Shown here: in pieces, positions 1 through 64,000 of the stretch | Layout: every line of letters starts with the position of its first letter | Position numbering within the stretch: the first letter of the stretch is position 1 | NCBI RefSeq assembly: GCF_018736065.1 | Contig: NZ_CP076128.1 | Location: 2,170,001 to 2,234,000, forward strand | Direction of reading: 5' to 3' | DNA: 64,000 nucleotides | Source: Flammeovirga kamogawensis | Lineage (GTDB): Bacteria > Bacteroidota > Bacteroidia > Cytophagales > Flammeovirgaceae | Program-made: the position numbers and the translations under genes | Notes under the pieces: generated by a model | Databases searched by the model: none | What the model saw: the letters and a program-made list of their open reading frames with translations, nothing else | Told to the model about the DNA's origin: nothing

Positions 1-1662
1 CGCGATATTGAATTAATAAAGAATAAACCTTTTGAAATTGTATCCTTCAAAAGAAAAGAAGGTATTGAAACATCTCCATATTTATTTGATTTAACTTCTT
101 TACAAGTAGAATGTAATAAGAAGTTCAGTTTTTCTGCTGAACAAACACTTAAATTAGCTCAAAGTCTTTATGAAAAGAAGTTCCTTACTTACCCTCGTGT
201 AGATACTACTTATTTACCTAATAATCTGTATCCAGAAGTTGGCCCGACATTAAAAGCACTATCTAAATTCTCTAATGAGACTGCTCCTTTATTTGGGAAA
301 CCATTTAAGAAATCTAAAAAAGTTTTTAATGATCAGAAAGTTACAGATCACCATGCAATTATTCCTACTAAAATAACTGCAAGAGGTATGACCGAATCTG
401 AATCTGCCGTTTATGATTTAGTTGCTCTACGTTTTATAGCTGCATTTTATCCAGAATGTAAAGTTGCTAAAACAGAAGTTCTTGGAAAAGTAGAATCTAT
501 TGACTTTAAAACGAATGGTAGAGAAGTTCTTGATCCGGGTTGGCGTGTTTTATTTAAAAAAGATGAAGAAGAAGAAAAAAAGAGGAAAAAGAAAAAAGGG
601 GAGGAAGACGAACAAACATTACCTACTTTTCAGCAAGGAGAAATGGGAGAGCACACTCCTTCTATTTTTAATAAAGAAACAAAACCTCCTAAGTTATATA
701 CAGAAGCTACCCTTTTACGAGCAATGGAAACTGCTGGTAAAAATATAGATGATGAGGAATTGAGAAAAGCAATGAAGGAAAATGGTATTGGTAGACCTTC
801 TACGAGAGCAAATATTATTGAAACATTGTTTCGAAGAAAATACATCGAAAAGCAAAGAAAAAATTTAGTACCTACACAAGCTGGCTTAAGCTTAGTTGCT
901 ACAATACAGAATGATTTACTCAAATCAGCAGAACTAACAGGTATTTGGGAAAAGAAACTTCGTCAAATAGAAGATGGAGATTATGATATCAATCTTTTTA
1001 TGAATGAAATAAAAGAGATGGTAACAGAAGTTGTTCAGAATGTAAAATCTATTCGATCAAACTTTAAAATTGAAACACCAACCAAATCTCTTAAGGTTAC
1101 TCCATCTAAAAAAGTAAAACCAAAACCAACAGAACAAGATTTAACCTGTCCTAAATGTAAAAAGCATAATGTAGTAAAAGGAAATAATGCTTATGGCTGC
1201 TTAGGTTGGAAAGACAAAAGCTGTGACTTTTTAATAAAATTTGATTTTGAGGGTAAAAAATTAACAGATAAACAAATTCAGTCCTTAATCATAAAAGGTA
1301 GAACTCCAGAAATAAAAGGATTTAAAATTAATGGTGTTACTAAAAAAGGTGTACTTATTCTTAATAATTCATCAAAAATTATCTTTAATGAGTTAGAAGA
1401 ACAACCATTAATGTGTCCGAAATGCCAAAAAGGTCAAATTTTAGAAGGAAAAACTGCTTTTGGGTGTGGAAATTGGAAAAATGGGTGTGATTTTAAGGTG
1501 CCTTTTGAAGTTTTTGGTAAAAAAATCACAAAAACTCAATTAAAATCACTCATTCAGAAAGGAACTACCCAAAAAATGAAGGGATTTACATCAAAAAGCA
1601 CTGATTTCACTGAAGGAAGGTTAAAATTAAACCCAGACTTCTCAATTTCAATAATAAATTAA
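1..1662 (+). CDS. topB: DNA topoisomerase III, 3' part (5' end outside window)
   Basis: The frame is open from base 1, so this is the last 553 codons of a longer gene; the first ATG inside the window (388) is internal and not the start. Type IA topoisomerases relax DNA by cutting one strand through an active-site tyrosine. That region is visible as FLTYPRVDT, with the tyrosine at residue 64 of the visible part, followed by DHHAIIPT and later GIGRPSTRA, both typical of the family. A charged K/E-rich linker (about residues 182-205) and two C-terminal zinc-ribbon-like repeats (CPKCKKHN...C..C and CPKCQKG...C..C) complete it, as in bacterial TopB rather than TopA. No downstream gene is close enough to be co-transcribed. 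Confident of the family; TopB rather than TopA rests on the C-terminal layout. Confidence 0.9.
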   Translation, partial: RDIELIKNKPFEIVSFKRKEGIETSPYLFDLTSLQVECNKKFSFSAEQTLKLAQSLYEKKFLTYPRVDTTYLPNNLYPEVGPTLKALSKFSNETAPLFGKPFKKSKKVFNDQKVTDHHAIIPTKITARGMTESESAVYDLVALRFIAAFYPECKVAKTEVLGKVESIDFKTNGREVLDPGWRVLFKKDEEEEKKRKKKKGEEDEQTLPTFQQGEMGEHTPSIFNKETKPPKLYTEATLLRAMETAGKNIDDEELRKAMKENGIGRPSTRANIIETLFRRKYIEKQRKNLVPTQAGLSLVATIQNDLLKSAELTGIWEKKLRQIEDGDYDINLFMNEIKEMVTEVVQNVKSIRSNFKIETPTKSLKVTPSKKVKPKPTEQDLTCPKCKKHNVVKGNNAYGCLGWKDKSCDFLIKFDFEGKKLTDKQIQSLIIKGRTPEIKGFKINGVTKKGVLILNNSSKIIFNELEEQPLMCPKCQKGQILEGKTAFGCGNWKNGCDFKVPFEVFGKKITKTQLKSLIQKGTTQKMKGFTSKSTDFTEGRLKLNPDFSISIIN

Positions 1663-1886
1663 TTCCAAAGGGTTATTTTAAAACCTAAAATCAATATTTT
1701 TTTATTTTTTCATTACATATTCCATAAAAAAACACCCTGTTTTTTAAAAATACTCTATTTTTTAAGGTAAATAGGGTTATTTTTCGTGTTAAGATTTGCA
1801 AATAAGGAATTAGAGCCATAGAATTGTATCAGAAATCAAGGGAAACAAACTTTAAGAAGTTTCTTAAACGCTGTCTACCTTAATAG

Positions 1887-1947
1887 ATGTGAGTGATCCG
1901 TTTAACTTCGGTCCAAAAGATCTTTGTTAAACGGATATATCACACAT
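1887..1947 (+). promoter_or_regulatory. Long imperfect hairpin in the amt leader
   Basis: Arms ATCCGTTTAAC (1896-1906) and GTTAAACGGAT (1926-1936) are perfect 11-base complements around a 19-base loop. After a 4-base bulge, ATGTG (1887-1891) can pair with CACAT (1943-1947). The loop contains AAAGATCTTT, itself a palindrome. No T-run follows, so it is not an ordinary terminator. It lies 45 bases before the ammonium transporter start. It could be an RNA control element or a protein-binding dyad; I cannot assign it to a known class. The rest of 1663-1991 is AT-rich and holds no gene that I can see. Confidence 0.55.
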
Positions 1948-1991
1948 AACTAGAAATTTTGACACTATCTATAATTTAATTTTCAACTGCG

Positions 1992-3293
1992 ATGTTCTCA
2001 TCTATTCACCTAATCGCCGATGCTACATTGGCTACGACAGAAGCAGTAACACAAGCTGTTACAGCAGAACAACTTCAAACAATTAGTCTAACAACAAGCA
2101 ACGTTTGGATGCTAGTATGTACAATGCTAGTTTTTATTATGGCACTTGGTTTTGCATGTGTTGAAGCGGGTTTTACCCAAGCTAAAAACACTGTAAACAT
2201 CTTGTTCAAAAACTCTGTTGATTTAAGTGTAGGAATTATTTCTTATGCATGGTTTGGTTTCAACCTTATGTACCCAGGAGAGTTTAATGGTATTTTTGGA
2301 TTTAAAGAATGGGGTATTCAACTACCTACAGATTACACATCACTAGGTTATGCAGGTGGTGCTTACACGTACTGGACTGACTTCTTATTCCAAGCAATGT
2401 TTGCTGCAACATGTGCAACAATTGTTTCTGGAGCAGTAGCAGAAAGAATCAAAATTACTTCTTATTTTATTTTCACATTCTTCTTAGTAGGACTTATCTA
2501 CCCTGTTTTAGGTTCATGGCACTGGGGTGGCGGATGGTTATCTCAAATGGGATTCTATGACTTCGCTGGTTCAACTGTAGTTCACTCAGTAGGTGGATGG
2601 GCAGCCTTAGCAGGTATTATTGCAATCGGACCACGTATTGGTAAATATGTTAACGGTAAAGTAGTTGACAAGCCAGGTTCTTCAGTTCCTTTAGCTGTAA
2701 TTGGTGTATTCTTGTTATGGTTCGGATGGTTCGGGTTCAACGGTGGATCTGTATTATCAGCAGATGCTGAATCTATCTCATTAGTATTAGTTACTACAAC
2801 TTTAGCTGCAGCAGCAGGAGCAATCGGCGGATGGGTCGGTGGATACATCTTGTTTAAACGTTACGATTTAGGAATGGTATTAAACGGTATCCTTGCAGGT
2901 TTAGTAGGTATTACAGCAGGTGCAGATAAAATGTCACCTAACGAAGCAATCTTAATTGGTCTTTTCTGTGGTATTATCGTTGTATTCTCTGCAGTAACAA
3001 TGGACAAATTCAAATTAGATGATTGTGTAGGAGCTGTTTCAGTTCACTTAACTTGTGGTATCGTTGGTACTTTAGCAGTAGGTGTACTAGGAGAGTTAGC
3101 TAGCTGGTCACAATTTGTAACACAATTAACAGGTGTTGCTGCATATGGTGCTGTTGCATTCTCTGCTTCATTAGCAATATTCTACGGATTAAAATTCACA
3201 GTTGGTGTAAGAGTTTCAGAAGAACACGAATCTGAAGGACTTGATAGCCATGAGCACGGTATCCGTGGTTATACTATCACTTACGATAACTAG
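1992..3293 (+). CDS. amt: Ammonium transporter, Amt family
   Basis: This 433-residue polytopic inner-membrane channel conducts ammonium. The N-terminus (about 25 residues rich in A/T) is followed by about eleven hydrophobic segments. Family landmarks are visible: VEAGF and AKNTVNIL early, then FAGSTVVHSVGG, which holds the first pore histidine, and VSVHLTCGIVG, which holds the second. The C-terminal tail (SHEHGIRGYT) is the cytoplasmic part that contacts P-II proteins in relatives. No glnK/P-II gene lies beside it, which is unusual since amt and glnK are often paired. It begins a nitrogen block with the barrel protein at 3469 and glutamine synthetase at 4891. The hairpin leader upstream suggests specific control. 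Confidence 0.95.
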   Translation: MFSSIHLIADATLATTEAVTQAVTAEQLQTISLTTSNVWMLVCTMLVFIMALGFACVEAGFTQAKNTVNILFKNSVDLSVGIISYAWFGFNLMYPGEFNGIFGFKEWGIQLPTDYTSLGYAGGAYTYWTDFLFQAMFAATCATIVSGAVAERIKITSYFIFTFFLVGLIYPVLGSWHWGGGWLSQMGFYDFAGSTVVHSVGGWAALAGIIAIGPRIGKYVNGKVVDKPGSSVPLAVIGVFLLWFGWFGFNGGSVLSADAESISLVLVTTTLAAAAGAIGGWVGGYILFKRYDLGMVLNGILAGLVGITAGADKMSPNEAILIGLFCGIIVVFSAVTMDKFKLDDCVGAVSVHLTCGIVGTLAVGVLGELASWSQFVTQLTGVAAYGAVAFSASLAIFYGLKFTVGVRVSEEHESEGLDSHEHGIRGYTITYDN

Positions 3294-3302
3294 TAAATAT
3301 TA

Positions 3303-3324
3303 GGGAGAGTTTAAAAACTCTCCC
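3303..3324 (+). terminator. Hairpin after amt
   Basis: GGGAGAGTTT (3303-3312) and AAACTCTCCC (3315-3324) are perfect complements; only a weak TT/A-rich tail follows. It could end or attenuate the amt transcript before the barrel gene. Confidence 0.6.
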
Positions 3325-3468
3325 TTAAAATAAAAGCCAGCTTAATAGCTTTAATATTTAGCAAACAATTATCATTTCTTCAAAACTATCGCTAGAAGAA
3401 ATTATTCCAACTAAGTACTTCATGTGTGCGAAGTAACTATTAATTATTCACCTCTATAATTTTCTAAA

Positions 3469-4593
3469 ATGAAAACTAAATTTTTCTCTTTCATTGCACC
3501 TTTAATGGTTGCAGGTTCAATGGCATTTGCTCAAGATTCAGCAGAAACTACAGAAGTAGTAATCGCAGAAGAAACTGTTGAAGCAACAGAAGAAGAAGTA
3601 ACAGAATCAAACAAACTTGCTATATCAGGTTCAGTTGATTTATATTATAACTATGATTTTTCAGGACAAGACGTTCCAAACATCGGAACTTCTTTTAACG
3701 ATACACAAAATTCTATCGCTTTAGGTATGGCTAACGTGATTTTATCACAGTCATTAGGTAAAGCTTCGTTTGTAGCTGATTTATCATTCGGTACTAGATC
3801 AAACAACTCTATTCCAGACGCTCAATTTCATATTCAAAACTTATATGCATCTTACCAATTAACTGAAAAGTTATCGGCAACTGCAGGTTTCATGGGTACT
3901 TTCGTAGGTTATGAAGTAATTTCTCCAACAGGAAACTTCAACTACTCTACTTCTTACTTATTCTCTAACGGTCCTTTCCAAAATGCTGGACTTAAGTTTG
4001 ACTATGCTGTATCTGAAAAGTTTGCAGTTATGTTAGGTATATTTACAAACGAATGGGATACTTACTCTGCAGCTCCTAACTTAGGAATGAGCGGTATTGG
4101 TGCACAAATTTACTATGCTCCAGTAGAAGGTCTTGATTTATACTTTAACGGTTTTAACTCTTCAACAAGATCAGTTGTTGATTTAACTGCTGGTTACCAA
4201 GCATCAGATGCATTGTATATTGGTTTAAATGCTGCATGGGCTGACAAGAAAGAAGGATATGATGGAGCTACAGATGCTTACAAATCAGTTGATCAATTAT
4301 ACACAGGTGTTGCTACTTACTTACAGTACGGTTTCTCAGAAACATTTGCTTTAGGTCTTCGTTACGAATATTTCAAAGACAATGCTAAAGTAAATGAGTT
4401 AGACGGTTCTTCTGTTGATAACTTCACTGCAGTAAATGCTTTCACATTATCTGGTAACATTGCTTTAGGACCATTAATGGTAATTCCTGAATTAAGAATG
4501 GATACTTCAGATATGGATATCTTCTTAGATAGCGATGCAAAAGCTACAAGCTCAGCTACTCAAGGTACTTTAGCAGTAGTTTACGCATTCTAA
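3469..4593 (+). CDS. Outer-membrane beta-barrel protein (BBP2/porin-like)
   Basis: The 374-residue protein starts with a clear signal peptide (MKTKFFSFIAPLMVAGSMAFA, cleaved before QDS). An acidic E/T/V-rich spacer (residues about 23-45) follows, then alternating hydrophobic and polar strands with many aromatic ends. It terminates in VVYAF, the C-terminal phenylalanine used for outer-membrane insertion. The layout fits the Bacteroidota outer-membrane beta-barrel family (PF07642, BBP2). Its position between amt and glutamine synthetase suggests a role in nitrogen-compound entry, but substrate specificity is inference. Hairpins lie on both sides, so it may be its own transcript. Confidence 0.75.
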   Translation: MKTKFFSFIAPLMVAGSMAFAQDSAETTEVVIAEETVEATEEEVTESNKLAISGSVDLYYNYDFSGQDVPNIGTSFNDTQNSIALGMANVILSQSLGKASFVADLSFGTRSNNSIPDAQFHIQNLYASYQLTEKLSATAGFMGTFVGYEVISPTGNFNYSTSYLFSNGPFQNAGLKFDYAVSEKFAVMLGIFTNEWDTYSAAPNLGMSGIGAQIYYAPVEGLDLYFNGFNSSTRSVVDLTAGYQASDALYIGLNAAWADKKEGYDGATDAYKSVDQLYTGVATYLQYGFSETFALGLRYEYFKDNAKVNELDGSSVDNFTAVNAFTLSGNIALGPLMVIPELRMDTSDMDIFLDSDAKATSSATQGTLAVVYAF

Positions 4594-4626
4594 TCTAAAC
4601 TTTACTTACCAAAAAGTACAAGTATA

Positions 4627-4661
4627 ATAAGAGCCAATACAAATCCTGTATTGGCTCTTAT
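4627..4661 (+). terminator. Terminator after barrel gene
   Basis: A perfect 14-base-pair stem (4627-4640 with 4648-4661, core AGAGCCAATAC) has a 7-base loop. CTTTAAT follows, and a T-rich stretch lies near 4680. Confidence 0.8.
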
Positions 4662-4745
4662 CTTTAATAAAAAAGGGCTTTTTTTGAAAAAATCATTAAT
4701 TTAAATCCATTTAGGTAAAAATTTACCCACAAAATGTGAAAATCC

Positions 4746-4776
4746 TTGATTTTTTTAAAAAACAGACTCATATTTA
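4746..4776 (+). promoter_or_regulatory. Candidate promoter for glutamine synthetase
   Basis: TTG (4746-4748), exactly 20 bases, then CATATTTA (4769-4776): a near match to the Bacteroidota -33 TTTG / -7 TAnnTTTG pattern. It would give a leader of about 110 bases before glnN. Confidence 0.4.
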
Positions 4777-4890
4777 CAGAGTAAACAAATTATAACAACT
4801 TCAGCTAACGAACAACTGTCTTATAAACCTTATTAAAATGGGTATTTAAAATAGAGTTCTAGCTATCGTTTTTTTTAATCTCACATTACA

Positions 4891-7041
4891 ATGACAAATC
4901 TTCGTTTTAACGCCGTAGAGGTCGCTTCAGCTAGAAGTGCGAAAACTGTGGAAACTCCATCAAACAGAATTTCTGATTATTTTGGAGAAGACTGTTTCGG
5001 TCTTCCACAAATGAAAGCTCACCTTGCTCCTGGTATTTACAAAAAAGTAGAATCAGCAGTAAAACATGGTACTAAGATTGATGAAGCTACTGCTGATGCA
5101 GTTGCAACATCTGTAGCTACTTGGGCAATCTCAAAAGGAGCAACTCACCACACTCACTGGTTCCAACCATTAACTGGGTCTTCTGCGGAGAAACATGATT
5201 CATTCTTCGATTACACTAAAGGAATTGAAACTTTTAAAGGATCTACTCTAGTTCAACAAGAGCCAGATGCTTCTTCTTTCCCGAACGGTGGTATTCGTGC
5301 TACTAACCAAGCTCGTGGTTATACTGGTTGGGATCCAAGTTCTCCAATCTTTATCGTAGACAAAACTTTATGTATCCCTACTGTATTCGTATCGTTTACA
5401 GGTGATACTTTAGATTATAAAACACCATTGTTAAAAGCTCAAGAAGCAATTAACAAAGCTACTATCGATGTATGTCAATATTTCGAAGAAGGTGTTACAA
5501 GTATTTCTGCTTCATTAGGTTGTGAGCAAGAATATTTCTTAGTAGACAAAGCATTTTATGTTGCACGTCCTGACCTTTACATTACTGGTCGTACGTTATT
5601 TGGTGCTAAGCCTCCACACGGTCAGCAATTAGACGATCACTACTTTGGTTCTATTGCACCGCGTGTAAACGCATTTATGAAAGACTTCGAATACCAATGT
5701 CATAAATTGGGAATTCCTATTACTACTCGTCATAACGAAGTAGCACCAGGTCAATTCGAAGCTGCTCCTTTATATGAAGAAATCAACACTGGTGTTGATC
5801 ACAACCTTCTTATGATGGACATTATGGAGAAAGTTGCAGGAGAGCATAACTTTGCTGTACTTCTTCACGAAAAGCCTTTCGCAGGATTAAACGGTTCAGG
5901 TAAGCACAACAACTGGTCGTTAATTACAAACAAAGGACGTAACTTATTTGATCCAGAAGGTTCTCTTTACTTCTTAACTTTCTTAGTGAACACTGTAAAA
6001 GCTGTTCATAAGTATGCTGACTTACTACGTGCATCTATTGCATCTGCTGGTAACGATCACCGTTTAGGAGCAAATGAAGCACCTCCTGCAATCATGTCTG
6101 TATTCTTAGGTTCTTCTCTAACTGCATTTTTAGATGAAGTTGCTAAAACAGGTAAACTAGTATTCAACGAAGGTGATGATCAATATATTGAATTAGGTCT
6201 TGATAAGATTCCTGGTTTAAAATTAGATACTACGGACCGTAACCGTACTTCTCCTTTTGCATTCACTGGTAACAAGTTTGAATTCCGTGCTGTAGGTTCT
6301 ACTCAGAACACTGCAACTCCAATGACGGTATTAAACTTAATCGTTGCTGAGCAATTAACTAACTTCAAAGAGTCTGTTGATGCTGCAATTGCTGGTGGAA
6401 AAGATAAAGAAGCTGCAATCAGAGACGTATTAGTACAATACATCAAAGAATCTGAAGCTATCCGTTTTGAAGGTGATGGTTACTCTCAAGAATGGGTAGA
6501 AGAAGCTGAATCAAGAGGTCTTTCTAACGTTAAAGATACTCCTCGTGCTTTAGATTTCTTCATCTCTAAAGAGGCTAAGGAAATCTTTGCTAAGCAAGGT
6601 GTATTTACTGAAAGAGAAATTGAAGCTCGTCATGATGTTTGGTCTGAGATCTACTCAACTAAAATTGATATCGAGTCGAAAACAATGGAAGAGCTTGTAT
6701 TAAACAAAGTACTTCCTGCATCAGCTAGCTATGTTGCTAAATTATCTGACTCTGCAGTAAAATTAAAAGATCTTGGTCTTGATGCTTCATCAATTATTAC
6801 TACTATTGAAGAAGTTACAGGTTTCATGAAAACAGCAAAAGAAGGTGTAGCTGCAATGGTATTAGAGCGTGATAGAGTTCTTGCTATTGAAGATACAAAT
6901 GCTCAAGCTGTTGAATTCTGTGATAGCATTAAAGCTAAATACTTCGACACTATCCGTGAAGCAGTAGATCGTTTAGAATTATTCGTTGATGACGCTGAAT
7001 GGCCATTACCGAAATATTCTGAAATGTTATTAATAAAATAA
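4891..7041 (+). CDS. glnN: Glutamine synthetase, class III
   Basis: This cytoplasmic enzyme makes glutamine from glutamate, ammonia and ATP. At 716 residues it is far longer than class I enzymes (about 470) and matches the class III length. Motifs seen include the glutamate-binding region LGCEQEYFLVD, the metal and substrate segment RHNEVAPGQFEAAP, and the ATP/glutamate loop NGSGKHNNWS. The GSIII-type C-terminal helical region follows. The start is ATG 4891, leading into MTNLRFNAVEVA. Codon usage resembles highly expressed genes here (many GGT/CGT). It works with the amt upstream: the transporter brings ammonium in and the synthetase traps it. It is bounded by terminators on both sides. Confidence 0.95.
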   Translation: MTNLRFNAVEVASARSAKTVETPSNRISDYFGEDCFGLPQMKAHLAPGIYKKVESAVKHGTKIDEATADAVATSVATWAISKGATHHTHWFQPLTGSSAEKHDSFFDYTKGIETFKGSTLVQQEPDASSFPNGGIRATNQARGYTGWDPSSPIFIVDKTLCIPTVFVSFTGDTLDYKTPLLKAQEAINKATIDVCQYFEEGVTSISASLGCEQEYFLVDKAFYVARPDLYITGRTLFGAKPPHGQQLDDHYFGSIAPRVNAFMKDFEYQCHKLGIPITTRHNEVAPGQFEAAPLYEEINTGVDHNLLMMDIMEKVAGEHNFAVLLHEKPFAGLNGSGKHNNWSLITNKGRNLFDPEGSLYFLTFLVNTVKAVHKYADLLRASIASAGNDHRLGANEAPPAIMSVFLGSSLTAFLDEVAKTGKLVFNEGDDQYIELGLDKIPGLKLDTTDRNRTSPFAFTGNKFEFRAVGSTQNTATPMTVLNLIVAEQLTNFKESVDAAIAGGKDKEAAIRDVLVQYIKESEAIRFEGDGYSQEWVEEAESRGLSNVKDTPRALDFFISKEAKEIFAKQGVFTEREIEARHDVWSEIYSTKIDIESKTMEELVLNKVLPASASYVAKLSDSAVKLKDLGLDASSIITTIEEVTGFMKTAKEGVAAMVLERDRVLAIEDTNAQAVEFCDSIKAKYFDTIREAVDRLELFVDDAEWPLPKYSEMLLIK

Positions 7042-7077
7042 TAAGAAGAAATTCTTATAATGTGGGATGTTTATACA

Positions 7078-7107
7078 GCCTCATGGTTCTTTTTAGAATC
7101 ATGAGGC
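7078..7107 (+). terminator. Terminator after glnN
   Basis: A 13-pair stem (7078-7090 with 7095-7107, core GCCTCATG/CATGAGGC, one G-T pair) is followed by CCCATTTTT. Confidence 0.85.
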
Positions 7108-7169
7108 CCCATTTTTCTCACTGAATATTAGCGGATTAAATAATAAATTCATTTTATATGAAATAATTA

Positions 7170-7200
7170 TTGGATTATTACAATTAATCCTACATATTTG
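7170..7200 (+). promoter_or_regulatory. Candidate promoter for tRNA-His
   Basis: TTG (7170-7172), 20 bases, then CATATTTG (7193-7200), one base off TAnnTTTG. It ends 14 bases before the tRNA 5' end, the expected distance for a stable-RNA promoter. Confidence 0.5.
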
Positions 7201-7214
7201 CACCGCAATAAAAC

Positions 7215-7289
7215 GGCGATCGTAGCTCAGTTGGTTAGAGCACTGGTTTGTGGTTCCAGGGGTCGTGGGTTCGATTCCCATCGTTCGCC
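7215..7289 (+). tRNA. tRNA-His (GTG anticodon)
   Basis: A full cloverleaf can be drawn: D arm GCTCAGTTGGTTAGAGC, anticodon loop TTGTGGT (anticodon GTG), T arm GTGGGTTCGATTCCCAT. The extra 5' G (7215) opposite discriminator C (7289) is the hallmark of tRNA-His. CCA is not fully encoded. Two T-T mismatches appear, one in the acceptor stem (position 5 with 68) and one at the base of the anticodon loop (31 with 39). Confidence 0.95.
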
Positions 7290-7298
7290 CAAATGCTT

Positions 7299-7328
7299 AA
7301 AACACTTCTAAGAAATTAGAAGTGTTTT
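7299..7328. terminator. Bidirectional terminator between tRNA-His and hydrolase
   Basis: AAAACACTTCTA (7299-7310) pairs perfectly with TAGAAGTGTTTT (7317-7328), followed by a T-run on + and a T-run on - from the AAAA arm. It serves both converging units. Confidence 0.85.
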
Positions 7329-7339
7329 TTTATGCTCTT

Positions 7340-8260
7340 TTATTCCCCCTTGTTTATCAACCAATCTCTAATAATTGGAAAATGATCTGTAACAGCTTCT
7401 TTTGCTGTACAAATATTTATATGATCATAATCTTTTGCATGACCTGTTTCCTTAGCTAAGTAAATAAATTTATCTTTTTTATTTCCTACCTCTTTCATTA
7501 ATCGAATTACATCATACTTATGCCCTAAATAGTACTCTCGTTTACCTGTAAGATATAAAGTAGGAGGAATATGAGATGCTCGTTTAAATGCATTTAAATA
7601 ATTAAAATTATCAGATGGATCAACCCAATTGTCTAAATCAAATACCCACTTTTTACAATCTTCATAAACTCCTTTAGGTTCATTCTCTTGACCAATTCTC
7701 ATTTCCTTAGCAGGAAAATATCCAAATATTTTTGTTGCTAAACCTGCCACATATCTCCAAATAAAATCAACTTCAAACCTTTTCTTAAAGGTCTTTAGTG
7801 AAATACTTCTTTTAGTTGCAAAGAAGCACATAGATGCAATATTTAATTCTGGATGACGTGCTAAATGGGCTAATGTCCATACTCCACCCCATGAATGTGC
7901 AATGATATGAATTGAAATTCCTTCAGGATAGTACTGCTTGATTTCTGTAATTATTGCTGGTATTTCTTCTTCTATAGCATCAATTTGACGTGATTTACTA
8001 TTTCTTGATACTAAAGGTCTACTTTTACCTCTACCTCTAAAATCAGGTACAAATACATCAAAACCTTGAGCCGCTAAATAGGGAGCAATGCCTTTGTCAT
8101 TTAAAGAATAAAAAATTCGCCCTCCTTCTATACTACCATGTACCATTAAAATAGCTTCTTTAGGGGTAGAAGGAATATATCTTTTTACATATAGTTGATC
8201 TTCCCCAACCGCAATGTATTTATCTTCTGATGTGAATTGTTTATCAATAGTTGTATTCAT
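7340..8260 (-). CDS. Alpha/beta hydrolase, cytoplasmic
   Basis: The 306-residue protein has no signal peptide. The alpha/beta-hydrolase fold is shown by the oxyanion loop MVHGS (about residue 39), DFRGRGKS, and the nucleophile elbow AHSWGG (Ser123). The likely catalytic histidine is in ETGHAKDYDH near the C-terminus. Family members are esterases, lipases or lysophospholipases, and no substrate can be read from the sequence. It is transcribed alone and leftward, converging on tRNA-His through a shared terminator. The ATG at 8258-8260 is preceded by no strong Shine-Dalgarno, as usual in this phylum. Confidence 0.85.
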   Translation of the reverse strand: MNTTIDKQFTSEDKYIAVGEDQLYVKRYIPSTPKEAILMVHGSIEGGRIFYSLNDKGIAPYLAAQGFDVFVPDFRGRGKSRPLVSRNSKSRQIDAIEEEIPAIITEIKQYYPEGISIHIIAHSWGGVWTLAHLARHPELNIASMCFFATKRSISLKTFKKRFEVDFIWRYVAGLATKIFGYFPAKEMRIGQENEPKGVYEDCKKWVFDLDNWVDPSDNFNYLNAFKRASHIPPTLYLTGKREYYLGHKYDVIRLMKEVGNKKDKFIYLAKETGHAKDYDHINICTAKEAVTDHFPIIRDWLINKGE

Positions 8261-8417
8261 GGTGTTTATTTATAAGTGAGTAGTCATTCAATTTATGCAA
8301 AAATTGATAAATTATTAAATTTGATTCATTCTAAATAAGCAATAGTTATAAAAATTAATATTGGTGTGTTACCTTTACTAATCAATAATCAGTCTAAATA
8401 AAACTCAGTACGAGTAG

Positions 8418-8666
8418 ATGAATAATAAAACAAACACGATCAGTATAGACGCTTTAGCTATTGGTTCTTATGGAATCATTAAAGAGTTCCATGATAAAGT
8501 GGTAGGGAGTCGTTTAATTGATCTTGGATTATTTCCTGGTAAAAAAATTAAAGTACTTAGAAAAGCTCCATTTGGAGGTGCTTTATATATTAAATCTGGT
8601 CAACAGTCGTTTGCATTAGGGCTTACTGAAGCAAAAACTGTATTTGCTACTCCTGAGGTAATTTAA
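8418..8666 (+). CDS. feoA: Ferrous iron transport protein FeoA
   Basis: An 82-residue SH3-like cytoplasmic protein. Typical FeoA features are an N-terminal stretch ending in GSYGIIKEFHD, then RLIDLGLFPGKKIKVLRKAPFGG (quoted only as landmarks around residues 32-53) and a final LGLTEAKTVFATP. It ends one base before the feoB ATG, so the two are translationally coupled. FeoA binds or modulates the FeoB GTPase. No feoC is present, which is normal outside enterobacteria. Confidence 0.92.
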   Translation: MNNKTNTISIDALAIGSYGIIKEFHDKVVGSRLIDLGLFPGKKIKVLRKAPFGGALYIKSGQQSFALGLTEAKTVFATPEVI

Positions 8667-8667
8667 T

Positions 8668-10791
8668 ATGAATAACGACAAACTTAAAATTGCTTTATTA
8701 GGTAATCCTAATGTAGGTAAATCGTGTATATTTAACCAACTAACTGGCTTACGCCAAAAAGTTGGAAATTTTCCGGGTGTAACTGTAGATAAAAAGATAG
8801 GTACTGCTATATTATCGGATAATCAGAAAGCTACAATTATTGACTTTCCTGGTACTTATAGCCTCTATCCTACCTCATCTGATGAAAGAGTAGTTTTAAA
8901 TACATTTGCTGATCCTACTTCTGAAGATTACCCAGATGTAATTATTTATATTGCTGATATAACTAACCTTGAACGTCACCTTTTACTCTTAACTCAAGTT
9001 AAAGACCTTGGCTTACCCATTGTTCTTGTTTTAAACATGAGTGATATAGCAGAAAAAAAAGGATTAGTTACGGATTCGGATAAACTTTCTAAAGTACTCA
9101 AAGTACCTATTGTTACTGTTAATGGTAGAAGTGGAGAAGGTATTGACAATTTAAAAACAGGTATTCTTAGTGTTGTTGATAATAATAACATTGAAAATAT
9201 TATCACATATAAGCCAAAACAAGCTGAAGAAGTTTGTATTCAAGAAATTAAAGCACTTAACAGCTCTTTATCAGATTATCAAGCATCATTATGGGCACAT
9301 CATTTTAATGAATTACCTTTTATAGATAACAGTTTAAAAGCTTCCATTAAAAGTATTGTCAATAAAAATGATTATGCAGATATGCGTTTTCAAATTGATG
9401 AGACTTTACAACGATTTAATTTTATCACTCCACTAATTCAAAGTGCAGTAAAGGAAACTTTACCAAAAGAGAATTTTAGTTTGACGGATAAAATTGATGC
9501 AATTGTAACACATAAATACTTCGGGCCTTTAATATTTGTTGCCATTTTACTTTTAGTATTTCAATCAATATTTTCATGGGCATCAGGTCCTATGGACTTA
9601 ATTGATGAAGGAATGGCAAGTTTAGGTGAATATCTAAAAGCTGTACTACCTGAAGGATGGTTTACAGACCTTATTTTAGATGGAGTAATTGCTGGACTTG
9701 GTGGTGTTCTTGTTTTTGTACCTCAAATTACCATCTTATTCTTTTTGATCTCATTAATGGAAGAATCTGGATATATGTCTAGAGCCGTCTATATGTTTGA
9801 TAAAATAATGATGAAGTTCGGTATGAATGGTAGAAGTATTATCGCATTAATTTCAGGTGGTGCCTGTGCTATTCCTGCTGTGATGTCTACTAGAACTATT
9901 GGTAATTGGAAAGAAAGAATGATTACAATAATGGTTACTCCATTAATTTCTTGTTCTGCTCGAATTCCTGTCTATGCTATCTTAGTTGCTTTTGCAGTTC
10001 CTGACCAAACTATTGGAGGTATTTTTAACCTACAAGGTTTAACTTTTATGGGATTGTATGTATTGGGTGTTGTAGCTACCTTACTTGCTGGACTTGTATT
10101 TAAAAAGATATTAAAAGCTGATGCTCCTACATTTTTAGCAATGGAATTACCTTCTTATAAGATGCCACATTGGAAAAATGTTGCTTTAACGGTTGGAGAA
10201 AAAGTAAATACATTTGTTACAGAAGCAGGCAAAGTGATTATTATTGTTTCTATTGCACTATGGGCGTTAGCTACATACGGTCCTGGAGATAATATTGAAA
10301 AAGCAGAAGTTTTAGCTAAGGAAGAAGCTATGAACCTTAATTTAAATACAACACAAACTGAAGATTTAGTCGCATCAAAACAACTAGAAGCTAGTTATGT
10401 TGGTATCTTAGGAAAAGGAATTGAACCACTATTTAGACCTTTAGGGTTTGATTGGAAGATAAGTATTGCATTAGTTACTTCGTTTGCTGCAAGAGAGGTA
10501 TTTGTTGGTACAATGGCTACAATTTATAGTGTAGGTTCTTCTCAAGAAGAAATAGCACCATTACGTAAACAAATGGCTGCAGCAGTCAACCCTACAACTG
10601 GTGAACATGAATTTACTAGAGCTACAGCCTTTTCACTAATGGTTTTCTATGTATTTGCAATGCAATGTATGTCTACGCTAGCAGTGGTAAAGAGAGAAAC
10701 TAAAAGTTGGAAATGGCCAGCTATTCAATTTGCTTATATGAGTGCATTAGCATATATCGGTAGCCTTATTACCTATCATATTTTCTTATAA
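8668..10791 (+). CDS. feoB: Ferrous iron transporter FeoB
   Basis: The 707-residue inner-membrane Fe(II) transporter has an N-terminal G domain: G1 GNPNVGKS (12-19), G3 DFPGTYSLYP, G4 NMSD. The helical GDI-like spacer spans about 180-260, and the polytopic membrane domain with two gate repeats (SGGACAIPAVMS and SFAAREVFVGTM) fills the rest. Both gates carry the conserved family signatures, so it looks functional. It forms an operon with feoA and ends at a strong bidirectional terminator. It probably supplies iron to enzymes such as HemN at 18.2 kb. Confidence 0.95.
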   Translation: MNNDKLKIALLGNPNVGKSCIFNQLTGLRQKVGNFPGVTVDKKIGTAILSDNQKATIIDFPGTYSLYPTSSDERVVLNTFADPTSEDYPDVIIYIADITNLERHLLLLTQVKDLGLPIVLVLNMSDIAEKKGLVTDSDKLSKVLKVPIVTVNGRSGEGIDNLKTGILSVVDNNNIENIITYKPKQAEEVCIQEIKALNSSLSDYQASLWAHHFNELPFIDNSLKASIKSIVNKNDYADMRFQIDETLQRFNFITPLIQSAVKETLPKENFSLTDKIDAIVTHKYFGPLIFVAILLLVFQSIFSWASGPMDLIDEGMASLGEYLKAVLPEGWFTDLILDGVIAGLGGVLVFVPQITILFFLISLMEESGYMSRAVYMFDKIMMKFGMNGRSIIALISGGACAIPAVMSTRTIGNWKERMITIMVTPLISCSARIPVYAILVAFAVPDQTIGGIFNLQGLTFMGLYVLGVVATLLAGLVFKKILKADAPTFLAMELPSYKMPHWKNVALTVGEKVNTFVTEAGKVIIIVSIALWALATYGPGDNIEKAEVLAKEEAMNLNLNTTQTEDLVASKQLEASYVGILGKGIEPLFRPLGFDWKISIALVTSFAAREVFVGTMATIYSVGSSQEEIAPLRKQMAAAVNPTTGEHEFTRATAFSLMVFYVFAMQCMSTLAVVKRETKSWKWPAIQFAYMSALAYIGSLITYHIFL

Positions 10792-10805
10792 GTCACTCCT
10801 TTTTT

Positions 10806-10855
10806 ATACAAAAACAGCCCGTTTTCTAATAGAAGAAAACGGGCTGTTTTTGTAT
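10806..10855. terminator. Strong bidirectional terminator, feoB / DM13 gene
   Basis: A perfect 22-base-pair dyad (10806-10827 with 10834-10855, core AACAGCCCGTTTTCT) has a 6-base loop and T-runs on both strands. It separates converging genes. Confidence 0.9.
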
Positions 10856-10868
10856 CTCAATTGTAGAA

Positions 10869-11333
10869 TTATTCCATTACAGCATGTCCGAAAAGCACGC
10901 TATATTGTTTACACCAAATCAATAGATATTTATTTTTTGAATAATCTATTCCTTCTGGTAACGAATAAGTTTGTGTTCCAGATACAGCCTGTAAACGCCC
11001 CAAATCAATAAAGCCATTTCCATTAAGGTCTTGAGCTAAATAAACATATAAATCAGGACCATTATCAGACATAAAATCGGAGTTAAGAATTACCGATAAG
11101 TCTTTTATTGTAGCAGAGCCCGATGTGGGATGAGCACCATTTTCAAAGTTACCCATTAAGTCGGCCATTACCTCGTCTTCATCTTCGTCTGTGTTGGTTG
11201 AATCAGAATTAGAATCCATATCATCGTCCATGTCAGAAGTTAGAGTAGATAAATCTAAAGGTTCTGGTTCTGGATTGTTATTACAGTTAGAAAATAAGAG
11301 ACAAATAAGTAGAGAATAAGCTAATAATTTCAT
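10869..11333 (-). CDS. DM13-domain lipoprotein
   Basis: This 154-residue lipoprotein has a lipobox LLFSNC (Cys17), then an Asp/Ser-rich acidic linker (about 25-58). A DM13 domain fills the rest: GHPTSG-like start, DFMSDNGPDLYVYLA, IDLGRLQAVSGTQTYSLP, LIWCKQYSVLFGHA. The conserved cysteine in IWCK is present. DM13 (PF10517) is proposed to take part in electron transfer or redox handling at the cell surface. Its tail-to-tail neighbour is feoB, and a link to iron is possible but unproven. The C-terminus ends directly after the domain. Confidence 0.8.
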   Translation of the reverse strand: MKLLAYSLLICLLFSNCNNNPEPEPLDLSTLTSDMDDDMDSNSDSTNTDEDEDEVMADLMGNFENGAHPTSGSATIKDLSVILNSDFMSDNGPDLYVYLAQDLNGNGFIDLGRLQAVSGTQTYSLPEGIDYSKNKYLLIWCKQYSVLFGHAVME

Positions 11334-11400
11334 GTAGTTAATATTTTGTTATTATTTAGAGTATTGAAATATAATACATTATACTAAAGCAAAACAAATT

Positions 11401-12195
11401 ATGAACTTACCAATTTATCAAATTGATGCATTTACATCAGATGTATTCAAAGGAAACCCTGCCGCTGTCATCCCTTTAACATCTTGGATAGATGAAAATA
11501 TAATGCAAGCAATTGCAATGGAAAACAACTTATCCGAAACTGTATTTTTCAAGAAAGAGAAAGATTATTATTCAATTAGATGGTTTACTCCAGAAACAGA
11601 AATTCGTCTTTGTGGACATGCAACTTTAGCTACTGCTCATTATTTATTTAAACATGAAAATTTAGCATCTAAAACTATAAAATTTCACTCTCACTTAAGT
11701 GGTGATTTGTCTGTGGAGAAAAATGAAAAAGGTTATACTTTAAATTTTCCTAGTCAGAAACCTATCGATTTTTCTAAGCCAGAATATTTAGAGAGTGCAT
11801 TAGGTTGTGAGATCAATTACTGTTTAAAAAATGGTATGTTTATTCTTTGCGAAGTAACAAATGAAAAAACATTACTTGATTTAACTCCTGATTTTTCATT
11901 AATCAATACTAAAAACCCTGAATTAGGAATAATTGTTACTTCAAAAAGTAGCCAAGAAAATGTAGATTTTGTCTCTAGATTTTTTCACCCTGGTATTGGT
12001 ATAAATGAAGATCCTGTAACAGGTTCGGCACATACCGTTTTAATTCCCTATTGGGCAGAAAAACTAAATAAAAAAGAAATGATTGCAAAACAACTTTCAA
12101 AAAGAGGCGGTGAACTTCATTGTGTTTTGCTAGAAGATAAAGTTTTGATTTCAGGAAATGCAGTCACCTATCTAAAAGGTGAAATCTATGTATAA
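11401..12195 (+). CDS. PhzF family isomerase/epimerase-like protein
   Basis: The 264-residue cytoplasmic enzyme belongs to the diaminopimelate-epimerase fold family. The motif IYQIDAFTSDVFKGNPAAV opens the protein, NNLSETVF holds the catalytic glutamate (Glu46), and WFTPETEIRLCGHATLA is the first-half signature. GIGINEDPVTGSAHTVL is the second-half signature. Length is normal for PhzF-like proteins (260-300). It is a single-gene unit, so the substrate is unknown; despite the family name there is no phenazine cluster here. Confidence 0.88.
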   Translation: MNLPIYQIDAFTSDVFKGNPAAVIPLTSWIDENIMQAIAMENNLSETVFFKKEKDYYSIRWFTPETEIRLCGHATLATAHYLFKHENLASKTIKFHSHLSGDLSVEKNEKGYTLNFPSQKPIDFSKPEYLESALGCEINYCLKNGMFILCEVTNEKTLLDLTPDFSLINTKNPELGIIVTSKSSQENVDFVSRFFHPGIGINEDPVTGSAHTVLIPYWAEKLNKKEMIAKQLSKRGGELHCVLLEDKVLISGNAVTYLKGEIYV

Positions 12196-12200
12196 AAAAC

Positions 12201-12231
12201 TCCCGTATCTTAAAATAGAAATGATACGGGA
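12201..12231 (+). terminator. Terminator after PhzF-like gene
   Basis: TCCCGTATC (12201-12209) pairs with GATACGGGA (12223-12231); flanking AAAA and TTTT extend it past one mismatch. Confidence 0.75.
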
Positions 12232-12248
12232 ATTTTCTTTATTGAACA

Positions 12249-12821
12249 TTAAAAATGTAATGCTACTTCCTTCAAAAAGGACTTTCTTTTTTCCTTCTTT
12301 CCTGAGGTTGTGTAAGGTGAATTAAGCCATTTTACATTCTTAATACCTACACCTTTTAAAGTGGCATTTATAAAAACTTTTTGGATTGAATTCCCTTTAA
12401 AGAATTTAATATACCAAGTAGGAGCTTCTGAAGTTGTGATCACTTTAGATGAAGTGATATTGATTAACTGTCCTTCCAAGCCAGTTTTTGTCTCAACGTA
12501 AGAGAAGTTTTTCAACATCACTTTATCTATAAACCCTTTCAAGATAGCAGGTACATCATACCACCAAATTGGAAATATAAAGACTAATTCATTTGTTTCT
12601 TTCAACATTTTCTGATATTGAATCACCTGTTTATCTGTCGTTTCTCCTTTACTATATAAAGCTAGGTCTTCTTCTCTTAATACAGGATCAAAATTATCTT
12701 TATTCAAATCAATCACCTGATATTCTTTTTTTTGCTCTTCTAACTTTGTTATTACAGTATCAAAAATTGCTTTATTAAAGCTTCCATGCCACGGGTGGGC
12801 TAATATTATTGTTGTCTTCAT
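12249..12821 (-). CDS. NAD(P)H-dependent flavin oxidoreductase (KefF/MdaB-like flavodoxin fold)
   Basis: The 190-residue protein has a flavodoxin-like fold. It opens with IILAHPWHGSFNKAI, the FMN/FAD phosphate-binding start of NAD(P)H:quinone oxidoreductases, and has FPIWWYDVPAILKGFIDKV, the strongest family signature. Such enzymes reduce quinones or other electrophiles with two electrons. On the minus strand TAGCTTTG (12843-12850), just upstream, is a perfect -7 box but lacks a matching -33. The broken Crp/Fnr gene directly upstream in the same direction may have been its regulator. Confidence 0.87.
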   Translation of the reverse strand: MKTTIILAHPWHGSFNKAIFDTVITKLEEQKKEYQVIDLNKDNFDPVLREEDLALYSKGETTDKQVIQYQKMLKETNELVFIFPIWWYDVPAILKGFIDKVMLKNFSYVETKTGLEGQLINITSSKVITTSEAPTWYIKFFKGNSIQKVFINATLKGVGIKNVKWLNSPYTTSGKKEKRKSFLKEVALHF

Positions 12822-12883
12822 AATTCTTTCTTGTTATGAAAGCAAAGCTAGGTAGGTTTTACCTTCTGTTATAGGACAAATGT

Positions 12884-13470
12884 CTAAAAAGTGACTTTAC
12901 TTCTAATTCTACTCAAATGCCTTTGTGTTATTCTTAGATAGGAAGAAAGGTATTTTAATGGAATTTTTTGTAAAAGCTCTGGATAATTATTCACTAAATC
13001 TTTATAACGGTTTTCAGCGAATTCTTTTTGTAAAGAAAATATTCTTTCTTCCATTAGAAAATAAGCTTGATCAGCCATTTTCTTAGTGAAAACTAACCAA
13101 TTCATATTTTCCTCAGTTAATTTTATAAAGTCTTCTTTCTGAAAAACTAAGATTTCTACATCTGTAATTGCATGAATATTTTCTTATGTTGGACGTCCTG
13201 TTAAAAAGGAAGAATAAACATTCATAAATGTTTCTTGAAAACTAAAACAATAAGTTACCTCCTCTCCCTTTCCTGAAAAAAATAGTTCCTAAATATACCA
13301 GAAAGAATTAGTGCTCCTTTTGTACAAACTTCTCCTTCACGTATGAAATAATCACCTTTTTTTAATCTGACAACTTTAAGAATGGATACAAAATCTTCAA
13401 TTTCTGAAGTGGTAAAAGGAACAATTTCAGTCAACCTTTCATGAACGCTATTAAATATCTTCTGATCCAT
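12884..13470 (-). pseudogene. Broken Crp/Fnr family regulator
   Basis: Read leftward, the first 71 codons (13470-13258) encode the start of a cyclic-nucleotide-binding fold (LKKGDYFIREGEVCTKG, SGIFRNYFF) and then stop at 13257-13255. Shifting one frame near the purine-rich run at 13258-13275 restores a fitting continuation (EVTYCFSFQETFMNVYSSFL, TGRP). That frame has an in-frame TAA at 13186-13184 and then runs on to the end at 12884 (ENIHAITDVEILVFQKED, then MADQAYFLMEERI). The C-terminus resembles the helical end of Crp/Fnr relatives in Bacteroidota (LRITQRHLSRIRSK). The summed length, about 195 codons, is full size. One frameshift and one nonsense codon make it very probably non-functional. 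Confidence 0.85.
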
Positions 13471-13483
13471 ATCCCAATAAATA

Positions 13484-13978
13484 TTAATTCAGCCTTTCTT
13501 CAATCTGATTTAGATGTCTTTCTGTATGATAAACAATAAAGTTTAACCAATCCATAACAGTCATATCTCCTAATATAAAATGACTATAAATACGGTTATC
13601 ATTCACCAATTTATTGGACTCAATATCTTGTATCACCAACATTCTTTGAGCATCAAAAGAATCTAGAAAAGCATTTAAATTATCAAATGTTCCTTGAGGG
13701 GATAAAAAACTTGGAGAAGGGTATTTCTTCTTTTTATCATCAACAAGAATATTTTTTATTTTTTCTTCTCCGATTATCTCAGAGCTTTTATTTTTTTGGG
13801 GTGAATCTCTTGATAGAACACCTAAAATCGCTCTATCTGTCAAATAAATATGCTCTAGAATCTCTAAAATAGACCACTTACCTTCTGTTTTTTCGTCTAA
13901 TTTCGCTTGAGGTAATTCTTTAGAATATAAAAGGACTTTGTTTGTATTTTCTTTTAAATTTATAATATACTGATTCAT
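13484..13978 (-). CDS. DinB-fold (YfiT/DinB superfamily) protein
   Basis: The 164-residue four-helix-bundle protein shows the three-histidine metal site expected of the DinB/YfiT superfamily: WSILEILEHI (His43) and YHTERHLNQI (His151 and His155). Members are metal-dependent enzymes, often bacillithiol- or thiol-transferase-like, or of unknown function. This is not the DNA polymerase of the same name. It sits 13 bases upstream of the dead Crp/Fnr gene on the same strand. Function beyond the fold is not known. Confidence 0.75.
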   Translation of the reverse strand: MNQYIINLKENTNKVLLYSKELPQAKLDEKTEGKWSILEILEHIYLTDRAILGVLSRDSPQKNKSSEIIGEEKIKNILVDDKKKKYPSPSFLSPQGTFDNLNAFLDSFDAQRMLVIQDIESNKLVNDNRIYSHFILGDMTVMDWLNFIVYHTERHLNQIEERLN

Positions 13979-14016
13979 GTTTTATTTATTATCAATAGTT
14001 TGCTTCACTTAAAACA

Positions 14017-14382
14017 TTAAGGTTTTCTTAATATTTTCTCCATCTTTTTCCCTTTTGCTAATTCATCCACAAGTTTATCTAAATATCTCACTTGCTGGGT
14101 AAGAGGATTTTCAATTTCTTGTACTTTATAACCACAGATTGACCCTGTAATAAGACTAGTTCCTGGATTTAAAGTAGCCGCTTTAAAAAAGTCTTTAAAA
14201 GTAGATTCTGCATCAATATGTTTTTTTATTTCTACAATATTAAAACCTGTCAACCATTCTAATACTTCATGAAGTTCGTCTAATGTTCTTCCTTTCTTTT
14301 CCACTTTAGTTACATAATGTGGGTATATCGAAGTAAAAGTCATTTCTGCTATTCTTTTGTCTTGTTCGGCTGTTGATTTCAT
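14017..14382 (-). CDS. DUF2200 family protein
   Basis: The 121-residue cytoplasmic protein matches DUF2200 as I remember it: SIYPHYVTKVEKKGRT near the start, LEWLTGFN, then LNPGTSLITGSICGYKVQEI, and YLDKLVDELAKGKKMEKIL at the end. The family has no established function. It is part of a leftward run of small stand-alone genes (DinB-like, SnoaL-like) that looks accessory. Confidence 0.75.
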   Translation of the reverse strand: MKSTAEQDKRIAEMTFTSIYPHYVTKVEKKGRTLDELHEVLEWLTGFNIVEIKKHIDAESTFKDFFKAATLNPGTSLITGSICGYKVQEIENPLTQQVRYLDKLVDELAKGKKMEKILRKP

Positions 14383-14458
14383 AAGGTTATAGTCAATAAT
14401 AAATTTCTACAAAAAACTAATTAGTAAACACACGTAATAACACAAAGCTTGTACAGTA

Positions 14459-14851
14459 TTATGATTGAGTTTCTCCAACCTTGGTATATACTTCTTGCCA
14501 AAGAGTGATCAAATCATTCTCATCAAACTTTAACAAAAGCATTGTTTCAAAATTATCTATTGAATGATCGTTTCTAACTATTGTAGCATTCATGACTGCA
14601 ACAACACGATCAGAGCTGCAAATATATTCTTGTACATCATAATTAATGGAATGAATATTAGATTTAAAATGCGTTAGAAACTCTAAATAGCGCTCATAAT
14701 CTACTTTATATTCTCTTCCATTTACTTTAACAATAAATGATGGAGCAAAGCATTGAGCAATATCAGCTTTTGTTATATGTGTAGAGGATAGTAAATGCCT
14801 TTGATTCCATTTTAATATTTTTTTCGCTAAATGTTCTTTATTTTTCATCAT
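14459..14851 (-). CDS. SnoaL/NTF2-like fold protein
   Basis: A 130-residue protein, starting at either of two adjacent Met codons (14851 or 14848). Size and pattern fit the NTF2/SnoaL cone-shaped fold: an N-terminal helix, the segment IAQCFAPSFIVKVNGRE, then alternating strands ending in ETMLLLKFDENDLITLWQEVY. Many such proteins are small ketosteroid-isomerase-like enzymes or of unknown role. No catalytic assignment is possible from the sequence. Confidence 0.6.
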   Translation of the reverse strand: MMKNKEHLAKKILKWNQRHLLSSTHITKADIAQCFAPSFIVKVNGREYKVDYERYLEFLTHFKSNIHSINYDVQEYICSSDRVVAVMNATIVRNDHSIDNFETMLLLKFDENDLITLWQEVYTKVGETQS

Positions 14852-15021
14852 ACTCTACATGATATGGATATAATTTTAAGTCTTTGGTAAGATACTTAAA
14901 ATTAACAACTCAAACCTCATGAATACCCTCAAGTTAAGACTCTTTAAAATTTGTTTAATAGATGAAGTATCCATAGTAGTAATGTTTAAAAAAATCAGAT
15001 TTTGATAGTTTAAAGTTATTT

Positions 15022-15035
15022 GTTTGATATCAAAC
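15022..15035. promoter_or_regulatory. GTTTGATATCAAAC palindrome
   Basis: A perfect 14-base palindrome 43 bases before the HAD lipoprotein start. A related site (GTGATATCAAAA, 17239-17250) sits before the outer-membrane protein at 17269, with the AraC gene between them. It is a candidate operator for that regulator. Confidence 0.45.
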
Positions 15036-15078
15036 TTTTTAGTTTAACCGTATAATATCAAAAAATTAAATTAAAAAA

Positions 15079-16062
15079 ATGAAAAATATAATATTTCTAT
15101 TTATCATTCCTCTTGTTATTTCAAGCTGTTCTAATTCTTCTCAACAAGAAAATCTTAAAAGTTGGAATAATATCAATTCTAAAAAAGAAATAGTTCAATT
15201 TGTCAATAACATTACAAACCCCAATAGTGATCAGTTTATTCCTATAAAAGACAGAATTGCTGTATTTGACAATGATGGTACTTTATGGAGTGAAAAACCT
15301 TTATATAGTCATTTCTATGGTGTTTTTGCTAGAGTAGAAGAAAGAATAAAAGAAGACCCTACTTTAGCTCAAAAAGAGCCGTTCAAAAGTTTACATCAAT
15401 TTATTATTACTAAAGATATTAAGAACCTTGGTTACTTTATGAACCAACTAGAAAAAGGTGAGTTTAACCCAATTGTTGGTGAATTAATGGGTGCTCCTTA
15501 TGATGGTATGACGGTTACTGAATTTAATGAATGGAATAAAAAATTCTTTAAAACTTGGAAAAACCCTATAAAAAATAAGACCATTAATGAGTTGACCTAT
15601 TTACCTATGAAGGAACTCATTACTTACTTACAAAAAAATGATTTTAAGGTATATATTTTCACTGCAGACGAAGGTGATTTCTTAAAGTTATTTTCTGAAG
15701 ATTTATATAATATTCCTGCTAAAAATGTATTTGGTTCTTCTACTGCTTTAAAATACAAAAATGGTCAGCTTTATAGAACTTCAAAAGGTAGATATGTTGA
15801 CAATTGGGGTAATAAAGCTGCATTAATTCATCAAACAATTGGTAAGAAACCAATTTTTGCTGCTGGTAATTCCAATGGCGATTTTGAAATGCTAGAATAT
15901 GTAAATAATCAATCCAAACCTCATATGAGTTTGCTTATCCATCATACAGATGAACAAAGGGAATTCAAGTATGATAAGCATACAGAAAAGGTTCTTCCTT
16001 ATGCTAAAAAGCATAATTATAATATCATAGATATGAAGAAAGATTGGTCAAAAATTTATTAA
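15079..16062 (+). CDS. HAD-superfamily phosphatase, lipoprotein
   Basis: The 327-residue protein has a lipobox LVISSC (Cys17) and so is probably anchored in a membrane facing the periplasm. HAD motif I is FDNDGTLW (Asp64 nucleophile, Asp66), motif II lies in YIFTADEGDF, and motif IV is GNSNGDFEML. A large cap region (about 75-190) is present. Family members hydrolyse phosphomonoesters, and an envelope location suggests phosphate scavenging. It is the first gene of an AraC-centred cassette and carries the GATATC palindrome in its upstream region. Confidence 0.75.
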   Translation: MKNIIFLFIIPLVISSCSNSSQQENLKSWNNINSKKEIVQFVNNITNPNSDQFIPIKDRIAVFDNDGTLWSEKPLYSHFYGVFARVEERIKEDPTLAQKEPFKSLHQFIITKDIKNLGYFMNQLEKGEFNPIVGELMGAPYDGMTVTEFNEWNKKFFKTWKNPIKNKTINELTYLPMKELITYLQKNDFKVYIFTADEGDFLKLFSEDLYNIPAKNVFGSSTALKYKNGQLYRTSKGRYVDNWGNKAALIHQTIGKKPIFAAGNSNGDFEMLEYVNNQSKPHMSLLIHHTDEQREFKYDKHTEKVLPYAKKHNYNIIDMKKDWSKIY

Positions 16063-16071
16063 TCAAAATTG

Positions 16072-16112
16072 AAAAAGGTTTTCCTTAATAGTAATTATGG
16101 AAGGCCTTTTTT
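16072..16112 (+). terminator. Terminator after HAD lipoprotein
   Basis: An imperfect stem (AAAAAGG...CCTTTTT outer part, TTCC/GGAA inner part, two G-T pairs) ends in a T-run. Confidence 0.6.
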
Positions 16113-16176
16113 GGTACTATCAAGATTTAGGTTTGAAAATAGTAGGTTTGGTTCATGAAAAACTTATTTTCATTTT

Positions 16177-17172
16177 ATGAATTCATCTCAAATCCATACT
16201 ATAAAAGACATTGTTAATCTGTATAAGAACACTTATCAAGCACAAAAAATTAGTGAAACGCACTTTATTGTAGATAATAAAAAAGCTAAAGGGCACATCT
16301 TTCCGATAGAGTTAGAAAAAGGGCTTTTTGCTTTTGTCATGAATATCAAATTCAATGATGAGATTCATGTTATTTATCAATATGATGAAATAGAAAACTA
16401 TCATTTCAGAGGAGGGGTATTTTTATCACAAAACTTCTCAAATATCACTAAGGATAAGTTTTTTAAAAAGAAAGAAAACTTTAATGACAATGGTTTTTAT
16501 ATAAGTAGTGTAGCATCAAACATAAATCATAAGATTCAAAAAGGAAACGAAGGTTTCCGTATTTTTTATTTCTTTTCTAAAGAAGTAGTTGAAAAATACG
16601 TGAACAATGATGTAAAAAATTACTTTTTTAAGAATAATTCATTTTATAATTTTTTTGATGGGTTCAAAGATCTACCTCTCTATAAGAATATTTTAAAAGA
16701 ACTTTTCTCCTACCCTGAAGCAAGAAGAGAAACTGCTCTTAAAATGCACGCTCATAGTTCATTTTTAATGATGCTCAACAATTTATCATCTATGTTTGAA
16801 AGTCATAAATATGATTTATCCGCATTTCATGTCGACCCTAACCTTTTGGAAACTTTACACCAGGTAAAAGACGAAATTCTTCTTGATTTTTCTACAAAGC
16901 CCAACATAGAGGAAATTAGCAAAAGACATGGTATTCATCTCAATAAGTTTGAAGAAGCATTTCAAGCTGTTTTTGGCTTTACTATTTATAATTTTTACCT
17001 CAATAAAAGAATTGAATTTGCAGAACATTTACTTGTCAGTGAGCATTATTCAATAAAAGAAATAGCTTATGATTTAGGCTTTTCTGATACTCCACATTTC
17101 TCAAGATCATTTAAAAAACAATTTTCAAAAACACCAAGTCAATACCTCAAAGAATATAAATATAGAAAATAA
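16177..17172 (+). CDS. AraC family transcriptional regulator
   Basis: The 331-residue protein has a C-terminal double helix-turn-helix from about residue 230: PNIEEISKRHGIHLNKFEEAF, then YSIKEIAYDLGFSDTPHFSRSF and FSKTPSQYLKEYK, the classic AraC/XylS signature. The N-terminal 220 residues match no ligand-binding domain I recognise. It lies between the HAD lipoprotein and the outer-membrane protein, all on the + strand, and is the natural candidate to bind the GATATC sites upstream of both. The ATG at 16177 is the first in frame. Confidence 0.88.
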   Translation: MNSSQIHTIKDIVNLYKNTYQAQKISETHFIVDNKKAKGHIFPIELEKGLFAFVMNIKFNDEIHVIYQYDEIENYHFRGGVFLSQNFSNITKDKFFKKKENFNDNGFYISSVASNINHKIQKGNEGFRIFYFFSKEVVEKYVNNDVKNYFFKNNSFYNFFDGFKDLPLYKNILKELFSYPEARRETALKMHAHSSFLMMLNNLSSMFESHKYDLSAFHVDPNLLETLHQVKDEILLDFSTKPNIEEISKRHGIHLNKFEEAFQAVFGFTIYNFYLNKRIEFAEHLLVSEHYSIKEIAYDLGFSDTPHFSRSFKKQFSKTPSQYLKEYKYRK

Positions 17173-17238
17173 GCTGTAGGATTATACAACAAGAAAATAT
17201 TTTGTTTCAATTTAAACAATTTTTGATTCTCTACTTTT

Positions 17239-17250
17239 GTGATATCAAAA
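17239..17250. promoter_or_regulatory. GATATC site upstream of outer-membrane protein
   Basis: GTGATATCAAAA, similar to the palindrome at 15022-15035 and followed by a comparable A-rich tract. It falls 18 bases before the chosen start at 17269, which argues against using the in-frame ATG at 17239. Confidence 0.35.
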
Positions 17251-17268
17251 AAAAAAATTGAAAAAATT

Positions 17269-18075
17269 ATGAAAAAAGTTCTTACTGTTTCAATCCTATT
17301 ATTAGTTTCATTATTAAGTTATTCTCAAGATACAAATAGCAAGCAAGAGATGTCGATCAAGGCATTAAACCCAACTGCTAAAATTTATAAATTGATATTT
17401 ATGAATAACACCAACTTAGGACCTCAAAATACCAATACAATGTATGTTTGTCCTTTAATTCCCATCAATATTTCTAAAAAAATAAAGATGATCAATTTCG
17501 CTATGATTCCAATTGATACTCGAAAATCAACAGATGGAAGTATCACAGAAACATCATTAGGTAACATTCAATACTCTGCTGGTTTTATGCCTATGAAACC
17601 AATAAAAATTGGTGGTGGAGTATTTTCTCCTAGTGTTGGCCCTGCTATTCAATTAAATAGTAATACTTATAAAGAATTACATTATGATACTGATGATAGT
17701 TGGAATGTTGGTGTTAGCGTATCTGGTGCATTTAAGAAAAAAGGATTTTTAGGAGTTGTTTCTTATACTCCAACATGGGGAGTTGGTGGTGCAAAACAAG
17801 ATTATACAACTCTACAATATATTATGAATTACTCATTTAAATCAGGTACAGGTATTAACATGTCTCCATTGCTTGTTAAAAATGAAGGATTTGCTGGTGA
17901 CCAAAAATGGATTGTTCCCGTTGGGATTGGTGTTTCACAAATTGTTAAAACAAAAACTGCGATCTTTAATTTTGCCGTAAGCTGTTACTATAATGCCGTT
18001 AGACCTGTTGAAATGGCTGATAATAAGCTACAACTGCAAGTTAAATTTTATATTATGCTTCCTTCTAAAAAATAA
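17269..18075 (+). CDS. Putative outer-membrane channel (MetA-degradation/'transporter' barrel type)
   Basis: The start at 17269 gives a proper signal peptide (MKKVLTVSILLLVSLLSYSQ) and a 268-residue protein; the ATG ten codons earlier would add a charged leader inside a promoter-like region. The mature part is strand-rich. Its C-terminal third (KWIVPVGIGVSQIVK, a strand with CYYNAVRP, ending LQVKFYIML) recalls Bacteroidota proteins annotated as transporters or neuromedin-U-like barrels. It probably moves a small molecule across the outer membrane. Its partner genes are the AraC regulator and the HAD lipoprotein. Confidence 0.6.
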   Translation: MKKVLTVSILLLVSLLSYSQDTNSKQEMSIKALNPTAKIYKLIFMNNTNLGPQNTNTMYVCPLIPINISKKIKMINFAMIPIDTRKSTDGSITETSLGNIQYSAGFMPMKPIKIGGGVFSPSVGPAIQLNSNTYKELHYDTDDSWNVGVSVSGAFKKKGFLGVVSYTPTWGVGGAKQDYTTLQYIMNYSFKSGTGINMSPLLVKNEGFAGDQKWIVPVGIGVSQIVKTKTAIFNFAVSCYYNAVRPVEMADNKLQLQVKFYIMLPSKK

Positions 18076-18194
18076 GATGAAACTAATGATATTGAACTTT
18101 GTTAATAAAAAACAAAAAAGTGTAGACTTTCATCATCAAAAATAAGTGACCTATTACTTAAATTTACGTAGAAATTTCTCAGTTAAATTGAATT

Positions 18195-19559
18195 ATGGAA
18201 AATAAATCGCTTGTCAGAAAATATAATGTCCCAGGTCCAAGATACACTAGTTATCCAACTGTACCCTTTTGGGACAATGATCCAACAATAGAAGAATGGT
18301 GTCAGCATGTTTCAGATGCTTTCAAAACAAGTAATTCTAAAGATGGTATCAGTGTTTATATCCACCTTCCATATTGCGAGAAATTATGTACTTTTTGTGG
18401 TTGTAATAAAAGAATTACTATCAATCACAGTGTTGAAGATTCTTATATTGATGCTTTATTAAAAGAATGGCAAATGTACATTGCTGTTTTTGGAGAAGAA
18501 CGTCCACGTATAAAAGAAATTCACCTTGGTGGCGGTACTCCTACTTTCTTCAGCCCCGAAAATCTTCAGCGTTTAATTAATGGCATTTTCACATCTGCTG
18601 ATAAGTGTGAAGATGCTGAATTAGGATTTGAGGCCAACCCTGTCAATACAACAGATGAACACCTTAAAGCGTTATTTGATGTTGGATTTACAAGATTGAG
18701 TTTAGGTATTCAAGACTTTGATCCAATTGTACAAAAAGCTATTAATCGTGTACAATCTTTTGAGCAAGTTGAACATGTTACTAATAAAGCAAGAGAGATC
18801 GGTTACACTTCTATCAACTTTGATTTAGTATTTGGTTTACCTTTCCAGAAGCTAGCGTGCGTTAAAGAAACAATTGAGAAATCTAATTCTTTACGCCCTG
18901 ATCGTATCGCTTATTATTCTTATGCTCATGTACCTTGGACTGCTCCTGGTCAAAGAGGCTTCTCTGATGACGATTTACCATCGAATGATGAAAAAAGAGC
19001 CTTATATGAAGTAGGTAAAGAGATGTTTGAAGAAGCCGGATATGTTGAAATTGGTATGGATCACTTTGCTTTACCAACAGATGCATTAGCTATTGCTGCC
19101 GATAATAAAGTATTGCATAGAAACTTTATGGGGTATGCTCCTACTTATACAAAACTGATGGTCGGTTTAGGTTGCTCATCAATCTCTGATTCATGGACTG
19201 CATTTGCACAAAACCTTAAAAAAGTAGAAGAGTATAAAAAAACCGTAAATGAAGGGAAATTACCTATTTATAGAGGACATATTCTTTCTGAAGAAGATTT
19301 ATTGGTAAGAAAACACATTCTCAATGTTATGTGCCATTTTGAAACTTCTTGGGATGAGGAAACTTCACAGTTGCCTTTATTCAAAACATTAGCAGAAAAA
19401 CTTGAAGAAATGATCAATGATGGCCTCGTTCTATTGGGTGAAAATCATCTAGAAGTAACAGAAAAAGGGCGTCCTTTTGTAAGAAATATCTGTATGACTT
19501 TAGATGCAAGAATGCTTGTTGCGAAGCCTCAATCAAGAATATTCTCATCTACTATTTAG
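18195..19559 (+). CDS. hemN: Oxygen-independent coproporphyrinogen III oxidase
   Basis: The 454-residue radical-SAM enzyme converts coproporphyrinogen III to protoporphyrinogen IX in heme synthesis without oxygen. The N-terminus RKYNVPGPRYTSYPTVPFW is the HemN-specific start; the iron-sulfur cysteines are in YCEKLCTFCGC (Cys61, 65, 68). The motif HLGGGTPTF follows and a HemN C-terminal domain closes the protein. The length (about 450) matches true HemN rather than shorter HemW. It is a single-gene unit with a terminator 45 bases downstream. Confidence 0.95.
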   Translation: MENKSLVRKYNVPGPRYTSYPTVPFWDNDPTIEEWCQHVSDAFKTSNSKDGISVYIHLPYCEKLCTFCGCNKRITINHSVEDSYIDALLKEWQMYIAVFGEERPRIKEIHLGGGTPTFFSPENLQRLINGIFTSADKCEDAELGFEANPVNTTDEHLKALFDVGFTRLSLGIQDFDPIVQKAINRVQSFEQVEHVTNKAREIGYTSINFDLVFGLPFQKLACVKETIEKSNSLRPDRIAYYSYAHVPWTAPGQRGFSDDDLPSNDEKRALYEVGKEMFEEAGYVEIGMDHFALPTDALAIAADNKVLHRNFMGYAPTYTKLMVGLGCSSISDSWTAFAQNLKKVEEYKKTVNEGKLPIYRGHILSEEDLLVRKHILNVMCHFETSWDEETSQLPLFKTLAEKLEEMINDGLVLLGENHLEVTEKGRPFVRNICMTLDARMLVAKPQSRIFSSTI

Positions 19560-19580
19560 AAGAAATAATAGATGATTTTA

Positions 19581-19612
19581 AAACTCTAGTCTGCAATGTT
19601 AGGCTAGAGTTT
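19581..19612 (+). terminator. Terminator after hemN
   Basis: AAACTCTAG (19581-19589) pairs with CTAGAGTTT (19604-19612), followed by a run of T. Confidence 0.85.
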
Positions 19613-19616
19613 TTTT

Positions 19617-20261
19617 TTATATTTTTTCTAAAACCATAAGAAGTTCGCTTAGCATCATTGCTGTTGCTCCCCAAACAGTATGTCCATCAACATCAAAAGC
19701 AGGAGTTTTATAATCCATACCACTTTTAAGTTTAAAAATATGCTCTTTGTGGTTATCAATATTTTGAATATGATCTACATGAGTTTCTACAACTTTATCT
19801 ACTTCATAATCATCCAAAGTATAATCAAAGACCTCTTTATATCTTGCTACAACTGGTAAAACGTGCATATTAGAAGGTGGAATATATAAATCTGATAACG
19901 TCCCAATAACATCGGCTCTATCAACTGTAATTCCTATTTCCTCATGGCACTCTCTTAATGCTGTATATATTAAATCTTCATCTGTATCATCGTATTTTCC
20001 GCCAGGAAAAGCCATCTGACCACTATGCACTCCATCATAAGAAGGACGTTGTATTAATGGAAAAACCCATGTATCACCTACTTCTTTTAATAAAATAAGT
20101 ACAGCTGCTTTGCGTGCATCTTCTGGAACTTTTAATGGTGTAATATCCTGTCTATGTTGAGACGACATTTTTTTATGAGCTGATCTACCTGGCTTATCTA
20201 ATTTTAATACTTCTTCTAACTTTTGATCCCAGTTAGTGACCACTCCTTTTGAATATTTCAT
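19617..20261 (-). CDS. Nudix hydrolase, CoA-pyrophosphatase type
   Basis: The 214-residue protein has a Nudix box spanning SGQMAFPGGKYD and ALRECHEEIG, preceded by the segment LIQRPSYDGVHSG. This longer spacing and FPGGK are typical of the NudL/CoAse group that cleaves coenzyme A and similar diphosphates. The metal-binding glutamates (RECHEE) are intact. Its tail lies 58 bases from hemN, converging on it. Substrate preference is inference from the subfamily pattern. Confidence 0.82.
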   Translation of the reverse strand: MKYSKGVVTNWDQKLEEVLKLDKPGRSAHKKMSSQHRQDITPLKVPEDARKAAVLILLKEVGDTWVFPLIQRPSYDGVHSGQMAFPGGKYDDTDEDLIYTALRECHEEIGITVDRADVIGTLSDLYIPPSNMHVLPVVARYKEVFDYTLDDYEVDKVVETHVDHIQNIDNHKEHIFKLKSGMDYKTPAFDVDGHTVWGATAMMLSELLMVLEKI

Positions 20262-20463
20262 TTTGTAATTTCTTTGATAGCAAATCTGAAAAATAAATTT
20301 CTAATTTAAAGAATTTAAGTTACTACATTTTAATCTATTAAATCAAAAGAAAACTTTAAAGTCTGTATTATAAACGAAACACATAAAGCTTATGTTTACC
20401 ATTTTCTATATTTTAAATTAAGGTCACTCCTTTGTTATTTAATAGATTTTAAACATAAAAAAA

Positions 20464-20490
20464 GCCTCTTATTACATAATAATAAGAGGC
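20464..20490 (-). terminator. Terminator of the GH13 gene
   Basis: GCCTCTTATTA (20464-20474) pairs perfectly with TAATAAGAGGC (20480-20490); on the minus strand it is followed by a T-run. The stretch 20262-20463 holds nothing else I can identify. Confidence 0.85.
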
Positions 20491-20513
20491 CAATTCTATT
20501 AGAGAATAAGTAA

Positions 20514-22400
20514 TTATTTAAGCTCTAAAATATAAGCAGTCTTGGCTGGAACTGATATTGATTTAGTTACATCAACAGACTTACCTGTCAATACATCTTT
20601 ACCAGATTTAAACCCGCTAAGAACTTCTTTAAAACGTTTTACATCAAAAGTTTGTGCTTTTTCATTGTTATTAATTACAACAAATACAGTTTGTTCTTTT
20701 GTATAACGAGCATACACATAAACTTCATTAAAAGGTACCCAATGTTTTAATTTACCTTCAGCAATTGCCGAAGACGTTCTTCTCCATTGTAGTATCGTTC
20801 TCATGTAATTAAAGTAATCATTTTCCTGTTTAGTTCTACCTTTAGCTGTAAACGCATCACGCTTATCGCCAGGCCATCCACCAGGAAAATCTTCTCTTAA
20901 ATCACCATGATCACCACCTTTAGACATCAAAATTTCTGTACCGTAGAAAATTTGAGGAATACCACGTGTAGTTAATAAGAAAGATGTTGCTAATTTCATG
21001 TTAGGTAAGTTTTTACCAAATACGCCATACGCTCTATCTACATCGTGATTGTCTAAAAATATTTTATTTTGAATAGCATTGTCATATAAGAAATCCTCTG
21101 TAAGTGTTTTGTATAATTCTGTAACACTCCAGTGGTTTCTCCAAGTTCTATTTACAGCATCCCAAACTGGAAAATCAGAAACAGATTTTAAAGTAGAAAC
21201 AAAACCATCACGGTTATTACCACCAGCTTTCCAATACGATTCCCATGTTGCACCTGGTAACCACGTTTCTCCTACAATATAAAAGTCTGGATATTCATTT
21301 AATACATATGATACCCACTCAGACATCATTTCTTTTTTGTTGTATGGATATGTATCCATTCGAATACCATCAATACCTGCATATTCTATCCAGAATACAC
21401 TTGCTTGCATTAAATATTTTGCTAAATATGGGTTATCTTGATTAAGGTCTGGCATGTGTGTATCAAACCAACCATCAGACATGATTTTCTTATCGTAATC
21501 AGATGCATTTGGATCAGATAGTGCCTCACCTTTATAATTTGTTTTTGTAAACTCATCCCACTGGTGAATCCAATCTTTTGCTGGTAAATCCTGCATCCAT
21601 TTATGGCCATTACCAATATGGTTAAACACTAAATCCATAACAACCTTCATCTTTTTGCTATGTGCTTGAGTGACCATATTTTTGTAATCAGCATTTGTAC
21701 CGTGGCGTCCGTCTGCTTTATAAAAATTTGTAATTGCGTAACCATGGTAAGACCATTCAGGTTGGTTATTTTCCAAGAAAGGAGTTAACCAAACAGTTGT
21801 TACACCAAGGTCATTTAAATAATCTAATTTAGAAGTCACACCAGCAATATCGCCACCATGTCTACCACCTCTAAAAGAACGATCTGCTTTTTGAGATAAA
21901 TCATCTTGAGAGTCATTACTAACATCTCCGTTAGCAAATCTATCTGGCATAATTAAGTACATTACATCTTTAGCTGTAAGTCCTTGGGCCTTTATATCTT
22001 TGTTTCTTGCTTTAAGTTCAAAATCATAAGATAATTTACCTGCTTTAGAAGTAAATGTAATTGGATATTTACCTGGTTTAACCCCTGCAATATTCAAATC
22101 TAAAAATAAGTAATTAGGATTATCTTGTGTATTTAAACTAGAAATCGTTAATCCTCCTTCTACATTAACTGTAGATGATGCAATATTCTCACCATGAATA
22201 ACCAATAAAACTGTTTCAGATTTCATACCTGCCCACCAGTATGCTGGCTCTACGTTGTCTAGTTTTACAACGTCTGCAGGTTTAGCTGTAGTGATCTTTG
22301 CTTCAGTAGGTAAAGTAGATTTTTGTCCTTCTTGTGGAGCGCAGCTGATTCCTAAAAAGAGAATAGAAATTACAGCCAAGCTAGACTTTAAAATGTTCAT
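20514..22400 (-). CDS. GH13 alpha-amylase family lipoprotein (cyclomaltodextrinase/neopullulanase type)
   Basis: Starting at 22400 gives 628 residues and a lipobox LGISC; the ATG at 22436 would lie at or upstream of a perfect -7 box on this strand (TATGTTTG, 22441-22434). An N-terminal Ig-like cyclomaltodextrinase domain (about 40-135) precedes the barrel. GH13 regions: DLVFNHIGNGH, GIRMDTYPY (nucleophile Asp), IVGETW (acid/base Glu), FLDNHDVDR. A C-terminal beta domain ends the protein. As a surface or periplasmic lipoprotein it would cut alpha-glucans or cyclic maltodextrins. No susCD pair is near, so it is not part of a visible polysaccharide locus. Confidence 0.87.
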   Translation of the reverse strand: MNILKSSLAVISILFLGISCAPQEGQKSTLPTEAKITTAKPADVVKLDNVEPAYWWAGMKSETVLLVIHGENIASSTVNVEGGLTISSLNTQDNPNYLFLDLNIAGVKPGKYPITFTSKAGKLSYDFELKARNKDIKAQGLTAKDVMYLIMPDRFANGDVSNDSQDDLSQKADRSFRGGRHGGDIAGVTSKLDYLNDLGVTTVWLTPFLENNQPEWSYHGYAITNFYKADGRHGTNADYKNMVTQAHSKKMKVVMDLVFNHIGNGHKWMQDLPAKDWIHQWDEFTKTNYKGEALSDPNASDYDKKIMSDGWFDTHMPDLNQDNPYLAKYLMQASVFWIEYAGIDGIRMDTYPYNKKEMMSEWVSYVLNEYPDFYIVGETWLPGATWESYWKAGGNNRDGFVSTLKSVSDFPVWDAVNRTWRNHWSVTELYKTLTEDFLYDNAIQNKIFLDNHDVDRAYGVFGKNLPNMKLATSFLLTTRGIPQIFYGTEILMSKGGDHGDLREDFPGGWPGDKRDAFTAKGRTKQENDYFNYMRTILQWRRTSSAIAEGKLKHWVPFNEVYVYARYTKEQTVFVVINNNEKAQTFDVKRFKEVLSGFKSGKDVLTGKSVDVTKSISVPAKTAYILELK

Positions 22401-22579
22401 AAATATATTGTCGTTTAACATTTTCATACGTTGCAAACATAACTTTATTAATCATCATTTAAAAACAAGCACAAACTTCAACCGTTTGCATTAGATTAAA
22501 TTTAAAAGTTTTCTACTATTTTTAGATTATAAGCATATTGCAATTGCTAACTTGCTATGTCAAAACGAAAAACTTCTTC

Positions 22580-24811
22580 ATGAAAAAGACATCATATATA
22601 TTCTTTTTATATCTACAAATAGTTCTTTTATCCTTTTCATTAAACGGACTTTGTCAAGAAGATAACATCCCTGTGAATACATGGCGATCTCATCTAAATT
22701 ATAGTAATGCTATTTCTGTTGCAATTGCAGATAATGAAGTATTCTGTGCTTCTAATAATGCTTTATTCTCATACGAAAAAGCTTCTGGTATTATTTCTAC
22801 AATATCGAAAGAAGATGGATTGAGCGATTCCGACATCCTTACATTAGGTTATGCAAGTCCATCAGACCAATTAATTGTACTCTATAAAAACGGAAATATT
22901 GATTTTATATCAGAAACTGATATAGTAAACATGCGTACGGTACTTAATTCTAATTACCCAAATAAAGAATTTTATGGGTTGAGAATGGACAAACAATTCA
23001 TGTATATATGTGCTAGTTTTGGTATTGTAAAAATTAACACTGAAAACTATATTATTGAAGAAACCTATGATTTTATTGGTGAAAATGGTACCGAAAATGC
23101 CGTTTATGATATCTCTCTTTCTTCAGACTCACTTTATATTGCATCTGCAGAAGGTATTAAAAGTGTTGCCGATAACGAAAATACAAACAAGCAAGACTTT
23201 TCTAATTGGAAGCTAATTCTTCCTATTAAAAACGCTACTAAATCAATTTTATATACAGATAATGGTATTTATTATACTGACGATAATTTAAATCAGTTAA
23301 TAAAATTTGAAAATAATACTTCTAGTTCAATCTTTTCTTTTGGTTCTGAAACAGCTTACAAATTAGATTTTTGGGGTGAAGATATTGTTTTACCAATTTC
23401 AACATCACTCAAAATTATTGACCCATCTGACAATGTAAGCACATGGGCAGACCCTAAATCTCCCAGTCCAAGACAAATTCTTGATGATGAAGATGGAAAA
23501 GCTTGGATTGCAGACAATATTAATGGTTTAATTAGTGTATCAGAAAATGCACAAGAAATTGAAGGTTACGCTCCCTCTGGACCATTATATCCAACAGCTT
23601 ATCAAATAATAAATGCAGGTAAACTAATTGCTATCACGCCAGCAGAAAATAATAATGTTCAAGTAGGTTCATTTTCAATCTTTAAAGATGGCCAATGGAA
23701 AAATTTCACTTCTTTAGAAAGAACAGGAAGTATATCAATTCAAAATACAGCCCCATTATATGGAATAGCCTATAATGAGTTTGAAAATAAAATCTACTTT
23801 GCATCGGATGGGGATGGCTTATTAGTTTATAATATTACTGATGAATCTACGGAACTAATAAAGAAAGAGCTCCTTGTTGATGGAAATTCAGAAGCACATA
23901 TCAAGAGTTTATCATTTGATCAATACGGAAACCTTTGGACATCGTCTCCTGGATGGGTACATTATAGAAACGCTGAAGGTGAATGGCAACATGCTAGAGA
24001 TAGTAAATTATCTTCTGGTGCAATATCCACTCAAAACTCATTGCAAAATGATACTTGGTTTGTACTACCGAATAACAGATTACTGGTTTTTAAAGACAAT
24101 AGTTCACGATATATAAATACAGACCAAACCAATGGAGGTTTACCAAGTGCTACAGTTTATACTTTAGATTTAGACAGAGTTGGCAGTATGTGGATTGGTA
24201 CAGAAGATGGTGCTGCAGAATATTATGGAATATCTCCGGTAGAAGCTGGTAATTTCGCAGTTTCTCTTCCTAGATACGATGGCTACCCTTTATTAAGAGG
24301 AGAAAAAGTACAAACAATTACTACCGACGGGGGAAATAGAAAATGGATTGGTACAGGTCGTGGTTTATGGCTATTCAGTAAAGATGGAGGTACATTATAT
24401 GATTACTTTACTGTAGAAAACTCATCATTATTATCTGATAATATAACTTCTTTAGCAGTTCAACCTGAAAGTGGGGAAGTTTTTATTGCCTCTGACAATG
24501 GCATTGTTTCTTACAGATCTGACGCTACTGACGCGACTTCTCAATTTAAAGATGTAAAGATATTTCCAAGTCCCGTAAGACCTAATTACCAAGGTGTACT
24601 TACCATAACAGGGTTAGCAAAAGATGCGAGTGTAAAAATTACCGATTCAGCTGGTAATTTAGTTTGGGATGGTCAAGCTTTTGGTGGTGGGGTATCTTGG
24701 AATCTAAGATTAAACGATAATCAAAGACCAAGTTCTGGTGTGTACTTTGTATTTGCTACTGATTTTGATGGTAATGAAAAGTATGCAGGCAAATTTGCTG
24801 TAATTAGATAA
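22580..24811 (+). CDS. porZ: PorZ-like beta-propeller protein of type IX secretion
   Basis: The 743-residue exported protein starts at 22580, giving MKKTSYIFFLYLQIVLLSF as signal sequence; the earlier in-frame ATG (22538) adds an unneeded leader. Two-component-regulator-type propeller repeats run through the body (VNTWRSHLNYSNAISVA at the start; MWIGTEDGAAEYY and RKWIGTGRGLWLF late). It ends in a sorting-type domain (IFPSPVRPN to YAGKFAVIR). This order matches PorZ, the surface propeller that helps attach anionic LPS to T9SS cargo in Porphyromonas. It agrees with gldH and the T9SS-sorted protease in the same window. Confidence 0.78.
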   Translation: MKKTSYIFFLYLQIVLLSFSLNGLCQEDNIPVNTWRSHLNYSNAISVAIADNEVFCASNNALFSYEKASGIISTISKEDGLSDSDILTLGYASPSDQLIVLYKNGNIDFISETDIVNMRTVLNSNYPNKEFYGLRMDKQFMYICASFGIVKINTENYIIEETYDFIGENGTENAVYDISLSSDSLYIASAEGIKSVADNENTNKQDFSNWKLILPIKNATKSILYTDNGIYYTDDNLNQLIKFENNTSSSIFSFGSETAYKLDFWGEDIVLPISTSLKIIDPSDNVSTWADPKSPSPRQILDDEDGKAWIADNINGLISVSENAQEIEGYAPSGPLYPTAYQIINAGKLIAITPAENNNVQVGSFSIFKDGQWKNFTSLERTGSISIQNTAPLYGIAYNEFENKIYFASDGDGLLVYNITDESTELIKKELLVDGNSEAHIKSLSFDQYGNLWTSSPGWVHYRNAEGEWQHARDSKLSSGAISTQNSLQNDTWFVLPNNRLLVFKDNSSRYINTDQTNGGLPSATVYTLDLDRVGSMWIGTEDGAAEYYGISPVEAGNFAVSLPRYDGYPLLRGEKVQTITTDGGNRKWIGTGRGLWLFSKDGGTLYDYFTVENSSLLSDNITSLAVQPESGEVFIASDNGIVSYRSDATDATSQFKDVKIFPSPVRPNYQGVLTITGLAKDASVKITDSAGNLVWDGQAFGGGVSWNLRLNDNQRPSSGVYFVFATDFDGNEKYAGKFAVIR

Positions 24812-24831
24812 TGACCTTTAAGCTAAAAACT

Positions 24832-24869
24832 AAAAAATCCTCATTGAATTTAATCAATGAGGATTTTTT
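24832..24869. terminator. Bidirectional terminator porZ / small lipoprotein
   Basis: A perfect 16-pair stem (24832-24847 with 24854-24869, core ATCCTCATTGA) has A/T runs on both flanks. Confidence 0.9.
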
Positions 24870-25238
24870 TTAACCAGCTTTTCCACAAGAAACAAAATCT
24901 TGATCTGTAACTTCCAGACTATTTATATCTAGAATAAATGGCGGTATTATTGAAATAACAAGGCCATCACATGCTATTATCTTTGTTCCACTTGCTTTAA
25001 GAAACATATCTCCTTCCTTAGCTTCTGATGTAGGGTAATAGCTCCACATCCCTCTTATATATTCATTTGTAGAAGGAATATACCCCTCAAATGTTAGGTC
25101 TGAATGGTATATGTACAACGTGTTACCATCAGGTGATAATAAAACTTGGTCAAAATTTCCTCCTTTTGGTTCAATATCATTTGATGAACAAGAAAAAAAC
25201 AACGCTGATGTTAATAAAAATAGTAAAAATGCTTTCAT
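24870..25238 (-). CDS. Small lipoprotein of unknown function
   Basis: Using ATG 25238 the product is 122 residues with lipobox LFFSC. The mature part is mostly beta: FDQVLLSPDGNTLYIYH, GMWSYYPTSEAKEG, and two cysteines (CDGL and VSCGKAG) that could form a disulfide. I recognise no family. It is monocistronic, sharing only a terminator with porZ. The 216 bases upstream (25263-25478) are AT-rich and contain nothing else clear. Confidence 0.6.
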   Translation of the reverse strand: MKAFLLFLLTSALFFSCSSNDIEPKGGNFDQVLLSPDGNTLYIYHSDLTFEGYIPSTNEYIRGMWSYYPTSEAKEGDMFLKASGTKIIACDGLVISIIPPFILDINSLEVTDQDFVSCGKAG

Positions 25239-25478
25239 GATTATCTGTTTAATACAAAACAAATAAAGTGATAAATCACTACATATATTAGCAAAAAAAG
25301 TTAAAGAGTTTCAAGGGTTGTGTATTTTACAAGAATTTATCAAAACAAAGCATAATAAGACTTTAATGACTGATTATAAAACCATTATATCTCAGTTAAA
25401 AAGAATAATTTTAACCTTATTACTATAAGAAGTATATTTATTAAAAATAGATATTTCCCATTTTTTCAAAAAATCAAT

Positions 25479-26009
25479 ATGAGTAAAAAAGTACGAATGT
25501 GTTACCCGTATTTAAAAGAAACGAGTTTTAAATGCGATTTTGAAATAGAGACAGATTCATTAGCAAGTCACATTGGGTACGCCTATTCAAAAGCATCAAA
25601 ATACCCTGAAATGATCAAAGAGTTAACATGGCTTTGCGAGATGGCATATCATGTAAATGGATCAATCAGAGGGAAATTAGCTGTTACTGATAATGATATC
25701 ACAAAAGCTATTGCAATTCATGATAAATACCAAGAGTTGGTTAGAGAAGAAACAAAAATGTTCAGTTTACCAATTGGTTGCGAATTAGCTGGAATATTAA
25801 ACTTATGCCGTTCAAAGAGTAAAAATTCTACTAGATGGGCATACAAAATACAAAAGTTTGAAGATGTAAAGGTAGACAAGTTAGTTACGGACCTTCTAAA
25901 TACTTTTGCAGACATATTTTTTGTCATGTCAGTTTATGCCAATAAAATGGAAGATATTCCTACTATTGAATTTGTATCTAAAAGCTACGACGTTCGCTTT
26001 TTTGATTAA
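25479..26009 (+). CDS. Divergent PduO-type cobalamin-adenosyltransferase-fold protein
   Basis: The 176-residue, mostly helical protein was not obvious at first sight. Three blocks line up with PduO-type ATP:cob(I)alamin adenosyltransferases as I know them: TDSLASHIGYAYS with the TVDELNS.IG block, MFSLPIGCELAGILNLCR with the F.LPGG...A..LH.AR block, and LLNTFADIFFVMSVYANK with LNRLSD.LFVLARYAN. The N-terminal ATP loop (TKTGD.G.TSL) is missing and RRxER is replaced, so catalysis is doubtful. It lies 9 bases before dinB, so they may be co-transcribed. It may bind corrinoid or serve another role. Confidence 0.5.
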   Translation: MSKKVRMCYPYLKETSFKCDFEIETDSLASHIGYAYSKASKYPEMIKELTWLCEMAYHVNGSIRGKLAVTDNDITKAIAIHDKYQELVREETKMFSLPIGCELAGILNLCRSKSKNSTRWAYKIQKFEDVKVDKLVTDLLNTFADIFFVMSVYANKMEDIPTIEFVSKSYDVRFFD

Positions 26010-26018
26010 GCTTTTACC

Positions 26019-27083
26019 TTGAGAAAAATTATTCATATTGATATGGACGCTTTCTTTGCTTCAATTGAACAAAGAGATTTCCCTCATTTAAGAGGTAAAC
26101 CTGTTGCTGTTGGTGGAAGTAGAGAAAGGGGAGTTGTGGCTGCTGCAAGCTACGAGGCTAGAAAGTTTGGCGTTAAATCTGCCATGCCTTCTGCTTTAGC
26201 TTATAGAAAATGTCCGCAAATTATTTTTACACGACCTCGTTTTCATGTATACAAGGATGTATCGGTACAGATCAAAAAGATTTTTTATGAATATACAGAT
26301 TTAGTTGAACCCCTTTCTTTAGATGAGGCTTATTTAGATGTAACTGAAAATAAAAAAGGAATTCAATCTGCAACTCAAATTGCTTTAGAAATCAGACAAA
26401 AAATTAATGATAAACTAAATTTGAATGCGAGTGCAGGTATTTCTTATAATAAGTTCTTAGCAAAAACTGCTTCTGATATTAATAAACCTAATGGACAAGC
26501 AATCATTTTACCCGAAGAAGCTGAAGCATTTTTAGAGCAATTACCAATAGAACGTTTTTATGGAATTGGTAATGTAACCGCAGACAAAATGAAAAAGCTA
26601 GGTATATATAAAGGTAAAGATTTAAAAAGTTGGCCAATTGAACATCTTAATGACACATTTGGAAGTACTGGAAAATACTACTTTCACATTGTTAGGGGAA
26701 TTGATAATAGAAAAGTAAAAGCACATAGAGAAAGAAAATCTATAGGTGCAGAACGCACTTTTTCTAAAGATATTGCTGATGTACAAAAAATGAGGGAGCA
26801 CCTATTAAAAATTGCAGATATACTTTGGGAAAGAATATTAAAGTCTAGTAAAAGTGGTAAAACTATTACTGTTAAGATTAAACAACACGATTTTGAGATG
26901 CATACAAAAAGTCGTACTTATGAGAACCTCATAAAAAATAAATCGTTTTTAATAAAAGAGGCTTTAACACTCTTAGAGGAGCTAAATCCTCAAACATTTA
27001 ATGTAAGGTTACTCGGTATCAGTATTAGTAACTTAGGAGAACCTGGAACTGAAAATGAATCTGAACAACTAAAGTTGTTCTAA
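26019..27083 (+). CDS. dinB: DNA polymerase IV
   Basis: This 354-residue Y-family translesion polymerase begins with the catalytic segment RKIIHIDMDAFFASIEQRD. Asp8 precedes the first ATG (26043), so the real start must be upstream, and TTG at 26019 is the only fitting codon. The second catalytic block SLDEAYLDV, helix-hairpin-helix FYGIGNVTADKMKKLGI, and little-finger domain follow. The last residues SEQLKLF form a sliding-clamp binding motif. It is 9 bases after the adenosyltransferase-like gene, which it may share a promoter with. Confidence 0.95.
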   Translation: MRKIIHIDMDAFFASIEQRDFPHLRGKPVAVGGSRERGVVAAASYEARKFGVKSAMPSALAYRKCPQIIFTRPRFHVYKDVSVQIKKIFYEYTDLVEPLSLDEAYLDVTENKKGIQSATQIALEIRQKINDKLNLNASAGISYNKFLAKTASDINKPNGQAIILPEEAEAFLEQLPIERFYGIGNVTADKMKKLGIYKGKDLKSWPIEHLNDTFGSTGKYYFHIVRGIDNRKVKAHRERKSIGAERTFSKDIADVQKMREHLLKIADILWERILKSSKSGKTITVKIKQHDFEMHTKSRTYENLIKNKSFLIKEALTLLEELNPQTFNVRLLGISISNLGEPGTENESEQLKLF

Positions 27084-27199
27084 ACTAAAAAATAACTTGC
27101 AAGTGCAAACGCAAGGAAGTAGCCTAGTAATAAGCCTACTAAAATACCTAAACCAAAGGTATTATTACCTGAAACAATTCTTTTTATATAATGAATCAT
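27080..27199 (-). CDS. Small single-pass membrane protein (39 residues)
   Basis: ATG at 27199 runs to TAG at 27080. It encodes a short basic start (MIHYIKRIVSGNN) followed by one hydrophobic helix rich in G and L (GILVGLLLGYFLAF). It overlaps the last bases of dinB on the other strand. No strong ribosome site is seen, which is not decisive in this phylum. It is the only coherent coding signal in the 361-base gap to 27445; the remainder is AT-rich. Confidence 0.4.
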   Translation of the reverse strand: MIHYIKRIVSGNNTFGLGILVGLLLGYFLAFALASYFLV

Positions 27200-27444
27200 G
27201 AAATCTATAGTTCAGAGATGGAAGTTTATATTTACGTATGTTAACGTAAAACTAATCATTAATATTTATTTAAAAAAGTTTAAATTTATTTATAAATGAA
27301 ATTAAATGACCGAGTTTGTAAATTTACTTTGTTAAGTAATTAATTATTTGACAACTACCATTTTGTTTAACACAAAACAAAGTTAATATTTTTTCACAAA
27401 AAAATTAGTACTAACAAAAAAACGTCAATAAAAATACTTTAAAT

Positions 27445-28815
27445 ATGACTAAAAAACTCTTTGTAATAACTCTATTTTTCTTATTATCTATTACTAGCTA
27501 TAGCCAAAACTTAGTAGGACCATGGACTGGAACATTAACCGTTCAAACAGGTAAAATTGATATAATATTTCACATTACTCATAATGGTCAAATATTCCAA
27601 GGGAAAATGGATGTACCCGTACAAAACTTAAAAGGTATACCAATACATGAAGTAAAATACCAAGAACCATTTATCACCATTAACTTACCCAATTTAGGTA
27701 TTAAATATACTGGTCATGTTTTAGATGATGAACATATAGAAGGTAAGTTTGAACAAGGTGGCTTTTCGTTTCCGATGACACTTTATAAAGATCTTGAAAT
27801 AGAAACTCCATTAAAAAAGCCACAAGAACCACTTCCTCCATTTCCTTATGTTTCTAAAAACATAAAATTTAAAAATGAAAAAGCTAATATTCTTTTAGCT
27901 GGAACTTTTACTAGACCTATAGATGTAAAAAAGTATCCAGCTGTTATTCTTATTTCCGGAAGTGGACCACAAGATAGAAATCAAGAAATTCTTGGGCATA
28001 AATCGTTCTTATTATTGGCTGATGAATTGACTAAAAAAGGTGTAGCAGTATTACGTTTTGATGATAGAGGTACTGGAGAATCTAGTGGTAACTTTAATTC
28101 AGCATCTACATTAGATTTTTCAACAGATGTAGAAGCTGCTTATGAATACTTATTATCAAGAAAGGATGTTGATCCTACTAAGATTGGTTTATTAGGACAT
28201 AGCGAAGGTGGTACAATTGCTGGAATTGTAGCAAGTGAGAATAAAGCTATTGATTTTGTTGTGTTAATGGCTTCGCCTGGTTTAAGAGGAAAAGAATTGA
28301 TGCTTCATCAGAAAGCATTAATTGAGAAAAAAGGTGGTGTTCCAGATAATATAATTGAACGAAATCAAAAGATTTTTAGTGAAGCATATTCAATAGTAAT
28401 AAATAATGAACAACCATTGTTTGATAAATTAGCAGATTATTTACAACATCAATTTGATCATCAATTAAATGATCAACAAATAAATAACCTCGCTAAAACA
28501 TTCTCCTCTAATTGGATGAAAGAGTTTATTAAACTTGACCCAGCTACTTATTTTTCTAAAGTTACTTGTCCAGTTTTGGCTTTAAATGGCACTAAAGACG
28601 TTCAAGTTATTGCTAAAGAAAATTTGGATGCAATTTACAATGCTCTGACAGAGGCGGGGAATACAGCTATTGACATTGAAGAAATTGAAGGCATAAATCA
28701 CTTATTTCAAGAATGTGAAACAGGTTTACCAAACGAATATGGAGAAATTGAACAAACTTTATCTCCTGTTCTACTAGAAAAAGTAACCACTTGGATTACA
28801 TCAAAAACAAAATAA
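27445..28815 (+). CDS. Secreted alpha/beta hydrolase with N-terminal beta domain
   Basis: The 456-residue protein begins with a signal peptide (MTKKLFVITLFFLLSITSYS). Residues about 21-125 form a small beta-rich domain (LVGPWTGTLTVQTG, GKFEQGGFSFPMTLYK), then an alpha/beta-hydrolase domain: ILISGSGPQDRNQ (oxyanion), FDDRGTGESSG, nucleophile elbow LLGHSEGGTIAG, Asp candidate in ALNGTKDVQV and His in EGINHLFQ. It resembles Bacteroidota serine aminopeptidase/esterase-like proteins. It is a periplasmic or secreted esterase or peptidase of unknown substrate, in a single-gene unit. Confidence 0.82.
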   Translation: MTKKLFVITLFFLLSITSYSQNLVGPWTGTLTVQTGKIDIIFHITHNGQIFQGKMDVPVQNLKGIPIHEVKYQEPFITINLPNLGIKYTGHVLDDEHIEGKFEQGGFSFPMTLYKDLEIETPLKKPQEPLPPFPYVSKNIKFKNEKANILLAGTFTRPIDVKKYPAVILISGSGPQDRNQEILGHKSFLLLADELTKKGVAVLRFDDRGTGESSGNFNSASTLDFSTDVEAAYEYLLSRKDVDPTKIGLLGHSEGGTIAGIVASENKAIDFVVLMASPGLRGKELMLHQKALIEKKGGVPDNIIERNQKIFSEAYSIVINNEQPLFDKLADYLQHQFDHQLNDQQINNLAKTFSSNWMKEFIKLDPATYFSKVTCPVLALNGTKDVQVIAKENLDAIYNALTEAGNTAIDIEEIEGINHLFQECETGLPNEYGEIEQTLSPVLLEKVTTWITSKTK

Positions 28816-28821
28816 GTCTAT

Positions 28822-29766
28822 CTACATAGAAAGTGCTGTAATGGCACTTTCTTTATCAAGATGTAATTGTTCGATAAGCATTTCTACTCCATCAAATTTC
28901 ATCTCAGGTCTTATTCTCTTAATAAATTCTAGCCTCACTTCTGCACCATAAATATCTTCGTTAAAATCAAAGATATTTACTTCTACTGTTTTCTTAATAC
29001 CTTCTGTAACTGTGGGTCTGTTACCAATATTAAGCATACCTTTATATTTAACACCTTTAAAGTAGAGGTGTACAGCATAGACTCCTTGATGGGGAAGTAA
29101 TTTAAAGCTATCTTTTAATTGAATATTTGCTGTAGGAAACCCTATTTTTCTACCAATTTTATTACCATCAACCACTATCCCTTCTAAAGAATAATGATAA
29201 CCTAAGTATTTTTCTGCAGTAAATAGATCACCTTCTTCTATTAATGCTGCTCTTATAGCTGTTGAACTTACTGCTGCATTTTCTATTTCTTGTTTGGTTA
29301 TTTCTTCAACTTCGAACCCAAATTCTGCTTGGTGCTCTTTTAAATAATCAAACCCTCCTTCTCTATTTCTACCAAAGCGATGATCGTATCCAATCACTAA
29401 TTTGGTCGTATTAATTTTATCAATAAGTATATTTTTCACAAATTCCATTGATGTGAGGTGAGAAAACTCCTTATTGAACTCAATAACAATTAAATGATCA
29501 ATACCCTCCTGTTCAAGTAGAGCTATTTTTTCATCTAAGTTGGTTAATAATTTAAGTGATTTATTCGCAATTTCGGGTTGTAAGACAAACCTAGGATGTG
29601 GCCAAAAGGTAATCAAAACCGTTTCTGAATTATCTTCTCTAGCCGTTTTTCTTAGGTGTGCAAGAATTTGTTGGTGTCCATAATGTACTCCATCAAATGT
29701 TCCACTTGTAACTGTTGCTCTTTTAAGAGGCGTAAAATTGTCTATTCCGTAATGTACTTTCATCAA
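28822..29766 (-). CDS. ribF: Bifunctional riboflavin kinase / FAD synthetase
   Basis: The 314-residue enzyme turns riboflavin into FMN and FAD. The N-terminal adenylyltransferase half has SGTFDGVHYGHQQIL and VIGYDHRFGRNREG. The C-terminal flavokinase half has GRKIGFPTANI and HQGVYAVHLYFKG. Two adjacent Met codons (29766 and 29763) are possible starts. It is the last gene of the leftward DUF3098-uppP-truB-ribF series, an order common in Bacteroidota. The final codons overlap a small dyad at 28828-28852. Confidence 0.95.
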   Translation of the reverse strand: MMKVHYGIDNFTPLKRATVTSGTFDGVHYGHQQILAHLRKTAREDNSETVLITFWPHPRFVLQPEIANKSLKLLTNLDEKIALLEQEGIDHLIVIEFNKEFSHLTSMEFVKNILIDKINTTKLVIGYDHRFGRNREGGFDYLKEHQAEFGFEVEEITKQEIENAAVSSTAIRAALIEEGDLFTAEKYLGYHYSLEGIVVDGNKIGRKIGFPTANIQLKDSFKLLPHQGVYAVHLYFKGVKYKGMLNIGNRPTVTEGIKKTVEVNIFDFNEDIYGAEVRLEFIKRIRPEMKFDGVEMLIEQLHLDKESAITALSM

Positions 29767-29856
29767 CTAAAAATAAATTTCTATTCGAAAGTTATTCAAA
29801 AAAATATAGTAAAGAAAAAGAGTTACGAAATTGCTTCATAACTCCTTTATATAATG

Positions 29857-30564
29857 CTATTTAGAATTCTCTTCTTCCTCTTGGTTACTTCGCCATTCTC
29901 GAATTACCTCAATCCATTCTTCTACAGATTTGGCATCTTTGACATCGTATTCACCAATTTTAGTTCTACGCAAACCACTCATGTATGCACCAACACCTAA
30001 GGCATCACCAAAGTCTTTAACAAAGCTTCTTACATAAGTTCCTTTAGAACAAACCATTCTAAATTGAATTTTAGGGAAGTCGATTTTTGTAATTTCTAAT
30101 TCACTAATTTCTACTTCTCTAGGGTCGATCTTTACTTCTTTCCCTTTACGAGCATGTTTATATACACGAACTCCATTCACTTTTATAGCTGAGTGCATTG
30201 GAGGAACTTGCATTATTTTACCCGTAAACTGAGGTAATAAATCTAGAATATTTTGTTCTGTGATATGAGAAATATCTACTTGATTCTCTACTTCTGTCTC
30301 CAAGTCATAAGAAGCAGTAGTAGCACCAATTACCATTTCTCCTTCATATTCCTTTATTTTACCCTGAATTTGGTCTATCGTCTTTGTACTTTTCCCTGTA
30401 CACAAAATCAATAAACCTGTAGCCAAAGGATCTAAAGTACCGGCATGCCCTACTTTTTTCACCTTCATTTCCCAACGCAACTTTTTCACTACACCAAAAG
30501 AAGTCCATTCCAATGGTTTATCTACCAACACCGTCTCGCCGGCTACAAAATCAAAATCTTGCAT
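29857..30564 (-). CDS. truB: tRNA pseudouridine(55) synthase
   Basis: The ATG at 30564 gives 235 residues (MQDFDFVAG...); an upstream in-frame TTG at 30579 is less likely. The catalytic loop is GHAGTLDPLATG, preceded by VDKPLEWTSFGVV. Later ILPQFTG-type and SKGTYVRSFVKDFG segments complete the TruB fold. It makes the universal pseudouridine in the T loop of tRNAs. It is coded 36 bases downstream of uppP in the same direction and 90 bases upstream of ribF. Confidence 0.95.
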   Translation of the reverse strand: MQDFDFVAGETVLVDKPLEWTSFGVVKKLRWEMKVKKVGHAGTLDPLATGLLILCTGKSTKTIDQIQGKIKEYEGEMVIGATTASYDLETEVENQVDISHITEQNILDLLPQFTGKIMQVPPMHSAIKVNGVRVYKHARKGKEVKIDPREVEISELEITKIDFPKIQFRMVCSKGTYVRSFVKDFGDALGVGAYMSGLRRTKIGEYDVKDAKSVEEWIEVIREWRSNQEEEENSK

Positions 30565-30600
30565 ACGTTTAAAAATCAAATGCTATTTAAAGCACAATAT

Positions 30601-31392
30601 TTAATTTATTAATGTATATATAATTGCTATTGAACCTACTACTGCACACCAAATAGAGAACCACATTAGTTTTGCTTTCTTTACTAATGAAATCATCCAT
30701 GTACAAGCCACAATACCTGTTACAAATGCTGTTATAAAACCAACAGTCATTGGTACTACTTCAAAAGAAGATGAAAAAGCACCATCTAAAATATCTTTTG
30801 CAATTTTTCCAAATATCAATGGAACAACCATTAAAAAAGAAAAACGAGCAGATTTAGATCTGTCAATTCCTAATAAAACTGATGTTGAAATTGTAGCTCC
30901 AGATCTTGAAATACCAGGAAGGATAGCAATAGCTTGTGCAATACCAATAATGATTGCTTCTTTATAGCCTACATTCTTTTCTGTATTCTTAGCTTTATCT
31001 GCAAGAATAAGGAGAATTGCAGTTAATAATAACATACATCCTACCAGAAGAACAGCACCCCCAAAGAATTTTTCTATTTGATCATTCAAGAAAACTCCTA
31101 CTAGTGCAGCAGGTATCATTGAAAGTACAATTTTTAAAGAAAATTGAGTTTCTTCGTTCCATTTAAACTGAAACAGTCCCTTTAATATTTCTAGAATATC
31201 TTTTCTAAAAACAACAACTGTAGATAATGCTGTTGCAAAATGAAGTACGACAGTCATCATCATACTCTCCTCTGCCATACTAGTGTCTCCTAAAATAGCT
31301 TTTGCTAGTTCTAAGTGTCCACTACTACTAACAGGTAAAAATTCTGTCAATCCTTGGACAATACCAAGAACGATAGCCTCAAAAATGCTCAT
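30601..31392 (-). CDS. uppP: Undecaprenyl-diphosphatase
   Basis: This 263-residue polytopic membrane enzyme recycles the C55 lipid carrier for peptidoglycan and surface polysaccharides. The signatures are GLTEFLPVSSSGHLELA near the start and ILPGISRSGATIS in the second half, both BacA/UppP hallmarks with the catalytic Glu and Arg. It shows about eight hydrophobic segments. Its start is 33 bases after DUF3098, consistent with one operon. Confidence 0.95.
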   Translation of the reverse strand: MSIFEAIVLGIVQGLTEFLPVSSSGHLELAKAILGDTSMAEESMMMTVVLHFATALSTVVVFRKDILEILKGLFQFKWNEETQFSLKIVLSMIPAALVGVFLNDQIEKFFGGAVLLVGCMLLLTAILLILADKAKNTEKNVGYKEAIIIGIAQAIAILPGISRSGATISTSVLLGIDRSKSARFSFLMVVPLIFGKIAKDILDGAFSSSFEVVPMTVGFITAFVTGIVACTWMISLVKKAKLMWFSIWCAVVGSIAIIYTLIN

Positions 31393-31425
31393 TTGATAGT
31401 ATAAAAATTGTTAGGTTTAGTTGTT

Positions 31426-31665
31426 TTAGCTTTTTGGGCTTTGCTCAGAACTGCTCCCTTGAGGTTTTAATAAAATAGCATAGAAATTAACACCAAAACC
31501 AGCCATTGTTACAATTGGTCCAACTGTTAAACCTAATGCTCCAAAACCCATAGGTGCACTTTCTAAAGACATGATAAAGAAGCCTAAAGCAATCATACAA
31601 ATACCGATTAGCATCCACATGTAATTCTTTTTTCCAAAGGCCAAATGTTCTTTTTTATTGCTCAT
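31426..31665 (-). CDS. DUF3098 family small membrane protein
   Basis: The 79-residue protein has two hydrophobic helices (MWMLIGICMIALGFFIM and a later VGPIVTMAGFGVNFYAI) and a polar C-terminal tail. It matches DUF3098, which in this phylum commonly sits between ftsX and uppP; here ftsX is not adjacent and an NFACT gene lies upstream instead. Function is unknown; the context suggests an envelope role. Confidence 0.8.
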   Translation of the reverse strand: MSNKKEHLAFGKKNYMWMLIGICMIALGFFIMSLESAPMGFGALGLTVGPIVTMAGFGVNFYAILLKPQGSSSEQSPKS

Positions 31666-31759
31666 TTTGTAATATCTTTATTTATTTGATCTGCAATTTA
31701 ATAGTCTCTGAACACTTTATTGCAAAAACTTTTAAGTATAAAGAGAAATAGAGTGTTAA

Positions 31760-33319
31760 CTACGTTAAATTCTCTGAAAATGGAGCCGGTTCTATTAAAA
31801 CTACACTCTCCTTATCTACTACAACAAGTCCAGCGGGGTCTCCTTTTCTTTTTCTTACAAACTTTTTAGGCGTGTAAATAACAGGGCAAAGTGTATCTGT
31901 TTTTCTTTGAGAATAATATGCCGCAATAGAAGCCGCTTTTTCTATAACATTAATAGGAAAAGTAGGCTGCTTAGATTTCCATTTTACAACTACATGAGAA
32001 CCTGCAACATCTCTAGCGTGTAACCAAAGATCTCTTTTATGTGCAAATCTTTGAGTTAATAAATCATTGTTTACAGCATTTTTCCCAACCCAGATTTCAA
32101 ACCCTTTATATTCAAATTTTCTAAACGGAAAAACAGGCTCATTTTTTTGTAATTTTTGTAACCCATTGTTCTTAATATATTTCCTAATCTCTCTAACCAT
32201 TTCTAGGTCATTTAATGCATCACGGTGAGTCTGAAGACGTTTCATTTCTTCTTCTTTTTCGTTGATGTTTTCTTCGAGATTTCTTACTTCTAATTTTTGG
32301 TTTTTAGCCTTCCTATAATAAGTTTCAGCATTCTTTTGAGGTGTTTGAAATTCATTTAATTTGATTACGATATCTTTATCAGTATAAAAATCAAATAATG
32401 TAATTTTTTTAGTTCTTGCTGGAATAGCATGTAAATTTGCCATTATAATATTGGCAATTTCCTCAAAGCGTGCACTTTCTGTCAATTCTTCAAAACGTGC
32501 ATAATTTTTCTTGAGGTAACTTCTAGATTGTTTTAATCTTTTATCAATTTCTCGTAATAAAGGTCCTCTTTCTTGCTCTACAAAAAAGCGTTTTGAGAAC
32601 CTATAGAAAAATTCATTGGCAGCCTCAATAGCATTATCTGTTTCAAAAAGTGTTGTACCTTGTTCAAAAAGTAGAAAGTGTACTTGCTCATTTTCTTCGA
32701 CAGTATAATACTTGGGGTTTTCTAATTTTGAGATCATTGATGAAAGCATACCCCATTGCTGTTCCTTATCTGCATCTTCCCAGCCATTTTTTACTAAATA
32801 GGCTAATGCTTCTTTTCCCAAAGTTGGGAATGTACCTCGTAATCCATTTTCAAAAAAGCCTTCCTTTGTCTGATCTAAAGAACGGTCTAATTGAGAAACA
32901 TCCATATTCTGATCTTCAATATGTCGTTTCTGAAAAATTGTGACTACCTCACCTTCATGAATCAAAAGAATATTAGAACGGTTACCATACATTTTAAATA
33001 AGATTCCCCAGTTATTGGTAAGCTTAATTAAAAAAGCACGTTCATTTTTATATTGGATAATATCTTCAACTTCCTCATCAATCGCTTCCTTAAAAAGGTC
33101 AATACTGTTTACCTTCTTTCTTTGATAATCCAAAGGAAAAGTAAGCAAATTAAAATTTGGAATTAAAGACGCACGTATCCACTGTTCTCGACCACCTTTA
33201 TAGAAACCGATCATCAATTCATCTTTGGATTGACTAAAACAAGCCCCCAAAGTCATCCCTACTAAATGTTCTTTTAAAGAACCACTCAGTTGTCTTAAAA
33301 AGTAATAGTTGTTGAACAT
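31760..33319 (-). CDS. NFACT-family RNA-binding protein (RqcH-like)
   Basis: Starting at ATG 33319 (MFNNYYFLRQLSG) gives 519 residues; the ATG 11 codons earlier is possible. The N-terminal NFACT-N region includes MYGNRSNILLIHEG. A long charged coiled coil follows (about 330-375, KNQKLEVRNLEENINEKEE). The C-terminal NFACT-R/DUF814 domain shows KRDLWLHARDVAGSHVVVK and TPKKFVRKRKGDPAGLV. Relatives bind split 60S/50S-tRNA complexes in ribosome quality control. It is shorter than RqcH of Firmicutes (about 570), so an orthologous role is inference. Confidence 0.82.
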   Translation of the reverse strand: MFNNYYFLRQLSGSLKEHLVGMTLGACFSQSKDELMIGFYKGGREQWIRASLIPNFNLLTFPLDYQRKKVNSIDLFKEAIDEEVEDIIQYKNERAFLIKLTNNWGILFKMYGNRSNILLIHEGEVVTIFQKRHIEDQNMDVSQLDRSLDQTKEGFFENGLRGTFPTLGKEALAYLVKNGWEDADKEQQWGMLSSMISKLENPKYYTVEENEQVHFLLFEQGTTLFETDNAIEAANEFFYRFSKRFFVEQERGPLLREIDKRLKQSRSYLKKNYARFEELTESARFEEIANIIMANLHAIPARTKKITLFDFYTDKDIVIKLNEFQTPQKNAETYYRKAKNQKLEVRNLEENINEKEEEMKRLQTHRDALNDLEMVREIRKYIKNNGLQKLQKNEPVFPFRKFEYKGFEIWVGKNAVNNDLLTQRFAHKRDLWLHARDVAGSHVVVKWKSKQPTFPINVIEKAASIAAYYSQRKTDTLCPVIYTPKKFVRKRKGDPAGLVVVDKESVVLIEPAPFSENLT

Positions 33320-33379
33320 AATATATTTTTTTTCAGAACTACGAAGATACATTGTCCGTTCTACATATCCACTTTAAAT

Positions 33380-34285
33380 CTAAAGATGCTCTCTATGTTT
33401 TATATCTTTTTTTAATTCTTTCTTTTTTTGCTTTGGTGTAATGTATTTTAAAGTTGATAAATCGGGTTGACCAGCATCAATCCAACAAGAATACCATAAA
33501 CAAGCTAACCTATAAATAGATTTTTCCATTCTACTTTCTACCATATCACCAACTGCCTGATGATATAACTTTATATATTGATCTGTAGGTTGGTATTGCA
33601 AAGAAGCTCCGCGTCTGGAAACAACAGTTTTTCCTTTATTTGGCAATAATTTAGAAATACGCTTTTCTTCTGCTAAAACAATAGGAACTAAACTATGCGA
33701 TTCGTTCATAATTGCCCAAGTTGTATCTAAAGTATTATCGATATACATAACATCATCTAATAAAAAACTATAATACCCTGCATAGTGCTCTGGTAATGTA
33801 GATTCCCAAAAAGCATGGATACCAATTTGATTTGTTAATTGACCATTGTAATTATGTGTTGTATGCAAAGGAACATGTAAATCTGCAATATAATGCCCCA
33901 TTTCTCCTGCATATTTAATAATTCGGTAAGCATCTTTTTCTTCAAAAGCTTTCCGTAAAAGATGTGTATACATAACAAGATTCCATGGAGCTAAGCCATG
34001 TGCTAAAAGTGAATCTTCTGAGAAAGTAAGTAATGCTTCATCATAATCAATTGCATTTTCTAATAGTTGATTCCCATACATTTCAACATCAATGTAATGG
34101 CGAACCCCTTCATTTTTTATAAGTCTTCTTCTTTGATCTGGCCTAATTCCACCTTGTTTAATCTTATCTATATGATCTTTAAACAAAATGAAAATTTCAT
34201 TTGGGAGTAAATATATAGCCTCTTCATTGATTTTTTGATGCGCAAAGAAGCCCCAGAAGGAAAATAAGTAAACAAAATTCAACAT
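33380..34285 (-). CDS. Zinc-dependent phospholipase C / S1-P1 nuclease-like protein
   Basis: With ATG 34285 the protein has 301 residues and a short hydrophobic export signal (MLNFVYLFSFWGFFA). Zinc-site motifs of the phospholipase C/P1 nuclease fold are present: WGFFAHQKINE at the mature start, GEMGHYIADLHVPLHTTHN, and GIHAFWES. It is a helical, exported metalloenzyme probably cutting phosphodiesters or phospholipids; the substrate is not determinable. An in-frame GTG at 34348 would add a poor leader, so it is not chosen. Confidence 0.72.
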   Translation of the reverse strand: MLNFVYLFSFWGFFAHQKINEEAIYLLPNEIFILFKDHIDKIKQGGIRPDQRRRLIKNEGVRHYIDVEMYGNQLLENAIDYDEALLTFSEDSLLAHGLAPWNLVMYTHLLRKAFEEKDAYRIIKYAGEMGHYIADLHVPLHTTHNYNGQLTNQIGIHAFWESTLPEHYAGYYSFLLDDVMYIDNTLDTTWAIMNESHSLVPIVLAEEKRISKLLPNKGKTVVSRRGASLQYQPTDQYIKLYHQAVGDMVESRMEKSIYRLACLWYSCWIDAGQPDLSTLKYITPKQKKKELKKDIKHREHL

Positions 34286-34413
34286 AATTAGACAATCGTT
34301 AAACAAAAACATAAGTAACTCATTTACAAGCAAATAGCGTGCTACCACATTATAAAAACAATAGTATTAAAAGTATTTTGTTTAACTTATTTATAAAATA
34401 ATTAAACAAAACA

Positions 34414-34444
34414 TTGACATTAATCTTTTATCATCCTACATTTG
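34414..34444 (+). promoter_or_regulatory. Promoter of the sigma factor gene
   Basis: TTG (34414-34416), 20 bases, then TACATTTG (34437-34444), a perfect TAnnTTTG box. The gene start is 49 bases downstream. Confidence 0.6.
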
Positions 34445-34492
34445 TTATAACAAAAGAGTAAAAAGTTAAACAAAATATAAACACTTATTATT

Positions 34493-34999
34493 ATGACAGC
34501 GGTAGAATTTAATTACAATTTGCAACACTTGATCCCTGCTTTAGAGCCGTTTGCTTACAAACTGACTAAAGACTCAGCAAACGCAAAAGATCTTATTCAA
34601 GAAACTATGTTGAAAGCATTCTCTAACAAAGAGAAATTTATGGTTGGTACTAATATGAAGGCATGGGTTTTTACTATAATGAGAAACACTTTCTTAACTA
34701 ATTACCAAAAAAGCGCTCGCCAAAAAACATTTATTGATACCTCAGAAAACTTACACTTTATAAATAGTACGAATGTTAAGCAAGAAAATAGTGCTTATGG
34801 AAACTTTGCTATGAATGATATTCAGAAAGCAATTGAAGAATTAGACGATGCCTACAGCGAACCATTCATGATGTATTTCAGAGGATTTAAATACCATGAA
34901 ATTTCAGATCGTTTAAGTATTCCTATTGGAACAGTAAAAAATAGAATTTTTCTTGCTAGAAAAGAATTGAAAGAAGTGTTATCAATGTACGCTAACTAA
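34493..34999 (+). CDS. ECF-type RNA polymerase sigma factor
   Basis: The 168-residue protein has region 2 (AYKLTKDSANAKDLIQETMLKA, then MKAWVFTIMRNTFLTNY) and region 4 (FMMYFRGFKYHEISDRLS, then PIGTVKNRIFLARKELKEVL). It lacks an adjacent anti-sigma gene, as is common for the widespread lone ECF factors of Bacteroidota. It has a very good promoter of the normal housekeeping type. The target genes cannot be read from the sequence. Confidence 0.93.
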   Translation: MTAVEFNYNLQHLIPALEPFAYKLTKDSANAKDLIQETMLKAFSNKEKFMVGTNMKAWVFTIMRNTFLTNYQKSARQKTFIDTSENLHFINSTNVKQENSAYGNFAMNDIQKAIEELDDAYSEPFMMYFRGFKYHEISDRLSIPIGTVKNRIFLARKELKEVLSMYAN

Positions 35000-35069
35000 T
35001 TACTTGACATTGGTTAATTGAAATACACAAACAAATTCTGACATAGTTCGCATTACATTCTTTTTGATG

Positions 35070-35077
35070 TAAATTTG
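35070..35077 (+). promoter_or_regulatory. -7 box directly upstream of Kdo transferase
   Basis: TAAATTTG (35070-35077) fits TAnnTTTG and lies only four bases before the ATG at 35082. The -33 position (35046-35049, GTTC) matches poorly. If used, the transcript would be leaderless or nearly so. Confidence 0.35.
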
Positions 35078-35081
35078 CGAT

Positions 35082-36326
35082 ATGATTCAAGAAAAGATAT
35101 ATAATATAGGTACATATATGTTTAGTGGAGCAATGAAGTTTGCCTCTTTGCTAAACCCAAAAGCAAAATTATTTGTAGATGGAAGACACCAATTATTATC
35201 AAAAATTCAAGCTGATTTTAAAAATAACAATCAGAAAACTGCATGGTTTCACTGTGCATCATTAGGAGAATTTGAACAGGGCCGACCTGTAATTGAAGCC
35301 TTCAAAGTACAATTTCCGGCGTACAAAATTGTACTTACTTTTTTTTCCCCTAGTGGATATACTGTTCAGCATAATTATGAACATGCAGATTATATTTACT
35401 ACCTCCCTCTAGATACTAAAAGTAATGCAGAGTTGTTTGTGAAAACAATCAACCCACAGATTGCATTTTTCGTAAAATACGAGTTTTGGCATAACTACCT
35501 TGTTGCATTAAAAAGTATAGAAGCCAAAATAATTTCCTTCTCAACTATATTCCGAGCTGATCAAGCTTTCTTTAAAAATAATGGAGGTTTTCAGCAAAAT
35601 ATGCTAAAGCAATTCGATTATTTTTTCACTCAAGATAAAAATTCCTACGATCTACTTTCATCCATCAATATTGATAATAAAATAATTGCTGGAGATACAC
35701 GTTTTGATAGAGTTGCTCAAATTTGTGCTTCTCCAAAGCAAATTCCTATAGCTAAGAAATTTTCAGAAAATGCAACTGTTCTTGTTGTTGGCAGTAGTTG
35801 GCCAAGAGACATTTCAGCTTTAAGCCTTGTTGCAAGTAAACTTCCTGAATTAAAAATTATAGTTGCTCCTCACGAAATTTCTGATAAAAAAATAGATTTT
35901 ATTACTTCTACATTTTCTGCTAGAGACAGTATTCGTTTTTCTGAAGCTACCGAAAATAATGTTACTGATAAAAACTTACTCATAATTGATAATGTAGGAA
36001 TGTTATCATCACTATATCAATTTGCAGATTTTGCCTACGTAGGAGGTGCTTTTGGAGAGGGACTTCATAATATTCTTGAACCTGCAACTTTTGGAATCCC
36101 TGTTGTTATTGGTAAAGAATATGATAAATTTATTGAGGCCGTTCAATTGGTAGAAAGAGAAGGAACCTTTTCAATTACAGACGCAAACAGCTGTTTATCA
36201 ATAATTAAAAAACTATTAATTGACACAACCTTCAGAGAAAAAACTGGTCTTATCACCCAAGACTTTGTAAAAGAAAACCTAGGCAGTACAGATAAAATAA
36301 TAACTTATTGCAAAGAGTTACTTTAA
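35082..36326 (+). CDS. waaA: 3-deoxy-D-manno-octulosonic acid (Kdo) transferase
   Basis: The 414-residue GT30 glycosyltransferase moves Kdo from CMP-Kdo to lipid A precursors at the inner membrane. The N-terminal segment is amphipathic (YNIGTYMFSGAMKFASLL), the acceptor-side motif is WFHCASLGEFEQGRPVIEAF with the catalytic glutamate in GEFEQ. The donor half shows VVGSSWPRDI, VAPHEI and YVGGAFGEGLHNILEPATFG. It is the user of the CMP-Kdo made by the operon at 56.6-60.1 kb, though 20 kb away. Confidence 0.94.
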   Translation: MIQEKIYNIGTYMFSGAMKFASLLNPKAKLFVDGRHQLLSKIQADFKNNNQKTAWFHCASLGEFEQGRPVIEAFKVQFPAYKIVLTFFSPSGYTVQHNYEHADYIYYLPLDTKSNAELFVKTINPQIAFFVKYEFWHNYLVALKSIEAKIISFSTIFRADQAFFKNNGGFQQNMLKQFDYFFTQDKNSYDLLSSINIDNKIIAGDTRFDRVAQICASPKQIPIAKKFSENATVLVVGSSWPRDISALSLVASKLPELKIIVAPHEISDKKIDFITSTFSARDSIRFSEATENNVTDKNLLIIDNVGMLSSLYQFADFAYVGGAFGEGLHNILEPATFGIPVVIGKEYDKFIEAVQLVEREGTFSITDANSCLSIIKKLLIDTTFREKTGLITQDFVKENLGSTDKIITYCKELL

Positions 36327-36426
36327 TAATTTCATATTTATAGAGTAGTTTTACTTATTATATAAAATATTAAACCGATTTTAGTATTTTAGTTACAAAG
36401 AACAATACTGACCTTTAAGAATACTG

Positions 36427-37419
36427 ATGAAGAAAAAAAAGAACTCTGGGAAGAAAAAAAACACTTCAAAAACATCTGCGGTTGATTTAAAAGTTGGATT
36501 AATCACTAAATCAACTGGTTTGTGGTATGAAGTTGAAAATACAGAAACTCATCAGACTTATAAAGGAAGACTTCGTGGTAAATTAAAATTAAAAGGTATG
36601 AAAGTCACTAACCCTATTGCTGTTGGCGATTTGGTTAACTATGCCTTAGAAGATGAAGTTGAAAATACAGTTATCATTCACGACATTCTTGATCGAAAAA
36701 ATATTATCCTTCGCCAATCAACAAGAAAAAAATGGCATGGGCATATTATTGCATCTAATATAGATCAAGCAATATTAATAGCAACCTTAGCATTACCTAA
36801 AACTTCTTTAGGATTTATAGATAGATTTTTAGTAGCTGCTGAATCATATAATGTCCCCACTTATATTGTATTCAACAAAGATGATTTATTAGAAGATGAA
36901 GACAGAGCATATTTAGATGAATTGCGTGCTGTCTATGAACCTCTAGGATATAAATGTCTGCGTTTATCAGCTTTAGAAGATGAAAATCTTGACGAAATCA
37001 AAGAAGTGATTAATGGTAAAATCTCTTTATTAGTTGGACATTCTGGTGTTGGAAAGTCAACTTTATTAAACAAGTTGGCATCAAATGTGCAACAAAGAAC
37101 TGATGAAATCTCTTTGTTTGCTAACAAAGGGAAACATACGACTACTTTTGCCGAAATGTTCGAATTAACTGAACATAACGGTCATTTAATTGATACTCCA
37201 GGTATTAAAGAACTGGGTATTATGGGAATTGATGAAAATGAAATTGGACATTTTTTCCCTGAAATAAGAGATGTGATACAAGAGTGTAAGTACAATAACT
37301 GTACACATACACATGAACCTCAATGTAAAGTCAGAGAACTTGTGGATGAGGGTGAAATAGCTACTTCTAGGTATTTAAGTTACTTAAGTATGCTAGAAAG
37401 TGATGATAATCGGAAATAA
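36427..37419 (+). CDS. rsgA: Ribosome small-subunit-dependent GTPase A
   Basis: This 330-residue assembly GTPase for the 30S subunit starts with a lysine-rich tail (KKKKNSGKKKNTSKTS), then an OB fold. The circularly permuted G domain has FNKDD (G4) before GHSGVGKSTLLNKL (G1) and DTPGIKELG (G3). The C-terminal zinc site is C..NNCTHTHEPQC (CxxxxCxHxxxxxC). Motif order proves permutation. It is probably its own transcript, following waaA with a 100-base gap. Confidence 0.95.
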   Translation: MKKKKNSGKKKNTSKTSAVDLKVGLITKSTGLWYEVENTETHQTYKGRLRGKLKLKGMKVTNPIAVGDLVNYALEDEVENTVIIHDILDRKNIILRQSTRKKWHGHIIASNIDQAILIATLALPKTSLGFIDRFLVAAESYNVPTYIVFNKDDLLEDEDRAYLDELRAVYEPLGYKCLRLSALEDENLDEIKEVINGKISLLVGHSGVGKSTLLNKLASNVQQRTDEISLFANKGKHTTTFAEMFELTEHNGHLIDTPGIKELGIMGIDENEIGHFFPEIRDVIQECKYNNCTHTHEPQCKVRELVDEGEIATSRYLSYLSMLESDDNRK

Positions 37420-37493
37420 ATTGTATTTTTAGATTGTTATCATGCACTAACTATCCTATTGGTTACTGATTTTTCGATTTACGACAAAGACTT

Positions 37494-37784
37494 ATGAGAG
37501 AAATACTCGTTGAAAAAATTATTACTACAGAATCTACGCTTGTAGAGTTTTTAATCTATGACCGTCAGACTACTGAACTTCAAGTTGCTTATAAAAGAGG
37601 CAAACATTCAGGCAAAATAAGGAAATATAAAGATTTCCCTGCCGATTCATTTGATATGATTATTACAAGTAAGTCTCAAGGAAGAGCTCTCCTAAGAGAA
37701 TTAAAAAGGTATAAACATGAAGAAAAGACATTTTTTAGCTTCTTTAAAAATCTATTTTCTTCAGATAAAAAAGTCCCTTATTAA
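37494..37784 (+). CDS. KTSC-like small protein
   Basis: The 96-residue protein pairs a short strand (STLVEFLIYDRQTTELQVAY) with a conserved-looking KDFPADSFDMIITSKSQGRALL, similar to the KTSC domain (S...Y....L.V.F......Y..VP...). The C-terminal third is basic (RELKRYKHEEK, FFKNLF). The KTSC domain is short and of unknown function, sometimes nucleic-acid related. It is in a single-gene unit converging on the sensor gene with no gap. Confidence 0.5.
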   Translation: MREILVEKIITTESTLVEFLIYDRQTTELQVAYKRGKHSGKIRKYKDFPADSFDMIITSKSQGRALLRELKRYKHEEKTFFSFFKNLFSSDKKVPY

Positions 37785-40700
37785 TTATAACTGAAGACCG
37801 AGGATCGTTATATCATCAATTTGATCTGCTTCTGAACTCCAAACATTTAAATAGTTCTCTAGCCATTTACGCTGTTCCAACATATCGTTAGAACTACCTG
37901 CTTCTATTAATAATTTTCTAAATTTAGCGATTCCCATTCGCTTTTCTTGATTATTAAATTGATCATAATAACCATTTGTGGTTAGATAAATGCTAACACC
38001 CTTTGGTAGAGTAAAATTGTGTACTTCAAAACCTTTTACTTTTACATGAGCAGGCTCATTTCCTATTCCTCTTCGTGTTCCTTTTATTTCAATAAGTTGA
38101 TTATCAATAAAATAAAATAAAGGTCTACGTGCACCAGAGTAGCTAATCTCAAATTCGTCTTCATTTTTAAATACTCTTAAAATTAGCATATCAATCCCAA
38201 TTAATGCTGGATTTTCTTTTGCTTTTTCCTTTAGTTTAATATCTAATTCCTCTAATACATAATCTGTTTTAGTATTCTTATTATCGACAATTTCACCAAG
38301 TAAATCTATACCAATTAGTGACTGGATTGCACCTGGAATTCCATGACCAATACAATCTGCTACAACGATATAGGAGATATTTCCATCGAAAGTTTTTTCC
38401 CAATAAAAATCACCAGATACAATTTCTTTAGGTTTATATAAAAGGAATGAATTGGTGTAAAACGAATTAATTTTTTCTGTTGAAGGCAAAACAACTGATT
38501 GTAAATCTCGAGCATAAATCAAACGACTATTCATTTCTTGCTTTTGATAATTCAGTTTATCATTTACTTTTTTAAATCTATCAACTTGCTTTTTAAGTAT
38601 AGATTCTCGGCCAGACAATATTTTATTTTGCGCTTCAATTTGTTGTGTTCTTTCTTTTACAACACCTTCTAATATTTCTTTATCGTATTGAACCTTTTCA
38701 TCATAAAGTTTAAATGACACGAATCCAATGCCTAATAAAATTGAAAATATGCTAAGTATTCCATACCATGTTCTATACCATGCTTCGGTTACTAAGAAAG
38801 AAAAAGTTGCAGATTTACTCCATGTATACTCTCCTATTTGTTTTGCTCGAATATATATAGTGTAATCTCCCTTTTTCAACCCTGATACAATAATTTTATT
38901 ATTCCAACCAATATCCTTCCACTCTCCATCATTGTATTTAAACTGATACGAAATTAAATTACCAGGAAAAGCTAAACTAGCAAACTTCAATTCTAAGTAA
39001 GATGCTATTGAGATTTCTGGTGTTGCTGAGAGTCGGAATTTACCAATAGAGTTACCTATATAAGTAAAAACAGGGGTTGGTGTTTTTTTAATTGATACCT
39101 TTTTATTTGACAGACCAATACCAGCTGCAGTACCTGCCCAAATAGCACCATAATTATCTAAAAGGATAGTTCTATAACTCATGGTTTTACTTGGTAAGCC
39201 AGAAAGTTCATCAAATATTAAAAATGAATCCCAATCTTTTACCCTAATCAGACCATTTGAGTTTGTCAACCAAATCACATTAGAAGATCTGTAATCATTA
39301 ATAACTCCTTTTACATCTCCTAAATTTAAATGTTCAATTGTCTTTGTTCTTAAAGAATCTTTACCAAAATAAGCCAACCCAAAATTGGTAGCTAGAATTG
39401 GACCTTCATCTATAAAAACAAAATCGTTTACACTTAAAGATATATTTCTAACAATAGAAATTGGTTTACTTAGGTTCTCAAAGTTATCAGAAGCAACATT
39501 GTATTTAAAGAAATAATTTCCATCCTTACTACCTCCTAAAAACAATCTACCTTCTTGAAATTTCAGAACATTAATTTTACTTGTTATCCCCTCTTCTCTA
39601 CCATAAGAAATTACTTTCTCTAAATTTTGCAGTTTAAATACTCCACCATGGTCTTGAACATACCACAGGTCACCCATTTCATTATAAGCGATAGAATAAA
39701 TTGCACCACCGTAATTTGAACAGTCAATCTTTCGCTTTAAGTTTCCTTTTTCATCATAAATAAGGAATAAGCCAATATTGGTTGTTAGCCAATATTCATC
39801 TTCTATATGGGCTACTTTTAATACAATTCCATATTCAGATGATATTTCCCATTTATCAATTAATGCGTGATTAGATGTTGAACAAAAGAACAAACTTCTA
39901 CCGTCAGAAAATAACACTGTATTATTATCTTGAACAATTGTCTGAATATATTGGTAGACATCCTTTTCAAATGCTGCTTTAAAATATTGTTCTTTTAAAT
40001 AAATCAGACCATTATCTGTAGATAACCAAAGACCAGATGATTCATCCTTAAACACAGATGATATCACTTTTTGTTCTACATTTTCTACTTTAGAATGATG
40101 ATATTTCCCTTTATTATCAATTGCAATTTTATATAAACCATTATTCCATGTTCCTGCAAACCATTCATTTTCAGTATTAACAACTACATAAGAAGGAGCA
40201 ATATCATCAATGATAATTTTTTGAGATAACACCTCTTTACCAGATTTATCTAAAGTTATTTCAGTTACTCCAGATTGAGTCGAAACAATCATTTTCTTCT
40301 GATAAAAGAAAGCGTGGTTTATTCTATCACTCTGCGTAATCAATTGAATTTCATTAAATGCATTTTCTTTCTTTGAAAATTTATACAAATATCCAGCTTC
40401 AGAGAATGCGTATAACCCTAGAACAGGGTCTTCTAATAATGAAAATGATCTTTGAAAATTAGTTGGTAAATCTTTTTCGTAAAATTTATATCGTGCTATT
40501 TGGTTTAAAGCGGTATCAAGACATACAATAGAGTGATTATCACAAATCCATATTTTTTGATCTTTGGTTTCATAAATAGATTTTGGGTACCAAAGTAATG
40601 TATCAGAAGCATAGGTATCTCCTTTTAAAATAGTTTCTACTTGAGGTTGATTATCAATCATATTAACCTTAACAACACCTAAATCTGTAGATGCAAGTAA

Positions 40701-40979
40701 AACTCCTTTAGATGTTTTAAAAATCTTTTTTACATAAAGACTTGGCAAGCCTTCTGTCACTTGTAAGAAGTTAGATCCGTCAAAACGTATCAAACCTTTA
40801 TCTGTAGCAGACCATACAAAACCTAAACTATCTTTATCAACTGATTTAACTAAAGAATTTTGCATTCCAGACAGTTCATTGTAAACAACTTCATGCCATT
40901 GTGCATAGGAGAATTCAGAAATAAGTAGAAGGAAAAGAAAAATAATATTTTTAAGGTGATAAATAATTTTATTCATCAT
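37785..40979 (-). CDS. Propeller-sensor SpoIIE-type serine phosphatase
   Basis: The 1064-residue protein has a signal peptide (ends FSYAQ) and a large periplasmic propeller domain (two-component-regulator propeller repeats such as WSATDKGLIRFDG). A Y_Y_Y domain (about 650-720, FKYNDGEWKDIGW and DYTIYIRAKQIG) is followed by one transmembrane helix (about 735-755). A cytoplasmic coiled coil (KERTQQIEAQNKILS) leads to a SpoIIE/PP2C domain: VSGDFYWEK, VVADCIGHGIPGA, and QIDDITILGLQL. The layout is that of a hybrid sensor kinase with the kinase replaced by a phosphatase, so the output is protein dephosphorylation, probably of an anti-sigma-antagonist-like partner. No such partner is nearby. Confidence 0.88.
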   Translation of the reverse strand: MMNKIIYHLKNIIFLFLLLISEFSYAQWHEVVYNELSGMQNSLVKSVDKDSLGFVWSATDKGLIRFDGSNFLQVTEGLPSLYVKKIFKTSKGVLLASTDLGVVKVNMIDNQPQVETILKGDTYASDTLLWYPKSIYETKDQKIWICDNHSIVCLDTALNQIARYKFYEKDLPTNFQRSFSLLEDPVLGLYAFSEAGYLYKFSKKENAFNEIQLITQSDRINHAFFYQKKMIVSTQSGVTEITLDKSGKEVLSQKIIIDDIAPSYVVVNTENEWFAGTWNNGLYKIAIDNKGKYHHSKVENVEQKVISSVFKDESSGLWLSTDNGLIYLKEQYFKAAFEKDVYQYIQTIVQDNNTVLFSDGRSLFFCSTSNHALIDKWEISSEYGIVLKVAHIEDEYWLTTNIGLFLIYDEKGNLKRKIDCSNYGGAIYSIAYNEMGDLWYVQDHGGVFKLQNLEKVISYGREEGITSKINVLKFQEGRLFLGGSKDGNYFFKYNVASDNFENLSKPISIVRNISLSVNDFVFIDEGPILATNFGLAYFGKDSLRTKTIEHLNLGDVKGVINDYRSSNVIWLTNSNGLIRVKDWDSFLIFDELSGLPSKTMSYRTILLDNYGAIWAGTAAGIGLSNKKVSIKKTPTPVFTYIGNSIGKFRLSATPEISIASYLELKFASLAFPGNLISYQFKYNDGEWKDIGWNNKIIVSGLKKGDYTIYIRAKQIGEYTWSKSATFSFLVTEAWYRTWYGILSIFSILLGIGFVSFKLYDEKVQYDKEILEGVVKERTQQIEAQNKILSGRESILKKQVDRFKKVNDKLNYQKQEMNSRLIYARDLQSVVLPSTEKINSFYTNSFLLYKPKEIVSGDFYWEKTFDGNISYIVVADCIGHGIPGAIQSLIGIDLLGEIVDNKNTKTDYVLEELDIKLKEKAKENPALIGIDMLILRVFKNEDEFEISYSGARRPLFYFIDNQLIEIKGTRRGIGNEPAHVKVKGFEVHNFTLPKGVSIYLTTNGYYDQFNNQEKRMGIAKFRKLLIEAGSSNDMLEQRKWLENYLNVWSSEADQIDDITILGLQL

Positions 40980-41436
40980 TATTAATTGGTGAAAATTAAA
41001 TTAAACCTTTTCTAAAAAAACTTTAAGTACTCATTTTTAATAGTTGATATAACAAGAAGTTACATCAATAAAAGGTGGATCAAAGGGCTATTGTATTTAG
41101 AATTTAGTTAATGATTTTATCTTTTCACAATAAATACAAAACTAAGTCCTAATAAATTACGCTATTACTTTTTATCATGTAAATAAATACTAGAAATGCA
41201 ATATTGATTTTGATAAATTCCATTGCTTTCTTTGTATAAATTAAAAATAACAATCGATTAGTGTTTAGCAATCAATTTAATAATTAACAACCAAAATTAT
41301 AAATTAACACTAAAGTTAACCTATATTGTTTTAATTCCTTAAATAACAATTAGTTACACACTATATTATATAATTTAAATACTTGTTGTTAGTTTATAAA
41401 TACAAGTGTAAATTATTGGCTGTTCACAACATAAAA

Positions 41437-41460
41437 TGTATTAATAATTAAATTAATACA
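41437..41460. promoter_or_regulatory. TGTATTAAT dyad upstream of nrdJ
   Basis: TGTATTAAT (41437-41445) and ATTAATACA (41452-41460) are perfect complements around 6 bases, 19 bases before the start. The whole 500-base gap (40980-41479) is very AT-rich and otherwise shows only a partial NrdR-like site (ACACACTATATTATAT, 41355-41370) and a possible minus-strand -7 box (CAAAACTA, 41137-41144). I do not see a cobalamin riboswitch core. Confidence 0.35.
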
Positions 41461-41479
41461 ATATAACATTTCTGATAAA

Positions 41480-43486
41480 ATGATGACTTATAAATTTTCT
41501 CTGGACGACAAATTCCTTGAAAAGTACAAAAACACAAAACCACCATTTGGATTTAATGGTCTAGGTGAATTGGTATACATGCGTACCTATTCTAGACTTA
41601 AAGATGATGGTACTAATGAAGTTTGGTGGGAAACTGTTAGACGTGTAGTAGAAGGTACTTATACTATCCAGAAAAATCACATCTTAAAATACCAATTAGG
41701 ATGGGATGATGGTAAAGCTCAAGTTTCTGCTCAAGAAATGTTCGACCGTATGTTTAACATGAAATTCTTACCTCCTGGACGTGGTCTTTGGGCAATGGGT
41801 TCTGAGTTAACAACAAAGAGAAATTTATTTGCAGCACTTAATAACTGTTCTTTTGTAAGTACAGAAACTATGGCTAATGATCCTACAAAACCTTTTGAGT
41901 TTTTAATGGATATGTCAATGTTAGGTGTTGGTGTTGGCTTTGATACAAAAGGAGCTGGTACTGTTGTCATTTATCAACCAAATAATGAAGATAAAGTTAG
42001 ATATGTAATTCCTGATAGCAGAGAAGGATGGGTAAATAGTACAGGAATGCTATTAGACTCTTACTTCCACAAAGGTAGAGTAAACGTAGAATTCGATTAC
42101 TCTAAAATTAGAGAAGCAGGTTTACCTATTAAAGGATTTGGAGGTATTGCATCTGGAGCTGCTCCACTTTTAAAACTTCACGATCAAATTAGATCAATGT
42201 TTGAAGGCAGACCTGAAGACGCTACTATTACTGTAACAGACATTGTCGACATTATGAATATGATCGGGTGTTGTGTTGTTGCCGGTAATGTTAGACGTTC
42301 TGCTGAAATTGTTTTTGGTGAAGCAGATGATGAGGAATACTTAAAATTAAAAGACTACCGTTGGAACCCTGAAACACAACAGATGGAAGGGTCTTCAGCA
42401 CATAGATCTGAATACGGGTGGTCATCTAATAATTCAGTATTCTCTACTGTAGGTATGGATTACAAAAATGTTGCTGCACAATCTGCTGTAAATGGAGAAC
42501 CTGGCTACATTTGGTTAGATAATATGAAAAAGTTCGGTCGTATGGGAGACGCACCGGATCATAAAGATAGCAGAGCAATGGGTACTAACCCTTGTGCTGA
42601 ACAAACATTAGAATCTTATGAGCTTTGCTGCTTAGTAGAAACATTCCCTACTAGAGCTACAAGCAAAGAAGATTACTTAAGAACTTTAAAGTTTGCGTAC
42701 TTATATGCCAAAACAGTAACGCTTACAAACACACACTGGCCAGAAACAAACCGTGTATTATTAAGAAATAGAAGAATTGGTACTTCTATGTCTGGTATTG
42801 CTCAATTTGTTGAAAATAATGGTTTAGATACATTTAGAGAATGGTGTGACGAAGGGTACCAAACAATTCAGAATTGGGATACTATTTATGCTGAATGGCT
42901 ATGTGTTACTCCATCAGTAAAAACTACTTCTGTAAAGCCAAGTGGTACTGTTTCTTTACTACCAGGTGTTACTCCAGGTATGCACTATCCAGAAAGTAAT
43001 CATTACATCAGACGTATTCGCTTATCGAAGAAATCTCCTCTGATAGAAAAGTGTATAGCTGCAAACTATCATGTAGAACCTTCTGTTGCCGAATCTGACA
43101 CAATGGTTGTTTCAATCCCAGTAGAAATTTCTAATGTAAGAACTGTAAACCAAGTTAGTATTTGGGAACAAGTACATCTAGCTGCATTCTTACAACGTTA
43201 TTGGGCAGATAATCAAGTTTCTGTTACAGTTACATTTAAGAAAGATGAAGCCACTCAGATTGAACCAATCTTAAATTACTTCCAATATCACCTGAAGTCA
43301 ATCAGTTTCTTACCTAAATTAGAATTAGGTAATACTGTTTACCCTCAGATGCCATACGAAGAAATTTCAGTTGAGAAGTATAAAGAGCTAGCCGCTCATA
43401 TTAAGCCTCTTAACTTTAATGATTTAGGGCAAGGACAAGATGTAGAAGCTGAAAAATTCTGTGATGGCGATCATTGCCAGTTATAA
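41480..43486 (+). CDS. nrdJ: Adenosylcobalamin-dependent ribonucleotide reductase, class II
   Basis: The 668-residue enzyme makes deoxyribonucleotides using coenzyme B12, independent of oxygen. It resembles the monomeric triphosphate reductase of the Lactobacillus leichmannii type (about 740 residues). Landmarks: substrate cysteine LNNCSFVSTE, the radical-site segment NPCAEQTLESYELCC (Asn370, Cys372, Glu374), VKPSGTVSLLPGVTPGMHY, and a C-terminal redox pair in FCDGDHCQL. Two Met codons (41480 and 41483) start it. It requires adenosylcobalamin, which connects it to B12 metabolism. A strong terminator follows. Confidence 0.9.
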   Translation: MMTYKFSLDDKFLEKYKNTKPPFGFNGLGELVYMRTYSRLKDDGTNEVWWETVRRVVEGTYTIQKNHILKYQLGWDDGKAQVSAQEMFDRMFNMKFLPPGRGLWAMGSELTTKRNLFAALNNCSFVSTETMANDPTKPFEFLMDMSMLGVGVGFDTKGAGTVVIYQPNNEDKVRYVIPDSREGWVNSTGMLLDSYFHKGRVNVEFDYSKIREAGLPIKGFGGIASGAAPLLKLHDQIRSMFEGRPEDATITVTDIVDIMNMIGCCVVAGNVRRSAEIVFGEADDEEYLKLKDYRWNPETQQMEGSSAHRSEYGWSSNNSVFSTVGMDYKNVAAQSAVNGEPGYIWLDNMKKFGRMGDAPDHKDSRAMGTNPCAEQTLESYELCCLVETFPTRATSKEDYLRTLKFAYLYAKTVTLTNTHWPETNRVLLRNRRIGTSMSGIAQFVENNGLDTFREWCDEGYQTIQNWDTIYAEWLCVTPSVKTTSVKPSGTVSLLPGVTPGMHYPESNHYIRRIRLSKKSPLIEKCIAANYHVEPSVAESDTMVVSIPVEISNVRTVNQVSIWEQVHLAAFLQRYWADNQVSVTVTFKKDEATQIEPILNYFQYHLKSISFLPKLELGNTVYPQMPYEEISVEKYKELAAHIKPLNFNDLGQGQDVEAEKFCDGDHCQL

Positions 43487-43537
43487 TTGAATTATAAACT
43501 CTTAGGTAAAGAGATACCCAAGTGTCTAAAATATAAT

Positions 43538-43567
43538 AGCCATCGATCATTTATTTGATTGATGGCT
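43538..43567 (+). terminator. Terminator after nrdJ
   Basis: AGCCATCGATCA (43538-43549) pairs with TGATTGATGGCT (43556-43567; one G-T), followed by six T. Confidence 0.85.
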
Positions 43568-43620
43568 TTTTTAATGCTTTTTAAAAAAATGTAAATAATT
43601 AGATCTGTTTTTAAATTAGA

Positions 43621-44061
43621 TCAAAGTATAGGTTTCTTATAAATTGGTATTGGAATAAATCTACTCAAAATACCATAACAAATTACTCCTAAAACTCCTC
43701 CAGTTGCATCTGCTATAAAATCCCAAAAATCACCTTCTCTACTATCCAATAAATTAGCTTGCAAAATTTCAGTAATAATTCCCCAACTAAAAACGATAGT
43801 TAAAACAGTTATTATTATAAGCCTCTTATTTTGTTTCATAAAACTTACTCCACACAAAGAGAACATCAAACAAGCAGTAAAGATCCCAAAGATTCCAAAG
43901 TGTCCAATCTTATCTCCAAAAGGTAGATTTAATAAAAAACTATCTCCTTCAACAGGGTTTTTAGTCAGTAATAACTTTATAGTTATAAAAAACCAGAGAA
44001 TAGTAGGCACTAACCAGGCAATATCCTTTAGTATTTCATTCTTGTTGTCTATTTTCGTCAT
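43621..44061 (-). CDS. VanZ-like membrane protein
   Basis: With ATG 44061 the product has 146 residues and four hydrophobic segments. VanZ-type motifs are GDKIGHFGIFGIF and TEILQANLLDSREGDFWDFIADATGGVLG. VanZ relatives are associated with glycopeptide resistance only in a few species; elsewhere the role is unknown, perhaps in envelope maintenance. An in-frame upstream ATG at 44112 would overlap the divergent cyclophilin gene, so the shorter start is preferred. Confidence 0.75.
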   Translation of the reverse strand: MTKIDNKNEILKDIAWLVPTILWFFITIKLLLTKNPVEGDSFLLNLPFGDKIGHFGIFGIFTACLMFSLCGVSFMKQNKRLIIITVLTIVFSWGIITEILQANLLDSREGDFWDFIADATGGVLGVICYGILSRFIPIPIYKKPIL

Positions 44062-44096
44062 GATATTATAAAAATGATTTTTCAAGAAGCAAAAAT

Positions 44097-44735
44097 ATGC
44101 GTTCCATCCCATTATTCCTTACAATCATCTTGTGTTTTCTAACAATAAATTCTTCGTTCGCTAAGAAGAAGAAAAAAATTAAAGGAAAAGATGAAGTCGT
44201 TTATATAGAAACCTCTTTTGGTGAAATCATCATCTTATTATTTGATGAAACACCAGAGCATAAAAAAAATTTCCTGAGACTAGCAAAAGATGACTTTTAT
44301 AATGGAACAACTTTCCATAGAGTATTAAAAGATTTTATGATTCAAGGAGGTGATCCAAATACTAGAAGCGGTAATGATAGTTCTAGAATTGGAATTGGTA
44401 ACCCAGGCTATACTATCAATAGCGAATTTGTAGAAGGCTTAAACCATGACTATGGAATGATTGGTGCAGCAAGACAAAATGATGAGATCAATCCAAGTAA
44501 ATCTTCTAGTGGTTCTCAGTTTTATATTGTTGAAGCAAAAGAAGGAGCCCACCATTTAGATGGGAATTACACTGTGTTTGGATATGTAGTGGAAGGCATG
44601 GATATTGTTGAAAAAATTGCAGAAACTGACATTAATGCTGACGGAAAGCCTCTTGATAGAATAGAAATAAACATAAAAGTTGTTAAAGAAAAGAAAAGAG
44701 ATTTAGCCAAAAAGTACGAATTAAGAATTATTTAG
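44097..44735 (+). CDS. Peptidyl-prolyl cis-trans isomerase, cyclophilin type, exported
   Basis: The 212-residue protein has a signal peptide (MRSIPLFLTIILCFLTINSSFA) followed by a basic KKKKKIKGK stretch and a cyclophilin domain. Motifs: NFLRLAKDDFYNGTTFHRVLKDFMIQGGDP (landmarks at residues 59-88), GSQFYIVEA and NYTVFGYVVEGMDIV. The active-site Arg (FHRV) and the Q in FMIQGGD are in place. It probably helps fold periplasmic or surface proteins. It diverges from the VanZ-like gene, with 35 bases between starts. Confidence 0.9.
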   Translation: MRSIPLFLTIILCFLTINSSFAKKKKKIKGKDEVVYIETSFGEIIILLFDETPEHKKNFLRLAKDDFYNGTTFHRVLKDFMIQGGDPNTRSGNDSSRIGIGNPGYTINSEFVEGLNHDYGMIGAARQNDEINPSKSSSGSQFYIVEAKEGAHHLDGNYTVFGYVVEGMDIVEKIAETDINADGKPLDRIEINIKVVKEKKRDLAKKYELRII

Positions 44736-44946
44736 AGGATTATGGCGAAAAAATACACTTATTCTTGATTCCGTAACATGTTTTAGGTTAATGGAATTAT
44801 TTTTTATGCAAAATCTAATTAAATTTGCCTTGGTCAAAAATGGGTCTCGTTAATAATGTATTAGAGTTTATGAATTGTTCATTAGATCCTTTGACAGAAA
44901 TAGTATTTAGTTCGCAGCAACATTACAACAAACTCACAGAAGAAAA

Positions 44947-45549
44947 ATGACAAAGACAAAGATACTAACCATTTTAATGGTACCGGTAGTACTGATATTG
45001 GCATGGGCATTATATCATAGTGTATTTGACACAATCAGAGAAAGTAAAGAAATTAAAAAATCGGAAGCAATTGTTACTAAACAATTAAAAATGATCCGTG
45101 ATGCTGAAACAGCTTACCTTTCAAGATACAAGAAATATACTGCATCTTGGGATACGTTAGCTATGTTCATCGATGAGGACACCATTTATAACGTACAAAA
45201 GAAAGAGATTATCACTCCTCGTACTAAGAATGACCCATTGTACTATACTCGTACTGATTCAGTTCGTATTGAGTTTGATACAATTGGAGCAACTCAAGTA
45301 AGAGAGAAAATCTTCCCTGGTCAAAAATTTGACGCTAAGAAGTTAAAATATATCTCTGGTAAAAACGGAAAAGAATTTGAACTTTCTGTAGATAAAAAGA
45401 AGAAAGGTAACGCAAATGTTGCTTTTATTGAAGTAGTAGACAGATTCCCACGTGATCCACAACGTAAAGAATCTAATGCATCTCCTACTAGAAGACTTCT
45501 TAAGTTTGGTTCATTATTTGAAGCAACTACTGCAGGTAACTGGGAATAA
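44947..45549 (+). CDS. Pilin-like single-pass protein, function unknown
   Basis: The 200-residue protein has a hydrophobic N-terminal segment (LTILMVPVVLILAWALYHSVF), then a helix (ESKEIKKSEAIVTKQL, MIRDAETAYLSRYKKYTASWDTL). That helix is reminiscent of pseudopilins, where a long N-terminal helix carries an AxxAYxxxxGxYP-like stretch. The rest is basic and strand-like. It precedes DUF3822 and coaD with no gap, so they may be one operon. I do not recognise a named family. Confidence 0.6.
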   Translation: MTKTKILTILMVPVVLILAWALYHSVFDTIRESKEIKKSEAIVTKQLKMIRDAETAYLSRYKKYTASWDTLAMFIDEDTIYNVQKKEIITPRTKNDPLYYTRTDSVRIEFDTIGATQVREKIFPGQKFDAKKLKYISGKNGKEFELSVDKKKKGNANVAFIEVVDRFPRDPQRKESNASPTRRLLKFGSLFEATTAGNWE

Positions 45550-45551
45550 TA

Positions 45552-46430
45552 TTGGAAGATCTGCTATTTGAATCAGTCAGATACTCCGTACATTCAAACA
45601 GCTTTGATGTTTCTCGACTTGCTGACTACAGCTTGCATTTGAGGGTACATCAAAGCTGTCTTGCTATAGGAGTATATGACCCTGAAAACAACGAGTGCTT
45701 GGCACTTGAATCGTATGGTTACGAAACTGCAATGAATACCACTGCACTTATCGTAAACTTGCACAACATTGTGCAAAAACATTCATTTCTGAATGCTGCT
45801 TTTTGGAAGAACGTTAATATCATATCTGCTCTTCCTTCATTTGCTTTTATCCCATCAGAAGTTGAGGATGAAAACAATGATGAAACTATCTTATCATTAA
45901 CATCTAAATTTAGTAGTAAGAAAGATAAAATCTTTAAAAACACTACAGATTTAAATGCGTCTATCATTTTTGCTTTACCTCAAGAATTAGAAAATTGGTT
46001 CTTTGAGATGTACAGTAATTCTAACCTATCATTTTCTCATAGTATGGAAAGCTTTATTCCAGAAACATTTGAGTTTGATAGCAACTCCTTACATTGTTAT
46101 TTAGATAACGATATGCTCTATCTAACAAAATGTAATGAAAAAAAGCAGGTTATTTTTGCCAATTCATTTAAGTACAAAACAGAGCAAGACTTATTGTACT
46201 ATGTGCTTTTTGTTATTGATGAGTTAAAAGGAACTCCTCAAGACACTACTTTAACAATTTGGGGTGAAGTAAAATCTGATAATTCAGCTATTACTACACT
46301 TCGTAAATTTATTGGTAAAGTAAATACAGGAAAGAAACCTAAAGATATGCTTTATGCATACCAATTTGATCAAGATCCTCATGAACATGCTGCTGTTGAT
46401 ATAATTGGCAATATGAAATTAAACCGATGA
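45552..46430 (+). CDS. DUF3822 family protein
   Basis: The 292-residue protein is coded from TTG 45552, just after the preceding stop; the first internal ATG would cut about 60 conserved residues. Content fits DUF3822, known mainly in Bacteroidota next to coaD: an actin-like ATPase-type start (DYSLHLRVHQSCLAIGVYDP), a middle strand region, and a C-terminal block ending DIIGNMKLNR. It overlaps the coaD start by ATGA. Function is unknown. Confidence 0.7.
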   Translation: MEDLLFESVRYSVHSNSFDVSRLADYSLHLRVHQSCLAIGVYDPENNECLALESYGYETAMNTTALIVNLHNIVQKHSFLNAAFWKNVNIISALPSFAFIPSEVEDENNDETILSLTSKFSSKKDKIFKNTTDLNASIIFALPQELENWFFEMYSNSNLSFSHSMESFIPETFEFDSNSLHCYLDNDMLYLTKCNEKKQVIFANSFKYKTEQDLLYYVLFVIDELKGTPQDTTLTIWGEVKSDNSAITTLRKFIGKVNTGKKPKDMLYAYQFDQDPHEHAAVDIIGNMKLNR

Positions 46431-46888
46431 AAAGAATAGCCTTTTTCCCTGGAACATTCGACCCTTTTACAAAAGGTCATGAAGATATAGCAATCCGTGG
46501 CACTCAATTATTTGACGAAGTCATTATTGGTATAGGACATAATTCTAAGAAAAAGCGATTTTTTCCTGCTGAAAAAATGAAGGAATTAATTGAGCTTCAT
46601 TTTGAAAATAACCCCCAAGTAAAAGTAATTTTATATCAAGGATTAACAGCTAAAGTTGCTAAAGACCTTGGAGCGTGTGTTTTGTTAAGAGGATTAAGAA
46701 ACACAACGGATTTTGAATACGAAAACAGTATTGCCCAAGCAAACAGATATGTAAACGGTATTGATACAGTTTTTATTTACACATCTCCAGAATACTCTCA
46801 TTTAAGTTCTTCTATTATAAGAGAATTGCATAAATTTGGGCATGATGTAGGTGAATTTGTCCCTTTTCACCTCAAAGAAGGGATTTAA
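46427..46888 (+). CDS. coaD: Phosphopantetheine adenylyltransferase
   Basis: The 153-residue enzyme catalyses the penultimate step of coenzyme A synthesis. The nucleotidyl-transferase motifs are FFPGTFDPFTKGHEDIA and YSHLSSSIIRELHKFG. Its ATG overlaps the DUF3822 stop (ATGA), indicating translational coupling. Length is standard for CoaD (about 160). Confidence 0.96.
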   Translation: MKRIAFFPGTFDPFTKGHEDIAIRGTQLFDEVIIGIGHNSKKKRFFPAEKMKELIELHFENNPQVKVILYQGLTAKVAKDLGACVLLRGLRNTTDFEYENSIAQANRYVNGIDTVFIYTSPEYSHLSSSIIRELHKFGHDVGEFVPFHLKEGI

Positions 46889-46960
46889 CTTTTTAAATGC
46901 TAAATTGCATTGAGGCTAGTTTGCCTCACCCTATCATTAGATAGTTTTAAATATATATAT

Positions 46961-48388
46961 ATGGGATGTCAATCGTGTTCAACGGTTGCGTGTGGAGTAC
47001 CTACAGGATGTGGCAGTAATGGAGACTGTGGTTCTGGCGGCTGTAGCAAATTAAATTCATTTGATTGGCTCGGTGATATGGATTTACCCTCATCGCAACG
47101 TTTTAATATAGTAGAAATAAAATTTAAAGGTGGAAGAAAAGGCTATTTTAAAAATGACCAACACTTCGAACTTTATACAGGTGATCCATTAGTAGTTGAT
47201 ACTGGAAATGGACATCATATTGGGCATGTGAGTTTACAAGGTGACCTTGTACGCTTACAAATGATAAAAAAAGGTATTGATGAAGAAGATGATCTTTTAC
47301 AAATTCTTCGTCACGCAACACCTAAAGACCTAGAGAAGTTAGCTATGGTAAAAAATAGGGAAATTCCAACCCTTTACCGTACTCGTGAAATTATTCAGGA
47401 GCTTGAGCTACAAATGAAACTTTCGGATGTAGATTTCCAAGCAGACAACTCTAAAGCTACTTTTTACTATTCTGCAGATGACAGAGTCGATTTTCGTCAA
47501 CTTATCAAAGTCTTAGCTAGCGAGTTTAAGATTAGAGTTGAAATGCGACAAATTAGCTTGCGTCAAGAAGCTAGTAGATTAGGTGGTATTGGTTCTTGTG
47601 GTAGAGAACTTTGTTGTTCTACCTGGTTAACTGAGTTTAAAAGTGTATCTACTTCTGCTGCTCGTTATCAAAATTTATCTTTAAACCCAAGTAAGTTATC
47701 TGGTCAATGTGGACGATTAAAGTGTTGTCTTAACTATGAACTCGAAACTTATATAGATGCTTTAGTTGATATCCCAATGTTGGATAGAAACTTAAAGACC
47801 AAAAAAGGTGATGCTCAACTACAAAAAGTTGATATTTTCCGTAAACGTATGTGGTTTAGCTTCCAAGGCGAAACAACATGGCATGTAATCTCGACAGAGC
47901 GTGTTAATGAAGTGACGCAAATGAATGCTAAAGGTAAATATCCTGAAACTTTAGAAGAAGATCAAGTTGATAAATCTGCAATGTTACAAGAACAAAAACT
48001 TAGTAGCATTTTAGATAAACAACCTCTTCCTCAGAAAAAGCAAAAAGGACGTAGAAAGCCTGATGACAAATTCAAAAAAGGACCTGATAACAAAAAATCA
48101 GATCACCAAAAAAAGCCATCAAGGAAAAAGCCTAATAACGGACCTTCGAATTTTAAAAAGAGAGTAAGTCCGAATAAACAAGGACGCAACTCTAATAATC
48201 AGAATGAAGGAAACTCTCCTTCAAATGATACTAATCAGAAGCAAAACGTTCCTAATAATAAAGGGAATAACTCGCCTCAGAATAGACAGAATCAAAAAAG
48301 GGAAGAAGGTGGTAAAAAACCATCAAGACCTCCTTTTAGAGGAAATAGAAACAAAAGAAGAAGACCTGATAATTCTAATAATGAATAA
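46961..48388 (+). CDS. ricT: PSP1-domain protein (RicT/YaaT-like) with Cys-rich start
   Basis: ATG 46961 gives 475 residues; the in-frame start at 46910 adds an unlikely leader. Cysteines at 3, 6, 11, 17, 23 and 28 form a dense cluster (MGCQSCSTVACG...SGGCSK). The PSP1 domain follows, with GSCGRELCCSTWL and SGQCGRLKCCLNYELETY, which contribute cysteines that can hold iron-sulfur clusters in RicT. The C-terminal 140 residues are a K/N/P-rich disordered tail. In Bacteroidota this gene lies beside gldH, as here. The cell role is inferred from the family. Confidence 0.85.
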   Translation: MGCQSCSTVACGVPTGCGSNGDCGSGGCSKLNSFDWLGDMDLPSSQRFNIVEIKFKGGRKGYFKNDQHFELYTGDPLVVDTGNGHHIGHVSLQGDLVRLQMIKKGIDEEDDLLQILRHATPKDLEKLAMVKNREIPTLYRTREIIQELELQMKLSDVDFQADNSKATFYYSADDRVDFRQLIKVLASEFKIRVEMRQISLRQEASRLGGIGSCGRELCCSTWLTEFKSVSTSAARYQNLSLNPSKLSGQCGRLKCCLNYELETYIDALVDIPMLDRNLKTKKGDAQLQKVDIFRKRMWFSFQGETTWHVISTERVNEVTQMNAKGKYPETLEEDQVDKSAMLQEQKLSSILDKQPLPQKKQKGRRKPDDKFKKGPDNKKSDHQKKPSRKKPNNGPSNFKKRVSPNKQGRNSNNQNEGNSPSNDTNQKQNVPNNKGNNSPQNRQNQKREEGGKKPSRPPFRGNRNKRRRPDNSNNE

Positions 48389-48905
48389 TTTTTTGTCTTT
48401 AAAGATATACAAAGCACTCCTTTTATTAGGAGTTGCTTTTTTAGGTTTTGCATGTAATTCATCAATTGTAAATGAAGAATATGTAGATTATGAGGAAGGG
48501 ATGTGGCCTGCCGACTCTGTATCTTCATTTACTTTTGAAGTTGAAGATGCCAAACCGTATAATATTTATGCTTTGATTAGAAACACAACAGAGTATCCTT
48601 TTCAAAATATTTATATTAAATATAGTCTTACTAAAGTTGATTCACTTCAACCAGACACTCTGATTAATAACAAAATGTCTGACTTTCAACTTTTTGAAGT
48701 CAAAACAGGAAAACCTTTTGGACACATAGAAAATTCAACAGGGTTTAGTAGTACAGGTGCTGTATTTGTGCATCCGCTTTTATTACGAAAAAAATCTCAT
48801 TTTCCTTCAAAAGGAACATATAAAATTGATATTAAACATTATATGAGGCCTGATACTTTAGAAGGTATAATTGGTGTTGGTTATCGATTAGAACATGTTG
48901 AATAA
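48381..48905 (+). CDS. gldH: Gliding motility lipoprotein GldH
   Basis: ATG 48381 overlaps the end of ricT by eight bases and gives a 174-residue lipoprotein with lipobox LGFAC. Blocks seen: EEGMWPADSVSSFTFEVED, YIKYSLTKVDSLQPDTLIN, GDMHSS absent (that is the neighbour), and KGTYKIDIKHYMRPDTLEG. These match GldH, a lipoprotein needed for gliding in Flavobacterium. A longer in-frame opening upstream is out of frame with ricT and is a shadow of its tail. It supports gliding and T9SS capability. Confidence 0.85.
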   Translation: MNNFLSLKIYKALLLLGVAFLGFACNSSIVNEEYVDYEEGMWPADSVSSFTFEVEDAKPYNIYALIRNTTEYPFQNIYIKYSLTKVDSLQPDTLINNKMSDFQLFEVKTGKPFGHIENSTGFSSTGAVFVHPLLLRKKSHFPSKGTYKIDIKHYMRPDTLEGIIGVGYRLEHVE

Positions 48906-48945
48906 AAAATACCTCAGTGAAATTTAAATCACTGAGGTATTTTTT
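48904..48945. terminator. Bidirectional terminator gldH / kinase-like gene
   Basis: A perfect 17-pair stem (48904-48920 with 48929-48945, core ACCTCAGTGA) has T-runs on both strands. Confidence 0.9.
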
Positions 48946-50010
48946 TTAATAAGGACTATTAGCCTCAAACATATTTTTATATTTTTCTTGCCTTCTTAAT
49001 ACATGCTCAATAGACTCTGTTACAATCTCACCCATATTCTCACATTTTAAGAACCTTGAACTTTTATAATGTTCTGAAAGATCACTACGAAGTGTAATAA
49101 CGTTCTCTCTAGGTGCGATAATATCTTTTCGCATGGTTTTCAGAATATCTTTTGCTCTATGCCTAAAACCCATTACTCTACTCGCAATCATAAAACGTTC
49201 TTCAGCTTGATATTGACGAACTGATTCCCATGAAATTTTACCCATCATTAATTTTAAAATTGCATTATTCTGACGGTAAAATTGAGGCATATAAATATTC
49301 CTTCTTCCCTCATAGCTTTGTTGATCAAAATCGATAGGTCTAATTCTATAGTTGATTTCATCAAAATCTGGCACCATTAAAACAACCCAATTAGAAGAGT
49401 GCATATCACCTAAAAGCTGAACAAAACACCTTTCATTAAATTTTACAAATTCTTTTGTTAAACGGGTCTTATTCTGATGACCATCTTCTAAATAATGATT
49501 AATAAAAGAATCTCCCGGAATACCTGGTATATGCTCTTCTATTAATGTTTGCTCTGTAACAAGGTAGCTTACTTTGTTTGGAGATAAAATATCTTCTAAT
49601 TCTAATCCATAAATACGAGAAGCATCTGCAACCTTAACATAGAAGTAATCAAAGTTGTCATTAATTCTATTTACAACTCTTACACGAAATGGTTTAGTGT
49701 TTCCGTATGTACACATATCAACACGGTCTATAAAGAGGTGCTCCATTACATTAAGGTTACCATCGGCTCTTAAAGTAGCATATAATGTCTTTAATGTAGA
49801 ATAGATTTGCTCCATATCATCCTGTGCATAAAACACAGTTACCCATAAAGTATCATCTCCATTAGAATCATATAATGGAATTGCTGTATTGAATCTACAA
49901 AGATCTTCGTACTTGATGGAAACAGGAGATATTCTATCGTACTGATCTAAAAAATATTCTAAAGGTTCTGTTACAGGGTACGGAACTTTCTTTTTACTAA
50001 TTAATGCCAT
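48946..50010 (-). CDS. Kinase-fold (APH/HipA-like) protein of unknown role
   Basis: The 354-residue cytoplasmic protein is of a family I do not recognise by name. It has the layout of a phosphotransferase: a beta3-like lysine in YFYVKVAD (Lys126), a hinge-like LIEEHIPGIPG (157-166), a catalytic-loop-like LLGDMHSSNW (GDxHxxN with Asp202, His204, Asn207) and a metal-binding-like PIDFDQQ (Asp227, Asp229). That order resembles aminoglycoside/choline kinases. The N-terminal 100 residues are strand-rich and unfamiliar. It is monocistronic and carries a strong shared terminator. Substrate unknown; kinase activity is inference. Confidence 0.6.
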   Translation of the reverse strand: MALISKKKVPYPVTEPLEYFLDQYDRISPVSIKYEDLCRFNTAIPLYDSNGDDTLWVTVFYAQDDMEQIYSTLKTLYATLRADGNLNVMEHLFIDRVDMCTYGNTKPFRVRVVNRINDNFDYFYVKVADASRIYGLELEDILSPNKVSYLVTEQTLIEEHIPGIPGDSFINHYLEDGHQNKTRLTKEFVKFNERCFVQLLGDMHSSNWVVLMVPDFDEINYRIRPIDFDQQSYEGRRNIYMPQFYRQNNAILKLMMGKISWESVRQYQAEERFMIASRVMGFRHRAKDILKTMRKDIIAPRENVITLRSDLSEHYKSSRFLKCENMGEIVTESIEHVLRRQEKYKNMFEANSPY

Positions 50011-50236
50011 AGTCTATATTATGAATCTTTTACTTAAGAATTCATTATTCTTAATAAATGCTCTGAAATGGATATCTAGTAAATTTAATCAAATTACTAC
50101 GGATTGAAACATAACTTCTATCACTTTATCAATTCAGTAAGCTAAAACTATCTTAATAGTTTCATTTTTAAAACAACAAACTTTGTTAGTTCATTCTCAG
50201 CAATGCATCTTTACATCTCATTAAATTAAATTCTGA

Positions 50237-50905
50237 ATGTCAAACGTTTCCTATGAGGTTATTGACATGGATGAAAAAGAATATAGAAATCATCCTGCTC
50301 TTGCCAATACAGATATAAAAAATGCACAACTTCTGTTACTCGGTCAGCAACCGCATACACCTAAAAAAGCTTTAAGAGAAGGTACAATGCTACATTCTGC
50401 CATTCTTGAACCACATGATTGGGTTGAAATGAGTAAAAAAGTTCCAGTTGCACAAGCAAATAGAATTGGACGAATTGCTGCTACGGCTAGAAATTATCCT
50501 CTACTTAAAGAAATGTTAGCACACCCAAATGTACAAATTGAAAAATGTGTATTTTGGAAAGATCCAATAACAGGGTTAGACTGTAAAGCAAAACCAGATT
50601 TATTTATTGAAGGTGAAGTTGTTGTTGATTTAAAAACGACAGCAAGAAGTATGAAAGAAGCCTTTGAGAAACAAGTTTTATCGAGAGATTTTGACAGGCA
50701 GATTGCTTTCTATAACATTCCTATCCAAGCACCACTTACTAGGGTAATTGGCATTAGTAAAACATCTAAGGGAAGGTTGTTTAGACTTGAATGGGAAAAG
50801 GATGATCCTTACTTATCAAATGGTAAGCTTAAGGCTGATATTATGCTAAAAAAACTTGCTGAAGATGAGCAATTATTAAAAAAAGCTCTTCTTCTCAGAA
50901 AATAA
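50237..50905 (+). CDS. RecE-like PD-(D/E)XK nuclease-domain protein
   Basis: The 222-residue protein opens with MDEKEYRNHPALANTDIKNA and LREGTMLHSAILEP, like phage RecE/exonuclease VIII-type nucleases. The catalytic motif is LDCKAKPDLFIEGEVVVDLKTT (Asp, then D-x-K), followed by QIAFYNI. It matches the PDDEXK domain group of DUF3799. Single copy and no phage genes nearby, so a prophage relic or a domesticated exonuclease are both possible. No recT-like partner is visible. Confidence 0.72.
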   Translation: MSNVSYEVIDMDEKEYRNHPALANTDIKNAQLLLLGQQPHTPKKALREGTMLHSAILEPHDWVEMSKKVPVAQANRIGRIAATARNYPLLKEMLAHPNVQIEKCVFWKDPITGLDCKAKPDLFIEGEVVVDLKTTARSMKEAFEKQVLSRDFDRQIAFYNIPIQAPLTRVIGISKTSKGRLFRLEWEKDDPYLSNGKLKADIMLKKLAEDEQLLKKALLLRK

Positions 50906-50907
50906 AG

Positions 50908-50942
50908 TAAAGGCTTCGTGATTTAATATTACGAAGCCTTTA
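50908..50942 (+). terminator. Terminator between nuclease and acyl-CoA ligase genes
   Basis: TAAAGGCTTCGT (50908-50919) pairs with ACGAAGCCTTTA (50931-50942). The genes converge, so it may serve both. Confidence 0.8.
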
Positions 50943-50964
50943 TCATATCTTAAGGATAGAAAAT

Positions 50965-52725
50965 TTATGAATATAATCCTTCGATTACATGATCATATCT
51001 CTCATTAATTACCTTTCTTTTTAATTTTAATGTAGGTGTTACTTCTCCTGAATCAATTGACCAAACGTGATCTATTAAAGCAAACTTTTTCACCTTTTCC
51101 CATTGAGCAAATTGTTTATTCGCTTTCTGTATTTCCTGATCCATTTTCTCAATCACTTTTGTATTTTTAATGATTTCCGAATCAGAAGTATACTCAATGT
51201 TATGAAGATTACACCATTCTTTTAATCCATCAAAATTTGGAACTATTAATGCCGATGGAAATTTCCGGTTATTACCAATCACTGCAGCTTGCTCTATAAA
51301 ATAAGATTCTTTGATTTTATTTTCAACCAATTGAGGTGCTACATATTTACCTCCAGAAGTCTTAAACATTTCTTTCTTTCGGTCTGTAATTTTTAAGAAC
51401 TTACCTTCTACAAATTCGCCAATATCACCTGTATGGAACCAACCATCTTTTATTACTTCTTCTGTTTTTTCTGGAGCTTTATAATACCCCATCATTACAT
51501 TTGGCCCTTTTGCTAAAATTTCACCATCTTCAGCAATCTTAACTTCTACTCCATCTAATAAAGGACCAACAGTTCCTACCATCATATTTTCGTTATTTGC
51601 TCTATTTACAGCAATAACTGGAGATGTTTCAGTTAAACCGTAGCCTTCGCACAACTTAATCCCTGCAGACCAAAACACCCTTGCTAAACGTGGTTGTAGA
51701 GCTGCAGCTCCAATATTGATAGCCTTTACGTTACCTCCTAAGGCGTCTCTCCATTTAGAAAAAACTAACTTATTTGCTAGTTCAAGTTGAGAGTTATATA
51801 TAAATCCTTGTTCTTTTCTTGGTTCATACCTTAAACCTAGATTTAATGCCCAAAAGAAAATACCTTTTTTTGCTCCACCAGCATCTAACCCTTTTGCAAT
51901 GATTTTATCATATATTTTTTCTAACAAACGAGGAACAGTATTAAATACATCCGGTTTTACTTCTTGTAGATTTGCTCCAATTGTTTCCATACTTTCTGCA
52001 TAATAAACAGAAACACCGTATTGTAGAAAATAATAAAAACCAGTTCTTTCAAAAATATGGCATAACGGTAAAAAGCTCAATGCTTTTGATTTACCTTTCT
52101 CAATAGGACATATAGATGAAACTGCAATTGCATTAGAAACTACATTCTGATGAGAAAGCATCACTCCTTTTGGTCTTCCTGTAGTTCCTGAAGTATAGAT
52201 AATTGTAAGTAAGTCTTCAGGCTTTACCTCTGCCATAGCATTCACTACTTTATCTCTACTTTTCCCTTTACCTAAAAGCTCTATTTCTGTCCAATGAGGT
52301 GCATTATCAACTTTATCAAAAGTGAAAATCTTTTCTACTTTTTCAACACTTTTAGCTGCTTCAGTAGATTTACTGTACAAGTCGCTATCTCCAACAAAAA
52401 TATATTTAGCATCAGAATGATCAAAAATATAACTATAATCTGATACTGTAATTGTAGGATAAATTGGCACTACAATTACACCTATTTGCTGACAAGCAAG
52501 ATCTATAAAATTCCACTCTGGCCTATTTGATGAAATTATAGCAACTTTGTCTCCTTTTTTAACACCAAAAATTAATAAACCGACACTTAAGTTATTTACA
52601 ATTTCTATAACATCATCGGTAGAGAATTTTTTCCATTGCCCATTTACTTTATAAGCAAGGCTATCATTTTTAGGGAAGTTTTCTTTCTGTACATACAGAA
52701 AATCAAAAGTTCGTGTTGGTTTCAT
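50965..52725 (-). CDS. Long-chain fatty acid-CoA ligase
   Basis: The 586-residue AMP-forming ligase activates fatty acids with ATP and CoA. Signatures: P-loop IYTSGTTGRPKGVMLSHQN, FLPLCHIFERT, GYGLTETSPV, GWFHTGDIGEF, and KITDRKKEMFKTSGGKYVAP, with a C-terminal catalytic lysine expected in TPTLKLKRKV. Length matches the FadD15/FAA-like subgroup. It is a single-gene unit. Confidence 0.93.
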   Translation of the reverse strand: MKPTRTFDFLYVQKENFPKNDSLAYKVNGQWKKFSTDDVIEIVNNLSVGLLIFGVKKGDKVAIISSNRPEWNFIDLACQQIGVIVVPIYPTITVSDYSYIFDHSDAKYIFVGDSDLYSKSTEAAKSVEKVEKIFTFDKVDNAPHWTEIELLGKGKSRDKVVNAMAEVKPEDLLTIIYTSGTTGRPKGVMLSHQNVVSNAIAVSSICPIEKGKSKALSFLPLCHIFERTGFYYFLQYGVSVYYAESMETIGANLQEVKPDVFNTVPRLLEKIYDKIIAKGLDAGGAKKGIFFWALNLGLRYEPRKEQGFIYNSQLELANKLVFSKWRDALGGNVKAINIGAAALQPRLARVFWSAGIKLCEGYGLTETSPVIAVNRANNENMMVGTVGPLLDGVEVKIAEDGEILAKGPNVMMGYYKAPEKTEEVIKDGWFHTGDIGEFVEGKFLKITDRKKEMFKTSGGKYVAPQLVENKIKESYFIEQAAVIGNNRKFPSALIVPNFDGLKEWCNLHNIEYTSDSEIIKNTKVIEKMDQEIQKANKQFAQWEKVKKFALIDHVWSIDSGEVTPTLKLKRKVINERYDHVIEGLYS

Positions 52726-52886
52726 ACGTAAATTAAAGTGAGTATAATTGAATTAGATATATTTCATTAAAAATAAAGAAAGAGCTATATTAAGTAGCTA
52801 TTCGTCGAATATAATTTTAATAAATTGACATAGTTTATCATATTGCAAAAGCCAGCACCCTATTTAAACTTCTTCATTAGTGATTT

Positions 52887-55800
52887 ATGAATAATAAAGG
52901 TCTAAATATATTATACTTCTTTTGTGTTTTATGTTCTTTTTTATGCTTGCCCAAATATGTGTCAGCACAAATTGAAGATAGATGCACTAACAAAGTAATT
53001 TATGTTAAACTAAAAAGCAAAAATTACGAAACCTTACAACCGTGGTCAAAAACTTTTTTAGCTGATAGAGATTTCCCTGCTAAAATGGTTTCTCCAAAAT
53101 CTTATCAACACCTAATTCCTGAAAAAGATAATACCTTAAATTATATTTCTTTATTTAGAGCAGAGGCTCCAGATATACTACAAATAGATTTAAATGATAA
53201 CCAAGAAGCCTGTGTTCTAATTCATAAAATTGAAGAACACCCACTAGTAGAGTATGTTGAAATTGCTCCTAATTATGCAGATGACTTAGTAGAATACACT
53301 CCCAATGACCCATTAATTGCAAATCAATTTGCTATTGATATTCATAATATGGAAGCTGCTTGGGAAATAGAAAAAGGAAGTAGTGATATTGTAATTGGCA
53401 TTTCTGATTCTGGTTTTGAAATTTGGCATGAAGATCTGTTTAATAACATAAAAACAAATGATGCCGAGCTAAATGGCTTCCCGAATGTAGATGATGATAA
53501 CAACGGTTACATTGATGATGTGTATGGTTATAACTTTAGAAGTAATGATACAACATTAACAGGAACTAGTCATGGTATACAAGTTTCTGGAGCAGCTGCA
53601 GCGGTTACTGATAACAACATAGGAGTTGCAGGTATGGGTTTTAATTCAAATTTTATTCCTATTGTTCGAGGTTCAGGATTAGAAGGAATAGTTTACCTTG
53701 CAGAACGTGGTGTAGATATAATTAATATGTCATGGGGTAGTCCTAGTGATCCAGATGATGATAAATCCGTTGCTTTTCAAGAAATAATTAATCACTATAC
53801 AGAAAACTATAATGTTCTTTTTATTGCAGCAGCAGGAAATAACGACCACAATGAGATACCAACTGATTATTATCCTGCTTCCTATGAAAATGTATTATCA
53901 GTTACTGCTGTAAATGAAAACAAAGTCAGTATCAAAAATGATAATTCGAAATATACAAGGAGTTATAAAATTCAAGTAGCTGCGAACGCAAATTCACAAA
54001 CAACTAATAGTAATAATAGTTATAGGCACTCTGAAGGTACTTCTATTTCTTCACCAATTGTAGCAGGTATTGCTGCTTTAGTAAGATCTCGATACCCTGA
54101 ACTCTCTGCCATTCAAGTAGCAGAACTATTAAGGTACACCTCAGATTCAACATTTTATGCAATTAGCAACAATGATGAAGATGCTTATAAAATTGGTTTT
54201 GGTGTGATAGATGCATTCAAAGCTGTTACAGAAAAAGATAACGTTCATGTTGTACGAGCACAAAACCCTAGATGGAGTAAATATGGAACTTCTGACATCT
54301 CAGTTTTACCAGGTGATACTTTGGCTATATGGTTTGATTTCAAAAATATACTCAATGGAAATTCGCCAAATTTAATTGCATCAATTTCTAGCTATGATAC
54401 GGCCTTTATACCTATTCCTGGGGAAGTAACCCATTCATTAGGACAAATGTCTGAAGGACAAATAAAAAATAATTCAAATGCTCCTTTTCTTTTTAAAATA
54501 TCACCACAAGCTATTCAAATTAAAAACCTTCATTTCAGAGTGACTTTAGAAGACATAAGTACTGGTTCTTATGAGTATCGAGATTGGCAAAACTTAGAAC
54601 TAAATATTATTTTAGGAGTGAAAATTGATTCCAATTATATAAAATATCTCTTTAGACCAAACGGTACATGGGGTGTTAACCATGGGTTTGATTATAACAA
54701 CAGGCATGGATGTTATGCTTTAACAAGACAATCCGGGTTTATCATTGCAACTGATAATGAACTGTCAGATGCTACTTATATTGATATTAATACAAATACT
54801 AGAAAAACGGATTTTGTAGGTACTTCACCATTAGTTAAAAACACTAATAACTCTAAAGATGTAAATTACCCTATTACAACTTTTGAAGGTACTTTAATAG
54901 ACGAAAACTCAGCAAACCCTGTTGGAGTTAATATAAAACAAAAGCTTTATGGTTCTAATAGTAGTAATGTAAATAGAGCTGTATTTACAGAGTTAGAAAT
55001 TACCAATACTTCTAACCAAACATTTAATAATCTTTATAGTGGCTTATTTGTTGATTGGGTAATGAATTATGCTTCTGGAGATACGCTTCAAAATCAAATT
55101 GATTCTGCTATGATTACCTATGATGCTGTGAATCAGGTTGCAATTATAGAGAAGACTGATAAATCAAAATGTGCAGCCGTTAAATTATTAAATACTGGCA
55201 ATGTTAATTTTCAAGCAATTGATAATTTAAATTCAGCAAACAGTATTATCGATATAACTGATGGATTTTCTGATTATGAAAAAATTCAAGCAGTATCTTC
55301 TCAGATTGGGACAACTACAATTGGATCTAAAACTCAATTAGCAAATGTTTCATCAGTAATTGCGTATACCATTAATGATTTAAAAATTAATGAAACAGCA
55401 AGAGTAGGCTTCTTAATTGTTGCTGCTGATACACTACCACAACTTCTTCAACAATTAGATAGTGTCGAGCAATATTGCGAATATTGGTTAAAAAGTCCAT
55501 CTCCTGTTATTGATTATCAAGTAGCCAATGAAGGAGAGAATGTTACTATTGCAACAGATAATTATGATGCACTCGCATTGTATAAAGAAGAAAATGGACA
55601 AAAAGTACTTAAAGAAACAGGAAGATCTTTTGAGGTATTAATTGATAGTATATCATATTATTATGTACAATCTCAAGGTAGGTATGTTTACAATGGAGAC
55701 CTTGTTCAATTAACAGGAAGAGCAATTCCACCATTAAGTATTGATTCACCTCAGTTAGTTTGTAAAAATACTACTGTTATGATTTCCCCTGAAGGATGTA

Positions 55801-56489
55801 CAAATTATAATTTTTATAGAGATCATTTTTTAACAGAGTTATTATACACCGGACCGTTTTTATCAATTCCTAACATACAAAGAGATACTTCATTTTATAT
55901 AAAATGTGCAGAAGTAGCTAGCGAAACAAATTTTGTTCATTTAGAAGTTAAAGTTGATTCTGTTGTTACTGATTATGATTTATCAAGTTCTACTTCTTAC
56001 ATAGATGGAACTGTCAATGCCTCTTTCAATCAAACAGATAAGGTAGTATCATGGCTGTGGCATTTAAATAATGAACAATATGGTGAACAAAATGACGAGA
56101 ACATTTCTATCACTTTTGATCAGCAAGGAACTCATTCTTTACGCTTATTTGCTACAAATAATGCAGGTTGTACATATATTATTTCAAAAGAAATTGAAGT
56201 TTCTCTTGTCAATAGTTCAAACTCAATGGTCTATACTTTGGAGAATAGTGTTCTTTTTCCTAATCCGATTACTGACGGTAAAGTGAACCTTGCTGTAAGT
56301 AAACAGATTGGAAATATGAATTTTGAAATTCTTCGAATAAACGGACAAACTATTAAGAAAAACTTATCCTATATTATAATCGGGAATATTTATACTATTT
56401 ATTTACCTTCTGGTTTAAAACCGAACACCTACTTATTAAGTGGTTCTTCTACCTCAGGATCTATGGTTTGGAAAGTAATTGTTCGTTAA
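52887..56489 (+). CDS. T9SS-secreted subtilisin-like serine protease
   Basis: The 1200-residue protein has a signal peptide ending in KYVSAQ and a propeptide-like region to about 140. The S8 domain carries the triad: Asp174 (IGISDSGFE), His229 (GTSHGIQVSG) and Ser386 (EGTSISSPIVAG), with Asn318 in AAAGNN as oxyanion. A DDNNGYIDD loop near 203 may bind calcium. Strand-rich middle domains and a PKD-like domain follow (WLWHLNNEQYG, SLRLFATNNAGCTY). The last 75 residues (VLFPNPITDGKVNLAVS to SMVWKVIVR) form a type A sorting domain for type IX secretion. It is probably a secreted, surface-attached or released protease in its own transcript. Confidence 0.92.
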   Translation: MNNKGLNILYFFCVLCSFLCLPKYVSAQIEDRCTNKVIYVKLKSKNYETLQPWSKTFLADRDFPAKMVSPKSYQHLIPEKDNTLNYISLFRAEAPDILQIDLNDNQEACVLIHKIEEHPLVEYVEIAPNYADDLVEYTPNDPLIANQFAIDIHNMEAAWEIEKGSSDIVIGISDSGFEIWHEDLFNNIKTNDAELNGFPNVDDDNNGYIDDVYGYNFRSNDTTLTGTSHGIQVSGAAAAVTDNNIGVAGMGFNSNFIPIVRGSGLEGIVYLAERGVDIINMSWGSPSDPDDDKSVAFQEIINHYTENYNVLFIAAAGNNDHNEIPTDYYPASYENVLSVTAVNENKVSIKNDNSKYTRSYKIQVAANANSQTTNSNNSYRHSEGTSISSPIVAGIAALVRSRYPELSAIQVAELLRYTSDSTFYAISNNDEDAYKIGFGVIDAFKAVTEKDNVHVVRAQNPRWSKYGTSDISVLPGDTLAIWFDFKNILNGNSPNLIASISSYDTAFIPIPGEVTHSLGQMSEGQIKNNSNAPFLFKISPQAIQIKNLHFRVTLEDISTGSYEYRDWQNLELNIILGVKIDSNYIKYLFRPNGTWGVNHGFDYNNRHGCYALTRQSGFIIATDNELSDATYIDINTNTRKTDFVGTSPLVKNTNNSKDVNYPITTFEGTLIDENSANPVGVNIKQKLYGSNSSNVNRAVFTELEITNTSNQTFNNLYSGLFVDWVMNYASGDTLQNQIDSAMITYDAVNQVAIIEKTDKSKCAAVKLLNTGNVNFQAIDNLNSANSIIDITDGFSDYEKIQAVSSQIGTTTIGSKTQLANVSSVIAYTINDLKINETARVGFLIVAADTLPQLLQQLDSVEQYCEYWLKSPSPVIDYQVANEGENVTIATDNYDALALYKEENGQKVLKETGRSFEVLIDSISYYYVQSQGRYVYNGDLVQLTGRAIPPLSIDSPQLVCKNTTVMISPEGCTNYNFYRDHFLTELLYTGPFLSIPNIQRDTSFYIKCAEVASETNFVHLEVKVDSVVTDYDLSSSTSYIDGTVNASFNQTDKVVSWLWHLNNEQYGEQNDENISITFDQQGTHSLRLFATNNAGCTYIISKEIEVSLVNSSNSMVYTLENSVLFPNPITDGKVNLAVSKQIGNMNFEILRINGQTIKKNLSYIIIGNIYTIYLPSGLKPNTYLLSGSSTSGSMVWKVIVR

Positions 56490-56571
56490 TACATACAAAG
56501 GATTGTCAATAAGTTTACCTTAAGGGATTTATTTCTACCCTATATATGTAATAGTTACTAAAACAATGCAT

Positions 56572-56579
56572 TACATTTG
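56572..56579 (+). promoter_or_regulatory. -7 box upstream of the Kdo operon
   Basis: TACATTTG, a perfect TAnnTTTG box, 34 bases before the kdsB ATG. No good -33 box is found at the expected place. Confidence 0.4.
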
Positions 56580-56613
56580 CATGAACTAATCGAATTAGAA
56601 CGAAAAAAAGAAT

Positions 56614-57369
56614 ATGCGAAAGTTTTTAGGAATTATTCCTGCTCGCTATGGATCGTCTAGGTTGGAAGGAAAACCATTGGCAGATATTTGTGGCAAGCCA
56701 ATGATTCAACACGTTTACGAACGTGCTATTCAAGCAATAGACGATGTGTATATTGCAACAGACGACATTCGAATTATAGAAGTAGTAGAAGCCTTTGGTG
56801 GAAAAGTTGTCATGACTTCTCCGACACACACAAATGGTACTACACGCTGTTTAGAGGCACTTGAGCTTATAAATAAAGAAACAAATAAAGGCTTTGATAC
56901 TGTTGTAAATATTCAAGGAGACGAACCTCTTCTTGAACCTGTTACACTCACACAGCTAATTAATAGTTTTGATGATACTACTGAGTTTGCAACATTAGTA
57001 ACCCCAGTAATTCATGCACAAGATCTAGAAAATGACAGTGAAGTTTTTGTTACTCTAGATCATAATAAAGATGCTTTATATTTTAGTAGAGCTGTGATTC
57101 CAACCGTTCGAGGAGTTGAACGCAAAGATTGGATGAAACATACTACTTTTTATAAACACCTAGGCTTATATGCCTACACTAAAAAAGCTTTATCACTGTT
57201 CGCTACTTTAGAGCCTACAACTTTAGAGAAACTAGAATCGTTAGAGCAGTTACGATGGATCGAACATGGTTATAAAATTAAGGTTGGTGTTACAGAACAT
57301 GACAGTATTCCTGTTGATACCAAAGAAGATTTGGAGCGTGTAAGAAATATTATGCAAGAGTTAGTCTAA
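56614..57369 (+). CDS. kdsB: CMP-Kdo synthetase
   Basis: The 251-residue enzyme activates Kdo with CTP, before its transfer by WaaA (gene at 35.1 kb). The nucleotide-binding motif IIPARYGSSRLEGKPL opens the protein, VNIQGDEPLLEP and YFSRAVIP follow, and HLGLYAYTKKALSLF closes the core. First gene of the operon kdsB-kdsA-TAL/CBS-kdsC-like, with a -7 box 34 bases upstream. Confidence 0.96.
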   Translation: MRKFLGIIPARYGSSRLEGKPLADICGKPMIQHVYERAIQAIDDVYIATDDIRIIEVVEAFGGKVVMTSPTHTNGTTRCLEALELINKETNKGFDTVVNIQGDEPLLEPVTLTQLINSFDDTTEFATLVTPVIHAQDLENDSEVFVTLDHNKDALYFSRAVIPTVRGVERKDWMKHTTFYKHLGLYAYTKKALSLFATLEPTTLEKLESLEQLRWIEHGYKIKVGVTEHDSIPVDTKEDLERVRNIMQELV

Positions 57370-57488
57370 TATTTACAAATAGCTAACGTTAATCATTGGT
57401 CGTTCTAGCAAAAATAAACTAAATTGCGCATCGTTGGAGAAACTGTCTCTTTTTGACATCCCCCCAATACAAAAGCAATAAAATACAG

Positions 57489-58325
57489 ATGAGTAAAAAC
57501 ATTGTAAAAGTTGGTGACATTAATTGTGGCGCTGACGAATTGTTCCTGATCTCTGGACCTTGTGTAATCGAGGACGAGAGCATCATGATGAAAACAGCTG
57601 AAAAATTGAAAGAAGTAACGGAAAGATTAAATATTCCGATGATTTATAAAGCTTCTTTTCAAAAAGATAACAGATCTTCTGTAGACTTCTATAGAGGTCC
57701 TGGTATCGATGAAGGTTTACGTATCATGCAAAAGGTAAAAGATGAATTCGGATTCTCTTTAGTTTCTGACATTCACTACCCAGATCAGATTAAACCTGCT
57801 GCTGAAGTTTTAGATATTCTTCAAATTCCAGCTTACTTATGTATGCAAACTGACTTAGTTGTTGGTTCTGCTGAAACAGGTAAAGTTGTAAATATAAAAC
57901 ACGGTCAGTTCTTAGCTCCTGAGAACATGATTAAACCAGCTCAAAAAGTTGAATCAACTGGTAACAAAAATATCATATTAACAGAAAGAGGTTACTCTTT
58001 TGGTTACAATGATTTAATTGTTGACCCTCGTTCTTTCTACGAAATGAGACAAACTGGATACCCTGTCGTATTCGACGTAACTCATTCTATCCGTAAATAC
58101 GGAATTCCTTCTGCGGATCCTACAGGTGGAGCACGTCAATACTTACCTACATTAGCTCGTGCTGGTGTGGCAGCAGGTATCGATGGTTTATTTATCGAAA
58201 CACACCCTTGCCCTTCAGAAGCACTTTGCGATGCGGCAAGTCAATTAGATGTAAATCAATTAGAAGAGTTCATGAAACCGCTAATCGAGTTACATAATAT
58301 CGAAGTTAGTTACCGTAACAAGTAA
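57489..58325 (+). CDS. kdsA: Kdo-8-phosphate synthase, metal-dependent type
   Basis: ATG 57489 gives 278 residues (MSKNIVKVGDINCG...); the upstream TTG 12 codons earlier is not needed. The enzyme condenses phosphoenolpyruvate with arabinose 5-phosphate. The cysteine in LISGPCVIED corresponds to the metal ligand of the metal-dependent class, whereas E. coli has Asn there. Also seen: YKASFQKDNRSS, LTERGYSFGYND and FIETHPCPSEALCD. Its substrate arabinose 5-phosphate should come from the next gene, which lacks the usual isomerase. Confidence 0.95.
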   Translation: MSKNIVKVGDINCGADELFLISGPCVIEDESIMMKTAEKLKEVTERLNIPMIYKASFQKDNRSSVDFYRGPGIDEGLRIMQKVKDEFGFSLVSDIHYPDQIKPAAEVLDILQIPAYLCMQTDLVVGSAETGKVVNIKHGQFLAPENMIKPAQKVESTGNKNIILTERGYSFGYNDLIVDPRSFYEMRQTGYPVVFDVTHSIRKYGIPSADPTGGARQYLPTLARAGVAAGIDGLFIETHPCPSEALCDAASQLDVNQLEEFMKPLIELHNIEVSYRNK

Positions 58326-58377
58326 TCCACTTCATCCTTAATAAGTACCAAATAATAGAAAATATATACTTAATAGT

Positions 58378-59394
58378 ATGGAATTATATTTAGATTCTGC
58401 AGAGATCAATGAGATCAAAAATGGTTTTGAACAAGCACCGTTCATGACTGGTTTAACAACTACTCCAACATTCATGGCTCGTCATGGTATCACAGATATC
58501 GACGGAACTATTGTTGAGTTGTCTAAAATTGTACCTATTCTTCAAATCGAAGCTTTAGGAGACACTGCAGAAGAAATCGTTGCAGAAGCAAAACGTCAAG
58601 AAGCTTTAGGCTTAAGCCGTGAAACTACAGTTTATAAGATTCCTGTTTCTTTAGTAGGTCTTAAAGCATGTAGCATGCTTGTAAAAGAAGGTTTCAAAGT
58701 AAACGTTCACTTGGTATATACTTTACAACAAGCATATATGGCTATGCAAGCTGGAGCAACTTATGTTTGTCCTCTTGTTGGTCGTTTACAAGATCAAGGT
58801 CACGATGCTTTAGGTTTAGTAGAGCAATGTGTTGAAGCTGTAGAATACTATGGATACGATACAAAAATTATGTTCTCATCTGTACGTACAATGCAACACG
58901 TTCGTGATGCTGTAAGTATTGGTGTTCACACAATTACTGTACCTTGGAAAATCATGACTCAATTGACTGAAAACCACTTCACAAAAATTGGTACAGATCA
59001 ATTCGTTAATGATACTCGTTTAATGACAGTTAAAGTTGGTGAGGCTATCTCTACTAACAACCCTACTGTTACAGCAGATGCTACTGTTGCTGAATGTCTT
59101 GTTAACATGACAACAAACGCAACTGGTGCTACTACTGTTGTAGACGCTAACGGTGCTGCTATTGGTATCTTTACTGATGGTGATTTACGTCGTTTAGTAT
59201 CTGAAAAAGGTGGTGATGTTGTAAACACTAAAGTTGGTGATTTAGGATTAACTGCTCCTATTTCTATCGATGCTAACGAATTATTATTTGTTGCTTCGAA
59301 CTTAATCAAAGAAAAGAAAGTTGACGAACTGGTTGTTACTCAAAACGGTAAAGTAATCGGTATGTTAGACGTTCAAGATATGATGAAATTCTAA
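58378..59394 (+). CDS. Transaldolase/F6P-aldolase-like domain fused to KdsD-type CBS pair
   Basis: The 338-residue protein has two parts. Residues 1-213 form a TalC/FSA-type barrel: MELYLDSAEINEIKN (Asp6), GLTTTPT (27-30 replaces the usual TTNP), VYKIPVS with the Schiff-base lysine at 87, LQQAYMAMQAGATYVCPLVGR (117-136), and FSSVRT. Residues 216-338 are two CBS domains with IGIFTDGDLRRL (262-273), a hallmark of KdsD/KpsF/GutQ arabinose-5-phosphate isomerases. The gene lies 52 bases after kdsA and 10 before kdsC-like, exactly where a KdsD would serve. Probable role: supply or regulation of arabinose 5-phosphate by an aldolase-like reaction; this is inference. Confidence 0.8.
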   Translation: MELYLDSAEINEIKNGFEQAPFMTGLTTTPTFMARHGITDIDGTIVELSKIVPILQIEALGDTAEEIVAEAKRQEALGLSRETTVYKIPVSLVGLKACSMLVKEGFKVNVHLVYTLQQAYMAMQAGATYVCPLVGRLQDQGHDALGLVEQCVEAVEYYGYDTKIMFSSVRTMQHVRDAVSIGVHTITVPWKIMTQLTENHFTKIGTDQFVNDTRLMTVKVGEAISTNNPTVTADATVAECLVNMTTNATGATTVVDANGAAIGIFTDGDLRRLVSEKGGDVVNTKVGDLGLTAPISIDANELLFVASNLIKEKKVDELVVTQNGKVIGMLDVQDMMKF

Positions 59395-59404
59395 TTTCAC
59401 TCTA

Positions 59405-60106
59405 ATGAGAGAAGAATTATTCAAAGAAGGAGGAGGCGTGTTTGTAACACCCTCCTCTTCTCTTTTACAGCAATTACAAAACATCAAAGGTTTAATTTTT
59501 GACTGGGATGGTGTTTTTAATGGTGGTGTAAAAGGAGGACCAATGCCAAGTCCATTTAGTGAGGTTGACTCTATGGGTGTAAACATGCTTCGATTTGGTT
59601 ATTTCTTAGAAAACGGAGAAATCCCATTTACAGCAATTGTAACGGGAGAATTTAATGAAGCAGCTTTTAAATGGGCTAAAAGAGAACATTTTGATGCTGT
59701 TTTATACTTAGTAAAAGATAAAGTAAAAGTATTGCCTTTAGTTGACAATATGTCTGGTATAAAAGCCGAAGAAATACTTTTTACATTCGATGATATTTTA
59801 GATATCTCTTTAGCAAAAGAAGTAGGTGCACGTTTTATGGTAGGTAGAACTGGTAGCCCTTTATTTACAGAATATTGTAGAATGAATGGGTATGCAGATT
59901 ACATAACAGGAAACGCTGGTTCTAATAATGCAGTGAGAGAAGTGTCTGAAGTTGTGCTTTGTTTACTAGACCGCTTTGATGAAACAATCGATAAGCGTGT
60001 TGCTTTTGATGGTGCTTATGCTACTTACATCAAAAAACGTAATGAAATACCTACAAAGTATTTCAAAAACGAAGGCAGTGAATTTATCCCAAGTGATCCT
60101 TTGTAA
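59405..60106 (+). CDS. KdsC-like HAD phosphatase
   Basis: The 233-residue protein is a divergent relative of Kdo-8-phosphate phosphatase (usually about 180 residues), with an N-terminal extension of about 28 residues and a 35-residue C-terminal extension. HAD motif I is IFDWDGVFNGG, motif II IVTG, motif III a lysine in KDKVK and motif IV TFDDILDISLAKEVGA. The KdsC-like tail NAGSNNAVREVSEV closes the active site. It is 10 bases after the TAL/CBS gene. The likely reaction is Kdo-8-P to Kdo, matching the operon. Confidence 0.75.
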   Translation: MREELFKEGGGVFVTPSSSLLQQLQNIKGLIFDWDGVFNGGVKGGPMPSPFSEVDSMGVNMLRFGYFLENGEIPFTAIVTGEFNEAAFKWAKREHFDAVLYLVKDKVKVLPLVDNMSGIKAEEILFTFDDILDISLAKEVGARFMVGRTGSPLFTEYCRMNGYADYITGNAGSNNAVREVSEVVLCLLDRFDETIDKRVAFDGAYATYIKKRNEIPTKYFKNEGSEFIPSDPL

Positions 60107-60127
60107 GGATTGATTAATTGGTAAAAA

Positions 60128-60152
60128 AGAGTTGAAATTAAGTTTCAGCTCT
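60128..60152 (+). terminator. Terminator after the Kdo operon
   Basis: AGAGTTGAAA (60128-60137) pairs with TTTCAGCTCT (60143-60152; one G-T), extended by A/T runs, and is followed by a T tract. Confidence 0.85.
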
Positions 60153-60241
60153 TTTTTTTAATACTTTTTTCAGTAAAAGCACATTATTATTATGGATTCA
60201 TCAAAAAAATAAGTGATTAAAAGAAAATTTATCACTTTCTA

Positions 60242-60273
60242 TTTGCTAAACGGCTTCTATAAAAATAACTTTG
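60242..60273 (+). promoter_or_regulatory. Consensus promoter of metF
   Basis: TTTG (60242-60245), exactly 20 bases, then TAACTTTG (60266-60273): a perfect match to the Bacteroidota consensus. It gives a leader of roughly 37 bases. Confidence 0.75.
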
Positions 60274-60314
60274 CCCTGTGTAATCGTTTCAAACAAACTT
60301 AAAAATTCAAGCCT

Positions 60315-61274
60315 TTGAAAGTTATTGATCGTCTAAATCTAGCAGCTGAAGAGAAAAAAACATTGTTCTCTTTCGAACTTCTTCCCCCAGTAAGAGGGAA
60401 AAGTATTCAATCATTATTTGATGCTATTGATCCACTAATGGAGTTCAAACCTGCATTTGTGGACGTTACATACCACCGAGAGGAATATGTATATAAAGAA
60501 CTTCCAAACGGATTATTTGAAAAATCAATTCAACGTCACCGTCCAGGAACTGTAGCTGTTTGTGCTGCAATTATGCATAAATACAATGTAGATACAGTAC
60601 CTCATATTATTTGTGGAGGATTCTCTAAAGAAGAAACTGAAAATATCCTTATTGAATTAAATTTCTTAGGAATAGAAAACATTCTTGCTTTAAGAGGTGA
60701 TGCTGCAAAAGGTGAAGCGGCCTTTACACCTCACCCTGAAGGATATGCTTATGCATCTGAATTAGTTGAACATATTCAGTGCATGAACGAAGGGGAATTT
60801 AAATATGCAGATGATAATGGATTTAAAGGTGGATTTAGTATTGGTGTAGCAGGGTACCCGGAAAAGCACATGGATGCTTCTAACTTAGATACTGATATTC
60901 AATATCTTAAGAAAAAAGTTGAATTAGGTGCTGATTATATTGTAACACAGATGTTCTTTGATAATCAAAAATATTTTGATTTTGTAGAGAGATGTCGAGC
61001 TGCTGGAATTACAGTCCCTATCCTTCCTGGTATTAAGCCGCTTACTACTAAAAAACAATTGACTTTATTGCCAAGTATCTTTAAACTTGATTTCCCTCAA
61101 GATTTATATGATGCCGCTCAGAAATGCAAAAACAATAAAGAAGTAAGAGAATTAGGTATCGAATGGGGTATCCAACAATCTAAGGAATTAATTGAATATG
61201 GTGTTCCTGGAATGCATTTCTACTCAATGGGTAGATCTACTTCTGTAAAAGATATTGCCGAAGCGATCTTCTAG
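60315..61274 (+). CDS. metF: Methylenetetrahydrofolate reductase
   Basis: The 319-residue flavoenzyme reduces 5,10-methylene-THF to 5-methyl-THF for methionine synthesis. The start is TTG at 60315, the only sensible codon before the FSFELLPP motif. Other blocks are VTYHREEYV, NILALRGDAAKG, DYIVTQMFFDN and a final MHFYSMGRS. It follows a consensus promoter and a short leader, so it is its own transcript. A B12-dependent methionine synthase would use its product, but none is in this window. Confidence 0.94.
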   Translation: MKVIDRLNLAAEEKKTLFSFELLPPVRGKSIQSLFDAIDPLMEFKPAFVDVTYHREEYVYKELPNGLFEKSIQRHRPGTVAVCAAIMHKYNVDTVPHIICGGFSKEETENILIELNFLGIENILALRGDAAKGEAAFTPHPEGYAYASELVEHIQCMNEGEFKYADDNGFKGGFSIGVAGYPEKHMDASNLDTDIQYLKKKVELGADYIVTQMFFDNQKYFDFVERCRAAGITVPILPGIKPLTTKKQLTLLPSIFKLDFPQDLYDAAQKCKNNKEVRELGIEWGIQQSKELIEYGVPGMHFYSMGRSTSVKDIAEAIF

Positions 61275-61296
61275 ATCAAGCTTTTTATATATATTG

Positions 61297-61329
61297 CTGC
61301 AACAATTAGCTTAATGTTAGTTGTTGCAG
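61297..61329 (+). terminator. Terminator after metF
   Basis: CTGCAACAA (61297-61305) pairs with TTGTTGCAG (61321-61329), followed by T7. Confidence 0.8.
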
Positions 61330-61347
61330 TTTTTTTATACCAAAATT

Positions 61348-62625
61348 ATGGGAGTTTTTAGTCTTTGTCTTTTAACCTTACTTGTCTATTTACATTATCA
61401 AAATGTAAACAATAGAACTACACACTTTTCTAAAATTTATTTTACAGCCTTACTGATAAAATTTACACTTGGTGTTGGGGTTGGGCTTTTATATACATTC
61501 TATTATTCTGGAGGCGATACTTTTTCTCTTTTTAATGATGGCATTATTCTAAGTAAAATTGCAAAAACTGATTTCTCCGCTTATCTCAATTTTATAACAT
61601 CAAAAGCTTATCGTTATCCTGAAGTGATAATGCAACAACTAACAAAAAGTAATGCTTCAAGTACGTATTTTGGAATAATACTTAGCTTTTTAGCTTTACT
61701 TACTGGGGAAAATTATTGGATAAGTAGCTTATATATTAGTTTTTTTGCCTTTACAGGAATATGGAAATTGATATCAGAACTTTATTTAATCTATCCTAAA
61801 TCAAAATATAGTTTATTTCTTACATTTTTTCTCATTCCCTCTTTTAGCTTTTGGAGTTCAGGAATCTTAAAAGAAAGCTTAGCAATTGGTTGTATCTGCT
61901 GGGTGATTGGTTATGGTTTTGACATAATTAGAAAAGGAAAAATAAACTTTAGTTCTGTTATTATTCCTTTGTTCTGCCTTTTAATTCTCTTAAAAATCAA
62001 ATTCTATTACTTCGCTGGTGTAATCACTTTCTTACCTTTATTCTACATAGCCTATATTTTCAATAAGAACAATTACCCTTACAAATCAAGATATATCTTT
62101 ATTCTTATGTTCCTTATTGTGAGTTTAATTAATATTCTTCCACAAATCCATTATCATTTAGATTTCAATCGACTACCTAATACTATCTACTTAAATTATC
62201 AAAAACTATATCAGGCTAGTGATATAAGTAACGCAATTCATTTTCCTAACCTAAAACCCACATGGACTAGCATTATTCAATCAACACCTAAAGCACTATT
62301 CACGTCATTTACTTATCCCTCGTTTGCGTCAATAAATAATATATTTACCGCAATTGTTTGTTTTGAGAATTACCTACTAATTCTTTGTGGTTTGATTAGC
62401 TTAACTATATTTCTTAAATCAAAAGTTTATTCAAAAAAGCCATACCTCTTGTGGATGTTAATCTTAGTACTACTTTATTGTTCAATAATGATTGCTCTCA
62501 TCACTTTAAGCAGTCCAAACTTAGGTTCATTAAACAGGTATAAAATTGGTGCTTCGGTTTTCTTATTCTACTTATCATTTATGCAAATAGAAATTTTCTT
62601 AAGAGATAAAAGCCTACTGAAATAA
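61348..62625 (+). CDS. Polytopic membrane protein of unknown function
   Basis: ATG 61348 (a TTG nine codons earlier lies inside the metF terminator) gives 425 residues with about ten hydrophobic segments. A short polar loop YYSGGDTFSLFNDG after the second helix is the most distinctive feature, in a position where GT-C type glycosyltransferases and O-antigen polymerases carry acidic catalytic loops. I recognise no family with confidence. It converges with ctlX and the coding regions overlap by 12 bases. Confidence 0.65.
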   Translation: MGVFSLCLLTLLVYLHYQNVNNRTTHFSKIYFTALLIKFTLGVGVGLLYTFYYSGGDTFSLFNDGIILSKIAKTDFSAYLNFITSKAYRYPEVIMQQLTKSNASSTYFGIILSFLALLTGENYWISSLYISFFAFTGIWKLISELYLIYPKSKYSLFLTFFLIPSFSFWSSGILKESLAIGCICWVIGYGFDIIRKGKINFSSVIIPLFCLLILLKIKFYYFAGVITFLPLFYIAYIFNKNNYPYKSRYIFILMFLIVSLINILPQIHYHLDFNRLPNTIYLNYQKLYQASDISNAIHFPNLKPTWTSIIQSTPKALFTSFTYPSFASINNIFTAIVCFENYLLILCGLISLTIFLKSKVYSKKPYLLWMLILVLLYCSIMIALITLSSPNLGSLNRYKIGASVFLFYLSFMQIEIFLRDKSLLK

Positions 62626-63546
62626 TTGTTCGTCTAAATAGATTTCAGCCATCATACATCTTGTTCCTCCTCCACAAACACTCTCTATAGTATTTATTGA
62701 TGAGTGAATAAACTTTACAGAATCTTTCATAATGGATTTCTGTTCATCTGTAAAAGCATTAAATGCTTTAGTAGACATTGTAATATATTTCTGATTATCT
62801 AAACTAGTTACTTCTAAAATGTTACACGTAAACTTGCGTAGCTGTTCAAAAGATACATCAATAATCTTCTTTCCATTTTCCTTAAAAGAAGACCATAATA
62901 CCTCTTTCTGTTTTTCATCTTTAATTGTATCTCCACAGATAACTACAAAATCAGTCGCGATGGACAACATCACATTAGTATGATAAATTGGCATTTCATT
63001 TTCATCTACTGCATCAAATAATATTGGTGTGTAACCCAACTCTTTCACATGTGCTTTAAAAAGTGACACATTAGTTCTTTTAGATAAACATGCATAAGCT
63101 ACTTTATTCACTCTATCAAAAATAATACTTCCTGTTCCTTCTAAAAATTCATCTTTTTCTTCATAAGAAGAGAGGTCTGATACAGAAGATACATGAAAAC
63201 ACATTTGTAATAACTCAATTATATCTGCTCGTTTTTCTGGTCTTCTATTTACTGGTTTTAAAGGATATAAATAGACGGCTCCATTTGAATGTGTAGAAAA
63301 CCAATTATTAGGAAACTGACTATCGGGTTTAGCAGGTAAAGGAGTATCATCTACTACAGTTATATCAATATTATGTTCTCTTAATACAGATACATAACTA
63401 TCAAATTCATTCAATGCATTATCAACATCTTCAGAATTAGTGTTTTGTATTAACGAATCTTGAAATTCATTATCTAAAGCAGTCTCTTTATTATATCCAA
63501 AAGAAGCTGGACGAACCATTAATATATGCTTAGATGAGTTATTCAT
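62614..63546 (-). CDS. ctlX: Citrulline/arginine amidinohydrolase-type protein (CtlX)
   Basis: The 310-residue protein has the pentein (guanidine-group modifying) fold: MVRPASFGYNKETA start, PNNWFSTHSNGAVYLYP, EFLEGTGSIIFDR, IYHTNVMLSIA, and the catalytic cysteine in CGGGTRCMMAEI. It matches CtlX, assigned to citrulline use in Bacteroidota. Its stop lies inside the end of the preceding convergent gene (12-base overlap). Confidence 0.88.
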   Translation of the reverse strand: MNNSSKHILMVRPASFGYNKETALDNEFQDSLIQNTNSEDVDNALNEFDSYVSVLREHNIDITVVDDTPLPAKPDSQFPNNWFSTHSNGAVYLYPLKPVNRRPEKRADIIELLQMCFHVSSVSDLSSYEEKDEFLEGTGSIIFDRVNKVAYACLSKRTNVSLFKAHVKELGYTPILFDAVDENEMPIYHTNVMLSIATDFVVICGDTIKDEKQKEVLWSSFKENGKKIIDVSFEQLRKFTCNILEVTSLDNQKYITMSTKAFNAFTDEQKSIMKDSVKFIHSSINTIESVCGGGTRCMMAEIYLDEQLFQ

Positions 63547-63657
63547 GAACCTAAATTTATAGTTGTAATGTGTTGATAATATTGAAGTTTCACTCTAAAT
63601 AAAGCTAAATAAAAATATTTTTGATATTTTTTTCATTTTTTATCAAAAAAAAGTGGA

Positions 63658-63811
63658 TTAAGTGTAAGTAGCGACACTTAACTAACAGAAAAGATGATTT
63701 TGCTCACTTTTCAGAATTAATAAACAGGATGAACTTACACTTAATAAATAAAAATGCAATAAGTGTATTCAGTACAAAATAATAAAGCATTAAGTGTTAA
63801 AATACACTTAC
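63658..63811. repeat. Cluster of six TTAAGTGT/ACACTTAA sites
   Basis: Octamers at 63658-63665 (+), 63674-63681 (-), 63737-63744 (-), 63759-63766 (+, ATAAGTGT), 63790-63797 (+) and 63804-63811 (-, ACACTTAC). They form two convergent pairs with gaps of 8 and 6 bases and one divergent pair. They end 20 bases before a promoter for the last gene, so this looks like an operator array. The first 100 bases of the gap (63547-63657) show nothing else. Confidence 0.65.
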
Positions 63812-63831
63812 AAAATTTTATGTATTTTTAT

Positions 63832-63862
63832 TTTGACAGAATAAAATAATCCACCACCTTTG
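63832..63862 (+). promoter_or_regulatory. Promoter of the last gene
   Basis: TTTG (63832-63835), 19 bases, then CACCTTTG (63855-63862), one base off TAnnTTTG. The start codon is 51 bases downstream. Confidence 0.55.
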
Positions 63863-63912
63863 TAATGTACTAAGGAAAACGATAACATAATTTTATTAAC
63901 TCTCACAAGATC

Positions 63913-64000
63913 ATGAAAAAATTAAATCTATTAATCATTGCATTACTAACATTTTGTTCATTAACAATAGCTTCAGAAATTTATTTACCATTTAACGGTA
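63913..64000 (+). CDS. Exported protein, 5' part only
   Basis: Only 29 codons are inside the window. They encode a signal peptide (MKKLNLLIIALLTFCSLTIA) followed by SEIYLPFNG. No function can be given. Its upstream region is the most heavily decorated in the window: six repeated octamers and a near-consensus promoter. A tightly regulated surface or secreted product is plausible. Confidence 0.7.
   Translation, partial: MKKLNLLIIALLTFCSLTIASEIYLPFNG

Follow-up and report, generated by a model that had tools for sequence, protein, structure and literature searches.

A transaldolase-like protein with a KdsD-type CBS pair seems to replace the usual arabinose-5-phosphate isomerase in many Bacteroidota

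Arabinose 5-phosphate (A5P) is the starting sugar of a key building block of the outer membrane, and the Kdo gene cluster of Flammeovirga kamogawensis raises the question of how this sugar is supplied to the Kdo8P synthase KdsA. The known isomerases KdsD, KpsF and GutQ consist of a SIS domain and a CBS pair, whereas the gene located next to kdsA encodes a fusion protein that lacks a SIS domain and has a transaldolase-family TIM barrel as its catalytic domain. An E. coli K-12 strain mutated in both kdsD and gutQ cannot live unaided (PMC10448790). The original prediction was made from a window, by which we mean the whole stretch of 64,000 nucleotides that was analysed (contig NZ_CP076128.1, positions 2,170,001 to 2,234,000). 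It placed the genes in the order kdsB, kdsA, fusion and kdsC-like with short gaps, and proposed that the fusion has taken over from the SIS isomerase. The gene order was confirmed by the coordinates of the open reading frames, which are all on the same strand and separated by 83, 52, and 10 bases (Table 1).

Table 1. Features of the Kdo gene cluster, with positions counted from the first base of the window
Feature	Position	Strand	Basis
kdsB, CMP-Kdo synthetase	56614-57369	+	above the NCBIfam cut-off for NF003952 and TIGR00466
kdsA, Kdo8P synthase of the fusion-accompanying type	57453-58325	+	TIGR01362, 341.5 bits (cut-off 314); KdsA tree
Fusion gene, 338 aa, transaldolase/FSA-like barrel and CBS pair	58378-59394	+	Pfam, NCBIfam, alignment
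TAL/FSA-type barrel, residues 1-212	58378-59013	+	Pfam (3-202), AlphaFold model, PDB fold match
Thr29 codon	58462-58464	+	Thr in 111/111 fusion rows, Asn in 23/23 plain TalC
Lys87 codon, Schiff-base lysine position	58636-58638	+	alignment; role from family knowledge
His111 codon	58708-58710	+	His in 111/111 fusion rows, Thr in 23/23 plain TalC
Cys131 codon	58768-58770	+	Cys in 111/111 fusion rows, Ser in 23/23 plain TalC
KdsD-type CBS pair, residues 214-338	59017-59391	+	Pfam, NCBIfam, solved relatives, CBS tree
GIFTDGDLRR motif, residues 263-272	59164-59193	+	within the CBS pair
Divergent KdsC-type HAD phosphatase	59405-60106	+	weak NCBIfam KdsC match; best solved relative 4um5

The called start of the kdsA frame is a TTG codon; the family match begins only at residue 16, and the true start is therefore probably the later ATG at position 57489. 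The HAD protein encoded downstream of the fusion gene matched the KdsC family of NCBIfam with an E-value of 2.1e-9 and 37 bits, far below the cut-off of 208, and gave no match in a Pfam search. Its best solved relative was a KdsC protein (6.4e-7), and from these matches we classify it as a divergent KdsC-type protein. It was also noted that, despite a divergence that leaves it without any Pfam match, the HAD gene is located directly 3' of kdsA even in genomes that lack the fusion (L181, L183, L185).

Both Pfam and NCBIfam confirmed that a TalC/FSA-type domain is joined to two CBS domains. Pfam assigned residues 3 to 202 to TAL_FSA (PF00923; E-value 4.7e-32) and identified two CBS stretches (E-value 5.9e-15), but found no SIS domain. 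In NCBIfam, TIGR00875 (FSA/TalC) matched residues 1 to 212 with 160.7 bits, which is below the equivalog cut-off of 245.95, and TIGR00393 (KpsF) matched residues 216 to 330 at model positions 153 to 267 only, corresponding to its CBS part, with 65.9 bits against a family cut-off of 203.7. An AlphaFold model based on 45 aligned sequences had a mean pLDDT of 89.6 and a pTM of 0.66, and its best matches in the PDB were TalC transaldolases, with TM-scores normalised by target length of up to 0.92. The smaller sequence features originally pointed out, namely Asp6, Lys87, TTTP in the place of TTNP, and GIFTDGDLRR, were all as described. Relatives with 54% to 99% identity were present in many genomes, and the fusion is thus not a chance artefact. 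The closest relatives listed in the named-genome collection, from which the genome's own record was possibly excluded, belonged to Flammeovirga and were 85% to 88% identical at the protein level.

Among solved structures, the best match to the CBS part was the CBS pair of the arabinose-5-phosphate isomerase 4o9k (2.4e-16). Three of the 5 solved matches were isomerases of this type, and the second-ranked match was to a different kind of CBS protein, 9e6q (1.6e-11). According to profile and sequence scores, the C-terminal pair is of the KdsD kind. A phylogeny was inferred from 15 fusion, 29 KpsF and 10 other CBS rows, and in the best tree, which is unrooted, the fusion CBS pairs were nested among those of KpsF. 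A tree in which KpsF formed a single clade without the fusion was not rejected (p-AU 0.493), and KpsF made up one side of a branch in 6% of 200 bootstrap trees. The 10 other rows were set off by a branch with 100/99 support, which marks merely one side of an unrooted tree. Judging from the profile and sequence scores, the sensor pair may have been kept from KdsD as proposed, and the nesting in the CBS tree is compatible with this.

The fusion barrel was only 26% to 35% identical to plain TalC proteins. An alignment was made of 23 plain TalC proteins and 111 fusion rows, the latter consisting of the window protein and usable sequences from 110 of the 111 loci offered, including near-copies from the same species. 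Glu58, Lys87, Asn109, Arg136, Ser168, and Arg170 were present in all fusion rows and in all plain TalC proteins, as was Asp6 with the exception of one gapped TalC row (22 of 23). In contrast, 4 positions at which all 23 plain TalC proteins have Asn, Thr, Ser, and Phe were occupied by Thr29, His111, Cys131, and Leu133 in each of the 111 fusion rows. Furthermore, all fusion rows contained Gln56 where plain TalC proteins have Ser, Tyr114 where they have Phe (21 rows) or Met (2 rows), Gln138 where 21 of the 23 have Asp, and Ser167 where they have Ala. We take Lys87 to be the Schiff-base lysine position of transaldolases, and the mapping of the other residues to TalB and FSA numbers and roles is partly based on general knowledge of the family; FSA has Tyr at position 133. 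In PMC3962226, the phosphate site of the transaldolase family is described as 2 Arg and 1 Ser residues, the S176/A129 position is stated to determine whether dihydroxyacetone is favoured or disfavoured, and FSA is reported to have Ala at the position of the Ser in plain TalC. By this residue pattern, the fusion retains the phosphate-binding end of the active site and the residues for Schiff-base chemistry, and its dihydroxyacetone end is rebuilt.

If the fusion provides A5P, a SIS-type KdsD could be missing, as had been anticipated, and none was found in searches of the F. kamogawensis genome with the PF01380 and TIGR00393 profiles. The 4 matches to PF01380 were 2 in GlmS, 1 in GmhA and 1 in MurQ, and the sole match to TIGR00393 in the whole genome was the CBS part of the fusion (E-value 9.1e-18). 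Single-domain SIS isomerases occur in Bacteroides, and a hidden SIS-type KdsD, also one of this kind, was considered and rejected on the basis of these two profile searches: the short SIS protein was GmhA, and the protein with 2 SIS domains was GlmS (TIGR01135, 825 bits). We also rejected the idea that the fusion is a plain transaldolase, as the genome encodes a separate plain TalC protein (L195) with 283.8 bits on TIGR00875, above the cut-off, and the donor site is altered in every fusion row.

To survey the distribution of the 2 proteins, we used three overlapping samples of 58 relatives, 198 genomes of the order, and 395 genomes of the phylum. For the relatives, we scored full-length fusions, KpsF proteins above the cut-off, and KdsA proteins above 200 bits, whereas in the order and phylum samples the best candidates per genome were scored, with E-values of up to 1e-55 for the fusion, 1e-25 for KpsF, and 1e-55 for KdsA. 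Among the 58 relatives, 26 contained the fusion and 23 contained SIS KpsF, with no overlap. All of the 47 relatives with kdsA had one of the two (26 with the fusion and 21 with KpsF), KpsF occurred without kdsA in G017 (77% complete) and G028 (88% complete), and the remaining 9 genomes contained none of the 3 genes. In the order sample, kdsA was identified in 159 of the 198 genomes, 65 of which contained the fusion only, 90 KpsF only, 2 both, and 2 neither (G521 and G555), while 35 genomes lacked all 3. Of the 69 fusion genomes in this sample, 67 contained kdsA, and the 2 exceptions, G477 and G501, were rated as 75% and 72% complete; the KpsF genomes without a kdsA match were G028 and G498 (93% complete). 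Eight families included both states (f1, f4, f5, f9, f11, f16, f19, and f20). At the level of the phylum, 289 of 395 genomes had kdsA, accompanied by KpsF in 278, the fusion in 6, both in 0, and neither in 5; another 5 genomes contained KpsF without kdsA and 101 contained none. The predicted pattern of co-occurrence with kdsA and absence of SIS KdsD was thereby recovered in all three samples, and the fusion and SIS KpsF are almost mutually exclusive among genomes with kdsA.

The genomes that contained kdsA and neither protein were G080, G252, G323, G354, and G409 in the phylum sample, and searches with SIS and fusion proteins gave no recognised KpsF or fusion in these 5. SIS matches were located in frames of 353 and 369 residues in G252 and G323, and G323 also contained a frame of 127 residues resembling the CBS part, which could be a cut KpsF. 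In G521 of the order sample, kdsA was located at a contig end and neither KpsF nor the fusion was matched. G080 was rated as 100% complete, and there may therefore be a further source of A5P in genomes of this type.

The gene neighbourhood was studied in 80 loci kept from named genomes, out of at least 546 fusion relatives. By title, all were from Bacteroidota or Ignavibacteriota, with the exception of 1 named only "bacterium" (L091) and 1 Saccharibacteria (L097). The fusion was linked to kdsA in 52 of the 80 loci, where kdsA lies no more than 1.5 kb upstream and has the same orientation. In the other 28, kdsA was not found in the stretch around the fusion, and some loci were cut by contig ends. 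A HAD gene was located within 1.5 kb on the same strand in 56 loci and kdsB in 22, and no SIS kpsF gene was found in any of the 80. Two further genes recurred in 21 loci each and occurred together in 20 (such as L117, L147, and L148); for one representative of each, the best solved relatives were KdnB and KdnA. These proteins, described from Shewanella, function in the synthesis of 8-amino-Kdo, suggesting that this sugar is made in these Bacteroidota.

A tree of the KdsA proteins, in which 59 of 85 rows were included and every second genome-contig row was omitted, was divided into two sides. The smaller one consisted of 17 rows, all from genomes with KpsF, and the larger one of 42 rows, of which 36 were from genomes with the fusion, 4 with KpsF, and 2 with neither. 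Only 3 changes between the fusion and KpsF states were required on this tree, so that independent swaps are few; since the sampled genomes are also related to each other, Fisher p-values for the order and phylum samples overstate the evidence. For the most part, the distribution would thus reflect kdsA types that are inherited together with their respective partners. We noted that the 2 genomes with both proteins, G466 (L177, L178) and G489 (L179, L180), contained 2 types of kdsA, each with its own presumed A5P source. The fusion-type kdsA was located directly before the fusion, and the second kdsA and kpsF were on opposite strands, 0.4 kb apart in G466 and 5.5 kb apart in G489, as if 2 Kdo modules coexist in one genome.

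The exceptions on the KdsA tree bear more directly on the function. Four genomes (G045, G458, G538, and G509) contained a fusion-type kdsA, 69.5% to 75% identical to that in the window, together with SIS KpsF elsewhere in the genome and no match to the fusion. In G045, G458, and G538, which all belong to one genus, the HAD gene followed directly after kdsA. G509 weighs less and may be an assembly artefact, because it is divided into about 560 contigs, rated as 94% complete and 4% contaminated, and its kpsF gene is on a contig of 4.9 kb. Because the same type of kdsA is paired with SIS KpsF in these 4 genomes, the 2 proteins look interchangeable, and the simplest reading would be that both supply the same KdsA with the same substrate, A5P. 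The idea that the fusion-type KdsA forms another product was weakened by the same genomes. As for the proposed "KdsD slot" in the operon, the slot was seen in at least 1 related genome, G033, where the SIS kpsF frame opens 27 bases past the end of the kdsA match, but kdsA and kpsF were located apart in others such as G010 and G025.

A scan of viral contigs identified 5 relatives, 2 of which showed 29% identity and were FSA-like by their residues. The other 3 (L239-L241, 5001-5639; L244-L246) were barrels of 213 residues without a CBS pair, showed 65% to 67% identity, and agreed with the fusion in the Thr, His, Cys, and Leu residues. All 3 contigs also contained a gene of the Kdo8P synthase type. 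In L240 and L241, the kdsA-type gene begins inside the stop codon of the barrel gene (TAATG) with an overlap of one base, and its product matched TIGR01362 with E-values of 3.5e-69 and 3e-71 and 233 to 240 bits, below the cut-off of 314. In the third contig, a Kdo8P synthase with 353 bits, which is above that cut-off, was encoded about 7 kb upstream of the barrel. The viral origin is based on the label of the collection and on some phage-type proteins, including a virion structural match and endonucleases, and secretion-signal domains typical of Bacteroidota suggest a host from that group. A barrel without a sensor next to kdsA is the arrangement to be expected if A5P formation needs no more than the barrel. 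In other mobile elements, 76 plasmid records were matched, none over 80% of the query, and 500 phage records matched the viral barrel, none with an identity of 60% or more. The top-ranked of these was the TalC protein of Synechococcus phage S-B64, an auxiliary metabolic gene, which is phage-borne, belongs to the same family, and is 38.7% identical to the viral barrel. However, this cyanophage TalC, the one that was aligned, keeps the ordinary TTNP, Thr, and Ser, which makes it an ordinary TalC by its residues, and has no kdsA annotated within 1.5 kb. A separate observation was that Synechococcus phage S-SCSM2R (PQ898602.1, around 212611-213318) is annotated with KdsA and KdsB, the former being 39.5% identical to the viral kdsA product in L240.

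Taken together, we consider it probable that KdsA receives its A5P from the fusion and that the SIS isomerase KdsD has been displaced by it in these Bacteroidota. The replacement proposed in the original prediction, with an unrelated catalytic domain and a KdsD-type CBS pair standing in for SIS KdsD, is thus upheld in qualified form by the lack of SIS KdsD, the near-exclusivity, and the swaps. Judging from conservation, catalysis probably proceeds through a Schiff base on Lys87, the sugar phosphate would be gripped by the conserved Arg136, Ser168, and Arg170, and the altered donor site would fit an aldose bound via C1. In configuration, A5P corresponds to fructose 6-phosphate lacking C1, and the phosphate of an aldose 5-phosphate bound through a C1 imine would therefore sit as in fructose 6-phosphate. 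By the same chemical reasoning, the C1 imine of A5P would occupy the place of the C2 imine that fructose 6-phosphate forms. Cells always contain ribose 5-phosphate, which differs from A5P only at C2. Because of its constant presence, we tentatively favour it over glycolaldehyde as the preferred substrate; its inversion at C2 could proceed either through proton exchange at the imine, assisted by His111 and Glu58, or through retro-aldol cleavage followed by re-addition. That a transaldolase scaffold can reach either C2 epimer is indicated by the TalB variant F178Y, which converts glycolaldehyde and glyceraldehyde 3-phosphate (G3P) into A5P as well as ribose 5-phosphate (PMC9947464). The CBS pair, being of the KdsD kind, probably senses a product of the Kdo pathway, CMP-Kdo or another. 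With somewhat less confidence than for the substrate, we suggest that the fusion may be a ribose-5-phosphate 2-epimerase under end-product control by a KdsD-type sensor, a brake from which the viral barrel with its own kdsA would escape.

The route to A5P by way of free glycolaldehyde and G3P, joined by FSA chemistry as was first proposed, comes next in likelihood but seems rather unlikely. Free glycolaldehyde is generally a minor metabolite, no source of it was seen among the identified recurrent neighbours in the 80 loci, for which few clusters were identified, and Leu133 differs from the residue in both plain TalC and FSA. The route nevertheless has a direct precedent in FsaA, which forms only A5P and not ribose 5-phosphate from these substrates according to PMC9947464. 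The kept phosphate site and Schiff-base lysine fit a donor without a C1 hydroxyl, and the Ser that favours dihydroxyacetone has been lost (S176/A129 position in PMC3962226; Cys131 by our own mapping). Alternatively, the transaldolase scaffold could have become a genuine isomerase of ribulose 5-phosphate, performing the same net reaction as the replaced enzyme, which has a different fold, via an enediol with His111 and Glu58 as acid and base, and the fixation of a new His where plain TalC proteins have Thr would suit it. Yet Lys87 is invariant in all 111 rows, a C2 imine of ribulose 5-phosphate cannot on chemical grounds yield a free aldose, and the Schiff-base lysine would need another role, which makes this isomerase improbable.

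Marginally more doubtful is a role of the fusion in regulation or in some other step, with A5P coming from GlmS or an unrecognised enzyme. GlmS is general, which leaves the absence of KpsF just where the fusion is present unexplained, as well as the swap genomes and the viral contigs with a barrel and kdsA. The few kdsA genomes with neither KpsF nor the fusion do speak for another source, and according to PMC11301363 GFAT of several eukaryotes rescues a mutant in A5P isomerase, human GFAT isomerises ribulose 5-phosphate, and eukaryotic GFAT can make A5P, so that GlmS might in principle be a source. The release of A5P by a transaldolase from octulose 8-phosphate, a transketolase product of glucose 6-phosphate, is very unlikely. 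Such a cleavage, itself deduced by chemical reasoning, would need the dihydroxyacetone site, the residues of which differ in every fusion row (Thr29, His111, Cys131, and Leu133), even though octulose 8-phosphates and A5P both occur along the proposed L-type pentose pathway and transaldolases can use a C5 aldose phosphate as acceptor (PMC5854111).

The fusion thus has something in common with two known groups of enzymes. With KdsD, KpsF, and GutQ it shares a CBS pair of the same kind, the pathway, and an apparent exchangeability for the same kdsA type, and with TalC and FSA (TIGR00875, PF00923) it shares the fold, the Schiff-base Lys, Asp6, Glu58, Asn109, and the Arg, Ser, and Arg residues of the phosphate site. 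Unlike the latter, it has a C-terminal CBS pair, a score below the cut-off, and a location in Kdo gene clusters. LmbR of lincomycin synthesis is likewise a transaldolase that accepts ribose 5-phosphate, as described in PMC5854111, but it makes an octulose in an antibiotic pathway, unlike the role proposed here, and is likened by description rather than by sequence. Among the open-access PMC full-text matches listed, none dealt with a transaldolase-CBS fusion in the making of Kdo, which is weak evidence of absence given that subscription papers and preprints are outside this collection.

Many Bacteroidota thus seem to make A5P with a transaldolase-like enzyme that has replaced the usual isomerase, and the fusion may represent a new enzyme activity. 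Because the work of KdsD seems to be done by an unrelated fold in many lineages of this phylum, a pathway reconstruction based on KdsD would call Kdo synthesis incomplete in these bacteria and could mistake the fusion for a transaldolase. The fusion would be a clear example of one kind of sensor combined with a different catalytic domain, and the sensor-less viral version allows the role of the CBS pair to be tested directly.
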